A stretch of 64,000 nt of DNA, from contig BQJC01000002.1 of NCBI GenBank assembly GCA_021604505.1, positions 186,001 to 250,000 on the forward strand. The letters run 5' to 3'. Of this stretch, positions 1 through 64,000 are shown in pieces (position 1 is the first letter of the stretch; the number at the start of each line of letters is the position of its first letter). This DNA comes from Nitrospinaceae bacterium (GTDB lineage Bacteria > Nitrospinota > Nitrospinia > Nitrospinales > VA-1). Position numbers and translations under genes: made by a program. The notes below the pieces were generated by a model, which saw only the letters and a program-made list of their open reading frames with translations, did no database searches and was not told the origin of the DNA.

Positions 1-2308
1 CCGGGGCGCCGGTTTTCATGCGCATGAACCCTTCCAGAAAACCCATGACATTGCGCATCACATCGGCGCTTTTCAACAAATGCGGAAGGCTGACTTCTCC
101 GCGCCCGAACGCATCGCCCAACTGCCGCATGGTTTTCATGAGATAACTGCTGATGAACTCCAGCGGTTCGTGTTTATCGACAATTTGGGCAACTTCTAAA
201 ACGATCCGGTCATGATAATCAAAACGGCCGCCGTCCTTTTCCACCTGCCCCTGCTCTTTTTGCTTGAATCCGTCCCTGATTTTCTGGCAGATGCGGTCCT
301 CCAAAGAAAGGTCTTCATAGTCGACTTTCTTTTGCACGGCGCCGGTTTTTTTGGTCAGAGCGATCTGCTCCAGTTCTTCAAAAGCATCCATATCTCTGTG
401 CAGGATGACTTTCCTGGCCAGATCCACATCGTGCTGTTTGAGACTTTCCAGGGGAACGTAGTGGTTGGGGTTGAGAATGGCGCAATCCAAGCCTGCACGT
501 TCCGCTTCATCTAAGAACACACTGGTGAGCACTTTTCGCATATAGGGTTTTTGCGCCAACCCGTTGGTCAGATTACCCACACCGATGCTGGTTTTAAGAT
601 CGGGATGAATCGCCTTGATGCGGGGCAGACATTTCAAAGTCTCGGCGCAAAAATTCAACCCTTCCACCGATTCACTGCCGATGGGGTAGGCATTCACGTC
701 GATCAACAACTGGTCGGGCGTCACGCCAAACTTTTCTTCCGCCTGCTTGACGATTTCCGCGGCCAACTCATATTTCTCATCCGCCGTCTGCCCTGGGCCT
801 TGGGGGCCATTGACCAGGGCCACGTAAACCGGGTGATGCTCCTCGGTGAGAGACAGCACCGCTTCCAGTTTGCTTTGCCCCTTACTATATTCTTCCAGAC
901 TGATGGAGTTGATGATCGGGCGGCCGGGATACACCTCGATCGCCTCCTTAAGTGCTTCCACGGAAAAGGAGTCCAGGCACATGGCCCCTTGAAAATCGCT
1001 GGTGAGATGGTGGATCACCTCAGGCAGAACCTTTTCTGTTTCTACAATGTTGCTGTCCATGCACACGTCGATGATTTCGATTCCCAGGTCCTTGACCTGC
1101 TCGCGGACGACCTCTTCCAACGGTGGAAACTGCAATCCGCCTTCGGATTCCACCGCATCTCGAATGACCTTGCTGCCGCGCACGTTGAGACGCTCGCCGA
1201 TCCGTATCAGCCCCTGGGAACTGTCGAGGGGCACCGCCTCCTGCGGGCCTGAAACGTAAACTCCGGAATCGGGTTGACGGCTCTTTCGTTCAATGCCGTC
1301 AATTCGTTTTCTGAGGGCCTCGATATGATCCGGCCTGGTGCCGCAACAACCGCCAACGATGGCGACACCAGATTCGCTGACAAAAGCTCCTACCATTTCC
1401 GCCATCGCTTCCGGTTCCAGCTTGTAACAAGTCTTGCCGTCCTCCGAGATCGGCTGGCCAGCATTGGGAACAATAGAGATGGGATGGTGACAGAACCGGC
1501 TCAGTTTCTCCACCGTGCCGCCCATGAGCTCCGGTCCCACATTACAGTTGATCCCGAACACATCGATTCCCATGCCTGAAACTGCGGTGTAGGCGGCGTG
1601 AATGTCGGTATTGAAAATCTGCATTTTCGAAAACTGATCCACCGTCACCTGAGCCATGATCGGAAGCGGCCGTCCTAGCTCCTGAAAGGCGCGCTTGGCT
1701 CCAATGATCGAGGCTTTCAATTCCAGAATATCCTGCTGGGTTTCAAATAAGAGAAGATCGGCGCCGCCGTCCAGCAATCCCAAGACCTGCCGACGGTTGT
1801 TGTCTACAATTTGCGCGAACACGGCTTTTTTTAGATCGGCTTCTGTGCTGGACAAAACATAATTGGAAGGGCCGATGGACCCGGCCACAAAAAGAGGGCG
1901 ACCGTCGTATTCGGGAAGCGAACGGTATGTATCCACGGCCTGTTTTGCAATTTTCGCGCCGGCAACGTTTAAGTGGTAGGTGATGGCCTCATAATCGCAT
2001 TGCGAAAAGTCCAGTTCCTCGGGAACGGCTTGCATGTCCGACGGGTCCAGTTTGGAAAAGTCGAATTCCTTCAAACGCAAGGGGGACGCGCCGAACGTGT
2101 TGGTCTCTATGATATTGGCGCCGGCTTTCAGGTATTTCAGGTGAATGCCTTCTAAGTCAGCAGGCCGGGAAAATATTAATAGATCGGTCAGCATTTTGAA
2201 ATCCGGCCCGCCAAACGCCGCGTCGGTCAAACCCAGATCCTGAACCATGGTTCCCATGGCCCCATCTAGAATCAAAACCTGCTTTTTCAGTTCATCTTGA
2301 AACGTCAT
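1..2308 (-). CDS. metH: Cobalamin-dependent methionine synthase, 3' end cut by window edge
   Basis: Transfers a methyl group from methyltetrahydrofolate to homocysteine through cobalamin. About 769 codons are visible from the ATG at 2308. The N-terminal homocysteine-binding domain (residues ~1-325) carries the zinc ligands, one Cys in NCNVG (~residue 253) and the pair in GGCCGT (~residue 320). A pterin-binding domain follows (~345-620, with RIGERLNVRGS near its start and DVNAYPIGSES later). The start of the B12-binding cap begins near residue 660 and runs off the window, so the B12-binding and activation domains are not seen. The 237 bp upstream of the start show no SAM, SAH or cobalamin riboswitch that I can recognise. 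It is a single gene facing left. Confidence 0.95.
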   Translation of the reverse strand, partial: MTFQDELKKQVLILDGAMGTMVQDLGLTDAAFGGPDFKMLTDLLIFSRPADLEGIHLKYLKAGANIIETNTFGASPLRLKEFDFSKLDPSDMQAVPEELDFSQCDYEAITYHLNVAGAKIAKQAVDTYRSLPEYDGRPLFVAGSIGPSNYVLSSTEADLKKAVFAQIVDNNRRQVLGLLDGGADLLLFETQQDILELKASIIGAKRAFQELGRPLPIMAQVTVDQFSKMQIFNTDIHAAYTAVSGMGIDVFGINCNVGPELMGGTVEKLSRFCHHPISIVPNAGQPISEDGKTCYKLEPEAMAEMVGAFVSESGVAIVGGCCGTRPDHIEALRKRIDGIERKSRQPDSGVYVSGPQEAVPLDSSQGLIRIGERLNVRGSKVIRDAVESEGGLQFPPLEEVVREQVKDLGIEIIDVCMDSNIVETEKVLPEVIHHLTSDFQGAMCLDSFSVEALKEAIEVYPGRPIINSISLEEYSKGQSKLEAVLSLTEEHHPVYVALVNGPQGPGQTADEKYELAAEIVKQAEEKFGVTPDQLLIDVNAYPIGSESVEGLNFCAETLKCLPRIKAIHPDLKTSIGVGNLTNGLAQKPYMRKVLTSVFLDEAERAGLDCAILNPNHYVPLESLKQHDVDLARKVILHRDMDAFEELEQIALTKKTGAVQKKVDYEDLSLEDRICQKIRDGFKQKEQGQVEKDGGRFDYHDRIVLEVAQIVDKHEPLEFISSYLMKTMRQLGDAFGRGEVSLPHLLKSADVMRNVMGFLEGFMRMKTGAP

Positions 2309-2545
2309 TATCAGCCTTTACTCAATTTAAATTAACGGGTTTTCTATCTTAGCGCCTCGCCATTGCAGCTCGACGGGATCAACAGTTAAGATTAACAGAA
2401 ATTTGCAAAATCGAGAAATCGCCCGCATAAATAGGATGGGAGTCATCCCTTCACGTTGTTAAAAAATTTAACTCTGGTTTGCTCAGAAAAACGAAAGCTT
2501 CACGGCAGAATAAAACTTAATTATAAAAAGAAACTGTTTTTCAGG

Positions 2546-5521
2546 TTACTGGTCAGGAAGAGTGATAATAAAAGTGGACCCATTTTGCGGAGAACTGGTA
2601 GCGGTAATTTCACCACCATGCCTGTGAACGATTTTTTGACAAATAGCAAGCCCCATGCCGGTGCCTTCATACTCCATTTTGCCATGAAGACGCTCAAAAG
2701 GTTTGAATATTCTTTTCAGATGCCGCACATCAAAACCAATTCCCTGGTCCGCCACTCGAATTTCGTGCCACCCGTTTTCCTGAATTCGGTGGCTGACGCT
2801 GATCGCAGGAGACTCTCCATGCTTATGAAATTTGAGCGCGTTGGATATCAGGTTTTGAAACAATTGATGCATTTGCGTCGCGTCTGCCTTTAGGGTTGGA
2901 AGCGCCCCCACATCAATGACCGCCTGGGTTTCATCAATCCGTTCTTCAAAGAGGGCCAGGACATCAGCGACCACCTCCTTCAAATCGACCGGACGCAAAG
3001 GAATGGAAAAGAGGGTCACCTTTGAATAGTGCAAAAGATCCTCGATAAATTTCTGCATATGATGCGCCGCTTTTTCCATGCGGGTCAAGTAATCCTTTCC
3101 CCGATCGTCCAGCGCGGGCGCGCAATCTTTTTGCAGTCGCGACCCGAAACCGATGATTTTCCGTAAAGGTTCCTGAAGGTCATGAGAAGCGATGGAGGCA
3201 AACTCTCGAAATTCCTGATTGCCGGATTCCATTCCGCCCATCTGCAACCGGGGGCTTTCCGTGGTTTGATTTCTCTCGTTAAATTCAGTGTCCCGGCGTT
3301 CCTTATTTTCTTTCTGCACTTTTGGCGGTTCATCGTCCTGCGTCTCGAAATCGATTCTGAAGACTTTTTGTTCCTTTTCATCACCGTTTCGGCGGCTGGC
3401 GTCGGTGAAGGTGACAACGGCTCCAACTTGTTGATTATTTTTCCAGATGGGAGTGCTCAAGAATTCCACTGAAAAATGCGAGCCGTCCTTTCGCCAAAAC
3501 ACCTCATCGACAACATGGCTCACCACCCCCTCTACCAGGGTATTGCAGATGTGGCATTCTTTCTGAGGATAGGGCCTGCCGTCGACACGCGAGTGATGCA
3601 TCGCGTTGTGTTGATTTTTTCCAATGAGTTCCTGGGAAGCATAGCCCAGCAGGTCCGCGCCTTCGTGGTTGATAAAGGTGATGTTCCCCTGCATGTCCAA
3701 ACCAAAAACGCCCTGGCCCGCTGCATGGGAAATCAAGTCTTTTTCCTGGACGGAGGGAGCATCGTTTATATCCGGTTCCTTGGGCGGCGGGTCTTTCTCG
3801 TACTGGAAATCTTGCGGTGCAGGTTCCACGGGCACCGGCCCGGTTTCAGCGGTTTCAATGGGTAAATAATCGGTTTCCTTTTGAGTCAGGGTTTCCTGAA
3901 TTTCCCGTCCGATTCTTTCCAGATGTCCTTCCCGGTCCCGCAATGTTTTTCTGGTTCGATCCAACTCCTTTTCCACCCGCGACAAACGAAGCTCATAATC
4001 CCGCAAATGACTTTCTAAATCAGTTTTAACCAGATCCATCTGTCTGAGCCGCTGATCCTTTTCCTGCGAACTTTTTTCCATCTGAAACATTTGATCTTCA
4101 ACCTGGGCGGTGTGTCTTTGGGTATTTTGCAACTCGTCCAGGGTTTCTTGAAGCCGGGTTTCCATTTCTTCCAGCCGATGGCCTTTCGTCCTGAGTTGAT
4201 CGCGGGACCGTAGCAGGTCTTCTTCTATCTCGGCGATCCTTTCATTCTTTTCCGAAAGATCCTTTTCCAACTCGTTGAAGTCGCCAAGAACGGCCATCAG
4301 TCGCTCTTCTTTTTCCCAAAGAGCATCGGCGGTTTGATTTCGATAGGTTTCGGATTTTGCAAACTCAGCCTCTTTTTTCAGGAGAGCTTCTTGGGTTTTT
4401 TCAAGTTCTCCCTGAACCCGGTTCAGACTCTCTTTTAAAGGATTTAACTCTTCATCGCCCCGCTCTCTTTCCTCAACCAGAGACGCAATGCGTTTTTCAC
4501 TTTTTTTCAACGTTTCTTCCATTTCGCGAAGTTCTTTTTCGACCTGGTCCAGGCGAACATCTTTACCCTCTATATCGGACTGCAACAGCCCCACATTCCT
4601 CTCCATTTCCAATAAGGCGTTTTCCGTTTCCCGCTTCTCTCTTTCCACATTGAGTAAATGAATACGACTGCCGCAAGCGGCAAGAAACGGTTTCAAAGTT
4701 TCCACCCAGGTGCTGTCGTACCCTCCTGCGCGGTTGGCCACCCCGACCACACCCAGCATTCGGCCCTCATGGTAAAACGGAAGCCCCATAAACGATTCCA
4801 TCGGTCGATGCCCTGCAGGAAGCGGATGTTTGCTGACGGCTGGGGAGACGTACTTTACCAACAAAGGTTTCCCGGATTGGACCACTTCATCGAACAAAGG
4901 TTCCACGTTGTAGTCGTCGAGCTCGGAAGGAAGGGGCGGTTGTTCACGGCTCAACTCCCTAGACTCCTCCCGAAAAGAGTGCCATGCCACGCCCGCTTGT
5001 TTCTGAAACAAAAGACGTTTCTCTTCGTTTTCAAACACTTCGCCAATCACTCCAAACCGGCTTTGGGTGAACGAAAGCAGGGAGTCGAGGATATTTTTAA
5101 ATAAATGCTGTTCTTCGCGCGGGATTTTTTCGCCGGAATGGACCTGTCCCATATGATGAATCAATTGGTGCAGTTCCTGCTTTTTGTTTTGCGTGCGTTT
5201 TTGAAACAGGCAAAGCACCGCCACCAGCCAGATGGTCAACAAAGCAAAACCCCGGTTGGTCGCCGCCGTAACCCACTCCCCGCCAGGGAAGGAAAAGTAA
5301 AAACCGGCCAGGCACAAAACGGACCCTGCGATAGCCGCCGTGTAGATATACCCCCGTCCCGGCCACCACAACCCAAGTAAAACCACAAGCGCGTAAGGCA
5401 CACCCATGGCCAGATCCAGAGACACCGCCAAATCCAGGCCCAGGGCGTCTGCCATTAGCAAAACACCGCCAAGGACAAGAATCAAATCCCGGCCTCTTAT
5501 TCTTTCAACCGTCGCAACCAT
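2546..5521 (-). CDS. Membrane GAF-PAS sensor histidine kinase with long coiled coil
   Basis: About 991 residues from ATG 5521; an in-frame TTG at 5554 is possible, but AAAAGG lies near the ATG. In order: several hydrophobic segments (~10-115), a GAF-like domain (~150-300), a very long charged coiled coil (~300-560), a PAS domain (~610-720), a HisKA box with SHDLQEPLRK, and an HATPase with QNLISNALKFHK and GTGMGLAICQK. No receiver domain is fused and no response regulator is adjacent, so it is probably an orphan kinase of the bacteriophytochrome-like HisKA type. Its PAS domain has the conserved HHSR.DG.PYP...C pattern also seen in the sigma-54 activator at 32948. The signal sensed is unknown. 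Confidence 0.9.
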   Translation of the reverse strand: MVATVERIRGRDLILVLGGVLLMADALGLDLAVSLDLAMGVPYALVVLLGLWWPGRGYIYTAAIAGSVLCLAGFYFSFPGGEWVTAATNRGFALLTIWLVAVLCLFQKRTQNKKQELHQLIHHMGQVHSGEKIPREEQHLFKNILDSLLSFTQSRFGVIGEVFENEEKRLLFQKQAGVAWHSFREESRELSREQPPLPSELDDYNVEPLFDEVVQSGKPLLVKYVSPAVSKHPLPAGHRPMESFMGLPFYHEGRMLGVVGVANRAGGYDSTWVETLKPFLAACGSRIHLLNVEREKRETENALLEMERNVGLLQSDIEGKDVRLDQVEKELREMEETLKKSEKRIASLVEERERGDEELNPLKESLNRVQGELEKTQEALLKKEAEFAKSETYRNQTADALWEKEERLMAVLGDFNELEKDLSEKNERIAEIEEDLLRSRDQLRTKGHRLEEMETRLQETLDELQNTQRHTAQVEDQMFQMEKSSQEKDQRLRQMDLVKTDLESHLRDYELRLSRVEKELDRTRKTLRDREGHLERIGREIQETLTQKETDYLPIETAETGPVPVEPAPQDFQYEKDPPPKEPDINDAPSVQEKDLISHAAGQGVFGLDMQGNITFINHEGADLLGYASQELIGKNQHNAMHHSRVDGRPYPQKECHICNTLVEGVVSHVVDEVFWRKDGSHFSVEFLSTPIWKNNQQVGAVVTFTDASRRNGDEKEQKVFRIDFETQDDEPPKVQKENKERRDTEFNERNQTTESPRLQMGGMESGNQEFREFASIASHDLQEPLRKIIGFGSRLQKDCAPALDDRGKDYLTRMEKAAHHMQKFIEDLLHYSKVTLFSIPLRPVDLKEVVADVLALFEERIDETQAVIDVGALPTLKADATQMHQLFQNLISNALKFHKHGESPAISVSHRIQENGWHEIRVADQGIGFDVRHLKRIFKPFERLHGKMEYEGTGMGLAICQKIVHRHGGEITATSSPQNGSTFIITLPDQ

Positions 5522-5641
5522 GCGGGAAAACCTTTTTGTCTTCGATAAACTCAAAGTACAGGCTTATATTTCTGTTTTCAATTGGATAATATATACTGCA
5601 GTCCTCAACCCTCACACACCGTTAGGAGTTCCGAAATAAAC

Positions 5642-6805
5642 ATGGCAAATCATCTTTTTTATTCGGCTGGCCAAAGAAGAGTTCGTTGTTTTTATTTCTT
5701 GATCGTTACGTTGAGTGCGTTATTTTTTGCGACCTCTGTATCCTGTGCCGCATCACGCAAAGGAACCCTTGAAGAACTCAATCTGAAATACCCGCAGGAT
5801 GTTAAGATCAACTTATTTGCCGATGGCGTTCCCAGCGCACGGCACATGGCCTTCGATGACCAGGGAATTTTGTTTCTTTCCCAGCGTAAAACAGGAAAGG
5901 TGGTCGTCTTGCCAGACAAAGACGGCGACGGAAAATCCGATCAAACCGTAACCCTTCTCAAAAGCCGGCAAGTACCGCACGGACTGGCTTTTGCACAATT
6001 GGATTCCGGGTATTATTTATACGTTGCCGAGGAACACCAGGTTGTCCGCATGAAGCGAACCGGCAAACCGTTTACCTATGGAAAACCGGAAGTCGTCATC
6101 CGGGGAATTCCCACCGGAGGCCACTACACCCGCACGATTAAAATAAAGGATCAGAAAATATATCTCTCGGTGGGCTCATCCTGCAATGTCTGCGTCGAGG
6201 AGGATCCTTTGCGCGCGGCAATTTCACGTTTCAATCTCGACGGGTCGGGAAAAGAAATTTTTGCATCAGGGCTTAGAAACTCGGTGGGGATCGAATTTTC
6301 TCCGTACTCCGGCGAGTTGTGGGGAGTCAACAATGGGCGCGACAACATCGGCGACGATCATCCGAGAGAAGAACTAAACATCATTCGCCAGGGAAATCAT
6401 TACGGCTGGCCTTACTGCTATGAAAACCGAACCTGGGATGTGGATTTCGGAAAAAAATACGATTGCGCAACGACTGTACCGCCAGCTCACACATTTACAG
6501 CACACATGGCGCCTTTGGGTCTTGCCTTTTATCAACAAGGAACGCTGCCGGAACGCTTTAACGACAGCGTGTTCGTAGCCTTTCACGGGTCCTGGAACCG
6601 ATCGGTCCCGGCGGGTTACAAGGTGGTTCGCATTAAGCTGAACGCGAAAGGAGAAATTCTTTCCCACGAAGATTTCATCACCGGCTGGCTGCAACCGGAC
6701 GGCGGTAAAAACGGTCGCCCGGTGGATATCGAACAGTCGCCCAGCGGGGACCTTTATCTTTCCGACGACTACCTGGGTGCGGTGTATCGGATCACTGGGA
6801 AATAA
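5642..6805 (+). CDS. Exported PQQ-type sugar/sorbosone dehydrogenase-like protein
   Basis: About 387 residues. I chose ATG 5642 rather than an upstream in-frame ATG (5582) because it follows an AGGAG at about 5624 and directly starts a signal peptide ending near SVSCAAS. The mature part is a six-bladed beta-propeller of the glucose/sorbosone dehydrogenase family, with DKDGDGKSD, VPHGLAF, GSSCNVC, GLRNSVGIEFSP and FHGSWNRS. Family members oxidise sugars in the periplasm with PQQ and calcium, but many homologues have no tested substrate. The two-Cys GSSCNVC motif suggests a disulphide. It is divergent from the histidine kinase and its stop is 7 bp from that of the convergent SUMF1 gene. Confidence 0.88.
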   Translation: MANHLFYSAGQRRVRCFYFLIVTLSALFFATSVSCAASRKGTLEELNLKYPQDVKINLFADGVPSARHMAFDDQGILFLSQRKTGKVVVLPDKDGDGKSDQTVTLLKSRQVPHGLAFAQLDSGYYLYVAEEHQVVRMKRTGKPFTYGKPEVVIRGIPTGGHYTRTIKIKDQKIYLSVGSSCNVCVEEDPLRAAISRFNLDGSGKEIFASGLRNSVGIEFSPYSGELWGVNNGRDNIGDDHPREELNIIRQGNHYGWPYCYENRTWDVDFGKKYDCATTVPPAHTFTAHMAPLGLAFYQQGTLPERFNDSVFVAFHGSWNRSVPAGYKVVRIKLNAKGEILSHEDFITGWLQPDGGKNGRPVDIEQSPSGDLYLSDDYLGAVYRITGK

Positions 6806-6811
6806 ACGGAT

Positions 6812-7699
6812 TCAGATGGCTTCTTTTTTCTCAGGTTTCTTTTGAAACAGGGGCGCCCTATCTTTAGCACAACGGAAACCGACATCTTTATTCCGGGCGA
6901 AGGGGTTGAGTTTTTCCCGGTAAGACGCCCTGGCTTTTAACGCCACCACTTTTTTGTAACTCTTTTTCGGGAAATGCCCGACACCCATATAGGATAAGCC
7001 GCGAACCACGACGTATTTTTTGCCATAGTCCGGGGACGCGTATTCATTGTCCGGGTAGGGAAGGTAATAATCCCAAACCCATTCCCAGGCGTTGCCGATC
7101 ATATCGTGAACCCCATAAGGGCTTGCGCCGGCGGGAAAACTGCCGACAGGTCTCAATTGATGCCCGACCCTTTTTTTAGAAGAATGGCTGATATTCGCAG
7201 CATCCCAGTTAAAACTGTTCCCCCAGGGAAAAACATTTCCCAGGGAACCGCGGGCGGCTTTTTCCCATTCCGCTTCAGTGGGCAGGCGTTTACCCGTCCA
7301 CTCGGCATAGGCGGCGGCATCGAAAAAGTTGACGTTTGTGACCGGTAGATCGTCGTCACCGTCCGCGTATTTTGGCCCCGCCCAGGTGCGCGGCGGTTTG
7401 TGGTCGGTCGCCTGGCAGAAAATATAATATTGTCGATTGGTCACTTCATACTTGTCGATAAAAAAATCCCGGGTATACACACGGTGTTCGGGAAACTCAT
7501 CGGCGAACCACGGCTTGGTCAGACCGACGCTGAGCGCATGATTTTCACTGTCCACCGCATCGGTGCCCATGGTGAAATCGCCTGAAGGAATCAGGACCAT
7601 CCCGTCAGGCGCCGATTGCAACAGACAACCGGACAGCCAAAGCACGCCTGATAAACAGAGCCCGAGTTTTAAATGGCTAAAAATTTTTGTTAATTTCAA
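6812..7699 (-). CDS. SUMF1/formylglycine-generating-enzyme-like lipoprotein
   Basis: About 295 residues from a TTG at 7699, which gives a compact lipoprotein signal (MKLTKIFSH... ending LSGC). Earlier ATGs at 7732 and 7747 would overlap the divergent ParB gene. The body is a FGE-sulfatase domain: MVLIPSGDFTMG, YEVTNRQY, RLPTEAEWEKAARG, GNAWEWVWDYY and the terminal VGFRCAKD. True formylglycine-generating enzymes need a Cys pair near the C-terminus. I see only a single Cys there (FRCAKD), so this is more likely a structural or non-canonical SUMF1 protein anchored in the outer membrane. Start choice is uncertain because no clear ribosome site is visible. Confidence 0.85.
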   Translation of the reverse strand: MKLTKIFSHLKLGLCLSGVLWLSGCLLQSAPDGMVLIPSGDFTMGTDAVDSENHALSVGLTKPWFADEFPEHRVYTRDFFIDKYEVTNRQYYIFCQATDHKPPRTWAGPKYADGDDDLPVTNVNFFDAAAYAEWTGKRLPTEAEWEKAARGSLGNVFPWGNSFNWDAANISHSSKKRVGHQLRPVGSFPAGASPYGVHDMIGNAWEWVWDYYLPYPDNEYASPDYGKKYVVVRGLSYMGVGHFPKKSYKKVVALKARASYREKLNPFARNKDVGFRCAKDRAPLFQKKPEKKEAI

Positions 7700-7700
7700 T

Positions 7701-8684
7701 ATGCCAATCACCAATAACAATTTAGAGAACATCCCGTTGCAAGCCATCGACCGTCAGGATTCGCTGACGGATTTTTCTCTTAACCCCGTGCCGGATGCGC
7801 TGAAGGATTCGATTCAGGAAATCGGGGTCATTCACCCGGTTCTCCTGGCAAATTCGGGGGACCGCTTCCGAATCATTTGCGGTCACCGCCGGGTGGCCGC
7901 TTGCGAATCGCTGAGCCTCACCGAAATTCCAACCCTCACCGCTCAATCCGACCTTTCCGACGAAACGCTTATAAAACTCAATTTGACCGAGAACCGCGCT
8001 CATCGATCCTACAGCGACGTTGAAAAGGCACGGGTCCTCCGCAAACTTCGGGGAGCGGATGTTTCCGAAAAGATTATTATTGAGAAGTATATGCCCCTTA
8101 TGGGTATGGAGCGAAGTAAAAAATGGTATGAGGATTTATCCGCGATCGACCGTTTGAGCCCCGCCCTGCAAAAACTCCTGCACGAGTCGAACGTGCCGGT
8201 CAGAAATTTTTATCCTTTGCTGAAATGGGATGCCGCAAGCTGTGACGCGGCTGAAAGCCTTTTCGCGGTTGTTCGTCCGGGAATCAACAAATGGAGGGAC
8301 TTGCTGGAACTGCTGGACGAAACCGCCCGGATCGAAAACCTGTCGCCGGCGGAACTACTGCATCGCGAGGAAATCCAGACGGTTCTTGCTCAAAACGACC
8401 TGCAGGCACACGAAAAATACGACCAGATCGTCCAAACCATCATTCCCTGGCGCACCCCGGTTTTAGCCGGGTTGAGAAAAAAAATAGCGCAAACCCTGGA
8501 CAAACTTTCCCTGGGTCCGCAGACCAAAATCCGAATTCAGGAAAGCCTGGAGATCGACGACATCAAAATTGAAATCAAAGGCCGCGACACAAAATCCCTC
8601 GCTCGCGAAGTGGACCGTCTGGCAGAAGCCGCCAGGTCGGATGCGATGACCGAACTCCTGCGGATTTTAAAGGAATTAAAATGA
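7701..8684 (+). CDS. Orphan ParB/Spo0J-like nucleoid partition-type protein
   Basis: About 327 residues from ATG 7701. The N-terminal ParB/sulfiredoxin-fold domain shows IPLQAIDRQ, the GVIHPVLL segment and the GHRRVAACE box that in ParB binds CTP and clamps DNA. A central helical part (~95-200) corresponds to the HTH region. A C-terminal helix (SLAREVDRLAEAARS) may dimerise. There is no parA next to it and no parS-like palindrome nearby, so a role in chromosome partition is not supported by context. It may act as a specialised regulator instead. There is no Shine-Dalgarno before the start, which lies 2 bp from the divergent lipoprotein start. Confidence 0.85.
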   Translation: MPITNNNLENIPLQAIDRQDSLTDFSLNPVPDALKDSIQEIGVIHPVLLANSGDRFRIICGHRRVAACESLSLTEIPTLTAQSDLSDETLIKLNLTENRAHRSYSDVEKARVLRKLRGADVSEKIIIEKYMPLMGMERSKKWYEDLSAIDRLSPALQKLLHESNVPVRNFYPLLKWDAASCDAAESLFAVVRPGINKWRDLLELLDETARIENLSPAELLHREEIQTVLAQNDLQAHEKYDQIVQTIIPWRTPVLAGLRKKIAQTLDKLSLGPQTKIRIQESLEIDDIKIEIKGRDTKSLAREVDRLAEAARSDAMTELLRILKELK

Positions 8685-8686
8685 GA

Positions 8687-8702
8687 ACCAGCGTGCCGCT
8701 GG
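8687..8702. repeat. 16-nt hairpin sequence shared with 53862-53877
   Basis: ACCAGCGTGCCGCTGG sits directly after the parB-like stop codon and forms a 6-bp stem with a 3-nt loop. The same 16 bases occur in inverse orientation at the 3' end of tRNA-Leu. A second perfect palindrome, CCTCCGCGGAGG, follows at 8705-8716. The pair may help end transcription, although no T-run follows. Confidence 0.6.
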
Positions 8703-8897
8703 CTCCTCCGCGGAGGGCGACTGGGCCCCGGCCTGGAGCGGATGCCCGGTAAACCCTGACGACGCTCATAAACTCTTGCGAAAAATGTCCGGATAAAAGC
8801 TCTGTCTGTGTGATATTCCACCCTTGCCCTCATGCTCCGCAGGGGCAAAGCAAAATTCAATCCGCCAAACCCATCGAACGTTAATTTTGCGCCAGCC

Positions 8898-10208
8898 CTA
8901 GGCTGGTTTCCTCGGAACCCGCACTTTGGCGAAATCCTTCTGTGTGTATTTGTATTTTTTAAGCATTAGCTGGAGGACCCGCAGGGACTTTCCGATCCAA
9001 TCGTCTTTATGCGCCTCCACAAAAAACTGCTTGGCGATCATCGTGTGGACGATGGCGTAATAACCCTGGTGCGTTTTATCAAAGGCCTGTCCCAGCCAAT
9101 AATGGGACAGGACATGCTCCGGGTTATGCTCCACCGCCTGCTTGAGTAATTCAATTTCCCGATCGGCGTCATCGGGCTCCCGGTAAGACAGGCTGGTTTG
9201 ATACAACGCTTCCGCCAGAAAATCCTTTACTTTTTGATTGTGGGGAGTGAGTTTGACCGCCTCCTGTAACGGCTTTACCGCTTCCTTGTAGCGTTTCAAC
9301 TTGACCAGCACCACTCCCAGTTTGAAGTGGGCCTCCAAAGCCATCTTCGGACTCACCTTGATCGCGGTGCGCAAAGGTTGCACGGCTTCCTTATATTTCC
9401 CGAGTTTGGCATACAGCATGCCCAGGTTCAAATTGGGCAACGCGGATTTGGGGTTCACTTTGACCGCTTCCTGATAATGTTTGACAGCCTTTGCCGTGTC
9501 CCCTAACTTCGAGTGAATGATCGCGAAATTAAAATGCGCATCCACCATCAGGTTTTTGTCGAGTTTTAACGCCTCCTGGATTTTTGCCAGCGCTTCCTGA
9601 TAGCGGCCCATTTCGGTAAAACAAATTCCCAGCGACAAATAGGCGGGCCCGTAACCCGGCAAAACTTCGATCGCTTTCTGAATGTGGCTTATCGCGTTTT
9701 TGTGCTGCTTGCTTTTTCCCAGCATGACCGAGAGATTGGTGTGCGCTTCCGCCAACATCTTGCGGGTGACCTGGGTTTTAGGGTCCAACTGCAGGGCTTG
9801 TCCAAGCGGTTCCAGGGCATCTTCATCCCGTCCCATTTGCACCAGCGCAAATCCAAGCTGATAGTACGCGCTTCTGAGCTTGGGGTTGATTCGTATCGCT
9901 TCCTTCAGTGAAGGCAGGGCTTCCGAAAAACGCGAAAGTTCGATGTACACCTCACCGAGATTGTAATGTCCCATCCCATCCTGAGGGTTGACGCGAACCG
10001 CCTCCTTGTATTTTTCGAGCAAGGCCAGCAGTTCTTCCTGCGATCGTTTGGGCGGTTCTTTTTTGGGAGGGGTTTTGGGTTTCCTGGAAAACAGTTTTCC
10101 CAAAAACAGCTTTATGGATGAAATCAATGGCTTCACTTGAACGATTCCCTCTTTATCCGTCAAGGGCTTTACTTCAAAACCGACCGGATTGATAAAGCGT
10201 CTCCCCAT
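8898..10208 (-). CDS. Tetratricopeptide repeat protein
   Basis: About 436 residues from ATG 10208; a TTG at 10274 would add 22 residues. A basic N-terminal stretch with KPKTPPKKEPPKRS is followed by about nine TPR units (~55-395) of the usual 34-residue kind, for example GHYNLGEVYIELSRFSEAL and AYLSLGICFTEMGRYQEAL. No signal peptide or catalytic domain is seen, although a short hydrophobic patch near residue 30 could associate with the membrane. It is probably a protein-protein scaffold. It lies downstream of the exported protein at 10354-11076, separated by about 145 bp of A+T-rich DNA. Confidence 0.88.
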   Translation of the reverse strand: MGRRFINPVGFEVKPLTDKEGIVQVKPLISSIKLFLGKLFSRKPKTPPKKEPPKRSQEELLALLEKYKEAVRVNPQDGMGHYNLGEVYIELSRFSEALPSLKEAIRINPKLRSAYYQLGFALVQMGRDEDALEPLGQALQLDPKTQVTRKMLAEAHTNLSVMLGKSKQHKNAISHIQKAIEVLPGYGPAYLSLGICFTEMGRYQEALAKIQEALKLDKNLMVDAHFNFAIIHSKLGDTAKAVKHYQEAVKVNPKSALPNLNLGMLYAKLGKYKEAVQPLRTAIKVSPKMALEAHFKLGVVLVKLKRYKEAVKPLQEAVKLTPHNQKVKDFLAEALYQTSLSYREPDDADREIELLKQAVEHNPEHVLSHYWLGQAFDKTHQGYYAIVHTMIAKQFFVEAHKDDWIGKSLRVLQLMLKKYKYTQKDFAKVRVPRKPA

Positions 10209-10353
10209 TATCCAAATAAAACGCTTCGGATCAATAGAGTAGCCGTCATTTCGAAAATTGAAACAAAAAATCAAAGCTTTTGGAAAACCCGCAACCGATC
10301 AATTTTAGTATTTAAAGGAAAGATAACGAAAGAAAAAGAAGGGATTAAAAAAG

Positions 10354-11076
10354 CTATTTTTTCCTGTTTTTTATCGAAGAACGGGGGACATAAACGATGA
10401 ATTTTGTTTTCTCCCAGCCAGCATTATTGTTGGGAATAAAATACCGCACCTTGGATCCACCGCTGATGGCCGCGGCATCCGCTAAAAGAGTGATTTTCCA
10501 TTTGCCGTCAACTTTTTCCCAGTAATCGACGAAGGGTTGCTGGGTGTCAAACTCAATATCGCCGCGAACCATGGCAGGATTCAACCTCTCACGGGCTTTC
10601 AACTCCACCGCGACCATCGCATAGTTTCCATCTTCACTGATCGAGATTTTTTTGAGGTCGTAGTTTTGAACGGTGATGAAAGGATTGGCAAACCATCTGA
10701 ATTTTCTTTGTTGCGGAAATCCGAGAGCGTCTTTTTTTACCGGGTTGGCCTTGATAAACGCGAGCGACGGCATCAACCCGCCGGAAATATGATGCTCTGT
10801 GGCCATGCGATAATTGTAAACCACGCGGCCGTCAAAGAACTGGAATTCCTCAACGGAAACATGTTTCTTGAATTCCGGATGCTGGTAGCTATAAACCCCT
10901 TTGAGGTCATTATTGATTTTTTTTTGAAAATAATCCTTTTCCAAAGCCGCCAGCTTAGCGACCTCCTGTAAATAAAATTTTTCCGAGGCCGACCATCCTT
11001 CTCCCGGTAGATAAAAAAACTGCAATGCCAACACAGCGAAAAAGCAAGTTGCGGCGGTTCGAACTTTGACATCCAT
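10354..11076 (-). CDS. Exported protein of unknown function
   Basis: About 240 residues with a Sec signal peptide (residues 1-30, cleavage near GWSAS). The start is supported by an AGGAGA ribosome site about 7 bp upstream. The mature part has a charged helix (~31-55), then a mixed beta-rich domain including VDYWEKVDGKWKITLLAD, a pattern typical of NTF2-like/SnoaL-like folds. I do not recognise the family with certainty, and no catalytic residues can be named. It may be co-transcribed with the TPR protein downstream. Confidence 0.75.
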   Translation of the reverse strand: MDVKVRTAATCFFAVLALQFFYLPGEGWSASEKFYLQEVAKLAALEKDYFQKKINNDLKGVYSYQHPEFKKHVSVEEFQFFDGRVVYNYRMATEHHISGGLMPSLAFIKANPVKKDALGFPQQRKFRWFANPFITVQNYDLKKISISEDGNYAMVAVELKARERLNPAMVRGDIEFDTQQPFVDYWEKVDGKWKITLLADAAAISGGSKVRYFIPNNNAGWEKTKFIVYVPRSSIKNRKK

Positions 11077-11165
11077 AGAATGCTATCTCCTGAAAAAAAT
11101 TATCCTTCAACTTTACTGCTTATCGACGGGTAAAAAAAAAGGATGAGGAAAAAATGATCCGGCGA

Positions 11166-13001
11166 TCACGAAAGGGATTCTCTGAGGTGGGTTGAAATTT
11201 TCTGCGCTAACGCCTCAGTGATTCCAGGTTGTTCTTTAAGCTCCTCCAGAGAAGCCGTGCGAATATTTTCCAGACTGCCGAACCTTTTCAGGAGTTGCAA
11301 CCGGCGTTTTTTACCAATTCCCGGCACCGACTCAAGCGGCGAAGCGAGGGAACGTTTGCCCCTCAGTTTTCGATGGTAGGTGATCGCAAAGCGGTGCGCC
11401 TCGTCGCGGACTCTTTGAAGTAAAAACCGCGAAGGAGAATTTTCCTTGAACAAAACGGAGGACTTGCGATTGAGTAGCAGGACTTCGTCGGTATTGAGGT
11501 TGTTGCGTTGCTTTCCCTTGGCGATGCAGGCCAGATCCACCTTGCCTAAAACCCCCGCCTCCTTAAGCGCTTGCTCTGCGGTATTCAAATGCCCCCGTCC
11601 TCCGTCTATCAACACCAGACTGGGAAGTTCCTTGCCCTCCTCGACGAGTCGTTTGTACCTTCGCCCCAGCACCTCGCGCATCATGGCGTAGTCGTCGATG
11701 CCTTCAACCTCCCCGATTTTGTAGCGGCGGTAGGAAGCCTTGTCGGCCTGACCGCTCTTAAACGCCACCATCGACCCCACGGAATGGGTTCCTGAAATAT
11801 TTGAAATATCAAACCCCTCGATCACTTCCGGGAAATTTTTCAGACTCAACGCCTCCTGCAACTCTTCCAGCATGCGGGTGGCCGTCTCCCCCTTATCCAG
11901 TTCCGTGCGCATGGCAAAACGCGCATTTTCCTCCGCCATCCGCACCAGGTCGCGTTTTTTGCCGCGCACCGGCGTTTCCAGTAAAACCCTGGTTTTTTTT
12001 CTTTCCGACAACCAGGCGGACACCAGATCCGTTTCTTCGATCGAATGCGGAAGAAGAATTTCCTTTGGCAGCATCACTTCCTCGGCATAATATTGCTTGA
12101 TAAACGAGGACAAGGTTTCGTTCTCTTCCAATTCGTTCAGACTTTTCATTTTATAGATTTTTTCCCCGACCATTTTTCCGCCTCGTATGACAAGCACCTG
12201 AACCATGGCAAATCCATGTTCCTTGCAATACCCGATCACGTCCTGATCCTCCAGCGAGGTGGAAATGATTTTCTGTTTGTCGAGCACCGTCATGACCGCG
12301 GCGATCTTGTCGCGCAAGACACCGGCCTCTTCGTAGCGCAACTCTTGAGAGGCCTGCTGCATTTTGGTTTTGAGACGATCGATCAATTCCGAGTTCTTGC
12401 CCTTCAGGAACATGACGACATCATGGACCACCTGCGAGTATTCCTCAGGAGAAATATACCCCGCGCATGGGGCGTGGCACCGGCCCATCTGGTAATTGAG
12501 GCAGGGCCGCCTCTGCGGGTTGCCGTCCAGCCTGTCCTTGCTTTGTCTTAAGGGAAAGATTTTGTAAATCAGACGAATGGTTTCCCGCACCTCCTTGACC
12601 ATGGTGTAGGGGCCGAAATAAGTCGCACCGTCCTTTTTCACTTTCCGCACCACTTCCAGTTTGGGGAACAGTTCCTGTGTTGTCAGGCGAAGGTAGGGGT
12701 AGTGTTTGTCGTCTTTTAAAAGAACGTTGTAACGGGGCTGGTGCTTCTTGATGAAGTTGCTTTCCAGAATCAACGCTTCGGCTTCCGTCTTTGTGATCAG
12801 GAATTTGATATCCCTCACCTTGTCCAGGAAAACCCGCGTTCTCGGAGGAAGCGCTCTCGCATTCTGAAAATAGGACCGCACCCGGGTTTGCAGGGATTTG
12901 GCCTTACCGATGTAAAGGATGCCGTCTTTCCCGTCCTTCATGATGTAAATTCCCGGAAGCCTGGGAATTTTCTCCAAAATTTCAGTGAGGTGTTTTTGCA
13001 T
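11166..13001 (-). CDS. uvrC: Excinuclease ABC subunit C
   Basis: About 611 residues, the full length for UvrC. It makes the two incisions around DNA lesions bound by UvrB. The N-terminal GIY-YIG nuclease shows GIYIMKDGKDGILYIGKAKS. The UVR motif for UvrB contact is near residue 205 (LRYEEAGVLRDKI). The UvrC RNase H-like endonuclease follows, with GFDISNISGTHSVGSMV and LIDGGRGHLNTA. A C-terminal helix-hairpin-helix pair (SVPGIGKKRRLQLLKRFG) completes the protein. It stands alone and its promoter is not obvious. Confidence 0.97.
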   Translation of the reverse strand: MQKHLTEILEKIPRLPGIYIMKDGKDGILYIGKAKSLQTRVRSYFQNARALPPRTRVFLDKVRDIKFLITKTEAEALILESNFIKKHQPRYNVLLKDDKHYPYLRLTTQELFPKLEVVRKVKKDGATYFGPYTMVKEVRETIRLIYKIFPLRQSKDRLDGNPQRRPCLNYQMGRCHAPCAGYISPEEYSQVVHDVVMFLKGKNSELIDRLKTKMQQASQELRYEEAGVLRDKIAAVMTVLDKQKIISTSLEDQDVIGYCKEHGFAMVQVLVIRGGKMVGEKIYKMKSLNELEENETLSSFIKQYYAEEVMLPKEILLPHSIEETDLVSAWLSERKKTRVLLETPVRGKKRDLVRMAEENARFAMRTELDKGETATRMLEELQEALSLKNFPEVIEGFDISNISGTHSVGSMVAFKSGQADKASYRRYKIGEVEGIDDYAMMREVLGRRYKRLVEEGKELPSLVLIDGGRGHLNTAEQALKEAGVLGKVDLACIAKGKQRNNLNTDEVLLLNRKSSVLFKENSPSRFLLQRVRDEAHRFAITYHRKLRGKRSLASPLESVPGIGKKRRLQLLKRFGSLENIRTASLEELKEQPGITEALAQKISTHLRESLS

Positions 13002-13080
13002 GTCAGTTACTGAGGTAAAAAGATGCAGCCTTCCCGCAACTCAAGGATTTTTAAGGTTCGTTCGATTATAACGTAGAACA

Positions 13081-13440
13081 GGCTGTTCCGGGACGCCTAC
13101 CCGCTCTTCCAATCTCAGGCGCTTTGGCGATGAAAATCAGGGGTTGCTGGAAGGTGTCTATTCTCCTATCAGCTACATCGTCACCACCATTTCGCACAGT
13201 TTTGGAGGCCACCACATATTTCACACCCTCATTTTACGCATGGTAGTGGTCCTGTTTGGAGAAGAAAATACCCTGGCCCTTCGTTTTCCGGCATTTTCCG
13301 CCGGCCTGGTCTGCCTTTGGCTGAGTTACAAGGTCGCCCAATAAATTTTCCCGGCATCGGATGCTTTTCACCACCCTGGCAGTTTTTATAACGTTACAGG
13401 TTTTAAAGTCTAAAGAAGTGCGACCGGAAAGAAGCCGTTT
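13081..13440 (+). pseudogene. Decayed glycosyltransferase family 39 (ArnT/PMT-type) remnant
   Basis: Translating 13084-13344 gives FGDEN, EGVYSPISYIVTTISHSFGG, RMVVVLFGEENTLALRFP and AGLVCLWLSYKVA, ending in a stop. This resembles the first periplasmic loop and second membrane segment of GT39 enzymes, where small-genome homologues read LRxPAxLxGLLxLxLxYxLAR. A further hydrophobic piece (LFTTLAVFITLQVLKSKE) follows in another frame from 13361, with most of the protein missing between and after. No start codon with a ribosome site is present. I read it as a gene broken by deletion and frameshift. The family assignment is by pattern memory only. Confidence 0.55.
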
Positions 13441-13557
13441 TCTACGATGGATTCTGCATGTTTCTGCTCGACCTGCCGGAATGAACTTATTTGATTTACA
13501 ATTAGAAGTCGCAGCCGCATTGATAATGAAAAACGTTCGCGTTATACTCTCGCGCTG

Positions 13558-14910
13558 ATGAAACCAGCAACCAACAACAACCGCGGATTTTGGGTGAACC
13601 GGGTGGGTTTTATCCTTGCCGCATCCGGTTCCGCCATCGGTCTTGGAAACATTTGGAAGTTTCCCTACGTCACCGGCCAGAATGGCGGAGGCGCATTTGT
13701 TCTGATTTATCTCGTCTGTATTTTTTCCGTCGGCCTGCCCATCATGCTGGCCGAATTCACTCTCGGACGAAAAACCAATCTCAACCCCGTAGGCGCTTTT
13801 AAAACACTCAAACCCAAATCACCCTGGATCGGCGTCGGATACATGGGGGTTCTAGCAGGGTTTCTGATCCTCTCTTTTTACGGAGTGGTGGGTGGCTGGA
13901 CCCTCGCTTACATCGTGAAGTCCATCAGTCAATCGGTTCTTGAATTTCAATCCCCTAAGGATGCGGGCCAGTTCTTCGGCGCCTTCATCGCCAATCCCAC
14001 AGAAGTCATTATTTACCATGCACTGTTCATGGGCATCTGCATGGGGATCGTCATCAAGGGGGTTCACGGAGGCATCGAAAAAGCCTGCGACATTCTGATG
14101 CCGACTCTGTTTGTGATCCTCATTATTCTCATGATACGTTCCCTCACGCTTCCGGGAGCCATCAAAGGAATCGAATTTTATTTATATCCGGATTTCAGCA
14201 AAATATCTCCCTCCGTCATTCTCATCGCCATGGGCCAGGCGTTCTTTTCTCTCAGCCTGGGAATGGGCGCCATGCTGACTTATGGAAGCTATCTGCCTGC
14301 GAAGGAAAACCTGACGGCCGCAACCGTCTTTGTGGTTCTTTTCGACACCATGATTGCCCTCCTGGTCGGGATGGTCATCTTTCCCGCCGTCTTTGCGATG
14401 GGGCTGGAACCGGCGGAAGGACCGAGCCTGGTGTTCAGCGTCTTGCCAGCGGTTTTTTCCAGCATGCCGTTTGGCTCCGTGGTCTCCATCATCTTTTTTA
14501 TTCTACTGGCCATTGCCGCCGTCACCTCGGGAATTTCCCTGCTCGAAGTGGTCGTCGCCTATTTTATCGACCAACGCAACTGGTCAAGAAAAAAAGCCGT
14601 GCTGATTGTCGGCGGGGTGATTTTTGGTTTAGGAATTCCCTCCGGGCTGTCCTTCGGGGTGATGAGCGACGTCAAATTCATGGGAATGACCTTCTTCGAT
14701 AATGTGGACAACATCGCCTCGAATTACCTGCTACCGTTAGGGGGAATGTTGACCGCTCTATTCGTCGGCTGGGTGTGGGGCACAAAAAACGCTGAGGAAG
14801 AAATCGAAAAACACGAAACCATATTTCACTGGGCCCACCTGTGGGGATTCCTGATCCGCTACATCACCCCGGTGGGAGTGGCGGCTGTTTTTCTCGCCAA
14901 ATTCTTCTAA
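13558..14910 (+). CDS. NSS-family sodium-dependent transporter
   Basis: About 450 residues with 11-12 membrane segments. The TM1 signature RVGFILAASGSAIGLGNIWK and FPYVTGQNGGGAF place it in the neurotransmitter:sodium symporter (LeuT-type) family, which takes up amino acids or related amines with Na+. TM6-region residues SLGMGAMLTYGSY are also typical. The substrate cannot be read from the sequence. The preceding 100 bp contain the tail of a gene remnant and no clear ribosome site. Confidence 0.93.
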   Translation: MKPATNNNRGFWVNRVGFILAASGSAIGLGNIWKFPYVTGQNGGGAFVLIYLVCIFSVGLPIMLAEFTLGRKTNLNPVGAFKTLKPKSPWIGVGYMGVLAGFLILSFYGVVGGWTLAYIVKSISQSVLEFQSPKDAGQFFGAFIANPTEVIIYHALFMGICMGIVIKGVHGGIEKACDILMPTLFVILIILMIRSLTLPGAIKGIEFYLYPDFSKISPSVILIAMGQAFFSLSLGMGAMLTYGSYLPAKENLTAATVFVVLFDTMIALLVGMVIFPAVFAMGLEPAEGPSLVFSVLPAVFSSMPFGSVVSIIFFILLAIAAVTSGISLLEVVVAYFIDQRNWSRKKAVLIVGGVIFGLGIPSGLSFGVMSDVKFMGMTFFDNVDNIASNYLLPLGGMLTALFVGWVWGTKNAEEEIEKHETIFHWAHLWGFLIRYITPVGVAAVFLAKFF

Positions 14911-15035
14911 TCCTTGCGCACAGAGACTTGGTATAATTTTCATATTCCTTTAATTGGGAAATAGGTATGGGATTCAGAGTCGGCGGGTCGTCTGCGATTT
15001 GCTAAATCTTCCTGCAAACTCGAAAGGATCATTAA

Positions 15036-15440
15036 ATGGACAATGTAAAAGACCACGTTGCCTATATGGACGAATCGATTTTGAGCATCAGCGCCGAGGC
15101 CTCGGCCATGGAAGCGGCAAAAAAGATGCTCGATAGTAAATTGAGCTCTCTGATCGTTGTCAAAGGCGGTGAGAATTGGGGAATAGTCACTGAAACCGAT
15201 TTATCCAGAAAAGTTATTGCCGAAGAGCTCAACCCTAAAGAAACCAAGGTCAAATTTATAATGAACAAACCCATTGTTTCCATCGATAGCAATTCAACGA
15301 TGATGAAGGCCTTCGTGAAAATGGGCAGCCACAATATTCGACATATTGCGGTTACTGAGGACGATATGATTATCGGAGTTCTCTCGATAAATAATTTCAT
15401 TTCTTACTACAAGCAGAAATTTGAAAAGGGAAAGAAGTAG
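15036..15440 (+). CDS. CBS-domain pair protein
   Basis: About 134 residues made of two CBS motifs. The first is at ~8-65 (MEAAKKMLDSKLSSLIV, then WGIVTETDLSRKVI) and the second at ~72-125 (FIMNKPIVSIDSNSTMMKA, then IGVLSINNFISYY). Such pairs bind adenosyl ligands and act as sensors or regulatory subunits. It has its own AAAGGA ribosome site. There is no fused effector, and the neighbours (NSS transporter upstream, small exported protein downstream) do not identify a partner. Confidence 0.9.
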   Translation: MDNVKDHVAYMDESILSISAEASAMEAAKKMLDSKLSSLIVVKGGENWGIVTETDLSRKVIAEELNPKETKVKFIMNKPIVSIDSNSTMMKAFVKMGSHNIRHIAVTEDDMIIGVLSINNFISYYKQKFEKGKK

Positions 15441-15493
15441 CAATTATTTTTATATTCCGCTCCTTGCATATTCTTCCAAGAGGGTTGAACGTC

Positions 15494-15808
15494 ATGAAAC
15501 GAATTCTCTCAATCTCGTTTTTTCTGATTTTTGTTTTTTCCGCCCCGGCGTTTGCCGGCAAAGATGCTGGCTGCTCACCTCCGTACCAACCGACGAATAT
15601 TTTTAAGCTGCTGATCAATTACTCGAAAACGCTGGACTACCTCGCAACGGCTTCGGATAAATGTCATAAACCCTTCAAGCAGGAGTTGACCGAACTGGTG
15701 CAATCGACCTGGATGTTTTCTCAGGGGTGCAAGGACGCGACGTTCGAGGATTTTGACGAGGCGGAAAAAAAGCGCGGGGAAAAAACCATCTCTGAAAAAG
15801 CGGGTTAA
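15494..15808 (+). CDS. Small exported protein with four cysteines
   Basis: About 104 residues from ATG 15494, which begins a clean Sec signal peptide cut after FAG (~residue 21). The mature domain of about 80 residues holds Cys in AGCSPPY, DKCHKPF and QGCKDAT and is otherwise helical and acidic, so a disulphide-bonded periplasmic helix bundle is plausible. I do not recognise the family. Its stop overlaps that of the convergent M48 lipoprotein by a few bases. Confidence 0.75.
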   Translation: MKRILSISFFLIFVFSAPAFAGKDAGCSPPYQPTNIFKLLINYSKTLDYLATASDKCHKPFKQELTELVQSTWMFSQGCKDATFEDFDEAEKKRGEKTISEKAG

Positions 15809-16632
15809 AGTTTTCCCCGAGTGGCTTGTTTGAACTCGGCGGCAAACAGCGATTTCGAATTATCAGATGCGCCCCCGGAAAGTTCCGCCAATCGGTCCTG
15901 TGGCGAAGGGTGGGTGCTGAGAAACACGGAATCTTTTCCCGGTTGCGTTTTATTCAGAATATCCAGAAAACTTTTTAACCCGCCGGAGTTGTACCCCAAT
16001 CGATTGGCATATTCCGCTGCCATCTTATCGGCTTCATATTCCAGGTTCTTATCCAACCCGTACGTGAAGATGATCTCCGCCGCTTGCTCAATTACTTTGT
16101 CGAACACATCCGGGCTCTGCCCCAGCATGCTGACCGACAACGCGCCGAAACCGGCAACCTTCTTATTGCGCTCGAGTGTCTCTAATGCATGCCGGTGCGT
16201 GATGTGGGCGATTTCGTGCCCCAGAACTCCTGCAAGCTGGGCTTCGTTTTCCAGGGTCCTCAGAAGACCCACACTGACAAACACATAGCCGCCTGGCGTG
16301 GCAAACGCATTCGGGTGCTCCGAATTCACCACCGCAAAATGGTAGTCCAGTTCCGGGCGGTCCGAAACATCCGCCAGACTTTGGCCGACCAGCGTGATAT
16401 AGCGCTGGAGTTCCGGGTTGTCGTATAGGCCGCCATAGCGGTCGAACACCTGAATGGCCAGCGACCCGCCGATGGTTTTTTCTTCCTCCACACCGATGGG
16501 CTGTAACGATTGCGCGGCGTCCGTTCCGCCCTTACCCAGACCGTACTTTCGGTAGGTTTCCGTAACCACGGGGGCCGCACAACCCATGAATGCCATGAAG
16601 AACGCTAAAACAAAAAACCGGTTGATTTTCAT
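15805..16632 (-). CDS. M48-family zinc metalloprotease lipoprotein
   Basis: About 275 residues from ATG 16632, which lies one base after the stop of the upstream SH3 gene (TGA-A-ATG). The signal peptide ends in a lipobox, FMGC. The HEIAHITHRH zinc motif (~120-130) and the later Glu region LEYEADKMAAEYANR are the peptidase M48 signature, as in BepA/LoiP-type outer-membrane quality-control proteases. TPR repeats found in BepA are absent, so it is of the shorter LoiP/YcaL kind. Confidence 0.92.
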   Translation of the reverse strand: MKINRFFVLAFFMAFMGCAAPVVTETYRKYGLGKGGTDAAQSLQPIGVEEEKTIGGSLAIQVFDRYGGLYDNPELQRYITLVGQSLADVSDRPELDYHFAVVNSEHPNAFATPGGYVFVSVGLLRTLENEAQLAGVLGHEIAHITHRHALETLERNKKVAGFGALSVSMLGQSPDVFDKVIEQAAEIIFTYGLDKNLEYEADKMAAEYANRLGYNSGGLKSFLDILNKTQPGKDSVFLSTHPSPQDRLAELSGGASDNSKSLFAAEFKQATRGKL

Positions 16633-16633
16633 T

Positions 16634-17164
16634 TCACTCACCGTATTCCCCCAGTTTGCGTTGGGCGAGAAAGTTTTCTATCTCGTCGGGGCTGACTTTA
16701 AATGCTTCCATTTGCTTCACTGCCCGGATGGATTCACTGGACACGCCTTTTTTCCTGGCGTGCTCTTCCGACATCGGACTGAGACCGCGAATGCTGGAAC
16801 TCGAGCTGGCCTCACGCGCGGCGATTTTCTGGCTTTTCCCCAGAACATCGAGCAAGCCGCCGCCTGCATCTTTTTTTGCCGGTTTCTTGCTCGTCAACCT
16901 GAACTTGAACACAAACCCTTCGGCTCCGGCGGCGGAAACCTTATAAAACCTTGCGGATTTTTCCTTCACGTCAACCGCCGTCCCTTGGTCGAGCAGCTTG
17001 ACCACAGCGGATTTCGCCGATCCTTCCGCCTGCAGTTTGGTCCCGGACTTTTTCACATACAGCGTTTCCGCAAACACAAAATCAGAAACAGCCAGACTCC
17101 ATGCCAGAAAGGCAGCCGCAAAAAAACAAACAACACCCAGGGATTTTCTTCTCAGGAAGTTCAT
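16634..17164 (-). CDS. Exported SH3-domain protein, partner of M48 protease
   Basis: About 176 residues: a signal peptide (1-32, ending VFAE), a bacterial SH3-like domain (~34-88; LYVKKSGTKLQAEGSAKS and AGAEGFVFKFRL), a Ser-rich linker (ASSSSSIRG) and an acidic helical tail with SPDEIENFLAQRKLGEYGE. It lies immediately upstream of the M48 protease and is translationally coupled to it. The two probably work together, for example as a cell-envelope targeting subunit and its protease. That role is inference. Confidence 0.82.
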   Translation of the reverse strand: MNFLRRKSLGVVCFFAAAFLAWSLAVSDFVFAETLYVKKSGTKLQAEGSAKSAVVKLLDQGTAVDVKEKSARFYKVSAAGAEGFVFKFRLTSKKPAKKDAGGGLLDVLGKSQKIAAREASSSSSIRGLSPMSEEHARKKGVSSESIRAVKQMEAFKVSPDEIENFLAQRKLGEYGE

Positions 17165-17222
17165 TCTCGATTTTGATCAAATGAAAGAGTTTTAAATTGT
17201 ATTACGCTTGGCCGGGGAAAGT

Positions 17223-17588
17223 CTATTCAGAGTTTTTCGATTCTTCACCGCTAGTTGGCAGGTCACTCATTTCCTTAGAGTAGTGGATTTCTCCCTGGTC
17301 ATCGACCCATTGGAAAATGCGGTTTTTATTTTTCAGGCCGGATGGTTTTTGACTGGAAGCCATCCCCGTGCTTTCAACTTCAGAGGGGGTCTCAGTTTTT
17401 TCGATCGGCGGGGATTTTGATTTTTTATTGTGGCAATGATACTCGCCGGTTTTCCGGTTGTGATGGCACCCCTCGGCATTCGTCCCTCCCGAGTGGGCCA
17501 ATGAGTCTGAATGAATAAACAATCCGATAAAAATGAAACCGATAATTTTTATCATGATCCCATTAAAAAAACCCATCCCTCCGGTCAA
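17223..17588 (-). CDS. Small exported protein with His/Cys motif and DUF4124-like tail
   Basis: About 121 residues if it starts at the TTG 17588 (AGGAG just upstream, overlapping the purM stop); ATGs at 17576 and 17555 are alternatives. After a signal peptide comes GCHHNRKTGEYHCH, a His/Cys motif that could bind metal or haem-like ligands. The C-terminal part, RIFQWVDDQGEIHYS, matches the DUF4124 pattern (Y/F-W-D-x-G-x-x-H-Y). The two are joined by a charged Ser/Pro-rich linker. Function is unknown. Confidence 0.72.
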   Translation of the reverse strand: MTGGMGFFNGIMIKIIGFIFIGLFIHSDSLAHSGGTNAEGCHHNRKTGEYHCHNKKSKSPPIEKTETPSEVESTGMASSQKPSGLKNKNRIFQWVDDQGEIHYSKEMSDLPTSGEESKNSE

Positions 17589-18700
17589 ACATCTCCTTCG
17601 GTTGTCGCCCGAAATTTCTGCCCTTTGCCCACCAGATTTTTTGAGGGGATGGTGACCTCCTTGCCGTGGCAGGCTTCCACCTGTCCGATCACATGACTGA
17701 CCACGTTGTGAGACTGGCAGATTCTAACGACGTCTTCCACTTCCTGCGTCCCTTCCACGATCACGCAGAACCCGGTTCCCATATTGAACACTTCGAACAT
17801 TTCGGCGTCACTCACCTCGCCCCAGTCCTGAATCAGGTTGAACACCGGCGGAACCGGCGGCAAAGGATCGATGACGAAGCGAATATTCTCCCGCTCCACA
17901 CGGTTCAGGTTGCAGAATCCGCCGCTGGTGATGTGCACCATCGCTTTTAAGTCGATGCCGGCGTCGAGCATTTCCATGACCGGATTGACGTAGATGCGGG
18001 TGGGTTCGAGCAGTTCTTCCCCCAGAGTGCGGCTGAGTTTATCTTCAAATTGGTTGACGTGGGCTTTCTGGTCTTCCCAGTTTTCTCCAAGCAGGATCTT
18101 CCGCGCCAGGGTCAGTCCGTTTGAGTGCACGCCGCTGGAGGCGAGACCGACGATCAGATTTCCCGGTTGAATGTGTTTCCCGGTGTTGATCCGGTCAATT
18201 TTCACGTGCCCGATGCAGGCGCCGATGAGGTCGATGCCGCTGATGATTTCCCGGATCTGCGAAATCTCACCGCCGGAGATGCTGATCCCCGCCTGCCAGG
18301 CTCCTTGCGCCAGGCCTTTTCCCAGTTGATCGAATGCCTCTTCATCGGTGAATGAGCAGGCGATGTAGTCCACCATGCTGACCGGTTTGGCGCCAACGCA
18401 GATGATGTCGTTGACATTCATGGCGACGCAGTCGATGCCGATGGTGTCGTATTTCCCCAATAGTTCGGCGACGATGATTTTCGTTCCCACACCGTCGGTG
18501 CCAAAGGCGATGCCTTCGCCGTTGCCAATATCGATGACGTTGGCGAAATAACCGATGTCCGCCGCCAGCGGATAACGCTCGTTGTATTTCCGGGTCGGCA
18601 GGACATGATGCAGGAGACTGGCAAGAGCGCTTTCCGCCCCGCCGCTATCCACCCCGCTACTGGCATATTGGGATTTTCCGGAGGATTCAGGTTTAGCCAT
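17585..18700 (-). CDS. purM: Phosphoribosylformylglycinamidine cyclo-ligase (AIR synthetase)
   Basis: About 371 residues, slightly longer than usual. It closes FGAM to aminoimidazole ribonucleotide with ATP in purine synthesis. The family marks are AFGTDGVGTKIIVAELL, CVAMNVNDIICVGAKP, the ISGGEISQI loop and LVGLASSGVHSNGLTLARK. The C-terminal domain has VHITSGGFCNLNRV. No purN follows, as it often does elsewhere; instead a small exported protein overlaps the stop codon. Confidence 0.97.
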   Translation of the reverse strand: MAKPESSGKSQYASSGVDSGGAESALASLLHHVLPTRKYNERYPLAADIGYFANVIDIGNGEGIAFGTDGVGTKIIVAELLGKYDTIGIDCVAMNVNDIICVGAKPVSMVDYIACSFTDEEAFDQLGKGLAQGAWQAGISISGGEISQIREIISGIDLIGACIGHVKIDRINTGKHIQPGNLIVGLASSGVHSNGLTLARKILLGENWEDQKAHVNQFEDKLSRTLGEELLEPTRIYVNPVMEMLDAGIDLKAMVHITSGGFCNLNRVERENIRFVIDPLPPVPPVFNLIQDWGEVSDAEMFEVFNMGTGFCVIVEGTQEVEDVVRICQSHNVVSHVIGQVEACHGKEVTIPSKNLVGKGQKFRATTEGDV

Positions 18701-18813
18701 TAAAAATTTTGTCCCTATAAAAAATGTTCTGTTGGATTTTGCGGCACATCATACCACTAAACGTTGAGATCGTCAGCGGGGGAGTTTTATAAAAAGAAAG
18801 TGCGATGCAGCAA

Positions 18814-20337
18814 TCAGGCGGGCAGGTTTCTTGAAGAACGAAAGTAATCGGAAAAGCAGACGAGACCGTTGACCAGCAATCCGATCACACCGGAATGAAA
18901 TCCCCAGACCATGGGATGGTTGGTCTCTGAAAGCCCCAGGCTTCCCGACCAGGTGAGCCCGAGCGTCACCGCAAGGCCCACGAGGATACCGAGGATCACC
19001 GTGCGCGCTGTCAGCCAGCGGCAGTGGATGCCCAGGTAGATGACCGGAACGCATTGGATCAACAGTTCAAATTTCAACTTCAAAAGCTCGATCAAATTTC
19101 CTTCATAGGTGATGGCGATCCACACAATGGGAATCATCAACGCCCAGGTGACCCATCGGCCGACATGTGTCAAGCGGGCCTGGTTCGCTTCCGGAGAAAT
19201 GAACCGTCCATAAATGTCCTGGGTGATCATGGAACTGATACTGAGAAGCGCCGAATCCGCCGTCGACATCACCGCCGCTAAGAGAGCCGCAAAAAGCAGA
19301 ACCACCAGCCAGTAACCAAATTCCGACCCCTGCATGACTTCCAGGCACAGCAGAGTGAAAACCGTTTCCGAAGGCACCGCGGTGGACCCAGCCCCTTGAA
19401 CCAATACCTTAAGGTCGGGGACGTGCGCCGCCATGAGAACCCCGACCAGAACAGCGATCATCGTTGTCGTTAGCGGTAAAAACGCCATGACCGCCAGGGA
19501 ACGTTTCAGGACATTGACATTGCGGGCGGCATAAATCCGCTGTATCGCCTGAGGGTAGATCGCCGCCCCCAATCCCACCATCAAAATGAAGCTGATCCAG
19601 CGGCGCACGCCTTCCGAATCGGGAGACCTGATTTTATGGACGGTTTCCGGATTGGAGGCCAGCGTAGCAACCGCTGAGGGCAGGGTTCCGATTTCAGTCA
19701 CTGCCAAATAGAGAAGAATGCCAAACCCCAGCAATAAAATTCCTCCTTGCACCGCATCGGTCCACGCGACACTGCGCATCCCTCCCAGTGATTCGTAAAT
19801 GAGCATGACCCCGGCCAGGCCCACCACCCCGACCCACAGAGGAATCCGTCCTTGAGAAATTCCTTCAAACGCCGTGCCCAGGGTCTTCATTTGCGCCAGC
19901 GTGAAGTTGCACAACGCGTAAACCATGAGCAGAGTCACCAGAATGCAAAGAGCGCGGCTCTGAAAACGGTGATAAATAAAATCCCCAGGGGTGATAAACC
20001 GTTTTTCCTGACTCAGGCGGTATAATTTCGGTGCAAATAAGAGGTAGGCGACCACAATCGCGGTCATGAAATGAATGGAAAAGAGGAACCCCAATCCTTC
20101 GCGGTAGGCGGCCCCGCTGAAACCGAAAAACGTATTGCCGCTGTACTGGGTGGCGTACAGGGTCAAAATGAGAACAACAAACCCCATGCTCCGCCCGGCG
20201 AGAAAAAAGTCCCCGAGACTTTCATCTTTTCTTTTGGTATAGGCAAGACCACCGATGGCGAGCAAGGTCAGAACGTAAAACCCCACGACCACCAGGGCTC
20301 CCGGACCAAATGGCAGCGCTTCAGTTTCCATCATCAT
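18814..20337 (-). CDS. SSS-family sodium:solute symporter, large subunit
   Basis: About 507 residues from a run of three ATG codons (20337, 20334, 20331) overlapping the end of the small upstream gene. It has about 13 membrane segments. The family marks include GDFFLAGRSMGFVVLILTL, YATQYSGNTFFGFSGAAY and the central WTDAVQGGILLLGFGIL. It resembles PanF/PutP-type carriers. The substrate is not deducible. Overlap with the small gene suggests coupled translation of a two-part transporter. Confidence 0.92.
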   Translation of the reverse strand: MMMETEALPFGPGALVVVGFYVLTLLAIGGLAYTKRKDESLGDFFLAGRSMGFVVLILTLYATQYSGNTFFGFSGAAYREGLGFLFSIHFMTAIVVAYLLFAPKLYRLSQEKRFITPGDFIYHRFQSRALCILVTLLMVYALCNFTLAQMKTLGTAFEGISQGRIPLWVGVVGLAGVMLIYESLGGMRSVAWTDAVQGGILLLGFGILLYLAVTEIGTLPSAVATLASNPETVHKIRSPDSEGVRRWISFILMVGLGAAIYPQAIQRIYAARNVNVLKRSLAVMAFLPLTTTMIAVLVGVLMAAHVPDLKVLVQGAGSTAVPSETVFTLLCLEVMQGSEFGYWLVVLLFAALLAAVMSTADSALLSISSMITQDIYGRFISPEANQARLTHVGRWVTWALMIPIVWIAITYEGNLIELLKLKFELLIQCVPVIYLGIHCRWLTARTVILGILVGLAVTLGLTWSGSLGLSETNHPMVWGFHSGVIGLLVNGLVCFSDYFRSSRNLPA

Positions 20338-20599
20338 CCCGAGAAGAAACCGTTGTCTTAGGATCCCTCCAGACACGAAAGATGACAAACGCCGTGAACG
20401 CGCTGGTCAGGGCGCTTACAGCCACGGCAAACACCGCCCATGCCGGAATTCCCCACCAGTCGCCGGGGATCGGCCATATCGGAATCGCGGCGGCAAACAA
20501 CAAACCGAACCCCACCCAGACCCAGGGTTGGGTTGCGGGGTCCAAACGCTTCAGTTGAGGTTGAGAAGATTCCCTGGGCCTTCCAGGTTTGTGTTTCAT
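20321..20599 (-). CDS. Small membrane companion of the SSS symporter
   Basis: About 92 residues with two hydrophobic helices (WVWVGFGLLFAAAIPIWP and IPAWAVFAVAVSALTSAFTA) between polar ends. Many SSS carriers of the pantothenate/acetate kind have such a short protein encoded immediately upstream. Its last codons (GATGATGATGGAAAC then TGA) contain the symporter's ATG triplets in another frame, so ribosomes finishing this gene can restart on the symporter. Confidence 0.78.
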   Translation of the reverse strand: MKHKPGRPRESSQPQLKRLDPATQPWVWVGFGLLFAAAIPIWPIPGDWWGIPAWAVFAVAVSALTSAFTAFVIFRVWRDPKTTVSSRDDDGN

Positions 20600-20644
20600 G
20601 GAAGAAATGGAACAGTAGATGAAGGTAGAAAGTAATCCGCCGTT

Positions 20645-22069
20645 TTAAGGGTAAACCCCCATCGTGCGGTAGCTTGTGTAAATTTTTTCGATGGCCAAAG
20701 ACATGGCGGCGACCCGGTAACTTTCGATGCCGTCGTGGCTCCAGTAACGCTCACGGATGGCCTGCCAGGCTTTACGCATGGTGTCGTCGAGGCCGGATCG
20801 CACGAGATCGATTTCCTCTGACCCCTGTAGGATCTGCTCGGTCAGAGCTCTGGGCACCTGATGGCCGGAACCCTCGATGGCCTGAACCATCAAGGCGCTC
20901 TTCCCTTCTTCATAGCGCCTTTGAATTCTGCCGAAACGAATATGGGACAGATTTTTTATCCATTCAAAATAAGAGACGATAACGCCTCCAGCATTGAGAT
21001 AGACGTCGGGAATGTTGACCACGCCCCTTTCATGCAGGATGGCTTCCGCCGCAAACGTGACCGGCCCGTTCGCCGCCTCGGCGATCATTTTCGCTTTGAT
21101 TCTGGGAGCGTTTTCCTGATTAATGACCCCCTCCATCGCAGCGGGAATCAGAATGTCACATTCCTCTTCCAAAAGCGCTTTGCTATCTTCAAAAAAGGGC
21201 GCCTCAGAATATCCTCTAAGGCCCTTGTTCGCCACCTTATAGCGGTACACATGCTCGACATCCAGACCGTTGGGGTCCATCACCCCGCCATCGTATTCCA
21301 GGGCGCCGATGATCTTCGCGCCGTCTTCTTCCTGAAGAATCTTTGCCGTGTAATAACCGACATTGCCCAGCCCCTGAACGATTATTTTTTTACCTTCCAG
21401 CGTTCCCGACAATCCGGCCCGTTTCGAATCTTCCGGGTTTCTAAAAAATTCCCGCAAACCAAAAACCACCCCGCGTCCTGTCGCCTCCACACGTCCCTGA
21501 ATCCCTCCCATAGAGACAGGCTTTCCGGTCACGCAGGCCAGGTGGTTGATATCTCCAGGGCAGTGAGATATGTAGGTGCTGACGATCCACGCCATCTCTC
21601 TTTGCCCGGTTCCCATATCCGGGGCGGGGACATTGGTTCCCGATCCGATATAATCTTTTTGAATCAATTCAAAAGCAAACCGCCGGGTGATTTTTTCCAT
21701 GTGTTCGCGGTCGTATTTTGTCGTGTCGATGAGCAACCCGCCTTTGGACCCTCCGAAGGGAACATCCACCAAAGCGCATTTATAGGACATCAAGGCCGCC
21801 AGCGCTTCCACTTCGTTTTGATCCACCAGCGGTGAAAAACGGATGCCTCCCTTGGCGGGGAGTTTGTGATCGCTGTGCACCGCCCGCCAGCCGATAAAAG
21901 TTTCGACCTCGCCGTTGATCTTGACCGGAAACCGCACCTGATAAACATTACTCACATTTCTAATGTATTGAGCCATCCCATCAGGAATATCCAGTGTCGC
22001 GCGAGCTAAATCGAAAGTCAGATTGACACTTTCTTTAAAACTGACCTCCCGGTCCGGTGGTAAATTCAT
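20645..22069 (-). CDS. Glu/Leu/Phe/Val-family dehydrogenase, probably glutamate dehydrogenase
   Basis: About 474 residues. The substrate domain has KLPAKGGIRFSPLVDQNEV, the catalytic-Lys region ALVDVPFGGSKGGL and PAPDMGTGQREMAWI. The Rossmann domain has IIVQGLGNVGYYTAKIL and the amide-region EAANGPVTFAAEAIL. It reversibly aminates 2-oxoglutarate to glutamate with NAD(P)H. The length and C-terminal region are nearer to NAD-type GDH2-like enzymes than to E. coli GdhA, but cofactor choice is not certain. It is divergent from yjbQ across 267 bp. Confidence 0.94.
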   Translation of the reverse strand: MNLPPDREVSFKESVNLTFDLARATLDIPDGMAQYIRNVSNVYQVRFPVKINGEVETFIGWRAVHSDHKLPAKGGIRFSPLVDQNEVEALAALMSYKCALVDVPFGGSKGGLLIDTTKYDREHMEKITRRFAFELIQKDYIGSGTNVPAPDMGTGQREMAWIVSTYISHCPGDINHLACVTGKPVSMGGIQGRVEATGRGVVFGLREFFRNPEDSKRAGLSGTLEGKKIIVQGLGNVGYYTAKILQEEDGAKIIGALEYDGGVMDPNGLDVEHVYRYKVANKGLRGYSEAPFFEDSKALLEEECDILIPAAMEGVINQENAPRIKAKMIAEAANGPVTFAAEAILHERGVVNIPDVYLNAGGVIVSYFEWIKNLSHIRFGRIQRRYEEGKSALMVQAIEGSGHQVPRALTEQILQGSEEIDLVRSGLDDTMRKAWQAIRERYWSHDGIESYRVAAMSLAIEKIYTSYRTMGVYP

Positions 22070-22336
22070 ATCCCTGCCCTTTCCATGGGAAATGGTTCAA
22101 ACGGTGCAAACGGGCAATTCCGTCTGCCGAAAAGCAATGTTTTCAATTACATCCTTATTCAATCAGTATAACCAAAATTTTTGATTTAAGAAGGGTTATT
22201 TCTACCTGAAAGGCAAATAAAGTCAAAAAATTCTGATAGATATACATATTTCCCCCAAATTGCGCTACAATATCCATATACCCATAATTATCAATTTCAT
22301 CTGATTTTTTTTCGGTTTTTTACCTAATTTGTTGCC

Positions 22337-22756
22337 ATGAAACAAGCCACCCATCGGTTTTCCGTCACCACCGACGGGAAAGGACTGCACAATATCAACC
22401 GGAAGCTGGTCGACTGGACGGCAGAGCAAGAAATACAGTCCGGGCTCCTGACCATTTTTCTAAGACACACGTCGGCTTCCCTGGTCATTCAGGAAAACGC
22501 CGATCCGGATGTTCTTCACGATTTGAACGATTTTTTTAACCGGCTGGTTCCCGATGGCGACCCGGCTTTCCGTCACCGGTCAGAAGGACCGGACGATATG
22601 TCAGCGCATATTCGCTCCGCACTGACGCAAACACAGCTTTCCGTTCCCATCATCGACGGACGTCTCGCGCTGGGAACGTGGCAGGACGTTTATATCTTTG
22701 AGCACCGCCTCTCACCGCAAAGACGGGAAGTGGTTCTTCATATTTCTGGCAATTGA
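22337..22756 (+). CDS. yjbQ: YjbQ-family (UPF0047) thiamine-phosphate-synthase-like protein
   Basis: About 139 residues, the usual length. It has FLRHTSASLVIQENADPDV, then the His region FRHRSEGPDDMSAHIRSAL and the terminal GTWQDVYIFEHR, which are the family marks. E. coli YjbQ has weak thiamine phosphate synthase activity, although the true role of the family is unclear. The stop is followed 15 bp later by the TPR lipoprotein, and the two are probably one operon. Confidence 0.9.
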   Translation: MKQATHRFSVTTDGKGLHNINRKLVDWTAEQEIQSGLLTIFLRHTSASLVIQENADPDVLHDLNDFFNRLVPDGDPAFRHRSEGPDDMSAHIRSALTQTQLSVPIIDGRLALGTWQDVYIFEHRLSPQRREVVLHISGN

Positions 22757-22770
22757 AAGGAAACTCAACC

Positions 22771-23604
22771 ATGCAAAAAAAATGGCCTCAGATCATAAAA
22801 ATAGAGTGGTTGGCAGCGATCCTCTTCACTTTGATTTTCATGATCGCCTGCGGAAATTCAGAAACCCGGGAAGATGCCAAAACCCCTGGTTCCCGTGAAC
22901 CCCTGCGTCCCGAAATCGCTAAAGGTCTTAAGTTTCTTCGTGAAGACAATTATGAAGAGGCCATGCGGACAATTTTCGCGGTCATCGCCAAAAATCAGGA
23001 CGACACGGAAGCTCTCTCGCTCATGAGCTATATCTATGTCAAGCAGGATCGCCTGGCGGATGCTCACAGTTTAGCCAAGCGATCCTTGGAGCTCGATCCA
23101 GATCAAGCCATGCCCTATGTGGTTCAGGCAAGAGTGAATTTTCAAACCTCTCATTTCAGTAAGGCGCTGGACCTGGCGAGAAAAGCCCTGTTGATCGATC
23201 CCGAAACCCCGCTGGCTTACCGGGTGATCGGTGAGGTTTATTTACGGCAGGGATTGAACCAGGACGCCCTGGCCGTTTTAAAAGAGGCGGTAAAATTGAA
23301 ACCCAACGATCCGGAAATAGCAAATCTTCTTGGTTCCGGTTTCATTAAAGCCAAGCAATTCAAAAAAGCCCTGCCCGTCCTGCTCAAAGCCCAGGAAATC
23401 GATCCCGATCTCCCCGGGGTGCATTTCAATCTGGCTCTGGTTTACGCCCATCTACAGAATGGGCAAAAAGCCATAAGGCACATCAGCCGGGCGGAACTGC
23501 TTTACACTCAGGCAGAAAATAAGCCCTGGGTGGGAAAAACCAGGGACGTCAGACGCGTGATCGCTAAGAAATTCAAATTCACACCCGATGATGTAACGAG
23601 TTAA
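22771..23604 (+). CDS. TPR lipoprotein
   Basis: About 277 residues from ATG 22771 with AAAGGAAA 8 bp upstream; an earlier in-frame start at 22753 lacks this. A membrane signal ends at FMIACGNS, a probable lipobox. About six TPR units follow (~45-250), such as ALSLMSYIYVKQDRLADAH and AYRVIGEVYLRQGLNQDAL. It is a periplasm-facing scaffold, comparable in build to PilF or BamD-type proteins, though I cannot place it with either. Confidence 0.87.
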   Translation: MQKKWPQIIKIEWLAAILFTLIFMIACGNSETREDAKTPGSREPLRPEIAKGLKFLREDNYEEAMRTIFAVIAKNQDDTEALSLMSYIYVKQDRLADAHSLAKRSLELDPDQAMPYVVQARVNFQTSHFSKALDLARKALLIDPETPLAYRVIGEVYLRQGLNQDALAVLKEAVKLKPNDPEIANLLGSGFIKAKQFKKALPVLLKAQEIDPDLPGVHFNLALVYAHLQNGQKAIRHISRAELLYTQAENKPWVGKTRDVRRVIAKKFKFTPDDVTS

Positions 23605-24017
23605 TCCAATCCGCCGGATGACAGCCTGCCCCTTCAACTCCCTTTCTTGCAAACCCTGTGAAAAACCGGCGCTTTATTTCGGGAAACCCTCCCAGCCTGT
23701 TGATTGAAACCACCTGAAAAAATGGAAAAATTCAATAAATTCAATGGATTACTGGAATTGCACCGGCATTTGAATTAAACTGTTTTAAAACCGTTTAAAA
23801 AACCGGAATGATGAATATTTTTCTCAAACCCATTCTCTGAGATCCTTGTTCTTCAGGCCAAAGTCATAAAAACGGTTTTATGAGTTGGCTCGTTTATCAA
23901 TTGCACTACTCGAGACACCATTGAAATCCTTTTAGTCTTATGATGACGACGAAAGATAAATTTTCAGCGGGCTCTGAATCTATAAACCTTTTAACCGCCT
24001 TTCCGATTTTGTAAAAC
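23605..24017. other. Intergenic region, no gene seen
   Basis: It contains only short interrupted reading frames. A TTTAAAACCGTTTAAAAAACCGG tract near 23780 (about position 23779-23800) is a weak inverted repeat without a T-run in either direction. The promoter of the downstream hybrid kinase must lie here, but I cannot pick -35/-10 boxes with confidence. Confidence 0.5.
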
Positions 24018-26693
24018 ATGAGCAACACGGCCTCCCTGATTTTCCAACTGCTGGCGCTGATCGCTCTGGTCCTGGTTTTTTTCCGTCTCAGGAAAGAAAC
24101 CGTTAAAAAAGAACGATCCCGGGCGGAGTCGAAAATCCGCGAAAGCGAAATCCGGTTTGAGAAAATTTTAGACCACGTTATCGATGGGATTTTTTCGATG
24201 GATGAATCCGGAACCATTGAAACCTTCAATCCCGCCGCCGAACTCATTTTTGATTACAAAGCCTCTGAGGTGATCGGTGAAAACGTAGGTTCGTTGCTTC
24301 CTCAAGAATCTGCTAAGAAACTGGAATCATTTTTTCAAAATCTCAAAAGAACCGGGCTCCTGCAGGTTTCCGGAATTCAAAGTGAGTTGCAAGGATTAAA
24401 AAAAGACGGGTCAACCTTTCCCATGGATTTCGCCGTGAGCCAGATCATCCATGACAACCGCCGGACTTATACCGCTGTGATCCGTGACATAACCGAGCGG
24501 AAGCAACAGGAAGAAGCGTTAAAGCAGGAATCTGCTTATGTCCAGCTCCTTCACGATGTCTCCAGCGCCGCCAATGAGGCGGCTACGTTTGAGCATGCCA
24601 TCCAGGTCTGCCTGAAAAAAATATGCCATTTGACCGGGTGGGCTGTAGGGCACCTCTTCGTGCCCACTGAGGATTCTCCCCCCAATCTGAAATCAACCGA
24701 TATCTGGTACCTCAAAGATTCGGACCGATTGACAAAATTTAAAGAGGCCACGGATGCAAACGTCATCAAGTATGGAGAAGGTCTCCCCGGGCGGGTTCTA
24801 GCCACCGGAAAGCATACCTGGATTCGCGAGGTCGCCAAAGACACACGCTCCCAGCATGAACGTTTCAATGAAGATTGCGGCATTGTCAGTGGATTTGCCT
24901 TCCCGGTATTGATCGGCAGGGAAGTGGTCGGGATCATGGAATTCTATTCCACCTATCCCGTTCCTCCCGATCAACGGTTGCTCGATGTGGTGGATCAGAT
25001 AGGGACTCAGCTTGGCAGGGTCGTCGAACGCAAACGCTCGGAAGACGCCATCATAAAAGCCAAGGAAAAGGCTGAAAAAGCTCAAAGGGGCGCCGACCGC
25101 GCCAGTCAATCCAAGAGTGAGTTTCTCGCAAACATGAGCCATGAAATCCGCACTCCCATGAACGCCATAATAGGCATGAGCGATTTGATGTCGGAAACCC
25201 CTCTCAATGCCGAGCAAATGCAGCTACTGAAAGTTTTCCGGGGAGCGGGAGACAATCTGCTGACGCTGATCAATGATATTCTCGACCTGTCTAAAATTGA
25301 AGCGGGCCAGATCGAGCTAGAAAACATTGACTTCAACCCCCGCAAACTGGTGGAAAAAAACATCGAAATCCTGGAATTAAAATCCCAGGAGAAAGGCCTC
25401 GCGCTCAATCATCACATCGCCCCGGACATACCCAGCCTGCTCCTGGGGGACCCCCACCGGCTTCGCCAGGTGCTGACCAATCTCATCGGAAATGCGATCA
25501 AGTTCACCGAACAGGGCGAGGTTCTATTGAGAGCGGAACTGGATCCGGAATCTGAGAGTCCAGGGGGTCTGCTGTTTTCCGTCTCGGACACTGGGGTTGG
25601 AATTCCTGACGAAAAACTGGAATCGATATTCGCCAGTTTTTCCCAGGCAGATTCCTCGACCACCCGTAAATACGGGGGCACTGGACTGGGACTCGCCATT
25701 TGCAAGAAACTGGTTGAGCTGATGGGCGGAAGCATCTGGGTAGAAAGTAAGGTCAACGAAGGCAGTAAATTTTGCTTCACCGTACGGTTTGCCGTGCCGG
25801 ACCAGCCGGTAAAGGCTCCCACAGATAAGCCCGAAAAACTGGAGGGTGTCAAAACCCTTTTGATTGAGCATCGTCCCTCCATCCGGGGAATGATCAACGA
25901 TCAGCTTTTAGACTGGGGGATGGCCGTCAAAACCCTGGAAAACGCCGAAGAAGGCTTCTCGGAGATCAAAAAATCCCAAAACACGCAACATCCCTACCAG
26001 CTGCTCCTGATCAACAGCCGGCTTCCCATCATTGGCGGCTTTGGGTTCCTGAACAAGGTTTTCTCGGATACGGATCTTTATCTCCCCACCATCATGATGA
26101 TGCCCATCGACACCCGCAAGGGGGACATCGACCAGTGCCACAAAATGGGAGTGGTGGATTACATGACCAAATTCATTCAACCGCAAGCGCTTCTGAATAA
26201 AGTATATGCCGCTTTGGGCTATGAAGAGATTCCCGAACCGGCAGACTCGAGCACCGCGCCGAAGGAAGACCCTAAGAACACCAACCCTTTAAAGATTCTT
26301 TTAGTGGAAGATTCGGAAGACAACCGGTTGCTGGTGCAACTGTACCTGAACAAAACCCGGCACCAGCTCGACACCGCCGAGGACGGCAAGGCGGCCGTCG
26401 ACCTGTTTACCAAAGGGGATTACGATCTCGTATTGATGGACATGCAAATGCCGGTCATGGATGGATACACGGCCACGCAAAAAATACGGGAGTGGGAAGA
26501 ACAACACCATCGCCTGTCAACACCCATCATCGCATTGACCTCTCACGCTTTGAAAGGGGACATGGAAAAATGCCTGGCGGCCGGGTGTTCGGATTATGTT
26601 TCCAAGCCCATTGTCAAATCCACACTTCTAAAAACTCTGCATGATTATTCCGCCACTGAAAAAAAGCAGAACTCAGGCCAGATCGTCTTATAA
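24018..26693 (+). CDS. Hybrid sensor histidine kinase PAS-GAF-HisKA-HATPase-pseudoREC-REC
   Basis: About 891 residues. One membrane helix (~6-24) is followed by a PAS domain (~45-155), a GAF domain (~175-340), HisKA with [18 protein letters not shown] (~375) and HATPase with [14 protein letters not shown] and [13 protein letters not shown] (~480-600). Two receiver domains follow. The first (~615-735) lacks the phospho-acceptor, having [13 protein letters not shown] where LxxxDxxMP is expected. The second (~755-875) is complete, with Asp 808 in [14 protein letters not shown]. No Hpt domain is visible. Its output partner is not in the neighbourhood. Confidence 0.93.
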
Positions 26694-26747
26694 ATGGATT
26701 GCACGTTTCTTCTTCGGAATATTTCCACAATGCCGCTGAAGCGTGGC

Positions 26748-27794
26748 TCAGGAAGGGAATGGAATCGGGGTTTCCTGGGTCGGTTGGTTGAGCCCTAAAA
26801 TTAGGGTTTTATTGGGTCCCGTTGGCGCCTTGGTTAAATTCAAAATACGGTGCCATGTGCCTTGAATGCCATACCGTTCCAGGCCTCTTCCCGGAAAGAT
26901 CGCGAGCGAACCGGTAGATAAGGGCAGTTCTATCCATTTTTTTCCATCAAATATTTCGGTCTTGATGGAGGTCCTCAAACTGAGCAGGCAGGTAATGAGC
27001 CTGCCATCGGTGTGGGCATTGCCGATGATTTTTGCATTGTCATCTATAGACGCCTTGCGGGATGACTGGCAGACTTCATTCAACTGGCGGGCGAAAAAGC
27101 GAAGGCCCGGTATCTGGCACAGTACACCGTAAAGATCGCTGACATAGCGACGGTTTAATGGGCCAAGGGCGGTTTTTTTGCTGTCATCCACTTTTCGACC
27201 CATCCGCGCCCAGATGCCGGATGAGTTTTTAAGAAGCGTGGTGATCTTTTCAACGTCGGCAAAACTCTCTTCGTATTTGAGCCTCTCAATCACCATGCTG
27301 TAAGGGGGAATTTCCTCTTCTGCCGGCAGGGAACTTTTAAAAATTTCCGATCCTAAATCCCAGACGGCCTGGCTGATTTTTTCAGGGAAAACATACTGAC
27401 GGTCTTTATGGTAAAAAATTTCCGGAATCGTCGTCACTTTTTTGCTGCTTGCGTCTGCAACCAGAATCAGTTTGCGGGCGGTGTAGGCAAGGTTACCTTG
27501 ACTGTAGAACAGGCAGTCGCCAAAATGGTCACCCACATCCTTCCTGCTTTGGTGGTTCCGGGACATGTCCAAAAGATTGCCGTCCCAGGGCAAAACTTCA
27601 TCCTCGTTACCTTCTTTTTTCCCGTCCTCGTTACCGAAAAGCGAATCCCAAAGCGGCCGCATTCGAGCATCATTTTCCAAAACCACACCCTTCGCTCCCG
27701 CCCTAAACATGTCATACAAACTGCCGGGTCCAAGGTCTTTACTTGAAACCCTAACCAGGGCATCTGTTGTGGTTCGTGAGCGCGGCTTGTTCAT
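26748..27794 (-). CDS. Isopenicillin-N-synthase-like 2-oxoglutarate/Fe(II) oxygenase candidate
   Basis: About 348 residues. The C-terminal third has the double-stranded beta-helix pattern of IPNS/2OG oxygenases: iron ligands His 261 and Asp 263 in NAHTDGRLITCLLS, then KKWIELPLSTGSLAIFPGR, then distal His 315 in GTWHRILN. The 2OG-binding R-x-S expected about 10-14 residues later is replaced by NKTLIL, with Lys in place of Arg. The N-terminal part (VRVSSKDLGPGSLYDMF) resembles the substrate-side helices of the family. The reaction is unknown. A separate promoter is likely, since 224 bp separate it from DUF5069. Confidence 0.7.
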   Translation of the reverse strand: MNKPRSRTTTDALVRVSSKDLGPGSLYDMFRAGAKGVVLENDARMRPLWDSLFGNEDGKKEGNEDEVLPWDGNLLDMSRNHQSRKDVGDHFGDCLFYSQGNLAYTARKLILVADASSKKVTTIPEIFYHKDRQYVFPEKISQAVWDLGSEIFKSSLPAEEEIPPYSMVIERLKYEESFADVEKITTLLKNSSGIWARMGRKVDDSKKTALGPLNRRYVSDLYGVLCQIPGLRFFARQLNEVCQSSRKASIDDNAKIIGNAHTDGRLITCLLSLRTSIKTEIFDGKKWIELPLSTGSLAIFPGRGLERYGIQGTWHRILNLTKAPTGPNKTLILGLNQPTQETPIPFPS

Positions 27795-28018
27795 GAGGGA
27801 CGTCCTGCAACCTGAATCATATTAGATTGTCTGGAAAGGTGAATGTTACCTGATTTATTAGATTTACCCATGTTATCACCCGGTTTTAGTCCTGTAAATT
27901 TTTTTTGGCCCGGCAAACCCGCCCCGATGGGCCCTCTGGATTGTTAAATCCCGATTTTAGAATCGTTTTGAGCCCGATCGGGGCCTTGTGACCATCGCGA
28001 GTTTGACATGAAGAATCC

Positions 28019-28477
28019 TCAGCTTTGAAGGAGGGCCACATCCCGTCCCTCTTCCAGATCGCTCAACTCCACCCAGGTTTCGATGTCTGTTCGAGACGGA
28101 TCGATCTGATCGCGCATTTCATTGAAATATTCCCATTGTTCGGCGGATCCCGGCCTTCTTTCAAGAATCTGACGGTTGAGAATCTCTTTTTCCGTAGGGG
28201 TGCGAAACCGGGTCATTTCTTGAGCCCATTGAAGTACTTTAGGGTCTTCTTCCCGGTTGACCACGTCCGAAAAAATTTCAGCATTGGATTTTAAAAATCC
28301 AAGCACGATCTTATCGAGCGGGCAGGGATAAACATATTCACCCAGAGCGTTATTATTTGCCGCCCGTGCCTTGTCGATCATCCTCGGCAGATGGACGATT
28401 CCCGCTATCATATCTGTGGAACTGCGGGGAAAGGTCCGTGTTAAATCCGGGAATTCGATTTTCTTTTTGGTTTTCAT
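28019..28477 (-). CDS. DUF5069-family protein
   Basis: About 152 residues with the family's opening FPDLTRTFPRSSTDMIAG and the strongly conserved HLPRMIDKARA, then LGEYVYPCPLDKIVLGFL. The fold and function are undetermined. The start has a GGAGAT site. It is the last gene of the probable three-gene sigma-54 operon (CMD, MDR, DUF5069), lying 66 bp after the oxidoreductase. Confidence 0.87.
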   Translation of the reverse strand: MKTKKKIEFPDLTRTFPRSSTDMIAGIVHLPRMIDKARAANNNALGEYVYPCPLDKIVLGFLKSNAEIFSDVVNREEDPKVLQWAQEMTRFRTPTEKEILNRQILERRPGSAEQWEYFNEMRDQIDPSRTDIETWVELSDLEEGRDVALLQS

Positions 28478-28543
28478 TTTTTATCTCCATGGGTTAACTA
28501 TTAAAGTTTGTTGTTGGTAGAACTTTCAGCATAAACATTACAT

Positions 28544-29641
28544 TTAATTTGCAAGGCTCCAGGGAAGCAGCACCAGATTGCCGCGCACCTTATTGTCCGC
28601 CAGCAGACGATGAGCCTTAGCCGCTTCCAGCAAAGGAAATACACGGTCGAGTAACGGTCGAATCTTTCCCTGCCGGACAAGCTCCAAACCAAACGTTAAA
28701 TCTTCGATATCGCTGGCCATGGTTCCCCTGATCTGCTTCTGTGTGAAAAACAGATTGCGGATATCAAAGCGAACCTCCGGCCCGGCGGAAAAACCGTAAG
28801 CGACGACCACACCCCCGGCTTTGACGGCGTCAATGCTCTTGGCCATCTCGTCGCCGCCTAGATTATCGATAACCACGTCCACGCCCTTGCCGCCGGTCCA
28901 TTCCTTAACTTGTTCCACCCAATCTTCGCGAGTGGAATCGATCACAAGATCAGCACCTGATTGACGGACAAATTCTGCTTTCGCATCGCCGCGCACCGTA
29001 GCGATGACGCTTGCACCCAGAGCTTTTGCGACCTGAATCAGCATGCTTCCCGAACCGGAGGCGCCCGAACGGACCAGCACCCGGTCGCCTTCTGTTACCT
29101 GGCCAATGCCATGAACGGCGTGAACGCTGGTTGACAGCACCACCGGCAAAGTGGCCGCCTCTTCCGGACTGAACCCGGTGTCGTCCTTTATGAGCCCGTG
29201 TTCGGGAACTTCCATGTAAGAGGTGTAGGTCCCGGCAATGTGAAGACCGGGCAGGGCGAAGCTTGAAGCCCCTATCGTGGGACGGACCTCGGTTTCTTCT
29301 TTTTTTTGCGCGTACCCCGGAACGACGATCACCCGCTCTCCTGGAGAAAATTTTGTGACGTCGTCACCGAGCGCCTCCACCTCGCCCACGGCATCGATGC
29401 CCAATATGTGCGGGAACGGCAACGTCGGAACGATCCCGCCTTCACGGATGTAATGATCCAAACGGTTGATGCCGGCGGCAAGAACCTTGACGAGAACATG
29501 CCCGGGTCGCCGTTCCGGCACTTCCACATCCTCAATTCGAAAAACATCGGGTCCGCCAAATTCGCGAATCACCGCGGCTTTCGCCAGAACCTTTTTCTCC
29601 GGCGTTTGTGTTTTTGAAGTTTCGAGTGTTTGCGTTGTCAT
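28544..29641 (-). CDS. Zinc-independent MDR-family quinone oxidoreductase/enoyl reductase
   Basis: About 365 residues. The GroES-like part has VLVKVLAAGINRLDHYIREGG and PHILGIDAVGEVEALGD. The Rossmann part has VLVRSGASGSGSMLIQVAKALGASVIAT and VDVVIDNLGGDEM. The Cys/His ligands of zinc alcohol dehydrogenases are missing, which points to the NADPH:quinone reductase (crotonase-like MDR) branch. Such enzymes reduce quinones or alpha,beta-unsaturated carbonyls. It has a GGAGGAAG ribosome site and sits 66 bp after the carboxymuconolactone decarboxylase-like gene. Confidence 0.9.
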   Translation of the reverse strand: MTTQTLETSKTQTPEKKVLAKAAVIREFGGPDVFRIEDVEVPERRPGHVLVKVLAAGINRLDHYIREGGIVPTLPFPHILGIDAVGEVEALGDDVTKFSPGERVIVVPGYAQKKEETEVRPTIGASSFALPGLHIAGTYTSYMEVPEHGLIKDDTGFSPEEAATLPVVLSTSVHAVHGIGQVTEGDRVLVRSGASGSGSMLIQVAKALGASVIATVRGDAKAEFVRQSGADLVIDSTREDWVEQVKEWTGGKGVDVVIDNLGGDEMAKSIDAVKAGGVVVAYGFSAGPEVRFDIRNLFFTQKQIRGTMASDIEDLTFGLELVRQGKIRPLLDRVFPLLEAAKAHRLLADNKVRGNLVLLPWSLAN

Positions 29642-29707
29642 TGTTCTTCCTCCAGGTTTTAAAGGGTTAAAGTTTGTCGTGTTTTTTCCAGCTTTGAGTG
29701 TCAGAAC

Positions 29708-30253
29708 CTAGTGATCCTCAAGTTTTTTCGCCTTTGGAAAATCGATCACTGTCCCGGCAACGTTGTTGAAATAATTGCTGAATAGGACAAAGACCCCGTT
29801 CGCAATGATTTCAGTGATCGCCTCATCCGTGAACCCCAGATTTTTCAGCCGCTTGATTTCATCGGAAGAGACATTTCCCTTGCTGTCGAGAACTTTCCTG
29901 ACGAAACGAAGCACCGCTTCGGTTTTTCTATCCGGGGATTGCCCCAGGCGGCTGTCCTGAATTTCTTCGTCGGTCAGCCCTGTGCATTTACCCATGGCAC
30001 AACGGGCGGACACGCAATAATCGGCGCCGTTGAACTCCGCGACACACAACGCGATTTTCTGCCGCAAATCAGCCGGAAGAATTCCCCGGTCCAGTGCGTC
30101 CCAGAAATGGATATAAGCCTCAAGCGCCACCGGCGAATTGGCTAACGTGGTCAACATCACCGGAATCATTCCCAGTTGGTTCTCCACCTTCTCAATCAGC
30201 TCTTTGGTTTTTCCAGAGCTTTGTTCGAGCCCGACGGCTTTAATGCGCTGCAT
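29708..30253 (-). CDS. Carboxymuconolactone decarboxylase/AhpD-like protein
   Basis: About 181 residues from ATG 30253 with TTGGAGA just upstream. It has the alkylhydroperoxidase core: ALCVAEFNGADYCVSARC followed by AMGKCTGLTDEEI. Typical relatives read DYCxSAHTxxG; here the His is Arg and the Thr is Cys, so the reactive pair would be CVSARC, CxxxxC rather than CxxC-xxH. A third Cys follows in GKC. First gene of the sigma-54-type operon, about 50 bp from the predicted transcription start. Likely a thiol oxidoreductase for peroxides or electrophiles; this is inference. Confidence 0.88.
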   Translation of the reverse strand: MQRIKAVGLEQSSGKTKELIEKVENQLGMIPVMLTTLANSPVALEAYIHFWDALDRGILPADLRQKIALCVAEFNGADYCVSARCAMGKCTGLTDEEIQDSRLGQSPDRKTEAVLRFVRKVLDSKGNVSSDEIKRLKNLGFTDEAITEIIANGVFVLFSNYFNNVAGTVIDFPKAKKLEDH

Positions 30254-30315
30254 CGTTTTCTCCAATCAAATCAGGTTAGGGAAGCGAGTTCCCCTCAGAC
30301 GGACAACTCCTATAG

Positions 30316-30331
30316 AGCAGGTTGCGTGCCA
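30316..30331 (-). promoter_or_regulatory. Sigma-54 (-24/-12) promoter for the CMD operon
   Basis: Read on the minus strand: TGGCACG-CAAC-CTGCT, against the consensus TGGCACG-N4-TTGCW. The GG and GC are 10 bp apart. Transcription should start near 30305, about 50 bp before the CMD ATG. Paired upstream sites are at 30403-30449. Confidence 0.8.
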
Positions 30332-30402
30332 TAACATGGGATGTCGGATAGCTCATTTATTTATAAACATTTACCGCTAAGACAATCATCTTCAGGGTGA
30401 TT

Positions 30403-30449
30403 CGAAATTTCGGATATTTCAATTTTTCAAACTGTTATTCGAGATTTCG
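30403..30449. promoter_or_regulatory. Paired activator sites (UAS) of the CMD operon
   Basis: CGAAATTTCG at 30403-30412 is a perfect palindrome. A second related copy, CGAGATTTCG, is at 30440-30449. The first lies 86 bp from the -12 GC of the left-facing sigma-54 promoter, within the usual distance for enhancer-type activators. TATGAT at 30450-30455 directly follows the second copy and could be a -10 box for the VOC gene. The same arrangement occurs at 32847-32900. Confidence 0.75.
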
Positions 30450-30625
30450 TATGATAGAATTCAGGGTAAAAAACTCGGTCGTCCTCTCCCCTAAGGGGGA
30501 AAGGATTTAGGTCCTGTCTTTCCCAGATGGCGCAAAGCTCTCTAAAAAGAAGCGATGCATCGGAGCGAGGTCGGCGTTATAGTTAAGGAAAAGATCCCCT
30601 GTCGAACCAATGAGGTGATTTGCAA

Positions 30626-31009
30626 ATGACGTTTTCCATTAAAAATTTGGACCATGTGGTTTTGTACGCTTCCGATCTCGAGCGGGCGGTGAAGTTCTAT
30701 TGCGAGGTGCTGGGGTGTCAAGAGGAGAGGCGCGTGGAATCGATCAACATGGTGCAGATGCGGGCGGGCCAATCGCTGATCGACTTGATGCAGAAAGAAT
30801 CCAAATCGAAAGACGGCGGACGAAACATGGACCACTTCGCCCTTCGCATCGACCCGTTTGAAGAAAATGCGTTACGGAACCATCTTGAAAGCCACGGAGT
30901 GAAGGTCAGCGAAGTCGCTTCCCGTTATGGCGCCGAGGGGCAGGGACCCTCCATCTACATTCAAGACCCCGACGGCAACACGGTGGAGTTGAAGGGCCCG
31001 CCTTTTTAG
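30626..31009 (+). CDS. VOC/glyoxalase-superfamily protein
   Basis: About 127 residues from ATG 30626, with GAGGTGA 8 bp upstream. It has the beta-alpha-beta-beta-beta repeats of the vicinal-oxygen-chelate fold: NLDHVVLYASDLERAVKFY, then NMDHFALRIDPFEEN and IYIQDPDGNTVELKGPPF. Metal ligands are probably His in LDHV, His in MDHF and Glu in TVELKG. Related proteins act on thiol adducts, dioxygenase substrates or antibiotics. Position beside the shared operator suggests joint control with the CMD operon. Confidence 0.9.
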   Translation: MTFSIKNLDHVVLYASDLERAVKFYCEVLGCQEERRVESINMVQMRAGQSLIDLMQKESKSKDGGRNMDHFALRIDPFEENALRNHLESHGVKVSEVASRYGAEGQGPSIYIQDPDGNTVELKGPPF

Positions 31010-31262
31010 ATCGTGCAACTCAAACTTTATCCGATAGACAGTGTCATATCTCGAATGACCGGATTCGGGCTTCCGTCAAAAGAGCACACCCCGTTTCCCA
31101 TCAACTCAAGGGCGAACATCTATCATGGATAGTCATACGACTAAGTAAGGCTGGCTTATTGGGTCCACTTTCAGCTGGCGGAAAACAGGATGCGGTGTAT
31201 AAGCTTAATGGTATGCTTAAATTATGTTATGAAATTAAAAACAAATACTGTGGCAGTAAAAA

Positions 31263-31553
31263 ATGAACAACGATAAATGGAACCGGCAGAGCATTCGCAG
31301 GGTTTTGACCCCGGCGGTTTGGGTGATCGGGATTTTATACACCATCCGGTCGCATTTCAACGCGTGCCCGCATGAAGTCATTCTTGGCGGCTGGCTCTTT
31401 GCGCCTGTGGTGTGGCTCATGATTGAAAACTGGTTTCTGTACGAGCCCGGCAAGGACGACTGGGAACAATTTAAAAAATGGCAATGGCACCAGCGCAATT
31501 TATGGGTAGCCACATCCGCCTTCCTCGCAGTGAAATACCTTCCCCTAGCATGA
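31263..31553 (+). CDS. Small membrane protein of unknown function
   Basis: About 96 residues with two predicted hydrophobic helices (LTPAVWVIGILYTI and LGGWLFAPVVWLMIENW) and a basic, Trp-rich loop (DDWEQFKKWQWHQRN). No ribosome site is evident before the ATG, which lowers certainty. It lies between the VOC gene and the convergent hydrolase. Confidence 0.5.
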   Translation: MNNDKWNRQSIRRVLTPAVWVIGILYTIRSHFNACPHEVILGGWLFAPVVWLMIENWFLYEPGKDDWEQFKKWQWHQRNLWVATSAFLAVKYLPLA

Positions 31554-31709
31554 TTCGGCCTTAGCAACATGAACCCCGTCAGGTGAGAATGGACCCATTG
31601 AGTTAAAAAGCTAGGAGATACTGTCTTTAACTTTCCTCATGAATTTAAAAAGCCCAGGCTTTTGCCGGACCTTTTATAAACCACGGACGGACGCTTTTCT
31701 ATGGACACA

Positions 31710-32684
31710 TCATTCGATATTGTTCTTGGCCAGAAATCGAAGAATATGATCAGCAATGGCATCTCCTTCCTCCTCCAACGCAAAGTGGCCGGTATCCAGC
31801 AAATGAAATTCGATGTTCTTTAAATCCTGCTTGTAGGAATGCGCCCCGTCCGCTGGAAAAATATGATCGTTTTTCCCCCAGACGACGAGCGTCGGCGGCT
31901 GATGTTCGCGAAAATAAGCCTGCCACTCAGGGTAAAGAGCCACATTGGTGCGGTAGTCGTAAAACATCGCCAACTGGATGGCGTTGTTCCCGGGCCGAGT
32001 CAAATGTTGCAAATCGATGTTCCAATTATCCGGGCTGATGGTTTCGACATTCTGCACGCCATGCGTGTACTGCCATTTCAATCCGTCCGGGGCATGAAAT
32101 CCTTCCAGGGCCTTGCCGTTTTCTTCCGTGTATTCGTTCCAGTATTTTTTGATAGGGTCCCAGAATTCTCTCAGACCTTCCTCATAAGCGCCGCCGTTTT
32201 GCACGATCAGGGACTCTATGCGCTCAGGATATTTTGCTGCAATGCGGTATCCAATGGGAGCGCCGTAGTCCATCAGGTAGACACTGAACTTCTCTACGTT
32301 TAACGCTTGCAGGAAACCTTCCACGATCTTTGCTATGTTATCGAACGTGTAAGAGAAGTCAGCCATCGGCGGCTGTGCACTCTGGCCAAATCCAGGATAA
32401 TCGGGAGCCAGCAGGTGATAGCGGTGCGATAAATCTTCGATGAGATGGCGGAACATATGCGATGACGTGGGATAGCCGTGCAGTAACAAAAGAGTCGGAG
32501 CATCTTTTCGACCCGCTTCGCGGTAAAATATTTTCACGCCATCGACTTCAATGGTCTTATGAAGCGTGGGATGTTTAGGAACGGGTTCTTCCTTTTTGGC
32601 GGAGGGGGTTCCCGTGATGAAAGCGGCCCCCGCAATCAAAACGGCTATGACGAGCGCCAGCCATTTAGCGGTTAATTTTTTCAT
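31710..32684 (-). CDS. Exported alpha/beta hydrolase, dehalogenase/epoxide-hydrolase type
   Basis: About 324 residues. A signal or membrane anchor (MKKLTAKWLALVIAVLIAG) leads into the fold. Oxyanion-region LLLLHGYPTSSHMFRH and the nucleophile elbow VYLMDYGAPIG with Asp 139 (not Ser) place it with haloalkane dehalogenases and epoxide hydrolases. The acid is in GKNDHIF and the base His 300 in DTGHFALEE. Start supported by AAGGAGAA. A sigma-54 promoter with paired upstream sites lies 80-200 bp upstream, matching the CMD operon. Confidence 0.92.
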   Translation of the reverse strand: MKKLTAKWLALVIAVLIAGAAFITGTPSAKKEEPVPKHPTLHKTIEVDGVKIFYREAGRKDAPTLLLLHGYPTSSHMFRHLIEDLSHRYHLLAPDYPGFGQSAQPPMADFSYTFDNIAKIVEGFLQALNVEKFSVYLMDYGAPIGYRIAAKYPERIESLIVQNGGAYEEGLREFWDPIKKYWNEYTEENGKALEGFHAPDGLKWQYTHGVQNVETISPDNWNIDLQHLTRPGNNAIQLAMFYDYRTNVALYPEWQAYFREHQPPTLVVWGKNDHIFPADGAHSYKQDLKNIEFHLLDTGHFALEEEGDAIADHILRFLAKNNIE

Positions 32685-32760
32685 GATGTTCTCCTTTTAC
32701 GTCTAAAAATGTTTAGGAAACGGGGTTGAAAATTTTTCCCGGCCAAGTGAAACCCTAGAG

Positions 32761-32776
32761 AGCAGTTTCCATGCCA
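32761..32776 (-). promoter_or_regulatory. Sigma-54 (-24/-12) promoter for the hydrolase
   Basis: Minus strand: TGGCATG-GAAA-CTGCT, with GG and GC 10 bp apart. Predicted start near 32750, about 65 bp before the hydrolase ATG. It shares the unusual CTGCT -12 box with the promoter at 30316. Confidence 0.8.
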
Positions 32777-32846
32777 ACAGGAGGGCGTTCGGTAAAGCAT
32801 TGAAATTTAGTGAACTATATTGACATGCAAGTGATATAACGGGATT

Positions 32847-32894
32847 CGAAATTTCGAGAATCATAAAATTTCAATTTTCCTTTGCGATATTTCG
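32847..32894. promoter_or_regulatory. Paired activator sites of the hydrolase, also at the activator's own promoter
   Basis: CGAAATTTCG at 32847-32856 and CGATATTTCG at 32885-32894, 38 bp apart. The first is 85 bp from the -12 GC of the left-facing promoter. The second abuts TATAAT at 32895, the -10 of the rightward activator gene, so binding there would also be expected to affect the activator's own transcription. Confidence 0.75.
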
Positions 32895-32900
32895 TATAAT
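32895..32900 (+). promoter_or_regulatory. Sigma-70 -10 box of the activator gene
   Basis: A perfect TATAAT about 50 bp before ATG 32948. The -35 is poor: TTTCAA or CAATTT at the right distance overlaps the spacer between the two palindromes. A weak -35 fits a promoter that a bound regulator could govern. Confidence 0.5.
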
Positions 32901-32947
32901 AAATTTTGCGACAAGTATGGCTCCGTGTCCATCGAAGGGAACAAATC

Positions 32948-34381
32948 ATGAAGATGAATTATCCGATCGAGCTCATTCTGACCGCCGCAGGCGAAGGCAT
33001 CTATGGGCTGGATGCTAAAGGATTCATGACTTTCGTGAACCCTGCCGCGGAAAAGATGACCGGTTACACCGCCCGGGAAATGATCGGTGAATGCCAGCAC
33101 AAACTGACCCATCATTCCAAAGACGACGGCACTCCGTATCCGGTTGACGATTGCCCCATCTATGCCGCCTTCAAGGACGGCGCGGTCCACCACGTTTCCA
33201 ACGAAGTATTTTGGCGAAAGGACGGCACCTGCTTTCCGGTGGAATACGTCAGCACGCCCATGTGGGAGAAGGATAAACTGGTGGGCGCGGTTGTGGTGTT
33301 CAAGGATATTTCCGAACGCAAACAGGCGGAGAAAGAAATCCAGCGGCTAAAGAATCAACTGGAATTGGAAAATGCCTACCTCAACGAAGAAGTTTTAGAA
33401 GCCAAGGCCTATGGAGAAATCGTCGGAAGAAGCCCGGCGTTGGGAAACATCCTCGCGCAAATTGAAATGGTGGCTCCCACCAATGCCAGTGTCCTGATCA
33501 CCGGCGAATCCGGAACCGGAAAGGAGCTGGTGGCCCGGGAAATTCACAAACGCAGTCCCAGAAGCGAACGCTCGATGATCAAAGTGAACTGCGCTTCCAT
33601 TCCCAGAGAACTTTACGAGAGCGAGTTTTTCGGCCATGTGAAAGGAGCATTCACGGGCGCGATCAAGAACCGTACCGGCCGCTTTGAACTGGCGCAGGGA
33701 GGAACCCTCTTTCTGGACGAAGTGGGAGAAATTCCGCTCGATCTGCAGAGCAAACTGCTTCGGGTGTTGCAGGAAGGAACGTACGAAAGGGTCGGCGATG
33801 AAAAAACCCTGCACGCGGACGTTCGCGTCATCGCCGCCACCAATCAGAATTTAAAAGAAGACGTACAAGAAAAACGGTTTCGCCAGGACCTGTATTACCG
33901 GTTGAACGTATTTCCCATTGAAGTCCCCGCTCTTAGACAACGAAAAGAAGACATTCCCATGCTGGCTGCCCATTTTATTAAAATCGCCGCGAGGAAGTTG
34001 AACGCCCCGTTGCCCCATCTGACACAGGCCAATGTGCTGGATCTCCAGGAGTACGACTGGCCGGGGAACGTTCGTGAGCTGGTGAACGCTATAGAGCGCG
34101 CGGTGATTGTTTCGCAGGGCGGCAAGGTCCAGTTTGATCTGCCGGACCGCAAAAGTAAAGTTCGTGTAGAGCAAAAAGACTCCGGCAGGCCAAAATCCCC
34201 AGGCACAAGCCGGATACTGACTAAAAGGGACATGCTTGAACAGGAGCGGGAGAACATTCTAAATGCGCTGATTCAATGCAATTGGAAGATCACGGGGCCC
34301 AAAAGCGCGGCGGAGGTTCTGGAAATGAAACCCACCACGCTGTATTCGCGAATCAAAAAACTAGGCATCAAGCAAGATTAG
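32948..34381 (+). CDS. PAS-domain sigma-54-dependent transcriptional activator
   Basis: About 477 residues from ATG 32948 (AAGGGA upstream; an in-frame start at 32906 is less likely). A PAS domain (~5-120) carries [15 protein letters not shown] and is followed by a short coiled coil. The AAA+ domain (~155-390) has Walker A GESGTGKE at ~186, the sigma-54 contact loop GAFTGA at 233-238 and Walker [14 protein letters not shown] Fis-type helix-turn-helix ends the protein ([20 protein letters not shown]). There is no receiver domain, so control is by a ligand or redox signal at the PAS domain. Its likely targets are the two divergent regions at 30.3 and 32.8 kb. Confidence 0.95.
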
Positions 34382-34491
34382 AAAAATAGACCGCAGAATA
34401 ACCTCCTGTCACTCGGAAACCTGAAGCCGAGGCTAAGACGCGCACAGGACCTATGCTGGAGATAGAACCTTAAGAAACCGCCAGGGAATGG

Positions 34492-34707
34492 TTAATCCTT
34501 TGAAACAACGGTTCTCCATTTGGTGTTTTTTAAATAGATGAGCATATTAGGGGAATGCGTCATGTGATTCACGGACACCACTTCCCAATACTGGCTTCCC
34601 CAGTTCGACAGCTTTTTCTCCAACTCCTGAATTTCACCCTCGGAGTTGGGAATGGGTTCTTTTAACACCTTATAATTCCATTGGAATTTCTCAAACGACG
34701 CTCCCAT
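34492..34707 (-). CDS. DUF4177-like small protein
   Basis: About 71 residues from ATG 34707, chosen for a GAGGAGA site 8 bp upstream; a GTG start at 34806 would add 33 residues. FQWNYKVLKEPI, a Glu-rich helix (EGEIQELEKKLSNWG) and YWEVVSVNHM follow the DUF4177 order (W-x-Y-K-V, helix, G-W-E-L-V). Function is unknown. A good sigma-54 promoter lies about 125 bp upstream. Confidence 0.72.
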   Translation of the reverse strand: MGASFEKFQWNYKVLKEPIPNSEGEIQELEKKLSNWGSQYWEVVSVNHMTHSPNMLIYLKNTKWRTVVSKD

Positions 34708-34831
34708 AAACGATTTCTCCTCACTTTTCCAAAAGTTTTTTTCAGTCCCATCCAAGGCAGGAAAAATAATCCGTCCCACCCTTTCCCGGCTCAAACGAAA
34801 AAACACCTCTCCCTTCCAGTCATTTTAGAAT

Positions 34832-34847
34832 AGCAACCTCTGTGCCA
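34832..34847 (-). promoter_or_regulatory. Sigma-54 (-24/-12) promoter for the DUF4177-like gene
   Basis: Minus strand: TGGCACA-GAGG-TTGCT, differing from consensus only in the last base of the -24 box. Predicted start near 34820. The CGAAATTTCG sites of the neighbouring regulon are absent at the expected distance. Confidence 0.75.
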
Positions 34848-35331
34848 AACAGACTATTTGAAAAGCAAAGACTTATAAAAAAATTCGCCCATAATTTTCT
34901 TACTCATTTTGGCTGTTGTTCACAGTTTATCCCCAAAAAAATAATGCAGAAAAAAGACATAAAAGGCTAATTATGAGGTCAAAAAACGCGCCTGTTTAGG
35001 AAAAAACCCTCAAAAGTGACTAATAAGCAGTTATTTTTTAGAAAAAGCCAACCACCCTATTCTAGCCTGTGAGCAAAATATTCCTCTGACAGAAATGCAA
35101 CTCTGTGACTCTATTTTAATCGTTGGAAGGAGATTTAGACTAAGGAACACAAAAGTGCTTAACATTGCGACCAGGCTGTTTGTCCAAAAAACCATAAAGT
35201 GACATTTTTTGTTAGCCGGGTATGCTTTTTCTCGTCCAATTGGTGAGCTAAAGTCGCCATTTAAACCTCCTTCTCGCCTCTCCCCTCCAGGCATAAATCT
35301 TTACCTTTGTTTTTGTTGGCCTTAATTTTCA
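34848..35331. other. A+T-rich intergenic region between two sigma-54 promoters
   Basis: No supported gene. A reading frame at 35031-35294 (minus) has no ribosome site or recognisable content and I leave it out. The region separates divergent sigma-54 promoters at 34832 and 35332 and probably carries their activator sites. I could not find a repeated palindrome. A TTATCCCCA at about 34930 is one base from a DnaA box, which is not meaningful alone. Confidence 0.55.
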
Positions 35332-35347
35332 TGGCATGGCTATTGCT
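35332..35347 (+). promoter_or_regulatory. Sigma-54 (-24/-12) promoter for the small TPR gene
   Basis: TGGCATG-GCTA-TTGCT, with GG and GC 10 bp apart, a near-perfect match. Predicted start near 35358, about 85 bp before ATG 35444. Confidence 0.85.
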
Positions 35348-35443
35348 GTTAGACAAACATGAAAGTCATTCCAATGGATGCGACCCGGAACCACACGATT
35401 TATCCATTGGATTAGATTGACTCATTTTTAGGAGATTCAAGTT

Positions 35444-35773
35444 ATGGCAAAGTCACTGTTTTTTCGAAAGATCCTTTTAAGGTTTCTGGAAGCGATTCTT
35501 GGTCATCATCATCCCCTGGTTGCCAAATATCTCACTTACCTTGGCAGGCAGTACAGCACCAAAGGCAATACGGCCAAGGCAGAACTTTTTTATGTCCGGT
35601 CACTACAAATCCGCGAGGACGTTTTTGGACCGAAGCACCCTCATGTCGCCGATTCTCTCACCCGGTTGGCAGGGTTGTATGAAAAAATCAATGATTTCAC
35701 TCGATCCGAGTCGCTTTACGAACGCGCCAATAAAATCAACAACGAACACCCTGGACAGGCCATCGCTTGCTGA
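35444..35773 (+). CDS. Short TPR (kinesin-light-chain-type) protein
   Basis: About 109 residues with a TAGGAGAT ribosome site. Two and a half TPR units of the KLC/TPR_12 kind: HPLVAKYLTYLGRQYSTKG, AELFYVRSLQIREDVFGPKH, and HVADSLTRLAGLYEKINDF. Family members usually hold many more repeats, so this is either a mini-scaffold or a shortened gene. No decayed repeats are evident downstream. It appears to be transcribed from the sigma-54 promoter at 35332. Confidence 0.82.
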   Translation: MAKSLFFRKILLRFLEAILGHHHPLVAKYLTYLGRQYSTKGNTAKAELFYVRSLQIREDVFGPKHPHVADSLTRLAGLYEKINDFTRSESLYERANKINNEHPGQAIAC

Positions 35774-36167
35774 TCTTTTGGCAGAACAGGATAATATCTT
35801 TGCCAGACCACCGACCCCCTGGTTTTGGAATCGAAGTGCATTGAAGATTCAGCCGCGATTCCAAGACCGCAAGCTGGCTGTCCAGCATCGTTGGCCTGAC
35901 AATTAACCGCTCACTGCGGCGGAACAATCTTCCTTTCTTCAGTTTCTCACCCCAAAAAAATTGAATCATATCGAACGCCCGCCCACCTTACCTTTCAGGA
36001 ATACGGCATATTAAATTTTTTTAATTTATTTTGAATAGACCCTCCTTCGCAAAGACATCATAATATGGGTATGCACGGGATATGAAATTGAAATGAAGCC
36101 AGAATCTCCCGGCCCATCATAGCCCGTTAAGACATATTGCTCAGCGGTTTCAGCTCAGGCGGGTTTT
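35774..36167. other. Intergenic region, no gene seen
   Basis: An overlapping second-frame reading of 35499-35906 is a shadow of the TPR gene and its tail. TTAAATTTTTTTAATTTA near 36010 is an A+T-only inverted repeat, possibly a weak transcription stop. Nothing else is recognisable. Confidence 0.5.
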
Positions 36168-36599
36168 ATGACGATTCGGACAAAAAGACAATTCAACGAA
36201 AATAAACTGATAAGGATTTTGAATCTTCTGGACAGCCCCATGGAAGGAGAGGTGTTGGCCGCGGCAAAATGCGCTTCCCGTTATTTGAAAACCCACGGGG
36301 CTTCCTGGAATGAGGTGATTCAAAAGTCCCGGACTCCATCCTGTGAACCCCGCCTTAGCTCCGGGTTTATCGGGTTAAAAGATGCCGTGATCCTGAAACG
36401 CACTCAGAGAGCCCGCCTGCTTGCAGTAAAACTGACCAACGGGCGGACCGAAAACTTCTGGTTTCCTTGTTCCACTCTGAAGGAGGTGGGGAGGAAAATT
36501 TACGCCGCAAAATGGATTGTCGAAAGAAAGGAAAAAGAAATGGCTCAAGGAGAAAATTACGCGCACATTCATGCGGACCTGAGCGGGCCGATGGGTTGA
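36168..36599 (+). CDS. Protein with DUF2786-like N-terminus
   Basis: About 143 residues. The N-terminal KLIRILNLLDSPMEGEVLAA and AAKCASRYLKTHGASWNEVI follow the DUF2786 pattern (short helical pair with E-AxxAAxxxxxLL). The rest is basic, ending in an acidic/His tail. Function is unknown and no domain is enzymatic. The start has only a weak GGCGGG site. It stands alone. Confidence 0.65.
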   Translation: MTIRTKRQFNENKLIRILNLLDSPMEGEVLAAAKCASRYLKTHGASWNEVIQKSRTPSCEPRLSSGFIGLKDAVILKRTQRARLLAVKLTNGRTENFWFPCSTLKEVGRKIYAAKWIVERKEKEMAQGENYAHIHADLSGPMG

Positions 36600-36670
36600 A
36601 TCGGATGAAAAACCGAGTCGTTTCCAAAAAGCGGGCTTGAAAGAAAAAGTTCTTAAGAGGAGCGCTGGAG

Positions 36671-36811
36671 TTATAGCGTTTCTATGCCAAAAAATTTCAA
36701 AAAAGAAACCGCGGCCCAGATGCCGATACTGGCAAAAAAACCCAACGCGACAGCAATTGAAATAAAGAGAACGGCCAGCTTGATGATTTCTTTAAAAAGA
36801 TTTTTTTTCAT
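36671..36811 (-). CDS. 46-residue single-pass membrane protein
   Basis: MKKNLFKEIIK, then a long hydrophobic helix (LAVLFISIAVALGFFASIGI), then WAAVSFLKFFGIETL and a TAA. A GGGGAAAG stretch is about 6 bp upstream of the ATG. It is the right size and charge pattern (basic cytoplasmic N-terminus) for a real small membrane protein, but there is no homology to lean on. Confidence 0.5.
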   Translation of the reverse strand: MKKNLFKEIIKLAVLFISIAVALGFFASIGIWAAVSFLKFFGIETL

Positions 36812-37004
36812 AGATACTTTCCCCGCCCATAATTTTCCGTCAACATCTCATCAGGAATGAATTACCTGCATCAGGTTATAAATCAATAACAAAAACGCAA
36901 AACATAATACCACTTTGCTGGCGAAAATCTTTAAAAATTAACTTGCGGGGATACCCACACTCATTTCACAGAAACATTCAAACCAATGTCCCGCTTCAGG
37001 CCGG

Positions 37005-37733
37005 CTAATTTTTTACCGGATCCATCAATGGATTGCCAAACCGCAGGGTTTCGATTAACCGGTCCAGGGTCTGCGTGCCCTCTTCCCACTCCCTTACCGG
37101 AACTTTCTGATTCGCCCGCAGCAGAACAAACAAGTATTCTCTGTGAAGGGCCACACCATACAACGCTCGGAAGTACTTTCCATCAGCCCATTCCAGGCGC
37201 TTCGCCATTTTAGGCGACGGAAGATTTTTCGTGGTGATTTGCGCCGGGCGGTCCGGCGGATGTAAAAACTGCAGGCGTTCCATATAGCCAGCCAAAAGGT
37301 TGTCGGGTAAGTCACTGTCTGTTTTGATGAACTTCCCTTTGAGAAACTTTATCAAATCACTTTCCGGAATCGTACCCACAAGAATTTGCATGGGCTGGGT
37401 CGGGTGCTGAAAACCGACATCCAGATCCCATATTAATTTCTCATAAGTTTTGGGCGGCCGGGGCCTGATCTCTATGTCATCTCTATTGTTTGTCCTCTGC
37501 CGGTTACTTCGCTCAAGGGCATATCTGGATCGATGCTTCTTGATGATCACATGACCCAATTCCCGCTCGTAGACCCAGGCATCTTTATCTTTTTGCCAGC
37601 CCACTTCGGGGACGCTAAATGAATAACTTTTAGCCGCCTGAACGAAGGTACCATCGGTAATTTTCGAAGTGGCGCAACCTTGCGCACCCACCAGCAAAAA
37701 GACGAAAACCCCCGCCCGAATCCAGGGAAACAT
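37005..37733 (-). CDS. Lipoprotein of unknown function
   Basis: About 242 residues from ATG 37733, chosen because AAGGTGAG lies just upstream and the lipoprotein signal begins at once (MFPWIRAGVFVFLLVGAQGC). The body is charged and beta-rich (YSFSVPEVGWQKDKDAWVYE, GHVIIKKHRSRYALERS, FRALYGVALHREYLFVLLRA). No family is recognised; the LHREYLFVLLRANQ segment resembles DUF-type stress or export proteins only loosely. It is a stand-alone gene. Confidence 0.78.
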   Translation of the reverse strand: MFPWIRAGVFVFLLVGAQGCATSKITDGTFVQAAKSYSFSVPEVGWQKDKDAWVYERELGHVIIKKHRSRYALERSNRQRTNNRDDIEIRPRPPKTYEKLIWDLDVGFQHPTQPMQILVGTIPESDLIKFLKGKFIKTDSDLPDNLLAGYMERLQFLHPPDRPAQITTKNLPSPKMAKRLEWADGKYFRALYGVALHREYLFVLLRANQKVPVREWEEGTQTLDRLIETLRFGNPLMDPVKN

Positions 37734-38205
37734 TGTGCTCACCTTCTTTATAAAATAATCCGATCGGCCGTCAAAAGGAAAAGCGTTCATGGAATCTGCA
37801 AACCAGCTGAAAAATTGGAACCACCGTTTTCAAATCATACCAGTCGCTGGAAAAATCACAACCCCTCTCAGACAACCCCCTAGCGTCCTCTTTTCTAATC
37901 GCCCAAAAAACCGTTCCAAACGGATTCGCAGAAAACCCAAAGGTCCTGAAAATCCGTAAAATCGTTGTAAAAATGCTGACTATTATGCCTTTTTTAAAAC
38001 CAGTGATCCAAAATATTCTCAAAAACTCTTCTTCGGGCCAGGCTCAGCACATAACCCATAACATACTAATTTTTTGACTTTTATGCCACTATACGTTAAT
38101 CTTAAAAGGCAATAGTTTACATTTAATGTTTATTTTCATAGATAGCGACACCGGCTTTTTTATAGGCTTTCCGCCCAAGGAATTTATCGGCTTAAGGAAC
38201 CGCTC
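37734..38205. other. Intergenic region, no gene seen
   Basis: A+T-rich divergent region between the lipoprotein and the response regulator. TTGACT at 38074 followed by several TA-rich hexamers could serve the regulator, but no well-spaced -10 is clear. The reading frame at 37771-38022 (minus) has no supporting features. Confidence 0.5.
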
Positions 38206-39159
38206 GTGAATAATAAAGCTCAAAATATTAAACTACTGATCGTCGACGATGATCCTGAAGACCGATACGCGTATAAGCGGATGCTCAAGCAGATCAATGG
38301 CGCCAATTGGACCGTCCTGGAGGCGGAAACCGGAGACGAGGGGCTCGATCTTTTCAAGCTGGAAAAACCCGACTGTGTTCTTCTGGATTACATTTTACCG
38401 GATATCGACGGACTGGAATTCTTGCTCCAGATGAAAAAAATTTCAGCCACACCTTCTCTTCCCGTCGTTATGCTGACCGGCCAGGGGGATGAAACCGTCG
38501 CTGTTTTAGCGATGAAAGAAGGCGCGAGCAACTACCTCGTCAAAGGCGCACTGACTCCGGCTTCCCTCAAGACCAACCTTTTTCATTGCATTAAAATAAG
38601 CGGCTCAGCGAATTCAGTGGGGGCTTTATCCAAAGCCGACTGGAATAAAAAGAAAAAAGTGGAGCTGATTTCTGAAATTCAAAATCTTAAAGAAAAACTG
38701 GAAACTTCATCTGGAATCGACCCTCTCACCGGATTGCCCAACCGCACCAACATGTTGGGCAAACTGCATTATGAAAAATGCCGGTTCGAACGCAATAAAA
38801 AACCTTTTTCCATGATCATGGCGGACATCGATAATTTTTCCGTCATCCACCAATCCTACGATGCCAGAAAAGTCAATGAAGTCATGGCTCAGACAGGCAA
38901 ATTCCTCGACTTCAATTCCAGAAAGCAGGACGTCGTCAGCTATTGGGGAAAGGAGCGGTTTCTCCTCCTTCTGCCGGAAACCGGATTGGAAGGGGCCACC
39001 GTTCTTATTGAAAAGCTTTGTGCAAAAATTGAATCGGGAGGATTTCCCCACCCGGATCAAACCATCCCCGTAACCATGAGTTTTCGAGCCGGTGCTTACA
39101 GCGACGAAACCATGGAAATTGAGGACTGCATCCTGGAAGCTGACGGATGCCTGATGTAA
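38206..39159 (+). CDS. Response regulator with degenerate GGDEF domain
   Basis: About 317 residues from a GTG start after AAGGAA. Receiver domain (~8-125) with Asp 61 in CVLLDYILPDIDG and the later VMLTGQGD and NYLVKG. A linker is followed by a GGDEF-fold domain (~168-315) that opens normally (IDPLTGLPNRTNMLG; IMADIDNFSVIH) but has WGKERFLLLLPET where GGDEF should be. It most likely lacks diguanylate cyclase activity and serves as a binding or signalling domain. The GAF-phosphatase gene follows 150 bp later. Confidence 0.88.
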   Translation: MNNKAQNIKLLIVDDDPEDRYAYKRMLKQINGANWTVLEAETGDEGLDLFKLEKPDCVLLDYILPDIDGLEFLLQMKKISATPSLPVVMLTGQGDETVAVLAMKEGASNYLVKGALTPASLKTNLFHCIKISGSANSVGALSKADWNKKKKVELISEIQNLKEKLETSSGIDPLTGLPNRTNMLGKLHYEKCRFERNKKPFSMIMADIDNFSVIHQSYDARKVNEVMAQTGKFLDFNSRKQDVVSYWGKERFLLLLPETGLEGATVLIEKLCAKIESGGFPHPDQTIPVTMSFRAGAYSDETMEIEDCILEADGCLM

Positions 39160-39311
39160 CCCGCCTGGGCATCTTCAAAATTTATAAACCTTCTGTTTTT
39201 GCTTTTTATTTTTAAATTTAGCGCCTTCCTCTCCAGCCGGTTTTCTCAAGGCAGTCCAAACGCACCTACAAAAATTTTCCAGCTAAGGAAAAATCGTTTA
39301 AACTCTTTGGC

Positions 39312-40658
39312 ATGGATCTCGACCCCAATTATGAACCGGAATTTGATTCCTTAAAAAAACTATTGCTGGACATGGCCCAGGAACGTTCCTGGAAAGCCCT
39401 CCTCAATATGATTGGCGATCGGTTGATGGAGCGCCCGCACATGGTGATGGGGCGTATCTGGCTCATCCTGCCCGGAGATATCTGCCCCACCTGCCCCATG
39501 CGGCAGGAATGCCCGGATCAAACAGAATGCCTTCATCTTGTCGCCAGTAAAAGCCATCCCATTTTGAAAAACGGAAAGCCCACCCAGATTTTGGATGACG
39601 AATTCAAGCGTATCCCCCTTGGCGCCCGTAAAATCGGACGCATTGCTCAAGAAGCACGAGCCATCTCGATCACGAACATGGCACAGGATTCCAATAGAGA
39701 ATCGAGCCGTGCCTGGGCGAAACAAAACGACATTCGCGGTGTACGCGGGTTCCCGCTGATTTATAAAGGTCAGGTTTTAGGCGTATCGGTGCTATTCACC
39801 CGCCTCGTTCTCGATTCCGAAAGTGAAGGAGAGGGTCGGATGTGGGGGAGAATCATAGCCGATCATATCGCCGCCGCAATCGCCAACGCCAGAGCTTTCG
39901 AGGAATTGGAAAAAGTAACCGCCGAAAAAGAACGCATCGAAAGCGAACTGAAATTCGCCAAACTGGTTCAGGAAGGATTTTTACCGCAGGAACCGCCGAA
40001 CGTCGCCAATTACGACTTTGCCGCGGCGATGGTCCCCGCAAAATTTGTGGGTGGTGATTTTTATGATTTCATTCCGCTCAAAAATGATCAAATGGGGATT
40101 GTCCTCGGCGACGTCTCCGGCAAAGGGGTTTCCGCCGCCCTTTACATGGCGCGTCTGTTGAGTGATTTCCGCTACATCGCCCAGTTCGATCCGGCGCCTG
40201 AAAAGGTACTGCATCAGGTCAATCAAATCCTGTGCGAACGGTCTCGCCAGGGAATGTTCGCCACCGCTCTTTTTCTTTTGCTGGACAGAACAAACAAAAA
40301 ACTAAAGATCGCCAATGCGGGGCATCATCCTGTTCTGATCAAAAGTGCAGACAACACAATCAGTCTGAAAGGGCATAAAGGGGGAATCCCGCTGGGGATT
40401 CTTTCTGAAGCTGAGTATTCCACTGAAGAAGTACAACTGCGCAAGGGGAACACCGTCTTGCTTTACACCGATGGCGCGACGGAAACATTTAATGAACAGA
40501 AAGAATCCTTTGGGTTGAAACGGCTGTATCAAGTCCTCGCAAAGAACGTCAGTTCTCCCAGGGAGCTCATAAAAAAAACCCAGGAATCCATTAAAAAATT
40601 CACCCACAGGGCAACGCCGCAAGATGATTTGACTTTATTAGCCATTAAGGTTTTATAA
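39312..40658 (+). CDS. GAF-domain PP2C/SpoIIE-type serine phosphatase
   Basis: About 448 residues. N-terminal GAF (~30-215) contains a Cys cluster, ICPTCPMRQECPD then ECLHLVAS, which could hold a metal or Fe-S centre. A short coiled coil (~210-235) precedes the RsbU/SpoIIE phosphatase (~240-445) with KFVGGDFYDFIPL, MGIVLGDVSGKGVSAAL, LLYTDGATETFNEQKE and DDLTLLAIK. It would dephosphorylate an anti-sigma-antagonist in a partner switch, but no such STAS or kinase gene is in this window. Together with the preceding receiver protein it may form one signalling branch. Confidence 0.92.
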   Translation: MDLDPNYEPEFDSLKKLLLDMAQERSWKALLNMIGDRLMERPHMVMGRIWLILPGDICPTCPMRQECPDQTECLHLVASKSHPILKNGKPTQILDDEFKRIPLGARKIGRIAQEARAISITNMAQDSNRESSRAWAKQNDIRGVRGFPLIYKGQVLGVSVLFTRLVLDSESEGEGRMWGRIIADHIAAAIANARAFEELEKVTAEKERIESELKFAKLVQEGFLPQEPPNVANYDFAAAMVPAKFVGGDFYDFIPLKNDQMGIVLGDVSGKGVSAALYMARLLSDFRYIAQFDPAPEKVLHQVNQILCERSRQGMFATALFLLLDRTNKKLKIANAGHHPVLIKSADNTISLKGHKGGIPLGILSEAEYSTEEVQLRKGNTVLLYTDGATETFNEQKESFGLKRLYQVLAKNVSSPRELIKKTQESIKKFTHRATPQDDLTLLAIKVL

Positions 40659-40717
40659 GGTCTCACCCCTGCCGTTAATCACCCACGGTGGTTGGAAGGT
40701 TGTTTCAGGAGTTTGAC

Positions 40718-41179
40718 ATGCCAGGAAAAAGACTGTTTTTGTATTTGTCGACAACGGGAATCCTTTTGGTTTCGGCCTGCACCGGGAAAGCGCCCATAAG
40801 CCTCGGCCAATTTGCCCCGTGCCCCGAGTCTCCCAATTGCGTTTCGACACAAGCGCAGGATGAAACCCACGCCATCGCCCCCATCACATACAGCGATGAT
40901 AGGGAAACCGCGAAAAAGCGCTTGCTTGCAATCGTCCATTCCCTTCCCCGCACACGGGTCGTTGCGGAAAAGGACGATTACTCCCATGTCGAGTTCACAT
41001 CCAGAATCTTCCGCTTTGTGGATGACGTGGAATTTTATTTTGCCATCGAAGAAGGCAAGATCCATTTTCGCTCGGCGTCCCGAATCGGGCGCTCTGATCT
41101 GGGTGTGAACCGCAAGCGAATGGAGGAAATACGCTCACAGTTTAACTCTCCTGCCCCCCAGGTCAGCGGGAAAATTTAA
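40718..41179 (+). CDS. DUF1499 lipoprotein
   Basis: About 153 residues from ATG 40718 with CAGGAG upstream. Lipoprotein signal ends LLVSACTG. The DUF1499 marks follow: CPESPNCVSTQA, HVEFTSRIFRFVDDVEF and the end RSASRIGRSDLGVNRKRM. Function is unknown, though the family is widespread in marine bacteria. Confidence 0.9.
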   Translation: MPGKRLFLYLSTTGILLVSACTGKAPISLGQFAPCPESPNCVSTQAQDETHAIAPITYSDDRETAKKRLLAIVHSLPRTRVVAEKDDYSHVEFTSRIFRFVDDVEFYFAIEEGKIHFRSASRIGRSDLGVNRKRMEEIRSQFNSPAPQVSGKI

Positions 41180-41209
41180 ACATCAATTAACAAATAGGGG
41201 AAAAATTCA

Positions 41210-42823
41210 ATGAATAAAGTCAGCGTCGCCGATTGGACCACACTCAAACCCCTGGAACCCGTTTATGCCCTGGTCGCCAACGTCGATCTCGTGGTGATCC
41301 GTCATGACGATCAGGCGTCGGTGTTATTTGGACGCTGTCCTCATCGCGGGGCCCTAATGGCCGACGGAACTGTAAATGGCCACAATCTGATTTGCGGAGT
41401 CCACGGCTGGGATTTTCGTTACGACACCGGCGTCAGCGAATACAACAATGATGAATCACTCCACAAATTCCAGGCCTGGGTGGAAAATGACCAGGTCCTG
41501 GTGGACGAAGATGAAATTTCCAGCTGGCAGGACGAAAACCCCCAGCCCTACGACCGCGACAGCTATCAAGGATTGTATCAGGATATTCATGGCACGGATG
41601 CGGAACCGCACGTCCACCTGATCCAGAATTTAGCCAAAAATGGCTTGTCTAAATTCGGCCCCCACGGTCCGGTTTCAGCCATGGGAGTCCCCCATGACGA
41701 GCTCCCAGAGTGGAAAGACCTTCAGGTCGTCACCGGCCAACTCGCCCGCCTGCCGCAACTGGATGAAGTGGACGTGAAGACCGGGGTCGTCATCGGTCCA
41801 AGAGCCAAAAAACCCCTGCATTTAAAAATCCCCCTTTTCGTTTCGGACATGAGCTTTGGCGCCTTATCCCTGGAAGCCAAGGTCGCCCTGGCAAAGGGAG
41901 CCGAACTGGCGGGAACGGGAATTTGTTCCGGGGAAGGGGGAATGCTTCCCGAAGAACAAGAGGCCAACTCCCGCTACTTTTATGAGCTGGCCTCCGCCCG
42001 ATTCGGGTATTCCATGGACAAGGTTAAAAAGTGCCAGGCCTTCCATTTCAAGGGAGGTCAGGGGGCAAAAACTGGAACCGGCGGCCATTTGCCCGGTTGT
42101 AAAGTGGATGAAAAAATCGCCGCCGTGCGAAATCTGAAGCCTGGAGAAGCCGCAATTTCACCTTCCCGTTTTCCCGACTGGGAAAGTGAAGAAAACTTTC
42201 GCGAGTTTGCCGAAGAAGTGCGTAAGGCCACAGGCGGAATCCCCATCGGCTTCAAACTTTCCGCTCAGCACATCGAACAGGATATCGACGCCGCCTTGAG
42301 GATCGGTGTGGATTATATTATCCTGGATGGCCGCGGCGGCGGGACGGGAGCGGCGCCCTTGATTTTTCGAGATAATATTTCCGTACCCACCATTCCAGCG
42401 CTGGCCCGGGCCAGAAGACACCTGGATCGCATCGGGCAAAAGGACATCAGTTTAATCATCACCGGCGGCTTGCGAACGGCAGACGATTTTTTTAAAGCCC
42501 TGGCCCTGGGAGCCGATGCAGTAGCCGTGTCCAACTCCGCTCTGCAAGCCATCGGATGCCTGGGGATGCGCGCCTGCCACACCAACAACTGTCCGGTGGG
42601 CATTGCCACCCAGAAAAAAGATTTACGCGCCCGCCTGATCATTGACGAATCGGCGGACAGGCTTTCCCGGTTTTTTGATGCTTCGGTGGAACTGATGAAA
42701 ATCCTTTGCCGCGCTTGCGGTCACACACGATTGGACCAATTGAGCCTCGATGATTTGACCACCTGGAAAAAAGACATGGCTGATCTTTCAGGCGTTCCGT
42801 ATGCAGGGGTAGGAACAGAATAA
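41210..42823 (+). CDS. Rieske domain fused to glutamate-synthase-type FMN domain
   Basis: About 537 residues. The N-terminal part (~1-105) is a Rieske [2Fe-2S] ferredoxin with C43-x-H45 (RCPHRGALMADG) and C62-x2-H65 (CGVHGWDFRYDTG). After a ~70-residue linker comes the GltB central/FMN domain (~165-520): FVSDMSFGALSLEAKVALA, GTGICSGEGGMLPEE, KGGQGAKTGTGGHLPG, DGRGGGTGAAP and a 3Fe-4S-type Cys set near the end (GCLGMRACHTNNCPVGIAT). The glutaminase domain is absent. It probably moves electrons from a ferredoxin-like donor to an unknown acceptor; calling it glutamate synthase would be premature. Confidence 0.92.
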   Translation: MNKVSVADWTTLKPLEPVYALVANVDLVVIRHDDQASVLFGRCPHRGALMADGTVNGHNLICGVHGWDFRYDTGVSEYNNDESLHKFQAWVENDQVLVDEDEISSWQDENPQPYDRDSYQGLYQDIHGTDAEPHVHLIQNLAKNGLSKFGPHGPVSAMGVPHDELPEWKDLQVVTGQLARLPQLDEVDVKTGVVIGPRAKKPLHLKIPLFVSDMSFGALSLEAKVALAKGAELAGTGICSGEGGMLPEEQEANSRYFYELASARFGYSMDKVKKCQAFHFKGGQGAKTGTGGHLPGCKVDEKIAAVRNLKPGEAAISPSRFPDWESEENFREFAEEVRKATGGIPIGFKLSAQHIEQDIDAALRIGVDYIILDGRGGGTGAAPLIFRDNISVPTIPALARARRHLDRIGQKDISLIITGGLRTADDFFKALALGADAVAVSNSALQAIGCLGMRACHTNNCPVGIATQKKDLRARLIIDESADRLSRFFDASVELMKILCRACGHTRLDQLSLDDLTTWKKDMADLSGVPYAGVGTE

Positions 42824-42851
42824 AGCGTTCAAACTGGAAATTCTAGAATCT

Positions 42852-43037
42852 ATGCAACAAGCGGAAAAACATTTCACCTGCCCTTATTGTGGCGAAACCA
42901 TTTCAATGGTCCTGGATCTTTCAGTGAACCAACAAACCTATACTGAGGACTGCGAAGTTTGTTGCCGCCCCATTGAAATTCGTTACAGCGCCCGGAATGG
43001 AGAGATCGCGGAATTCTGGGCGCAACGGACAGAATAA
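42852..43037 (+). CDS. CPXCG-motif cysteine-rich small protein
   Basis: About 61 residues: FTCPYCGETISM at the start and EDCEVCCRPIEI in the middle give two Cys pairs, the zinc-binding pattern of the family. Function is unknown. It lies between the Rieske fusion and a methyltransferase. Confidence 0.9.
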   Translation: MQQAEKHFTCPYCGETISMVLDLSVNQQTYTEDCEVCCRPIEIRYSARNGEIAEFWAQRTE

Positions 43038-43043
43038 AAAACC

Positions 43044-43859
43044 ATGAACACTCAAAAACCATTGGTGCCGCCGGAAAAACAGAACTGGCCGTTACCGAAA
43101 AAAGATTACTGGTCGACTCCGTTCGCCGAAAAACTGATGCATCATCTGGATCTTTTTCCGGGCGCATCGGTTCTCGACGTCGCTTCCGGTTCCGGAGTTC
43201 CGGCGTTTCACATCGCCGAACAGGTCGGCCCGACCGGACAGGTACTGGGAGTGGACCTGCACCCGGGACAGGTGCTTCGCTGCCGCACGACTCAGGGACA
43301 GCATCTTCCCTGGCTCCGCTTCGAGCAGGCGGACATGAGGGCCCTGCCAAACGATCTTGGAAAATTTGACCGCATCACCGGCAACATTTCTTTCATGTTT
43401 TTTCGTCCCCACCGTTTTGAAGCCCTGCACCAATTGACCGGGTTCCTAAAACCCGGTGGGCAGATTGTGTTGACCTTCCCTTCATTGGGCACCTTTGATT
43501 CCATCTGGCACCGGGTGGATCGGGAAATGGCTTCCCGCGGACTCAAAAAAGAGCAAAACGCTCTTCAGGAATATATTGCCGAGCGGCCTTCCGCCGGGCA
43601 GGCCCGAAAATGGCTTGAAGAAATTGGCATGGAACAAGTCGAAGTCACCGAATGGCCTTTGGAAATCGAATCCGGTCCGGGCCAGGCATTTCTCAATCAT
43701 CCCCTGCTGCGCGGCGGTTTTTTAGAAGACGCCTACGAATGTTTTGAAGACCAGGCACTGGCGCACGAGGTCATGAACACCGTGGCCGACGATCTTCCAA
43801 ATTTTATCCCGTTACTGGCTCAGCGTTGCGCCTTGTCAGCCTGGAGCCCCACGAAATGA
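43044..43859 (+). CDS. Class I SAM-dependent methyltransferase (UbiE-like)
   Basis: About 271 residues. SAM motif I is VLDVASGSGVPAFHIAE (~47-63), followed by VLGVDLHPGQV, QADMRALP and LKPGGQIVLTFP. The UbiE/MenG kind of motif order suggests a small-molecule or quinone substrate, but none can be named. Six bases separate it from the CPXCG gene, so these may share a transcript. Confidence 0.9.
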   Translation: MNTQKPLVPPEKQNWPLPKKDYWSTPFAEKLMHHLDLFPGASVLDVASGSGVPAFHIAEQVGPTGQVLGVDLHPGQVLRCRTTQGQHLPWLRFEQADMRALPNDLGKFDRITGNISFMFFRPHRFEALHQLTGFLKPGGQIVLTFPSLGTFDSIWHRVDREMASRGLKKEQNALQEYIAERPSAGQARKWLEEIGMEQVEVTEWPLEIESGPGQAFLNHPLLRGGFLEDAYECFEDQALAHEVMNTVADDLPNFIPLLAQRCALSAWSPTK

Positions 43860-43869
43860 CCCTCGGGGC

Positions 43870-44535
43870 ATGACTCTGACGAGCCACAAAAAATCCTGCC
43901 GGATTTGTGATTTCCCTTCTGCCCCATTTTTTCAGGATGACAGATCGTTTTATAAATGCCCGGAATGTCACTTAATTTTTTCAGTGGATTTTCCCGACAA
44001 AGCCGATGAAGAAAAGCATTACAAAACTCAGTGGGAAACGACTGACCCGGATTTCTGGAAAAGCCAGGTGGATGTGTTATTGCAACTGATAAACAATTAC
44101 CGGACGCCCAAACACATTTTGGATTTTGGCTCCGGCTCCGGAGAAATGACCCGCGAATTTCTAAAGAGAGGTTATGCTATCACTCCTTTGGAACCCATGA
44201 TCCACGGATATCTTGAAGATCAAAATTATCCGGCTCGGTTTGACGTGGTGATCGCCGTAGAAGTTCTCGAACACCTGTTGGACCCCTGGCATGAAATCCG
44301 CGAAATTGAAAAAGTTCTGGCCCCCCGGGGCATTGTCATTTTTTCTACTCTGCTCACCAACGAATTCATCCACCGCCCCGACGCGGCGGATCATTTCAAA
44401 AGCTGGTGGTACAAAGACGATCCCACCCATGTCAGTTTTTTTTGCAATCACGTTCTCTCCAAAATGGCCGATATAGGGAACTATGACATCGATATCATTG
44501 GCGACAAAGTGTTCGTATTACAAAGGATCCCATGA
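43870..44535 (+). CDS. Methyltransferase with N-terminal zinc ribbon
   Basis: About 221 residues. The first 45 residues hold two Cys pairs (SCRICDFPSA and YKCPECHLIF), a zinc ribbon common in O-antigen and tailoring methyltransferases. The SAM domain follows with ILDFGSGSGEMTREFL and VVIAVEVLEHLLDPW. The ATGA of its end overlaps the next gene's start, showing an operon. Confidence 0.9.
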   Translation: MTLTSHKKSCRICDFPSAPFFQDDRSFYKCPECHLIFSVDFPDKADEEKHYKTQWETTDPDFWKSQVDVLLQLINNYRTPKHILDFGSGSGEMTREFLKRGYAITPLEPMIHGYLEDQNYPARFDVVIAVEVLEHLLDPWHEIREIEKVLAPRGIVIFSTLLTNEFIHRPDAADHFKSWWYKDDPTHVSFFCNHVLSKMADIGNYDIDIIGDKVFVLQRIP

Positions 44536-45530
44536 AAATCATCCAAATCCTGGCTGACAGCAGTTACCTGCCGGCCTTAAAAAATATCGCCGAGAAACAC
44601 GATGCCGCGGACTATTGGGCCGGTCCCGAGGGGGAAGACGGCCGCCAGGAAGTGCGTCTTTTAGTCACTCCGGAAAAACGCCAGGATACGCTGGACGCTT
44701 TGCAGGCGACATTGGGGCACAGCGACACCGCCAAATGGTTTTTGTTGTCCATCGAGGCCGCGCTTCCGCGCCCGGAAGAAAAAGAACCCGAAAAAAAGGA
44801 AAAAGTCGATTTAGTAACAGCCAGCCGCGAGGAACTGTACAACAGCGTCGAAAAAAGCGCCCGGCTGGAAAGCAATTATCTTTTGCTGGTACTTCTTTCA
44901 ACAATCGTTGTGGCGATCGGCCTTTTAGAAGACAACGTCGCGGTGGTGATCGGCGCCATGGTGATCGCTCCCCTGCTCGGACCCAATATCGCCCTGGCCC
45001 TTGGCACAGCTCTCGGCGACACTTCCCTGATGTTAAAATCTCTTAAAACCACCCTGGCCGGATTGACCCTGGCGTTGGGACTGAGTTTTTTAATCGGCAA
45101 ACTCTGGCCATTGAACTTTGAGAGTAAGGAACTGCTCACCAGAACTTACGTGGGGCTGGATTCCGCCGCTCTTGCCTTTGCTTCCGGCGCGGCGGCGGTT
45201 TTATCGCTGACGACAGGACTGCCCAGCGTTTTAGTCGGCGTGATGGTGGCAGTCGCGCTTTTGCCGCCGACAGCCACTCTCGGCTTGATGCTGGGCGCGG
45301 GCAAGTGGGAACTTGCCACAGGCGCGGGACTGCTTCTCGCCGTCAACATCGTTTGCGTCAACCTGGCCGCAAAAATTTCGTTCTTGTATCGCGGCATCAA
45401 ACCGCGAACCTGGCTGGAAAAACAAAAAGCCCGCCAATCGATGGGGATATACATCCTGATATGGATTCTCTCCCTGGCCATTCTGCTTTTTGCCATTTAC
45501 CTGCGACAAAATACCCCTTTGGCAAAATAA
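44532..45530 (+). CDS. DUF389/TIGR00341-family membrane protein
   Basis: About 332 residues. A soluble N-terminal domain (~1-85) is followed by an acidic linker and 6-7 membrane helices (~110-325). The family marks are ARLESNYLLLVLLSTIVVAI, GAMVIAPLLGPNIALALG and GVMVAVALLPPTATLGLML. The function is unknown; it is often seen near stress genes. It overlaps the methyltransferase by 4 bp. Confidence 0.92.
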   Translation: MKIIQILADSSYLPALKNIAEKHDAADYWAGPEGEDGRQEVRLLVTPEKRQDTLDALQATLGHSDTAKWFLLSIEAALPRPEEKEPEKKEKVDLVTASREELYNSVEKSARLESNYLLLVLLSTIVVAIGLLEDNVAVVIGAMVIAPLLGPNIALALGTALGDTSLMLKSLKTTLAGLTLALGLSFLIGKLWPLNFESKELLTRTYVGLDSAALAFASGAAAVLSLTTGLPSVLVGVMVAVALLPPTATLGLMLGAGKWELATGAGLLLAVNIVCVNLAAKISFLYRGIKPRTWLEKQKARQSMGIYILIWILSLAILLFAIYLRQNTPLAK

Positions 45531-45714
45531 CGCTCTGCGCCTAAAATCAATTACTCTCAATCATTTCAAATAGACGGAAGCAAACTTCCCGGCGCGCTTC
45601 CACTCCCGCCGATCTCCAAATTTGATTTCTTAGCCCGGTTTGGTTAAGTTATAGGCGATCTCCTGGAACACATCCAAAATATTCACAACAGTTTCCCCAA
45701 GCCTGGAGAGGCAA

Positions 45715-46158
45715 ATGCAAGCCGCACGGCAAACGGTCGCCGAAATTCAATCCGTCCTGGATAAATTTCGTGAAGGGTATGGAAATAAAGACATGGACAT
45801 TTTACTGAGTCTTTTTGATTCAGATCCGAATGTCCTGGTCATCGGCACCGGCGAAGACGAAAAGCGAACCGGTCTCGAAGAAATCAAAATTCAGTTTGAG
45901 CGTGATTTTAACCAATCGGATCAATTGATCGTGGAGTTTAAAAATGTTTCCGTATCGCAGCTGGGGTCGGTGTGCTGGGTCGCCGGAGACACACATGTTT
46001 ACTTCACCGCGCAGGAAAAGGCCATGCATGTGTTTCTTCGATTCACCGGGGTTTTAGCCAACCGCGAAGGCCACTGGCTGTTCGTTCAAACCCACTTTTC
46101 TCTGCCTTTTTCAGACTCTGCCGGAGACGGCTCCCCCGCTGGCGAATTGGAAGATTAA
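45715..46158 (+). CDS. SnoaL/DUF4440-type NTF2-fold protein
   Basis: About 147 residues with GGAGAGG 4 bp before the ATG. One NTF2-like domain: VLDKFREGYGNKDMDILLSL, then IGTGEDEKRTGLEEIKIQFE and the terminal HWLFVQTHFSLPF. Such domains bind small molecules or act as steroid-isomerase-like enzymes; no catalytic dyad is certain. No signal peptide. Confidence 0.85.
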   Translation: MQAARQTVAEIQSVLDKFREGYGNKDMDILLSLFDSDPNVLVIGTGEDEKRTGLEEIKIQFERDFNQSDQLIVEFKNVSVSQLGSVCWVAGDTHVYFTAQEKAMHVFLRFTGVLANREGHWLFVQTHFSLPFSDSAGDGSPAGELED

Positions 46159-46192
46159 TTGAATCCTTTTTCCATTCGCCAATAAATTTTGC

Positions 46193-46224
46193 AAAAAAAA
46201 GGCCCTGCTCGTTTGAGCAGGGCC
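46193..46224 (-). terminator. Rho-independent terminator of the 46.2-46.4 kb small RNA
   Basis: On the minus strand: a perfect 10-bp stem GGCCCTGCTC / GAGCAGGGCC with a 4-nt AAAC loop, followed by eight T. It also ends any read-through from the AsmA-like gene upstream. The convergent SnoaL-like gene ends at 46158. Confidence 0.9.
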
Positions 46225-46256
46225 AACCAACAGTAAGGAGCTTCCGGTCATCGGGA

Positions 46257-46301
46257 TTAACCGATGCCTCCGGAAGCTCCCCTTATACTATGGTTAGACA
46301 A
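46257..46301 (-). CDS. Possible 14-codon ORF inside the small RNA
   Basis: TTG start at the ideal distance from a GAAAGGAGGTGATCC ribosome site; it would encode MSNHSIRGASGGIG. Its 3' half lies in the strong stem-loop, so ribosome passage could alter the fold. It may be a leader-type peptide or a chance frame. Confidence 0.3.
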   Translation of the reverse strand: MSNHSIRGASGGIG

Positions 46302-46376
46302 GGGATCACCTCCTTTCGATCAGGGGGTGCACATCCGCACTCAAGGCTCCCCTGGTTCCCCAAGTGCAATTCTTTT

Positions 46377-46405
46377 CTTATATAGAATGAAGGAAAACTT
46401 TTCAA
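46377..46405 (-). promoter_or_regulatory. Sigma-70 promoter of the candidate small RNA
   Basis: Minus strand: TTGAAA (46405-46400), 17-bp spacer, TATAAG (46382-46377). Each box is one base from consensus. A start near 46370 fits the downstream structure. Confidence 0.65.
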
Positions 46406-46444
46406 ATGTCAAAACTCTTTAACTGCGGTTTACAGGGATTAAAT

Positions 46445-47248
46445 TTATTTTCCCATTAACCCTTTGACGGCATTTCCAAGTCCTTTGGCATTTTTCTCAA
46501 GGATATCGGACCCTCCTTTTTCCAGCAATTCCTTAACCTCTGCCGCTCCCTCCACATTTTCGAGTACTTTACCCAGATCGAGGGTTCTGACGGATCCTTC
46601 CGCGGCGGCATTGACCGCAACCATCAGCTTTTTGATCACCTCGGCGGGAGAAGCGCCGCCTTTATCTCTGCCTATTCCTGAAAGCTGAACTCTGGGGAGT
46701 TTGACGCTCAATTTCTTCCCCTTCAACCCGACGGCGCTGACATTGATCTTGCCGTCGCGGATAATGAGACTGTCTATGATGAGTTTTTTCCCATTCTTGT
46801 TTGAGCTCGACGGTTTTTCCTCATCGGAACTTTTTTCCCCGCCGCCCCCTGCCTGCTGGGCAACATTTTTCTGCAAAGCATCCAGGTTGCTTCCGGTAGC
46901 CCCAATTTCATAAGTGATATCGGGTCCGGCAATGAGGATTTCTTTGATCAGTACCGTGTCCTTTGTGATCGTTCCCACATCCAGCGTCATACTGACTTCC
47001 CCCAGCCGAAATGCGGAATCGGATTCAAACCCCTTGGGATTTCCAACCTTCAACCCCCGCAAGGTTCCCTTGCCGGAAGTCGCTGAAATTTTCGTCTCGT
47101 CCAAAGTCACCTCAGCCTGCAAGGCGTCGGAGCCATATTTTTCAACCGCCATGGTGACCAGCGAATCCATGGAAAAAAGCAGGAAAATCGCCAAAAAACC
47201 CGTCAAGACCACGACCATAGCGACCGTGACCCACATTGAACGTTTCAT
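46445..47248 (-). CDS. AsmA/DUF748-like membrane-anchored protein
   Basis: About 267 residues. One N-terminal membrane helix (WVTVAMVVVLTGFLAIFLLF) and a periplasmic beta-rich part with VTLDETKISATSGKGTLRGL, KGFESDSAFRLGEVSMTLDV and IDSLIIRDGKINVSA, which are the repeats of AsmA-family proteins. A low-complexity linker (QQAGGGGEKSSDEEKPSSSN) interrupts it. The family helps outer-membrane lipid homeostasis; this short member is not assigned. Confidence 0.82.
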   Translation of the reverse strand: MKRSMWVTVAMVVVLTGFLAIFLLFSMDSLVTMAVEKYGSDALQAEVTLDETKISATSGKGTLRGLKVGNPKGFESDSAFRLGEVSMTLDVGTITKDTVLIKEILIAGPDITYEIGATGSNLDALQKNVAQQAGGGGEKSSDEEKPSSSNKNGKKLIIDSLIIRDGKINVSAVGLKGKKLSVKLPRVQLSGIGRDKGGASPAEVIKKLMVAVNAAAEGSVRTLDLGKVLENVEGAAEVKELLEKGGSDILEKNAKGLGNAVKGLMGK

Positions 47249-47467
47249 AAAGGATCCTTATTTTTATTGATCAAAAGTCTTATACAAACTACAAATGAAC
47301 TCTGCCGAACTAGAGTAACACAGGTTTTCTTCAGAAAAACGATTCGCTGATCACAAAATTACCATTGCCTTCCCTATTTTCCTTTCCGGCAAACTGTCGT
47401 AACATCGCTTAGGACAATGGGTTTTCAGAACACTGTCATTCTTTCATTTTTATTCGCGAGGTAGCTG

Positions 47468-48004
47468 ATGCTGTATTCAACCGTTTTAAAGATCATGAGT
47501 CCCGTGCTGACGGTTCTGTTTCTGATCGCTCTGTTTGCCAATCCGGTAGGCGCAAAACCGAACCCCGAAAAGGTCAAAAAAATTAAAAAGCTCCTCGCCA
47601 TTTCAGGAATCCAGGACCAGTTGTCCTATATGAAAGACGGTGTATTGAGTTCCTATGGCCAGATGGTCGCCTCCGCCTACCCCAAAGTACCCGATGCCTT
47701 CTGGGATGATTTCAACGCGCTGGTAGGGGAAAAAGACATGGATGTTCTCCTCGATCAGGTGGTTCCCGTTTACGACAAGCACATGTCCGGCGAGGCCATC
47801 AACAAATTGATCGAAATGTTCGAAACTCCATTTTGGAAAGAATGGAAGGAAAAAATGCCCACCATCAGCCGCGAAGCAGGAGTTGCCGGACAACAATGGG
47901 TGCAAAAAATCACGCAATCGGAAAACTTCAAACAAAAGATCGATCAGCTGATTGCAAAACACGAACTGGAAAAACTGAACCCGCCTCAAAAGCATCCAAA
48001 ATAA
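47468..48004 (+). CDS. Exported DUF2059 protein
   Basis: About 178 residues with a GAGGTAG site. A signal peptide (1-30, ending VGAKP) is followed by helical DUF2059: KKLLAISGIQDQLSYMKDG, VPVYDKHMSGEAINKLIEMF and ETPFWKEWKEKMP. The function is unknown; the family is widespread in the periplasm. Confidence 0.88.
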   Translation: MLYSTVLKIMSPVLTVLFLIALFANPVGAKPNPEKVKKIKKLLAISGIQDQLSYMKDGVLSSYGQMVASAYPKVPDAFWDDFNALVGEKDMDVLLDQVVPVYDKHMSGEAINKLIEMFETPFWKEWKEKMPTISREAGVAGQQWVQKITQSENFKQKIDQLIAKHELEKLNPPQKHPK

Positions 48005-48156
48005 ACCAAATCAACATAACGCTGGACCCAATATTTTTGCGCGATGGATTTATTGCTGACCCAATCTCTCCTGGGGCAGGGTGTTACACCCCCGCGTTGC
48101 GGGCCGGAAAACAGGACACGGGGTGAGCAAATTTGCCTTCCGCGAAGGAGGGGGGG

Positions 48157-49293
48157 TTATAGAAATTTTCCAGGGTGGGGTTCGCCGCTTCGGTCATAAT
48201 CGTTTTTCAAATGCTGCCAGCTCAAATGAATGTCGCAGTTCTGACAAATGGGAATTTCGAACCGTTCTCTGGCGATCATTTTTTTCCTGAGTTCGGTCAA
48301 CATAGGTCCGCGCCAGACTTCGGCGATGCTGTCTTCGCGCAAATTGCCGACCGCCGTGCCCGAAAACATATCCGCACAACATAAGACCACACTGCCGTCC
48401 CAATAGACGACCATCCACTTCCATAATTGCGTGCACGGGGCTTTGTTCGTCAGGTTGAAGCGTTTGTGGTTGAAGCGGGTGCCGGCATTCGACGCGATGC
48501 CGTAGCTGTCTAAAAATCCGTCCTTATCGAAACGGCCGGCCCAGTTGGAGATGATGTTGTCGTCGATCGGCGTCAAGGCGATGGTGCAGTTGTGACTCTG
48601 AATGATTCTGAAAAACTCGTGATCGAGAGTTTCCTCCATCGTCTTTAACGTTTTAATACGGAAATTGACCGGAACCGGATGATCCGAGCGGTCGTTAGCT
48701 TCCAGCAGGTCGATGATATTGTTCCGCACCACGTCGTAGCTCATTTTTTTCACATCTTCAAACGTTTCTTGGTCCAACTCATCGAGACTGATATCCACCG
48801 CCACCGAGTTTTCTAAAAGAGTGGGAATGATTTTTTCATTCATGAAAAAAGCGTTGGTCAAAACTTCCACCCGTTTAATCGTGGGAAATTGCTGTAAATA
48901 TTCGATTTTTTCTTTGATCGTCTTGTCCATCAACGGTTCGCCGAACGTGCCGAAATGCACCACCCCGCCGCGGACGGCATAGTCGTCAATGATCTTTTTA
49001 TACAAGTCCATTTTCATGGCCCCAAGGTCCGTCAGATCCGGGTTCGGGCACCAGACGCATTTGGCGTTGCAACGATTGGTCACATCCAGCAAAAGCGCAG
49101 GCGGCCAGAGTTCCAGCGTCGCGGCTAAATCCCTGGTGGCAAAATCGAACAGGGAAGAATCGTAAATCTTGCGCCTGAAATAATCCATTTCCTGAAAAAA
49201 CGGGATTCTTTTGATCCAACGCTTGACCCGGTGGGTTGCCGGAACCTTTTTTCTATCCGGTGAAACGGTTTTAGGCTTTTCGAGAGTTTCCAT
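48157..49293 (-). CDS. Radical SAM/SPASM-domain enzyme
   Basis: About 378 residues. The radical SAM core begins LLLDVTNRCNAKCVWCPN (CxxxCxxC) and shows GTFGEPLMD and the EVLTNAFFM strand. A C-terminal SPASM half-set (CTQLWKWMVVY, VVLCCADM, ICQNCDIHLSWQ) binds further Fe-S clusters. Similar enzymes modify peptides, glycans or antibiotics, and no precursor peptide was found within 1 kb. It is adjacent to a GT4 glycosyltransferase in the same direction, which suggests cell-surface glycan work. Confidence 0.92.
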   Translation of the reverse strand: METLEKPKTVSPDRKKVPATHRVKRWIKRIPFFQEMDYFRRKIYDSSLFDFATRDLAATLELWPPALLLDVTNRCNAKCVWCPNPDLTDLGAMKMDLYKKIIDDYAVRGGVVHFGTFGEPLMDKTIKEKIEYLQQFPTIKRVEVLTNAFFMNEKIIPTLLENSVAVDISLDELDQETFEDVKKMSYDVVRNNIIDLLEANDRSDHPVPVNFRIKTLKTMEETLDHEFFRIIQSHNCTIALTPIDDNIISNWAGRFDKDGFLDSYGIASNAGTRFNHKRFNLTNKAPCTQLWKWMVVYWDGSVVLCCADMFSGTAVGNLREDSIAEVWRGPMLTELRKKMIARERFEIPICQNCDIHLSWQHLKNDYDRSGEPHPGKFL

Positions 49294-49359
49294 GGAATCG
49301 GTGAATGACGTCTGGTTAAAGATCGGCTTTTTTCTTAACGGAATTTTTTCTTGAGTTGA

Positions 49360-50664
49360 TTAGCGGCTTTCCGAGTCAGAAGAGGGATTTCTATTCAAGC
49401 TTAATTCCTTCTCATAAACTCTGATCAATCGTTTGGCCGTCTGATCCCAGGAAAACCTTTGCCGCGCTGTTTCCCGGCCCCGCTCAGCCATGCTGTGGAT
49501 CGTTTCCGTATCTTGAAACGCGTTTAAGATGGCTGAAGACAAAGCCTCCGGGTCCGTCGCCGGCACCAGGGTTCCCGTGACGCCGTCTTCGACGATTTCC
49601 GGCAAAGCGCCCGCAGTGGAGGCGATGACCGGAAGCCCCGCTCCCAGAGATTCCGCCACAGAGAGGCCGAAACTTTCGATCCTGGAAGGAAAAACTCCCA
49701 ACCGGGCCGTAGCCGCAAGATTTTGAATGTATTTCAGATCCCGCCAGCCAGGCATCACCACTTTCGGGATCAGTCCCAGTTTTCTCACCTGCCCTTTGAA
49801 TTCCTCCAGACGGTTCCCTTCACCGACCAGAGTCAAAAGCACATCGGGAACTTGCTTGGCAACAATCTTTAGAGATTGCAAGAGTTCCGGGATGCCTTTT
49901 TCTTCCTCCATGCGCCCCCAGAACACAAGTTCCGGTCTCTCAGACGGTTTTCGTTCAATTTCAAACCATGAAAGATCGATGCCGGCGGGAACCACTTCGA
50001 TGCGACCCTGCCATCGTTTCCCCAATCCTTCGAGGACTTGTTTTCTGGAAAATTGACTGAAGGTGATTATCTTCTTCGCGCGGCGTACAGCGGATCGCGA
50101 AAGATGCGGATTGACCGTTTTAAGAAAGGCAATCGGATGAAAGAGGGCGCGAAACATTCCCGTCTTTGGCATAGAAGGCGCGTGGCTGGTAAAAAAAGGC
50201 AGGGCGTTATACTTTTTGCAAATCCAGGAAGCAAAAAACGCTTCCTCCGCGTTGCCGTGCACGATGTCGAACCGCTCCCGGCGCATCAATCGATTGAGCG
50301 AGAGGGCAAAAGAAAAAATATCCAGGTTGACGGTGGCGACGTTGAAGCGGCGGGCCCAGTGAATTTGGTAGGGAACATCAACTTCGATCTTCTCCCCCGG
50401 TTCTTTGGAGTAAAGAACGTGAACTTCACAACCTTGTCTTTGTAAAGCAGAGGCCAGTTGATGGACGGCGATCTGACCACCGCCTTTAAACCGCGACCAG
50501 GGTGAGGAATAAATGGTGAGACAGATTTTTAAGATGGGGACATCTCCGGGTAAAACCCCAGAATCTACAAAAAATTGGAAAGAGTTACTTCTAGGTTTAT
50601 TTAAACCAAAGCCTTTTATACGCTTTTCTTCATTAAGTTCCTGGGTTAGAAAAGAAAGCTTCAA
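49360..50664 (-). CDS. GT4 glycosyltransferase with possibly altered start
   Basis: About 434 residues from a TTG at 50664. The recognisable enzyme begins about residue 45 (ILKICLTIYSSPWSRFKGGG) and runs to the C-terminus with ELVFWGRMEEEKGIPELLQS, LVGEGNRLEEFK and the donor-site GLSVAESLGAGLPVIAST. The first ~45 residues are not typical and lie in A+T-rich DNA overlapping the HEPN-like gene. No ATG, GTG or TTG occurs near the normal start, so expression probably relies on this N-terminal addition. Confidence 0.85.
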   Translation of the reverse strand: MKLSFLTQELNEEKRIKGFGLNKPRSNSFQFFVDSGVLPGDVPILKICLTIYSSPWSRFKGGGQIAVHQLASALQRQGCEVHVLYSKEPGEKIEVDVPYQIHWARRFNVATVNLDIFSFALSLNRLMRRERFDIVHGNAEEAFFASWICKKYNALPFFTSHAPSMPKTGMFRALFHPIAFLKTVNPHLSRSAVRRAKKIITFSQFSRKQVLEGLGKRWQGRIEVVPAGIDLSWFEIERKPSERPELVFWGRMEEEKGIPELLQSLKIVAKQVPDVLLTLVGEGNRLEEFKGQVRKLGLIPKVVMPGWRDLKYIQNLAATARLGVFPSRIESFGLSVAESLGAGLPVIASTAGALPEIVEDGVTGTLVPATDPEALSSAILNAFQDTETIHSMAERGRETARQRFSWDQTAKRLIRVYEKELSLNRNPSSDSESR

Positions 50665-51076
50665 GCATAAGTTGTATTGCCTCTTCAGCTTCCTTTTTCA
50701 ATTTATCTCGGTCCTTCCATTGCTGATCTACAGTAATAGCAGGATTTTCTAGATCTAGATGGATTAGTCTATTCCTCCTAATTCGGAGTTGCTGAAATTT
50801 TTCATCAAAACCCAGAGTTTCCAGCAATTGTTTGGAATTTCCCTTAAAGTCTGGAACTTCAGTTTCCCTTAACTGAGCTTCAACCACAGTGAAAGCTAAG
50901 ATGATTACACTAACCCAAGCACCAGCACAAAAACAACTCTGAACCTCAGCTATTAAAGCACATGCTTGTTCACTAACAAGGAAAGAACCTCGCTCCTCGT
51001 GCTTGAACAAAAGAGCTTCAAACCATTCCCTACGCAAATCCCATGTCTTTTTTGATGGGTAATCTAAGTGTTCCAT
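50633..51076 (-). CDS. HEPN-like protein in A+T-rich DNA
   Basis: About 147 residues, mostly helical. RIRRNRLIHL near residue 100 is the R-N-x(3)-H motif of HEPN-type nucleases (DUF4145-like). It is visibly richer in A+T (about 38-40% G+C by my counts over two 60-base rows) than its neighbours. It runs into the 5' end of the GT4 gene by 32 bp. No nucleotidyltransferase partner (MNT) is adjacent, so a toxin-antitoxin role is not shown. Foreign origin is an inference from composition. Confidence 0.6.
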   Translation of the reverse strand: MEHLDYPSKKTWDLRREWFEALLFKHEERGSFLVSEQACALIAEVQSCFCAGAWVSVIILAFTVVEAQLRETEVPDFKGNSKQLLETLGFDEKFQQLRIRRNRLIHLDLENPAITVDQQWKDRDKLKKEAEEAIQLMLEAFFSNPGT

Positions 51077-51096
51077 CTTTTTTAAAAACCGGTCGT

Positions 51097-51435
51097 TTAT
51101 CTTTTCTCAGCGCAGGCGACGCAGAGAACGTTTTCCGGCATGACTCGAATGCGGCCAGGAGGGATGGGGTTTTCACACTGGATACAGATGCCAAAATCGG
51201 GGTGATCCACTTTTTCCAAAGCGGTTTTGAGTTTGGCGAGTTTGGTTTTGGCCGAGTTCATCGACGCTTCACTGACGCCTTTACTGCTGATCGCCTCCAT
51301 GCGCGTCAGGCGGCCGATGGCGTTGTCGGGCGCGACGGGTTTCACGGATTCCGCCAGGCTTTCGATCAGGTGTTTTTGCGCTCGGATTTCCTCAACGATT
51401 TCGCGTTTTAATATTTTCCGCTCTTCTGGACTCAT
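51097..51435 (-). CDS. DksA/TraR-type zinc-finger protein
   Basis: About 112 residues from ATG 51435. A helical coiled-coil segment (ERKILKREIVEEIRAQKHLI) precedes a C4 zinc finger (GICIQCENPIPPGRI then ENVLCVACAEKR). The DxxDxA tip of true DksA is not evident, so RNA-polymerase secondary-channel action is uncertain. TATAAT lies 6 bp before the ATG, so the message may be leaderless. Confidence 0.85.
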   Translation of the reverse strand: MSPEERKILKREIVEEIRAQKHLIESLAESVKPVAPDNAIGRLTRMEAISSKGVSEASMNSAKTKLAKLKTALEKVDHPDFGICIQCENPIPPGRIRVMPENVLCVACAEKR

Positions 51436-51481
51436 GGCGCCATTATAACCCCGCAATTGTCAGGGATGCCATGAATACGAT

Positions 51482-52015
51482 TTATTGCACGCGTTTGTAG
51501 GCGATCTCCACCACTTGCCTTTCTTTGCCGCCCTCGAAGGAAGTCCAACGCTGAACCACTTTATCTTTGCCGTCGAACTGAATCGACGCCGCATGAATGT
51601 GCGCTTCCTTAGCGACATCGATGTCCGAATCCTTGGATAAATCCAGGTTCAGTTGGTTACCCTTCATGCTGGTTAGCGTTAACTTTGGCTGGTTGTGCTC
51701 GGAGCAGTAATGGGTCATCGTCAATTTTCGTTTGGAATCGTCGTGATAGACCGAAACCATTTCATGGGGCGTTCCCTCAAAAACGGTCTCCACGAGGGCG
51801 CTGTCAAAAGCTGTGAGTTTATAACTGAGCGCGACCTTTTCCGGTCCCTTTCCGGCATCCATCGTACCTTCCCAAGAACCAACCAGTCCCTTCATTTGCT
51901 CAAATGCCTGGGAGCCGACATAGGGCTTGTGCTGATGCCCCTCCTCAGCCATTGCCTGAGGCGCAGCAAATACAAATAATGCAACCACACCTGCAAAAAC
52001 TTTATTGAATTTCAT
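51482..52015 (-). CDS. Exported DUF1579-like protein
   Basis: About 177 residues with a GGGAGAA site. Signal peptide ends QAMAEEG; a short His-rich stretch (EGHQHKPYVG) follows. The beta-barrel-like body has LVGSWEGTMDAGKGPEKV, VETVFEGTPHEMVSVYH and KLTMTHYCSEHNQPKLTL, a pattern of the DUF1579/THAP4-like group. Function is unknown. Confidence 0.75.
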   Translation of the reverse strand: MKFNKVFAGVVALFVFAAPQAMAEEGHQHKPYVGSQAFEQMKGLVGSWEGTMDAGKGPEKVALSYKLTAFDSALVETVFEGTPHEMVSVYHDDSKRKLTMTHYCSEHNQPKLTLTSMKGNQLNLDLSKDSDIDVAKEAHIHAASIQFDGKDKVVQRWTSFEGGKERQVVEIAYKRVQ

Positions 52016-52085
52016 CGTTCATTTCTCCCTATTGTGGGTGCCGCCAAATGAATCAGATCGTACAAATAGTACCAGCGAACAAACC

Positions 52086-52946
52086 CTAGGGCAACGGCGA
52101 ACGCTCCAGAGATTTAAGGGACATTAAGGCCGCCACCCGCTTTTCCGTAGGAGGATGAGTGCTGAACAGGGCCATCATGTTCTTTCCAGTCAAGGGATTA
52201 ACGATAAACATATGCGCCGTGGCGGGTTCAGCGTTCATGGGAATCTGTTGGGCCCCCCGTTCCAGTTTCATGAGCGCATTAGCCAGGGGGTCTGGCGATC
52301 CCATCAATACCGCACCTGTATGGTCGGCTTTGTATTCCCGGGTGCGGGAAATGGCCATTTGCACCAAAAGAGCCGCGATCGGAGCCAGAATCATCATCAG
52401 GATCATAACGATGGGATTGCCTCCGTTCCCATCGCGGCGGCCGCCGCCAAACAGCATGCCCCATTGCGCGATGTTGGCCAGCATGCTGATCGCACCGGCT
52501 ATGGTGGCGGCGATCGTTCCTATTAAAATGTCGCGGTTTTTCACATGGGCGATCTCATGCGCCAGCACCCCGGCCAGTTCATCGTGATCCAGAATTCGGG
52601 TGATCCCTTCGGTGACGGCGACAGCCGCATTTTCAGGATTGCGTCCGGTGGCGAAGGCATTGGGTTGATCGGAGGGGATGATGTAAACCTTCGGCATCGG
52701 AATTTCCGCACGGCGGGAAAGCTCTCGGACCGTGCGAAAGAGTTGGGGGGCGTCGATTTCCTGGACCTCTTGGGCCTTGTACATGGAAAGCACCATTTTA
52801 TCGCTGAAAAAATACGCACCAAAGTTCATGGCCACCGCAAAAAGAAAAGCGATGACCATACCTTCCTGTCCGCCCAGTGCCATTCCTCCAAATACGAGCA
52901 TGAGGGTGAGCCCTCCCAGCAGGATTGTGGTCTTAAGTGTGTTCAT
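52086..52946 (-). CDS. htpX: Membrane zinc metalloprotease HtpX
   Basis: About 286 residues. Two N-terminal membrane helices, then the M48 site [10 protein letters not shown] with HExxH and a third ligand in [35 protein letters not shown] is typical. It degrades misfolded inner-membrane proteins with FtsH. It is the second M48 protease in the window. Confidence 0.95.
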
Positions 52947-53249
52947 GGTTTTTTCAAGTTTCGCTGATGCCTTTTTATAAACTTCCGTTTTAATTAAATA
53001 AAATCGCTATCCTTCCCTGTCAACGTTGCCATAGAATATAAAAAAGAAAAATAAAATCCCTGTTTTTTGAACCGCCCTCACCCTAAAGGCCATTAAAATA
53101 AAAAAGATGCGTTTAGAATTTGCACGGTTTGTTTAATCCTATATTAAACACCAGCCGATAAGAAATATTCCACACCTTGACCCATCTCGGTTTATAATAT
53201 GCAGTCTTGTAATCGAGATGAATTAAAAAACACCAACCAGGAGCAAAGC
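52947..53249. other. Intergenic region, no gene seen
   Basis: A+T-rich divergent region between htpX and the histone-like gene. TTTAATCCTATATTAAA near 53131 is a small inverted repeat. The ribosome site AGGAGC of the next gene is at the right edge; a promoter could not be fixed. Confidence 0.5.
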
Positions 53250-53423
53250 ATGACCCACGAACAAATAGTTGCCGCGTATGAAACCTACCTCGCCGAAAAT
53301 GAAAGCTTTGAAACTAAGAATGTAAAAGCCGCCGCCGCTCGCGCCAGAAAAGCCTTGGGCGAACTCGGAAAGCTTGCAAAAACCAGAAGAGCTGAAATCC
53401 AGGAAAAGAAGAACAACCTGTAA
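53250..53423 (+). CDS. 57-residue histone-H1-like basic protein
   Basis: From ATG 53250, with CCAGGAGC 6 bp upstream. An acidic N-terminal helix (MTHEQIVAAYETYLAENESF) is followed by a Lys/Ala-rich helix with KAAAARARKALGELGKLAK and RRAEIQEKKN. The composition resembles bacterial H1-like or nucleoid-associated peptides. DNA binding is an inference. Confidence 0.75.
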   Translation: MTHEQIVAAYETYLAENESFETKNVKAAAARARKALGELGKLAKTRRAEIQEKKNNL

Positions 53424-53873
53424 GGCAACCCGGTTGGATCAAAAGGAAGAACTTCCTGGATGGCGCTGTCGGTAAGACAGAAGAAGTGATCGCTGAAAGT
53501 TTGTCTTCCCCGGTTTAACTTCAGTCCCCCTCTGCCGCACCCGAGAACCCCCTCGGGCTTCTTGGGAAAGGCGGCGGGCTGGGCAACGCCCTTCGGTCCG
53601 GATTTGCGCCCAGGGCCAATTCTACCCTTGCCGAAAAGAGAAAAAACCCTTAGAGACATTTGCATGGAGAGTGCGTCCTGAAGGATGCTTGGAAAGGATG
53701 CCGGTGAAAGCAGGAGGAATTCAAAACCAGTTAAGAGATTGTTTTAATTCCTTTTAGGGAGGAAATTCGAAAGCCAGTCAAATGTTTACCGCAACGCCCC
53801 CCGCAGAATCTATACCAGGCCTTGGTATAGCCAATAAACCCATCGACCATCAATATTGAGTCCAGCGGCACGC
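53424..53873. other. Region between the histone-like gene and tRNA-Leu, no firm gene
   Basis: G+C-rich with several stems: CCCGAG (53540-53545)/CTCGGG (53552-53557) and an inverted repeat at 53810-53830. A translated frame on the minus strand (53731-53919) covers the tRNA tail and contains GFIGYTK, too weak to call a GIY-YIG remnant. A small RNA in 53430-53660 cannot be excluded, but I match it to none. Confidence 0.45.
53810..53830. repeat. 8-bp inverted repeat downstream of tRNA-Leu
   Basis: CTATACCA, 5-nt spacer, TGGTATAG. It lies about 45 bp after the tRNA on the minus strand with no T-run, so it is a processing hairpin, an old integration site or chance. Confidence 0.4.
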
Positions 53874-53877
53874 TGGT
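53862..53877. repeat. 16-nt hairpin sequence shared with 8687-8702
   Basis: On the minus strand ACCAGCGTGCCGCTGG starts within the tRNA's encoded CCA and forms a 6-bp stem. The copy at 8687 is identical and on the opposite strand. Confidence 0.6.
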
Positions 53878-53960
53878 GCCGAAGAGAGGATTTGAACCTC
53901 CACGTCCTTTCGAACACATGAACCTGAATCATGCGCGTCTACCAATTCCGCCACTTCGGC
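53874..53960 (-). tRNA. tRNA-Leu (anticodon CAG)
   Basis: 87 nt with encoded CCA. Acceptor GCCGAAG pairs with CTTCGGC. D-arm GCGGAATTGGTAGACGC, anticodon loop TTCAGGT between CATGA and TCATG, a long class-II variable arm, and T-arm GGTTCAAATCC are all present. The anticodon CAG reads CUG leucine codons. Confidence 0.96.
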
Positions 53961-54020
53961 ATTTGCGGGTCTGATTTGTGAGAGTATTATGAATTCTATC
54001 TTCAAAAATTTCAAGCCGTT

Positions 54021-55076
54021 TTAAGGAGACGATCCGGATTCCTTAATCATTTGCTCATTTTCTTCCGCTTTGATCAGAGTTTTGACCGACAACTGGTCGT
54101 GCAGGACAAAATAAAGCCCCGCCGCAATGATGACCCCGAAATTCACCGCCCAGACCACCATGCCGAAACTCACCGCAGTCACCTCCGGCTCTTGCATGAT
54201 GTCGTGAAGCCCGATCAAAATCGCCGCATTGAACGACCCTAAAAAAGCCGGTGTGGGCAGAACCACGATCAAGACACAAACCAACACCGTGACCACCACG
54301 ACCGATTCCAGGGATTTGTTGGCCAGATCATAGGCGAAATAAAACGGATAATAACTCACCACGATCGAGCTCCAAATCAGAACCGTATAAAGCGTGATCC
54401 TGGATAAGGCAGAAACATCCTTGGCAACCATACAACCGAGGCTGAACTCTTCGACCAGGTATTCGACCTTGTCGTGCCACTTTTGGGGAAGATGGCGGGT
54501 GAACCAGTGGATGAACGTCATCAATTTTTTCTTGTGCACGATCATCATGTAAATAAATCCGATGAGCGCCGCCACAAGCACCGCACTCAACTCACCAAAG
54601 CGGACCGCCAGGGTCTGCAGGGAAACTCCGGAAATAGCCGCTTTGGAATCGAAAATTTCGGAGTTGAAAACAAAAACCCAGGCAAAGAGCATCAGGATGG
54701 CGACGATGTCAAACAACCGCTCCACCACAATGGAAGCAAACGCGCCCGAAAAAGGAATGCCGTGTTTTTTGCCGAGAAGGTAAGCGCGAATGAATTCGCC
54801 CGCCCGGGCAGGAAGGATGTTAGCCATGTATCCGACCATCAAAGGCGAAAACAGCCCGGCGACGGGGACCTGTTTCATCGGCGCCATCAACAGGCGCCAG
54901 CGAAGGGCGCGAAATAGAAAACTCAACAGCAGGATGCCAACTGCTGGAACGAGGTAAACATAGTCCACAGTTTTAAAAGAATCAGCCAGTTCCTGAAAGG
55001 AAACATTGCGAAGCGTGTAATAAAGCGCCGCGGCTGTAATAGCCAACCCGATAATCAGATGTCTGAAGGTTTTCAC
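54021..55076 (-). CDS. LPG-synthase-TM/UPF0104 flippase-like membrane protein
   Basis: About 351 residues with about 8 membrane helices. It shows LARAGEF-like NILPARAGEFIRAYLLGKKHG, GAFASIVVERLFDIVAI and the terminal PTPAFLGSFNAAI region, the marks of the AglD/MprF-flippase (DUF2157-free) family. Likely to move lipids or lipid-linked sugars across the membrane. Its start overlaps the ribF stop by 4 bp. Confidence 0.88.
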   Translation of the reverse strand: MKTFRHLIIGLAITAAALYYTLRNVSFQELADSFKTVDYVYLVPAVGILLLSFLFRALRWRLLMAPMKQVPVAGLFSPLMVGYMANILPARAGEFIRAYLLGKKHGIPFSGAFASIVVERLFDIVAILMLFAWVFVFNSEIFDSKAAISGVSLQTLAVRFGELSAVLVAALIGFIYMMIVHKKKLMTFIHWFTRHLPQKWHDKVEYLVEEFSLGCMVAKDVSALSRITLYTVLIWSSIVVSYYPFYFAYDLANKSLESVVVVTVLVCVLIVVLPTPAFLGSFNAAILIGLHDIMQEPEVTAVSFGMVVWAVNFGVIIAAGLYFVLHDQLSVKTLIKAEENEQMIKESGSSP

Positions 55077-56002
55077 AGCTCGTTCTCCAAAATGGCTTTG
55101 GCTGTCTGAATGTCTTTTTTGATTTGTACGACCAGTTCTTCAGCGGACCGAAAAGCCATTTCACTGCGAATGCGGTCGACAAACATCACCTCGACCTCTT
55201 TACCATAGATATTCTGATGGAAGTCAAAAATGTGCACCTCAACACTCAGACGGTCGCGGTTGAACGTCGGGTTGAAGCCGATGTTCACGGCGCCCTGATG
55301 GGTGCGGCCCTCATACATTATTTGAACCGCGTACACTCCCGTTCCGGGAATCTGCACTTTAGCCGTGTCCAGATTGGCGGTTGGGAACCCAATGACCTGA
55401 CCGGTATGGTGTCCGTGCACCACCGGGCCGCGGATGGAATAGTTTCTGCCCAGAAATTCCCGGGCCGCTTTTACGTTGCCCTCTTCGATCAACTCACGCA
55501 CGTGAGAACTGCTCACCAGATGGCCGTTCAACTTAATGGGTTCGACCACATGAATTTTGAAGTCGAACTCTTCTCCCATTTTTTTGAGGTAAGAAATCGT
55601 TCCCTCCCTTCCCCGGCCAAACGCATAGTCGAACCCAACGACAATTTCCTGAACCCCAATGAGGTCCACGAGGATGTCCTTGGCAAAATCCCTGGGCCGC
55701 TGGTCGGCAAACTGGCGGTTAAAATCAGCGCAAATGACCTGGTCGATTCCGCACCCTTCAATCAATTCCATCTTTTGCCTGAAGGTCGTCAGCAAAGGCG
55801 GCACCCGCTCAGGAGCAATGATTTTCAAGGGATGCGGTTCAAAGGTAAAGACAATGGAGGTCCCCTCCCGTTCCCGGGCAAGTTCAGCAGTCTGGCGAAA
55901 AATGATCTGGTGTCCCATATGAACGCCGTCAAAATTGCCAATCGCCACTACCGGGTAAGGAATAGGTTTGACGATATTTTTCGTTCCCCGAACTATCTTC
56001 AT
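55073..56002 (-). CDS. ribF: Bifunctional riboflavin kinase/FAD synthetase
   Basis: About 309 residues, the usual length. The FAD synthetase part has VAIGNFDGVHMGHQII and VGFDYAFGRGREGT; HLVSSSHVRELIEEG leads to the riboflavin kinase part with GFPTANLD and GAVNIGFNPTF. Makes FMN and FAD from riboflavin. It is coupled with the membrane protein downstream and divergent from tatB. Confidence 0.97.
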   Translation of the reverse strand: MKIVRGTKNIVKPIPYPVVAIGNFDGVHMGHQIIFRQTAELAREREGTSIVFTFEPHPLKIIAPERVPPLLTTFRQKMELIEGCGIDQVICADFNRQFADQRPRDFAKDILVDLIGVQEIVVGFDYAFGRGREGTISYLKKMGEEFDFKIHVVEPIKLNGHLVSSSHVRELIEEGNVKAAREFLGRNYSIRGPVVHGHHTGQVIGFPTANLDTAKVQIPGTGVYAVQIMYEGRTHQGAVNIGFNPTFNRDRLSVEVHIFDFHQNIYGKEVEVMFVDRIRSEMAFRSAEELVVQIKKDIQTAKAILENEL

Positions 56003-56174
56003 ATAAATACGGCGGTTTCCTGGTTGGTAAAAAGGCGAAAGGTTAACCGCGAACCCCCTGAAAAGTCAACCCCGACCCTGGTTCCCCGGAATCCCGATCT
56101 TTGTGGAAATTGAAATTATTGTTTGATAGAATTGGAGATATTCTTCCCAACCGTTTAATTCATGGAGCCATCCC

Positions 56175-56483
56175 ATGTTCGACATAGGTTTTTTTGAGTT
56201 GATGATTATCATGGCCATCGCGGTGGTGGTCATCGGCCCGCAAAATCTTCCCAAACTGGCCAAAGCCATCGGCAAAGGATGGGGAGAATTTCAGAACACC
56301 TTCAGCAGTCTCAAACAGGAAGTATTGGACGAGACAGAGGGTTTGAAACAAAGCATCAATATAGACTCCCTCGAACAGGATGTGACAAGCGCCACCAAGG
56401 TGGATGTCGACGTCAACCTCGACCTCAACGAAAAAGATTTCCAGATCAATCCGAACCCGGCCAATTCCTCGGACAAACCCTGA
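56175..56483 (+). CDS. tatB: Twin-arginine translocase subunit, TatB type
   Basis: About 102 residues: MFDIGFFELMIIMAIAVVVI is the membrane helix with the TatB-type Glu at position 8, then IGPQNLPKLAKAIGKG and an amphipathic helix. The tail is acidic with VDVDVNLDLNEKDF repeats. A TatA-type FG hinge is absent. No tatC lies in this window, so the partner is elsewhere. Confidence 0.85.
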   Translation: MFDIGFFELMIIMAIAVVVIGPQNLPKLAKAIGKGWGEFQNTFSSLKQEVLDETEGLKQSINIDSLEQDVTSATKVDVDVNLDLNEKDFQINPNPANSSDKP

Positions 56484-56542
56484 AAGCTCTCTTTCAACGC
56501 CTCTCCAGAGCCGGCAGGCCCCAACCAGGAGGTTTATAATTC

Positions 56543-56590
56543 ATGGACCCCGCCTCTGTCAATCCTATCATGGTCCAACGCAACGCATGA
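56543..56590 (+). CDS. 15-codon leader ORF coupled to the DUF2231 gene
   Basis: ATG 56543 follows AGGAGG (56527-56532) and encodes MDPASVNPIMVQRNA; its TGA overlaps the DUF2231 ATG as ATGA. The DUF2231 gene has no ribosome site of its own, so ribosomes probably reach it through this leader. Its stop frame is exact, which supports a real arrangement. Confidence 0.55.
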   Translation: MDPASVNPIMVQRNA

Positions 56591-56967
56591 TTAGTTCGGT
56601 CTCCTTTCACCCCTTTATTTCCCACTTTCCTCCATCGCTGTTCGTGGCAGGTGTGGCCCTGCTACTGCTTTCCCGAAAGGGAAATCGACCGATGTTTCGG
56701 GCGGCGGGCTCTTTCAACTTGAGCCTTGGCTTGTTGGCGGCGGTGCTGGCGGACTTTTCAGGGATGCTTTCGGCGGATCTGGGCTTGAAATCAACCGTCG
56801 AAGTTGAGGGCCATCAAGGGTATTCTTTCCTGTTCACCATCCTTTACGGGTTTTGCGTGGGTTACTCCTACACCAGGCCTTATTCTCTCGCCGCTCTCAG
56901 TTTATACGGTTCCGGCCTGTTAGCGATGGTGGCGTCCGTCTACTCAGGATACCTTCTGGTTTTTTAA
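56587..56967 (+). CDS. DUF2231-type four-helix membrane protein (left copy)
   Basis: About 126 residues and four hydrophobic helices. FHPFISHFPPSLFVAGVALL resembles the HP-x(2)-HFP motif whose His residues may hold haem or metal. Homologous to the convergent gene at 56964-57389. Likely a membrane redox or electron-handling protein; this is inference. Confidence 0.8.
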   Translation: MISSVSFHPFISHFPPSLFVAGVALLLLSRKGNRPMFRAAGSFNLSLGLLAAVLADFSGMLSADLGLKSTVEVEGHQGYSFLFTILYGFCVGYSYTRPYSLAALSLYGSGLLAMVASVYSGYLLVF

Positions 56968-57389
56968 TTTGTAAATTCCCGCGTGGACACGCCGAAGCGA
57001 TGCACCAGTTCACCGCCAAAATACCCGGTTGCCAGAACACTCAAAAGCCCCATGCCCAGGAAAAAATAATACACGCCCTGAAACCGGCCTTTTGCAAACC
57101 GGGAAATTAAAAGCGCCAAGAGAAAAAAAATCAGGGTGGAGAACACGCTCAGGATATGGTTGCCTAAAAAGGTTTCAAACTTCTCCGTATCTTTCAGGCT
57201 GAGCATGCCTAAAAACCCCACGCCCATGACCGGAAGCGCGCACCAGAACCCGAGGCGGACATTGAACCTACCCGCGGTCCGCACCACCTCTTCCTTTCCC
57301 ACCTTGCCATAGATTTCAAACAGGGCGCCGCTGACCAGAAGACCGACAGGAAAATGAACGATTAAAGGATGGAGTTTGGCAAAAAACAT
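56964..57389 (-). CDS. DUF2231-type four-helix membrane protein (right copy)
   Basis: About 141 residues with LHPLIVHFPVGLLVSGALFE at the N-terminus and four helices. It shares HP-x-I-x-HFP, then AGRFN-x-x-LG-x-x-x-x-x-x-x-x-x-x-x-GML with the left copy, so the two are paralogues facing each other, with their stops overlapping by 4 bp. Confidence 0.85.
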   Translation of the reverse strand: MFFAKLHPLIVHFPVGLLVSGALFEIYGKVGKEEVVRTAGRFNVRLGFWCALPVMGVGFLGMLSLKDTEKFETFLGNHILSVFSTLIFFLLALLISRFAKGRFQGVYYFFLGMGLLSVLATGYFGGELVHRFGVSTREFTN

Positions 57390-57419
57390 TTCACGGCCTA
57401 AATAAAGAATATTTTTTCT

Positions 57420-58229
57420 TCACGCCGGAAGCTGGTTTCTCCGGCGATTCAACTCCGCCAATAGGATTCCAGTCGCCACCGAAACGTTCAACGATTGCAT
57501 GGCCCCTTTTCCCGGAACTTTAACGAGAAGATTGCAACGTTTTTTGACTTTGGCAGAAAGCCCTTCCTTTTCATTACCCACAACCACCACGCATGGGAAA
57601 GAGATTTCGGCGTCGTAGAGCGAATGACCGGAATCCACATCGGCGCCCAAAACGAAAACATCCCGTTCTCTAAAATCCCGTAGCGTCGAAGCCAGGTCCG
57701 AACTTTGATAAACCGCAACGGTTTCTAACGCGCCTTCAGCCATCCTTGCGGCGGAAGACGTGATCATCGCCTGATCTTCGTCAGATCCCAGGATCATTCC
57801 TGCCGCTCCGAAAAAATCGCAAGATCTTAAAATGGCACCCAGATTATGAGTGTCTCCCACCCGATCGAGAGCCATGACCACGCTGTCCGGCGGCAACGAT
57901 TTGCGGGTCAGTCCATGCACGGATTTTAAGGTCTGGGGGCGGACCACCATCACCGCACCCTCATGATGCGTGCTCGAAGCCACCTTGGCCAAAGCGCCTG
58001 TATCCAGCTCCCTGTAGGGAAGTTTGTGCGTCTGGCACCAGCGTTTCACAGCCGCCAATCCCGCCGACCGGTCCTTGCTGAAAAACACCCGCTTGATGTC
58101 CTCGGGCCGGGTTTTAAAGGCAGCGATACAGGCGTTCCAGCCATAAATCGTGAACTCCCGGTCGCGGGGCCGCTTGGGGCTGGTTTTAGAAGCTGGGGAT
58201 TCTTTTTTTTTCGCGGTTCGCTTTAGCAA
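57420..58229 (-). CDS. rlmB: 23S rRNA 2'-O-methyltransferase, TrmH/SpoU family (RlmB-like)
   Basis: About 269 residues from a TTG at 58229, so the first ~20 basic residues are uncertain. Substrate-binding domain (~25-105, YGWNACIAAFKTRPEDIKRV and SSTHHEGAVMVV), then SPOUT domain with DRVGDTHNLGAILRSCDFFG, VVGNEKEGLSAKVKKRC and MQSLNVSVATGILLAEL. Methylates ribose in 23S rRNA (G2251 in E. coli); target here by family only. Confidence 0.92.
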   Translation of the reverse strand: MLKRTAKKKESPASKTSPKRPRDREFTIYGWNACIAAFKTRPEDIKRVFFSKDRSAGLAAVKRWCQTHKLPYRELDTGALAKVASSTHHEGAVMVVRPQTLKSVHGLTRKSLPPDSVVMALDRVGDTHNLGAILRSCDFFGAAGMILGSDEDQAMITSSAARMAEGALETVAVYQSSDLASTLRDFRERDVFVLGADVDSGHSLYDAEISFPCVVVVGNEKEGLSAKVKKRCNLLVKVPGKGAMQSLNVSVATGILLAELNRRRNQLPA

Positions 58230-58271
58230 TGAAGATTTTCCGGATACGGGGTGATTCTAAAACGCCGCAGC

Positions 58272-58718
58272 CTATCTGGCCAGATTCATCAACTGATCGT
58301 TCATCTCATCCAACCGTTTGAGTAGAAGTTCGATCAACCGATTTTTAATTTTGTTCAACAACAGGGGATTTAACTGATCGATCAGGCCCGCGTCCATTTT
58401 CAAAACAATCGCTTTGCCGTCAGCCACAACACCGGTGGTGCGGGCTTGTTTGCGGACCACCGAATTGACTCCGAACACCGCTCCGGGCTCCAGTTGCGAC
58501 AACACTCCCTTGTTCATTTTTTCCCGGGTAACGCTCACCTTGCCCTGAAGGAGAATGAATAACGAGAGATCGATGTCTCCTTCCTTGACAATGGTATCCC
58601 CGTCCTCGCAACTGATCAAATTACAATCGAGTGAGGCCAGAAACCGTTTTTCCTCATTATTGAAATCCGTGAAAAAGGGAATGTCCTTAAACAATTCCAA
58701 AGCTTTTTCAAATTCCAA
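58272..58718 (-). CDS. Cyclic-nucleotide-binding-domain protein
   Basis: About 148 residues from a TTG after AGGAGAG. One cNMP-binding domain: IVKEGDIDLSLFILLQGKV, then LEPGAVFGVNSVV; the ligand-pocket pattern G-E-x(n)-R-T is reduced to VRKQARTTGVV. A C-terminal helix (NRLIELLLKRLDEMNDQL) may dimerise. No DNA-binding HTH follows, so it is not a CRP-type factor. Confidence 0.88.
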   Translation of the reverse strand: MEFEKALELFKDIPFFTDFNNEEKRFLASLDCNLISCEDGDTIVKEGDIDLSLFILLQGKVSVTREKMNKGVLSQLEPGAVFGVNSVVRKQARTTGVVADGKAIVLKMDAGLIDQLNPLLLNKIKNRLIELLLKRLDEMNDQLMNLAR

Positions 58719-58974
58719 CAGTCTCTCCTTTCAGACAGAAGGTTTCCATCCCTTAAGCAATTTTACCTAATGGAGCCTTAAATGACAAAATAATCTCCCA
58801 GTTTCAATTTAATAGATGGTGACACGAAACCCGCCAGACTACCGCGCAGATGGATCATTATTCTCCATTTTTAAGTTTTTAGCTTCCACTGAAAAACAAA
58901 AAGCCCTTTTATTAGGCATATGAAAATCCTTACCAACTATTCCGCTGGGCGAATATTTTCGCTATACTGATATT

Positions 58975-60501
58975 ATGAAAATTTTAGTGGTCGACGACAG
59001 CTCAACCTTCAGAAAAATAGCCCGCAAGGAGTTAGAGGAACGGGGAGGATATGAAGTTTTGGAAGCCAAGGACGGCCGAGAAGCTCTTGACACGATTCGC
59101 TCCAGGCCTGTTGACATGGTAACTATGGATGTGGAAATGCCGAACCTCAACGGCTATGATACCTGCAAACATCTCCGCTCCGATGAGTTTTCTTCTCTCA
59201 TCCACAGAAAGGATGAGTCCGTACTCCCGGTAATATTTGTCACCGCAAATGATACCCTGAAAGAGCGGGAAAAAGGGTTTCATGCCGGCGCCGCGGATTT
59301 TATTACCAAACCTTTTTTACCGGGAGAACTTCTGGACTCTGTCAACAGAATTCTCCAGCCGGAAAACCGATTCAAAGATCTCCACGCGTTGATCGTTGAT
59401 GATAGCTTCACCACACGTCAAATCGTCAAACAAATAATCCAAAAACAGGGCATAAAAGTTTACGAAGCCAAAAACGGCAAAGAAGCTTTCGATTTTCTGT
59501 CATCCACCTCCAATAAAATCGATCTCATCGTTACGGACTATTTCATGCCAGTTATGGACGGAAAAGAGTTGTGCCAAAAAATCCGGACGGATTTAAACTT
59601 AAAGGAAATTCCCATTCTGTTTCTAACGAGCCTTTCCGAGAAAACCATAGTCCTTGATCTGTTTAAGGCTGGAGCTACCGATTACCTGATCAAACCGTTT
59701 GTCCAGGAAGAGCTGGTCGCACGAATGGAGGTGCATCTGTCGCAAAGTTTGTTGAAAAGAGAACTGACTCGCAAGGTTCTGGAACTCAAAAGGATGAACC
59801 ACATGAAAGACGATTTCCTTGCCATCTGCTCTCATGATCTGCGGACTCCCTTAAACAGTATTTTAGCCTTTTCCCAACTATTAAGAACTCCCGCGTTGAC
59901 GAATGAAAAAAAATCCCAGTATCTGGACACTATCGAGTCATCAGGCGATTTTCTTCTTTCGCTAATCAACGATCTTCTGGATCTTGGGAAGGCTCAAGCT
60001 GAAACGAATGATTTTGAACTAAACCCGCTGGATTTTTTTCTCATCCTCGAAACCAGTTTAAAATCTCTGGAACCCTTGCTGAGCGCGAAAGCCTTGAAAC
60101 TGGAATTAGAAAACAAAATCGCGCCAAAGTTGCAACTCATGGGTAACATCAACGCTCTGACCCGCATCATCAATAATCTTCTATCAAACGCCATCAAATT
60201 CACTCCAAAAGGAGGAACCATCAAGGTTCAAGCGCACCCCCAGGAAAATGAAAAAATTGCTTTGGTGATTACGGATTCCGGAATAGGCATCCCCAAGGAA
60301 AAAATTCCTCACCTTTTTGAAACGTTCTCCAAAACCTCTATTGCCGGGACGGAAGGCGAAAAAGGAACCGGATTGGGACTTGCTATCACCAGCCAATTGG
60401 TCAAAAAACATGGCGGAAGTATTGAAGTGACCAGCGAGAAAGAAAAAGGATCTTCTTTCAAAATAGTACTCCCCACGATTTCAAATCAAGACGACCCTTG
60501 A
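58975..60501 (+). CDS. Histidine kinase with two N-terminal receiver domains
   Basis: About 508 residues. REC1 (~1-125, Asp 52 in VTMDVEMPNLNGYD), REC2 (~130-255, Asp 188 in LIVTDYFMPVMDGK), then a coiled linker, HisKA with His 287 (CSHDLRTPLNSIL) and HATPase ([29 protein letters not shown]). Both receivers look competent, so it is a relay kinase that takes phosphoryl groups from another kinase. No membrane segment. TATACT lies 8 bp before the ATG and no ribosome site is seen, so the message may be leaderless. Confidence 0.94.
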   Translation: MKILVVDDSSTFRKIARKELEERGGYEVLEAKDGREALDTIRSRPVDMVTMDVEMPNLNGYDTCKHLRSDEFSSLIHRKDESVLPVIFVTANDTLKEREKGFHAGAADFITKPFLPGELLDSVNRILQPENRFKDLHALIVDDSFTTRQIVKQIIQKQGIKVYEAKNGKEAFDFLSSTSNKIDLIVTDYFMPVMDGKELCQKIRTDLNLKEIPILFLTSLSEKTIVLDLFKAGATDYLIKPFVQEELVARMEVHLSQSLLKRELTRKVLELKRMNHMKDDFLAICSHDLRTPLNSILAFSQLLRTPALTNEKKSQYLDTIESSGDFLLSLINDLLDLGKAQAETNDFELNPLDFFLILETSLKSLEPLLSAKALKLELENKIAPKLQLMGNINALTRIINNLLSNAIKFTPKGGTIKVQAHPQENEKIALVITDSGIGIPKEKIPHLFETFSKTSIAGTEGEKGTGLGLAITSQLVKKHGGSIEVTSEKEKGSSFKIVLPTISNQDDP

Positions 60502-60505
60502 AAGA

Positions 60506-61582
60506 TCATCCGTGACCGCCCATCATGAACGCTTCCGCTTCTTCGAATCGCGGCGGAGGAAGATGCGCCACATTTTGGAAAAATTCTCCCGCACAATCCA
60601 GCACCTCTTTTACCGTGGTCAAATGAAACATCGACCGCCTGAAAGCGGCGGCGCCAGGGTAACCAAACGCCAGCCAGGCGCAAAATTTTCTAAGCAGAAT
60701 CAAAGTGATCCGCGTGTCGTAACACCGGCGTAATTTTTCAAGATAGCCCGCGAGCAATTCATGGGGTGACAATGACGTGCGGTCATAATCTCCCTGGCAT
60801 TCCAGAAAAATCCACGGGTTGCGAAGCGCCCCGCGGCCGATCATCACCGCATCCACCCCGGCCTCCTCCAGACATTGCCTTGCCTTTGCCGCATCGCGAA
60901 TGTCCCCGTTGCCAATAATAGGAAGCTTGGCTTTGGCTTTCACTTCCCGAATAAGATCCCAGTCGGCCAGCCCCTCATACCCTTGCGTGCGCGTCCTGCC
61001 ATGCACCGCCACCCACTCGCACCCGGCGTTATAAGCGGCTTCCACACATTCGTGAATCGTAAGCTCCTCATCACTCCAACCCGTGCGCATCTTGACCGTC
61101 AACGGCAGTTCGATACCGCGTTTGATCTTGTACAAAAATTCTTCCAGGTAACCGGGGTCGCGCATCAACGCCGCGCCACAGCCTTTTTTGACAACCTTCT
61201 TGACGGGACAACCCATGTTGAGGTCGATAAAATCCGCCTCTCCTTCTTGCACCACACGCGATGCGGTGATGATGTCCTCTACGGACTCTCCAAACAGTTG
61301 AATGCCCACCAACGTTCCCGGATTCGAATGGATACGGATCATCTTTTTGGTTTTTTCCGAGTTAAAAAGCAGACCCTTCGCCGACACCAGTTCGGAAATG
61401 AGAACCCCCGCGCCGTTTTCATCCATGAGTTCACGGAACACGACATCGGTGATCCCCGCCATCGGCGCGAGCCAGAAAGGACTTCTCGCGCGCCCGAGCA
61501 ACCCTGGAAAATTCGGCTGGAAAGGCTGATCCTGCCTTTTTTCGTCAGTCCACATCGGAGATAACGTCACCGGGTCCTCCAT
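60506..61582 (-). CDS. dusB: tRNA-dihydrouridine synthase (DusB type)
   Basis: About 358 residues from ATG 61582, with AGGAAAG just upstream. FMN-dependent reduction of uridines in tRNA D-loops. LAPMAGITDVVFRELM, DLNMGCPVKKVVKKGCGAAL with the catalytic Cys, and VHGRTRTQGYEGLADWDLI are the family marks; GNGDIRDAA lies in the FMN pocket. It overlaps the pseudouridine synthase gene. Confidence 0.95.
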   Translation of the reverse strand: MEDPVTLSPMWTDEKRQDQPFQPNFPGLLGRARSPFWLAPMAGITDVVFRELMDENGAGVLISELVSAKGLLFNSEKTKKMIRIHSNPGTLVGIQLFGESVEDIITASRVVQEGEADFIDLNMGCPVKKVVKKGCGAALMRDPGYLEEFLYKIKRGIELPLTVKMRTGWSDEELTIHECVEAAYNAGCEWVAVHGRTRTQGYEGLADWDLIREVKAKAKLPIIGNGDIRDAAKARQCLEEAGVDAVMIGRGALRNPWIFLECQGDYDRTSLSPHELLAGYLEKLRRCYDTRITLILLRKFCAWLAFGYPGAAAFRRSMFHLTTVKEVLDCAGEFFQNVAHLPPPRFEEAEAFMMGGHG

Positions 61583-62474
61583 CGCTTTCCTGTAGAAACG
61601 CATTAAATTGAGCCGGGCAGGCGGCGGTCACGTCTATCAGATTGTCAAAACATCTGAAACGAAGCTTATAAGCATGCAACGACAACGGCAGATCGGTTTT
61701 CGCTCCGTTACCGTAAAACCGATCTCCCACGATGGGAAGCCCGGAACTTGCCAGGTGCACCCGAATCTGATTCGTCCGCCCCGACCGCGGCACGACTTTT
61801 AATAACGAACGGCCCTTGAAAGATTGGATCAACTCGACCTCTGTCCTGGCCGGTTTGGCATCGGCCACATCCTCTCCCACCCCGCGTCTGGCCCCATGGA
61901 CCCGGCCTATGGGTGCATCGATCGAAAAAATTTTTTGCGGGGGAACGCCTTCAACCAATGCCCGGTATTCTTTAACAATGGACTTGCCTTGAAACTGGTG
62001 CATCAAAAATCCCGCCGCCTGCCTGGTCCGCGCAAAAACGATCACCCCGGTGGTGCCGACATCCAGGCGCTGAACCGGGCGCGGAACTTCATCAGGATAG
62101 ACGTCCTTAAGAAGCTCCGTCATGCTGTTCTTAAAATAGCGGCCGCTCGGATGCACGGGGATCGGGGCGGCCTTATTGAATATTCTAAGATGCTTATCGG
62201 AATAAATAACCCTGAGCTCACGGTTAGCCGGCGGTTCCGTGCGCAACCCTGCCCGGGTAATGATTTTATCCTGTTCACGGACAATCACCCCCGGTATCGC
62301 GGTTTTTCCGTTGAGGGTGATCCTGCCCTCCTCGATTTGCCTGACCCATTCCTGCTCAGTTTGGTAACTGAACCGGGCGACAAAATATTTTTCTATGGGA
62401 ACCCCATCAAACCGGGGAGGAACACAGGATTGGTAAATCTGTTCCGTTGCGGGAAGGATGTGCAATCTTGCCAT
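61545..62474 (-). CDS. RluA-family pseudouridine synthase
   Basis: About 309 residues. An S4-like N-terminal part (EEGRITLNGKTAIPGVIV), then the catalytic PVQRLDVGTTGVIVFARTR with Asp in RLD, KEYRALVEGVP and SGRTNQIRVHLAS. Isomerises uridine in rRNA or tRNA; which of RluC, RluD or TruC it matches is not clear. Overlaps dusB by 38 bp. Confidence 0.93.
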   Translation of the reverse strand: MARLHILPATEQIYQSCVPPRFDGVPIEKYFVARFSYQTEQEWVRQIEEGRITLNGKTAIPGVIVREQDKIITRAGLRTEPPANRELRVIYSDKHLRIFNKAAPIPVHPSGRYFKNSMTELLKDVYPDEVPRPVQRLDVGTTGVIVFARTRQAAGFLMHQFQGKSIVKEYRALVEGVPPQKIFSIDAPIGRVHGARRGVGEDVADAKPARTEVELIQSFKGRSLLKVVPRSGRTNQIRVHLASSGLPIVGDRFYGNGAKTDLPLSLHAYKLRFRCFDNLIDVTAACPAQFNAFLQESDGGPGDVISDVD

Positions 62475-62538
62475 CGAATCAGACAGGGTCAGGGGAGAAG
62501 GACGCGAAAACGCACAATACGCCTGTATAGACTAAAAA

Positions 62539-63102
62539 TTAATTCAGCTGAGGGTTGACAGGCGCGTTGATCAAATACTCGTATTCTTTTCCCAGAGATT
62601 TCACCACCCCCGGCCAGATACGGTCCAGATTATTTTCAAAGACAAAACCTTCATTGGCCTCACAGGTGAGCCAGCTTCGTTGTTCCATCTCACCCGCCAA
62701 CTGTCCCGCTCCCCAACCGGAATACCCAAGAAAAAATCGAATATTTTGTTCCGGATCCGGAATGCGGTCCAGAACATTTTCCAGAAAATTCCAGTCCATT
62801 CCAAGGTGGACCCCGTCACAGATTTGATCCAATTCCGGAATGGGTTCCTGGGACCGGCAAATATAAAACATCTGTGACTGGGACACTGGACCGCCGACAT
62901 AGACCCGGCCTTTGTAGGAGCTCAACAAGTCAATTTCAGAAAATATTTCAGCCGGTTGTAATTCGGCCTCGCGGTTGACCACCAGACCAAAAGATCCATG
63001 CTCGTCGTGATTGCAAAGCAATACCACCGTCCGGGAGAAATTGGGATCGGGCAGTACCGGATTGGCAATCAAAAAAAATCCTTTTCCGTATTGATCATTC
63101 AT
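62539..63102 (-). CDS. YqgE/AlgH-family protein
   Basis: About 187 residues. GKGFFLIANPVLPDPNFSRT, VVLLCNHDEHGSFGLVVNR and FFLGYSGWGAGQLAGEME are the family marks. Function is unknown in most species; AlgH is linked to alginate control in Pseudomonas. It lies in the same direction as the RluA-family gene, 64 bp apart. Confidence 0.94.
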   Translation of the reverse strand: MNDQYGKGFFLIANPVLPDPNFSRTVVLLCNHDEHGSFGLVVNREAELQPAEIFSEIDLLSSYKGRVYVGGPVSQSQMFYICRSQEPIPELDQICDGVHLGMDWNFLENVLDRIPDPEQNIRFFLGYSGWGAGQLAGEMEQRSWLTCEANEGFVFENNLDRIWPGVVKSLGKEYEYLINAPVNPQLN

Positions 63103-63178
63103 GCCGATTCATTGGTAAAGCGGGTTTCACAATCGAGCGTCTCTTTGAAAAAAACACTGCGCCGCTCACACAGTATAC

Positions 63179-63799
63179 TTACAAATTCAAAGACTGCAGT
63201 TTTTTAAAATTAGGCGCCTGCCTGGCTTCTTCATTAGCCTCCGCCGAGGCAAAGTTATTATCGAAATACGCTGCCACCAGATTGGGAAACGCCTTGGAAT
63301 CGGCCAGGGCCAAAAGCCCCGTGTCCCCGATTTCATTTTGCGCCAGATCCATTTCCTCGATCTTCGACAATTTATTCTCTGCAGCGAAAATCACAGCACC
63401 CTCGTCCTTCAAAAAATTACGGTACAAATTCAGCGTTTTAACTTTGGCAAACACTTTGGAATTCACCAACGCCCGAATGCCTGCCGGTCCAATATCGTTT
63501 CCACCAAGTTCCAACCAATTCACCTTGGCAAATAAAGACGCCTCGGCAAGAAGCTTCACGCCTTCATCGCCGATCCGATTTCCACCAAGGTTCAGCCGCT
63601 TGACGTTTGCGACCCGGTCATCCAGGGTGATCACGCTCATTCCCCGCCACCCCACACAATACCCTTTGAGGCTGAGTTCTTTGCCGTCCTTAGAAAGACA
63701 CTCGGAAACGATGCGGTCCATCGTTTCCCGTAGCTGTTCCCCGGAAAGGTTGCAAGGCTCGGCGGGTTTGTAAATATCAAAATGGGATATCGAAGGCAT
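63179..63799 (-). CDS. Leucine-rich-repeat protein (ribonuclease-inhibitor type)
   Basis: About 206 residues with GGGAGGG before the ATG. About five LRR units of 27-29 residues, such as RLNLGGNRIGDEGVKLLAEA and WLELGGNDIGPAGIRALVNS. No signal peptide. RI-type LRRs mediate protein binding and in bacteria are typical of planctomycete- and marine-type genomes. Partner unknown. Confidence 0.9.
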   Translation of the reverse strand: MPSISHFDIYKPAEPCNLSGEQLRETMDRIVSECLSKDGKELSLKGYCVGWRGMSVITLDDRVANVKRLNLGGNRIGDEGVKLLAEASLFAKVNWLELGGNDIGPAGIRALVNSKVFAKVKTLNLYRNFLKDEGAVIFAAENKLSKIEEMDLAQNEIGDTGLLALADSKAFPNLVAAYFDNNFASAEANEEARQAPNFKKLQSLNL

Positions 63800-63979
63800 A
63801 AACCCTCCCTTTTTAGCAAATAAGGGGACAATCCATCAGAACCCCCCGGTATCAATCGATTAGGCGAAAAACCCCTTAACCCCGGGAGTTTTCCTACTAT
63901 TATAGTTTTCAACAGGCTATTATAAGGTTGACAGAAAATCAATTATAATTTAGATTTCCCAGTTTCACTAGGAGAGACC

Positions 63980-64000
63980 ATGAAGTTGGATTTTGACAAA
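63980..64000 (+). CDS. Start of a gene cut by the right window edge
   Basis: ATG 63980 with AGGAGAG 7 bp upstream, giving MKLDFDK. A TTGACA at 63928-63933 and a TAGATT 17 bp later (63951) may be its promoter. Nothing more can be said. Confidence 0.6.

Follow-up and report, generated by a model that had tools for sequence, protein, structure and literature searches.

The window analyzed here is a 64-kb stretch of the 3.64-Mb genome of a Nitrospinaceae bacterium (GCA_021604505.1, contig BQJC01000002.1, positions 186,001-250,000), and it contains two control regions that share one layout (Table 1). One lies upstream of an operon that begins with a carboxymuconolactone-decarboxylase (CMD)/AhpD-like gene, and the other lies between an alpha/beta-hydrolase gene and the divergent gene 32948, which encodes a predicted sigma-54 activator. 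In each region a left-facing promoter, with the GG and GC of its -24/-12 elements exactly 10 bp apart, is followed by three site positions spaced by 17 and then 20-21 bp.

Table 1. Positions, within the 64-kb window, of the two control regions and of the genes that adjoin them.
Feature	Position	Strand	Sequence, basis or comment
Zinc-type quinone/alcohol oxidoreductase, second gene of CMD operon	28544..29641	-	
Carboxymuconolactone-decarboxylase/AhpD-like protein, first gene of second predicted target operon	29708..30253	-	
Sigma-54 -24/-12 promoter, CMD operon	30317..30332	-	TGGCACGCAACCTGCT, TGGCACG-CAAC-CTGCT; sequence; form conserved in orthologs
Enhancer site 1 (predicted), CMD control region	30403..30412	.	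CGAAATTTCG; 84 bp past -12 GC
Degenerate middle site, CMD region	30420..30429	.	17 bp from site 1; 6/10 matches; position predicted from orthologous arrays
Enhancer site 3 (predicted), CMD control region	30440..30449	.	CGAGATTTCG; one mismatch; +37 from site 1
TATGAT, -10-like, directly beside CMD-region site 3	30450..30455	+	Sequence
Alpha/beta hydrolase (haloalkane-dehalogenase/epoxide-hydrolase-like), predicted target	31710..32684	-	Pfam/NCBIfam-type annotation; divergent from activator
Sigma-54 -24/-12 promoter, alpha/beta-hydrolase gene	32762..32777	-	TGGCATGGAAACTGCT, TGGCATG-GAAA-CTGCT
Enhancer site 1 (predicted), hydrolase/activator region	32847..32856	.	CGAAATTTCG; 83 bp past -12 GC
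Degenerate middle site, hydrolase/activator region	32864..32873	.	TAAAATTTCA; 17 bp from site 1; 7/10 matches
Enhancer site 3 (predicted), hydrolase/activator region	32885..32894	.	CGATATTTCG; one mismatch; +38 from site 1
TATAAT, candidate -10 of activator gene, directly beside site 3	32895..32900	+	Sequence
Sigma-54 activator, PAS-AAA+(GAFTGA)-Fis HTH, predicted binder of both arrays	32948..34381	+	Pfam, NCBIfam, alignment

The two promoters, each with a perfect CGAAATTTCG and a related copy 37 or 38 bp further on, had been described in an earlier note on this DNA, and both the sequence and a pattern search bear out that description. The near-fixed distance between promoter and first site also holds, although it amounts to 84 and 83 bp when the count starts at the first base past the -12 GC and runs to site 1, and not to the 86 and 85 bp of the note, which counted from another base. 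The CTGCT form of the -12 box, held there to be unusual, proved to be ordinary: 7 of the 17 matches to TTGGCAYN5YTGCW in the genome carry CTGC, and GAGCAG (i.e., CTGCTC) is the most frequent form in orthologous promoters. A promoter scan found no -35 element for the TATAAT at 32895-32900. Another near-site, TGAAATTTAG, lies at 32801-32810 (+ strand), on the hydrolase-promoter side of site 1 at a distance of 46 bp; among the PWM sites of the window it ranks fifth, and the CMD region lacks it.

In favor of a chance arrangement of AT-rich palindromes, single near-matches with one mismatch turn up in the window about as often as in shuffled sequence (6, compared to 7.8 expected). The spaced pair CGAWATTTCGN20-45CGANATTTCG, however, occurs only twice in the 3.64-Mb genome, both times in the window's control regions, and the reversed control of this pattern gave 0 matches in the same genome, so that the matched spacing is indeed hard to explain by chance, as had been claimed. 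The four top PWM matches of the window are sites 1 and 3 of both control regions, and the site at 32885-32894 scores highest in the 64 kb. A search for such pairs in this genome and its relatives, which had been proposed along with that claim, found the two pairs in the genome, but an exact pattern search of the 63 other genomes of the order gave no match; because the sites diverge between genomes, a profile was needed. A chance arrangement, contradicted by the genome-wide uniqueness of the pair and by the cross-species statistics and ortholog layout given below, is hardly credible.

The product of gene 32948 is a 477-aa protein with a full-length Sigma54_activat domain (PF00158, 7.6e-73), a PAS_9 domain (1.6e-12) and an HTH_8 match that falls slightly below the Pfam cut-off (E 4e-4, 20.5 bits vs. 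22). The GAFTGA loop is intact (alignment A2), and the sequence GAAELL-KPTTLxSRIKK is conserved in the C-terminal HTH of its orthologs. The nearest NCBIfam models are FhlA, PrdR and NorR, and the protein scores below every equivalog cut-off. The genome carries a sigma-54 gene (rpoN), in agreement with the proposed involvement of sigma-54.

Some 22 genomes of the order contain orthologs of the activator (65-74% identical), and the relatives recovered by protein search are Nitrospinota/Nitrospinaceae assemblies. Nearly every ortholog upstream region contains GAGCAG-N5-GTGCCAAA on the + strand, which is a left-facing -24/-12 element, followed after 82-85 bp by site 1. The arrays of the orthologs comprise three sites with the consensus WACGAAATTTCGTW; the distance between sites 1 and 2 is always 17 bp, and that between sites 2 and 3 is 21 or 31 bp, the shift between clades being one helical turn. 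Because the ortholog array has three parts, the pair separated by 37 or 38 bp in the window corresponds to sites 1 and 3 (17 + 20/21 bp). The sites that had been called paired are therefore real as the outer two, but the ortholog arrays reveal a third, middle position that is degenerate in the window.

These comparisons were assessed with only the 10-bp word of the earlier note, in 23 homologous 400-bp upstream regions from which the motif-giving window had been left out. Near-sites with at most 2 mismatches numbered 55, compared to 8.8 expected and a maximum of 16 in 200 shuffles. The distances between sites were concentrated at 17 bp (14 times), 38 bp (6 times) and 48 bp (6 times), compared to a null maximum of 2, and the promoter pattern GCN7RTGCCA was present in 22 of the 23 regions (null mean 0.11). 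On visual inspection, the segment that separates promoter from array seemed to contain a conserved inverted repeat, TAAC...GTTA, but the best repeats were no better than those in shuffled sequence and the candidate was rejected. Between promoter and array the orthologs have an AT-rich stretch with a positionally conserved TAA...TTA (alignment A1 columns 39-66), which in the window falls at 30336-30390 and 32781-32835; it does not form a significant inverted repeat and could be a bending site.

The proposal that one enhancer-type activator, the product of gene 32948, serves both regions is supported by this phylogenetic footprinting. In nearly all Nitrospinota genomes with an ortholog of the activator, the array lies directly upstream of that ortholog; the array is also found upstream of more distant homologs, in which the class of recognition helix varies with the sequence of the sites; and the rare arrays without an activator gene front gene types that are controlled by the activator elsewhere. 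Judged from sequence, both regions are very probably sigma-54 promoters with enhancer arrays to which the PAS-AAA+-Fis activator 32948 would bind.

The array geometry extends beyond the orthologs. Of 56 loci with more distant homologs (L057-L112), 42 outscored every one of 160 reversed controls on a composite promoter-plus-array score that was trained mainly on Nitrospinota and is circular for the training loci. According to record titles these loci belong to Nitrospirota, Planctomycetota, Deltaproteobacteria, Verrucomicrobia, Latescibacterota and Gammaproteobacteria; since titles of MAGs can be wrong, this breadth rests on many records and not on any single one. Activators whose recognition helix XPTTL has K or R as X are accompanied by ACGA half-sites (fourth-position G, 0.79/0.69), and those with P by ACT-type half-sites (G 0.37, T 0.61). 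The matrix that located the sites had been trained for the most part on K-class sequences, so that these values are partly PWM-guided. The covariation is suggestive of a half-site that tracks the activator's own HTH class, as far as phylogenetically non-independent sequences can indicate. Since the layout recurs beside relatives of the activator in several phyla, it looks like a genuine, conserved switch that serves small operons for stress response or detoxification.

The same observations bear on the binder. Perfect palindromes are typically used by many dimeric regulators, and site 3 abuts the -10 of the divergent gene, both of which would suit an unlinked repressor, or some other factor, that uses the sites as operators, with the sigma-54 promoter being incidental. 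The constant promoter-array spacing (82-85 bp), the way in which the array follows a sigma-54 activator family across phyla, and the apparent tracking of the activator's own HTH by the half-site make such a factor quite improbable. The same genome also encodes a paralogous activator (G000:C1:639879-641063), which is 66% identical over AAA+ and HTH, and the window's arrays might be bound by this paralog or by both proteins as a shared regulon. In favor of this, the HTH core of the paralog (RPTTLISRIKK) is the same, and the paralog has a related variant array of its own (L151, G000:C1:639879-641496; TACTAATATTCGTA, TGCTAATTTTAGTA, TACCAAATTTCGTA; E 1.5e-8). The two window arrays, however, which both contain ATTCGAAATTTCG, are more alike than either is to that array. 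One of them also adjoins gene 32948, and orthologs keep array and gene together. Binding by the paralog is thus unlikely as the explanation of the window's arrays, although it could engage in cross-talk there.

The likeness of the two regions could also reflect shared ancestry without function, the second being a neutral duplicate of the first. Both regions keep the 14-bp GATTCGAAATTTCG, as well as TTTCGTATRATA beyond site 3, as a duplicate would. The 66 bp that separate promoter and sites, in contrast, are not significantly similar (35% ungapped, p about 0.1) even though promoter and sites match, and the layout is conserved in other species. A neutral duplicate is accordingly very improbable, and we retain the reading of both regions as probable targets of activator 32948.

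To locate arrays elsewhere, a sequence profile of the whole control region was run on 64 and 77 genomes; low model scores (about 20-25 bits) mostly matched the promoter half alone and were not counted as arrays. Strong profile matches lay almost only directly upstream of the activator or its close paralogs. Away from any activator gene there were only the window's CMD array and one array each in two other genomes (G001 and G007), both of which front isochorismatase plus old-yellow-enzyme genes, and isochorismatase is an activator-adjacent target elsewhere. Beside the G001 array is a frame with internal stops that is 60% identical to the N-terminus of the activator (E 9e-25), and a shorter stretch of relic activator sequence lies beside the G007 array (E 9e-5). 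The remnants of the activator gene by these standalone arrays, both in Nitrospinota, occupy L143:4056-4292 (with stops) and L144:4248-4358.

The relics beside the G001 and G007 arrays indicate that orphan arrays can arise from array-activator cassettes in which the activator has decayed, and standalone arrays most likely arise by copying of the cassette followed by decay of the local activator gene. The window's own CMD array may have originated in the same way. No activator relic above noise was found beside it. The TATGAT adjoining its site 3, the counterpart of the TATAAT in the same place at the activator gene, is possibly a relic of an activator-side promoter; a sigma-70-like scan at 30450-30455 gave a weak match that was no better than those in shuffles.

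We propose a mechanism in which the three inverted-repeat sites (WACGAAATTTCGTW), the middle one being weak in the window, would dock three Fis-type dimers, and the docked dimers would seed a single AAA+ hexamer at a constant distance of 83-84 bp from the -12 element. A signal perceived by the PAS domain would free the hexamer, which could then contact sigma-54 through GAFTGA and open the promoter. One activator would in this way drive the adjoining hydrolase gene and, in trans, the CMD/quinone-reductase operon. Occupancy of site 3 probably limits the activator's own expression as well, and the contact between site 3 and the activator's TATAAT -10 suggests such autoregulation. For NorR, all three enhancer sites are indispensable and provide the scaffold on which a higher-order oligomer assembles (PMC2941729, PMC4987338), and the proposal of three dimers and a hexamer draws on this analogy. 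In the window, both arrays have a weak middle site (6/10 and 7/10 matches), and for this reason the bound complex there may consist of two dimers only.

NorR and norVW of E. coli resemble the present system in that the sigma-54 activator gene is divergent from its target and three inverted-repeat enhancer sites serve one sigma-54 promoter; the orthologs of 32948 likewise have three sites, with the middle one degenerate in the window. The systems differ in that NorR senses NO with an iron-bearing GAF domain and recognizes GT-N7-AC sites, whereas 32948 has a PAS sensor and its arrays, which lack GT-N7-AC sites, have the consensus WACGAAATTTCGTW. The norVW promoter is about 68 bp from its sites, compared to 82-85 bp here, and the NorR sites of E. 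coli K-12 are 21 and 24 bp apart as measured in this analysis, compared to 17 + 21/31 bp. The NorR model gives 371.6 bits against an equivalog cut-off of 476.

FhlA of E. coli/Salmonella is the best NCBIfam match of the AAA+ and HTH of 32948, but the score of 377 bits is far below the equivalog cut-off of 830. The published FhlA site, CATTTCGTACGAAATG (PMC4987338), has the same TTTCG/CGAAA half-sites in the opposite order (CGAAA.TTTCG). FhlA has a sensor of its own where 32948 has PAS, and it controls formate hydrogenlyase genes, whereas the predicted targets of 32948 are the hydrolase and the CMD/quinone reductase. That FhlA sites might be the same type of array was considered and rejected, as the E. 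coli hyc/hyp, hydN and fdhF regions show no array matches. PAS-AAA+-Fis one-component activators with reconstructed regulons have been described in Desulfovibrio and Clostridiales (PMC4641369, PMC6615313), and these are alike in domain order, in the comparative logic applied to them, in the position of the activator beside a sigma-54 target and in having small regulons of one to four operons. Neither CGAAA nor TTTCG is mentioned in the main text of these two papers, nor, as far as they were searched, is a rigid three-site geometry described in them. Literal CGAAATTTCG gave only unrelated matches in the literature, and no description of the motif or of the activator family was found in the main text of the openly accessible papers searched. 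A sigma-54 activator with an enhancer array is a known type, and the unusually conserved geometry sets the system of the window apart.

Enhancers of sigma-54 promoters are usually pictured as flexible in position, and Nitrospinota are an environmentally major phylum that is hard to culture. A site, predicted targets and a likely assembly geometry are now assigned to a sigma-54 activator family. As a broader reading, which we put forward only tentatively, the family may be widespread and use a fixed-geometry three-dimer 'enhanceosome' (17 + 21/31 bp; 82-85 bp to the promoter), with a regulon that grows by cassette copying and activator decay to leave orphan arrays run in trans. The fixed spacing and the jump of one helical turn between clades provide a natural test of sigma-54 enhancer mobility, and the relic activator genes by orphan arrays represent a concrete route of regulon expansion.

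The enzymes encoded under such arrays include CMD/AhpD-like proteins, quinone/alcohol reductase, SDR, isochorismatase-like proteins and old yellow enzyme, as well as glyoxalase-like, DsrE-like and PNPOx-like proteins and hydrolase, and this set suggests a response to reactive small organic compounds. The PAS signature HH-x3-DG-x7-CPI (H55, H56, D60, G61, C69 and P70 in 32948) is kept in 14 of 15 aligned activators and is lost in a paralog clade (L070); it is possibly a redox or metal sensing motif. In Cellvibrio mixtus (L058:5165-5644) and a gammaproteobacterial MAG (L057) the gene faced by the array and promoter encodes a cyanase (cyanate hydratase), and the activator family may for that reason control cyanate use there.

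Follow-up and report, generated by a model that had tools for sequence, protein, structure and literature searches.

The question raised by this locus is what a small RNA gene standing by itself between two convergent protein genes is for. The window, by which we mean the whole 64,000-nucleotide stretch of a Nitrospinaceae genome that was analyzed, had earlier been read from its letters alone as containing a discrete structured RNA of unknown family. The underlying observation proved real: the minus strand holds an RNA gene at about 46377-46193, with a predicted product of about 185 nt. That product is discrete, structured, and outside Rfam cut-offs, as proposed. It is neither simply noncoding nor wholly without relatives, since it contains a complement of the 16S rRNA 3' end and a conserved micro-ORF and shows a localized, subthreshold resemblance to CC2171 (RF01867). 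Three features, a pseudoknot, the 16S complement, and the micro-ORF, are additional to the earlier reading (Table 1). The best reading overall, which we hold with moderate confidence, is that the gene is single-copy and stands alone and that its RNA acts by engaging ribosomes.

Table 1. Features of the RNA gene and its surroundings, in window coordinates
Feature	Position	Strand	Basis or remark
-35 box TTGACA	46407..46412	-	sequence; also found upstream of most relatives
Probable -10 box CATTCT	46384..46389	-	sequence; equivalents in relatives; 17-base spacer
Predicted RNA, about 185 nt	46193..46377	-	start inferred from the -10 box, end from the T-run
S1, 5' strand	46358..46369	-	covariation
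S2, 5' strand CAGGGG, in the S1 loop	46349..46354	-	covariation, consensus
S1, 3' strand	46335..46346	-	covariation
S2, 3' strand CCCCTG	46321..46326	-	covariation; ends 3 bases before the 16S-tail complement
GAAAGGAGGTGATCC, extended Shine-Dalgarno sequence, complement of the 16S rRNA 3' end	46303..46317	-	sequence, 16S comparison
Micro-ORF, TTG start, 14 codons (MSNHSIRGASGGIG) and TAA	46257..46301	-	40-row alignment
GGGGAGCTTCC	46272..46282	-	alternative, mutually exclusive partners: Shine-Dalgarno sequence or 46247-46237
Hairpin H2, 11-bp stem (46280-46270/46247-46237) enclosing a 6-bp stem (46266-46261/46254-46249)	46237..46280	-	fold and alignment
Intrinsic terminator, 10-bp stem with loop of 4 (46224-46201) and T8 (46200-46193)	46193..46224	-	alignment consensus, terminator scan
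SnoaL-like gene	45715-46158	+	convergent neighbor
DUF748-like protein gene	46445-47248	-	convergent neighbor

The strand follows from the terminator: it occupies the low end of the unit, and its run of T is read on the minus strand. Its stem length and T-run are as the sequence-only reading had them, and among three terminator-like sites in the scanned stretch (1.1 expected from shuffles), the only one with 10 pairs is that of the RNA. The promoter boxes and spacer named in that reading can likewise be read in the sequence, lying outside the interval that it gave for the RNA (46193-46371). The -35 box is a perfect consensus and the -10 box matches the consensus at 3 of 6 positions, so poor a match that a scan requiring at least 4 of 6 at -10 found no promoter at the RNA gene. 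The same block, TTGACA followed by CATTCT, CAATCT, or TACAAT, recurs upstream of most relatives, which supports the assignment. The gap between converging genes was also correctly placed. The earlier claim that no common housekeeping RNA is involved agrees with the Rfam search, which returned nothing over a curated cut-off except tRNA elsewhere; no family passed its own cut-off at the RNA gene. Low-threshold candidates, including PyrR, SorX, ncS025, NsiR1, and others, were all below cut-off and were rejected, and those with listed coordinates end at the terminator hairpin.

Relatives are common in the window's own order. A 261-base BLASTN query matched 40 of 60 genomes, the window's own included, a few of the matches being short and not the RNA itself (e.g., in G002). 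Our alignment has 40 rows, made up of the window copy, 29 BLASTN loci, L036, and nine further regions. A covariance model, R1, built from the 3' part of the RNA in 37 rows, has matches in 50 Nitrospinota genomes out of 77, counting the window's own; of the 31 good genomes, 26 are matched. All 50 belong to the order of the window: families f1 to f4 had matches in 50 of 64 genomes and families f5 to f9 in 0 of 13. Two genomes, G019 and G260, have two strong R1 places each, and L134, also from Nitrospinota, has the same RNA sequence as L019. Neighboring genes recur in relatives of the same genus or of closely allied genera and no further, and the places are otherwise unrelated, so the RNA is a stand-alone unit rather than the leader of one gene.

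Ahead of the micro-ORF lies an extended Shine-Dalgarno (SD) sequence whose GAAAGGAGGUGAUCC is perfectly complementary to the very end of 16S rRNA. In one genome of Nitrospinota and one of Bosea, the corresponding GGATCACCTCCTTTC lies where the small-subunit rRNA match ends, and the 16S tail was read from those two, the window's assembly containing no such site besides the RNA's own. The 15-mer complement occurs once in the 3.64-Mb genome; elsewhere in that genome no site has one mismatch, and 12 further sites have exactly two. In the 40 rows it is perfect in 18, differs at one base in 8, and differs at two in 14, mostly toward the 5' end, in a count to which larger departures are invisible because the row-placing step tolerated few mismatches. 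The full duplex with the 16S tail has a computed energy of -28.0 kcal/mol, compared with -11.6 for AAGGAGGU.

The RNA is also predicted to be strongly folded. The minus-strand fold has a z score of -7.2, with none of 200 shuffles equally stable; a plus-strand fold over 46193-46371 (z -8.25; 0/200 shuffles equally stable) was rejected as belonging to the wrong strand. The nested stems described earlier are present and form hairpin H2. In the alignment, GGGGAGCUUCC can pair with the SD sequence in 97.6% of cells, with 13 double changes at one pair, that of the base preceding the start codon. Its alternative partner is the downstream GGAAGCUCC, with 89.6% of cells paired and weak covariation, and H2 covaries little beyond shuffles. 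One alignment, A6, contained 37 of the 40 rows, with L027, L033, and L167 excluded for divergent 3' ends; in these f2 relatives the 3' ends are altered, and two have no clear terminator within the aligned stretch. The SD-masking hairpin is predicted in all 40 rows, and H2 is more stable than it in 39. With 40 to 50 downstream bases, computed SD accessibility is 0.16, compared with 0.33 to 0.35 for shuffles; over 40 to 60 bases the values are 0.16 to 0.21 and 0.31 to 0.35, and accessibility is later at background level (25 of the 40 rows). Sequence by sequence, the masking energy is unexceptional (median p of 0.27; p ≤0.05 in 1 of 40 rows). A timing switch between the SD hairpin and H2 in Nitrospinota is plausible, not proven, on this modeling. 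In the window's own RNA, a nested fold computed without the pseudoknot pairs the SD sequence with the S2 strand. That fold also joins the start region to the segment preceding the terminator, a long-range pairing looked for as a trait of CC2171 RNAs and absent from the 40-row consensus.

Outside Nitrospinota, the computed course of SD masking differs. In Rhodobacterales it is the opposite, with the SD sequence open until the end and masked in the finished RNA, and no clear course emerged from the computed accessibility of groups other than these two. This masking logic is thus not common to all groups, which counts against the ribosome-engaging reading. Complementarity to the SD sequence inside other loci reached p ≤0.05 in 25 of 117 by contiguous helices and in 17 of 117 by duplexfold, a weak excess and no rule. 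As a separate observation, Rhodobacterales loci including L051, L054, and L045 have a strong anti-SD segment near the 3' end that would mask the SD sequence when the RNA is complete.

One alternative is a base-pairing small RNA gated by translation, in which translating the micro-ORF would remodel or protect the molecule and another part would bind target mRNAs. Two mutually exclusive hairpins sharing one segment (46282-46272), a stop codon inside the apical loop of H2, and a stand-alone, terminator-ended gene would all suit such a regulator. We nevertheless consider it unlikely, as the sole conserved single-stranded segment is the 16S complement itself, and the linker from H2 to the terminator drifts freely among the aligned relatives.

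The micro-ORF begins one base 3' of the 16S complement. Start codons in the 40 rows are TTG in 30, ATG in 9, and GTG in 1, all 6 to 7 bases past GGAGG. Every row has a stop, with TAA, TGA, and TAG interchanging, and the ORF is 14 codons long in 31 rows, 15 in 7, and 18 or 19 in the others. Six rows carry 3-base insertions that stay in frame; in two (L028 and L172) indels break the frame, and a short ORF is still there. Counted over related pairs with equal ORF length, which are not independent of one another, synonymous codon changes make up 74 of 434 in Nitrospinota (0.247 expected from random single changes), 139 of 1,153 in sphingomonads (0.264 expected), 42 of 313 in Rhodobacterales (0.267 expected), and 26 of 101 in a 25-codon Rhizobiales set (0.252 expected). 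None of the four groups has the excess of synonymous over replacement changes by which a coding peptide would be recognized. By sequence comparison, then, start, frame, and stop are shown to be kept while the predicted amino acids drift.

This pattern weighs on the possibility that the transcript is a very short mRNA whose active product is the 14-residue peptide (MSNHSIRGASGGIG and its kin). A strong SD sequence followed by a micro-ORF would fit a plain short mRNA too, start and stop are present in all 40 Nitrospinota rows and in all 119 readable loci listed from other groups (below), and the 3-base insertions respect the frame. Such a peptide is still improbable in our estimation, because beyond the missing synonymous excess the lone conserved tripeptide, Gly-Ala-Ser, is encoded by GGAGCUUCC and is explained by base pairing, and because the peptides of different orders differ, with only the start MS common to them among the loci listed. 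With start and stop kept and the peptide free to change, the RNA probably works through ribosome engagement, not through a protein.

Upstream of the SD sequence, comparative analysis shows an H-type pseudoknot at the predicted 5' end, in which the strand just upstream of the SD sequence would be tied up. Up to 12 pairs of stem S1 enclose GCCAGGGGA, a loop that in turn pairs with the CCCCTG just 5' of the SD sequence. S1 paired poorly when counted over all 40 rows, one clade being offset by two columns, and the rows were split into sets of 28 (A4) and 10 (A5), with L012 and L015 in neither and inspected by eye. In A4, 80.8% of cells are paired, and double changes occur at 14 of 19 pairs, compared with 8.5 in shuffles (0/500 reach this value); pairing falls to 35 to 58% when the partners are displaced by one to three columns. 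The three outermost pairs of S1 are weak, being paired in 12 to 14 of the 28 rows. In A5, from two genera and with the register shifted by two, 94.7% of cells are paired and double changes occur in 6 of 17 pairs. In L012 and L015, S1 still encloses the same loop, and loop 3 contains extra sequence; if these two are counted, the pseudoknot is present in 40 of 40 rows. Their loop-3 insertion, some 105 bases ahead of the SD sequence, is large and itself capable of forming hairpins. An automatic test of the 5' stem (16.5 own pairs; permutations mean 13.0, SD 0.47, maximum 14.7 of 5,000) was superseded because it chose the wrong strands in several rows. Covariation, a check that the sequence-only reading had named, is clear in an element absent from its own description.

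Translational switches are known in which an H-type pseudoknot adjoins the ribosome binding site, and the pseudoknot of this RNA could in principle sense a ligand or protein and control translation of the ORF and thereby of a neighboring gene. The surroundings make such a cis-acting switch quite improbable. In the window the next downstream gene is convergent, a terminator comes directly after, and neighbors vary between genera. Genes flanking the other relatives occur in all four orientations (37, 30, 24, and 17 of 108 listed loci), a tally of neighbor variety, for which alone these gene clusters were used, as some of their GC-rich frames are spurious. Least credible of all is no gene, only a chance inverted repeat beside a terminator of the flanking genes. 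The terminator is indeed placed where the gene at 46445-47248 could use it, but 50 of 77 genomes keep the element, with covariation and in unrelated surroundings.

We are thus left with high confidence in the predicted anatomy, namely a pseudoknot, a 15-base 16S complement, a micro-ORF ending in the H2 loop, and a terminator, and with a ribosome-engaging RNA as the preferred account of it. In this proposal, the pseudoknot would serve as a 5' cap and, by tying up the adjacent upstream strand, keep the 16S complement open. The RNA would capture 30S subunits by forming a duplex of unusual length with the 16S tail, and initiation followed by a short run to the nearby stop would free the ribosome again. 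In Nitrospinota, the ORF-internal segment may pair with the SD sequence during synthesis and later be pulled off by the later-made arm of H2; such late release would mean that ribosomes mainly meet finished molecules. The function would then be translation as such, the peptide being irrelevant, and the RNA would occupy or sense free initiating ribosomes as a titrating or ribosome-sensing regulator. Ribosome binding and titration are both deduced from sequence features, and titration as the specific mechanism is possible but somewhat less secure than ribosome engagement in general.

The same arrangement extends beyond Nitrospinota. A scan with the pattern GAAAGGAGGTGATCCNNTGTCT found at least 120 loci (L045-L164), and those listed carry alphaproteobacterial or "Proteobacteria" labels, except L049 from Gemmatimonadetes and L134. 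All 119 readable listed loci start with ATG, GTG, or TTG and never with CTG; L055 was incomplete and unread. ORF length clusters by order, at 14 codons in Bradyrhizobium, 18 in both sphingomonads and Rhodobacterales, and mostly 23 to 25 in Rhizobiales. In each of eight genomes the pattern is present in a single copy and its reverse gives no match; within the class to which a Bosea genome belongs, 21 of the 190 members match the pattern exactly, again once per genome. In Azospirillum loci L104, L144, and L158, the 16S complement and an ATGTCT start precede an ORF of 57 to 59 codons with a signal peptide-like beginning. Six IMG/VR contigs (L174-L179) also contain the pattern: five resemble host-type copies, three bear a Bradyrhizobium-type RNA, perhaps in host flanks of proviruses, and L178 has a longer phage-like ORF after the same start.

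The nearest Rfam family to the window RNA is CC2171, at 30.1 bits against a gathering cut-off of 75. None of the 60 genomes of the Nitrospinota search, own included, reached that cut-off, the Nitrospinota maximum being 41.1 bits. Four of 18 tested loci did reach it, from Rhizobium, Bosea, Brevundimonas, and Roseiarcus, with a micro-ORF at the equivalent place. Like this Caulobacter small RNA, the window RNA has GAAAGGAGGUGAUCC followed by UGUCU with a possible start codon; the conserved AUCGAAAGGAGGUGAUCC ... UGUCU segment of CC2171 is present in the alignment, and both are small and predicted to end at an intrinsic terminator as stand-alone units. It has, moreover, the traits of the CC2171-like superfamily proposed from this analysis, a 16S complement, a start 1 to 2 bases on, a short ORF, and a single copy. 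In contrast to CC2171, it has another peptide and another 3' half, and its 5' pseudoknot has no counterpart seen by inspection upstream of the SD sequence in CC2171-like loci. From these comparisons, the window RNA is probably a distant CC2171 relative, a pseudoknotted variant outside Rfam's own cut-off. Among the 18 loci tested, sphingomonad, Rhodobacterales, and Bradyrhizobium versions also fell below the RF01867 cut-off, and the family is therefore probably far wider than its record.

More tentatively, we propose an ancient, widespread, single-copy class whose function is being translated, of which CC2171 is merely the first-named corner. Such a class would span Nitrospinota, Alphaproteobacteria, and at least one member of Gemmatimonadota; in it, a complete complement of the 16S tail would load ribosomes onto a micro-ORF indifferent to its peptide, and the RNA would thereby report or limit free initiating ribosomes. 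If ribosomes are engaged as we infer, several phyla keep one dedicated RNA aimed at the tail of 16S rRNA, with a coding frame maintained for translation and not for its product. This would offer a direct handle on the sensing or buffering of free ribosomes in Nitrospinota and in model Alphaproteobacteria. It also cautions that conservation of a micro-ORF need not imply a functional peptide.

In the literature searched, the combination of a 16S complement and a micro-ORF was found described nowhere, a search on Nitrospina small RNAs returned nothing relevant, and no description of CC2171 function was found, the original Caulobacter array study being outside its scope. CC2171 is named in one table line of the Rfam 15 paper, and a Mesorhizobium table gives MH_s33 as RF01867 with a sequence length of 215 (PMC5596092). 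The portions consulted of a Caulobacter map report translation of two previously predicted noncoding RNAs (PMC4117421), and in those of a Sinorhizobium small-proteome study, 33% of 54 new translated small ORFs lie on annotated small RNAs (PMC10117765). A Bradyrhizobium small-ORF study does not treat an RNA of this type in the parts examined (PMC5082802).

Two known systems resemble the window RNA in placing a 14- to 15-codon ORF on a small RNA: rnTrpL/peTrpL of Sinorhizobium (14 amino acids) and Spot 42 (15 amino acids). Their peptides are described as functional in the portions consulted of the Sinorhizobium study (PMC10117765), whereas the predicted peptide of the window RNA has no sign of selection, and its SD sequence, unlike theirs, is a full complement of the 16S tail. 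Pairing between SD and anti-SD sequences that reaches toward the start codon is also described in a consulted part of work on extended SD sites in Staphylococcus aureus (PMC13009471). Those sites add two pairs in ordinary mRNA; in the window RNA, by contrast, 15 complementary bases run to within one base of the start of a micro-ORF.
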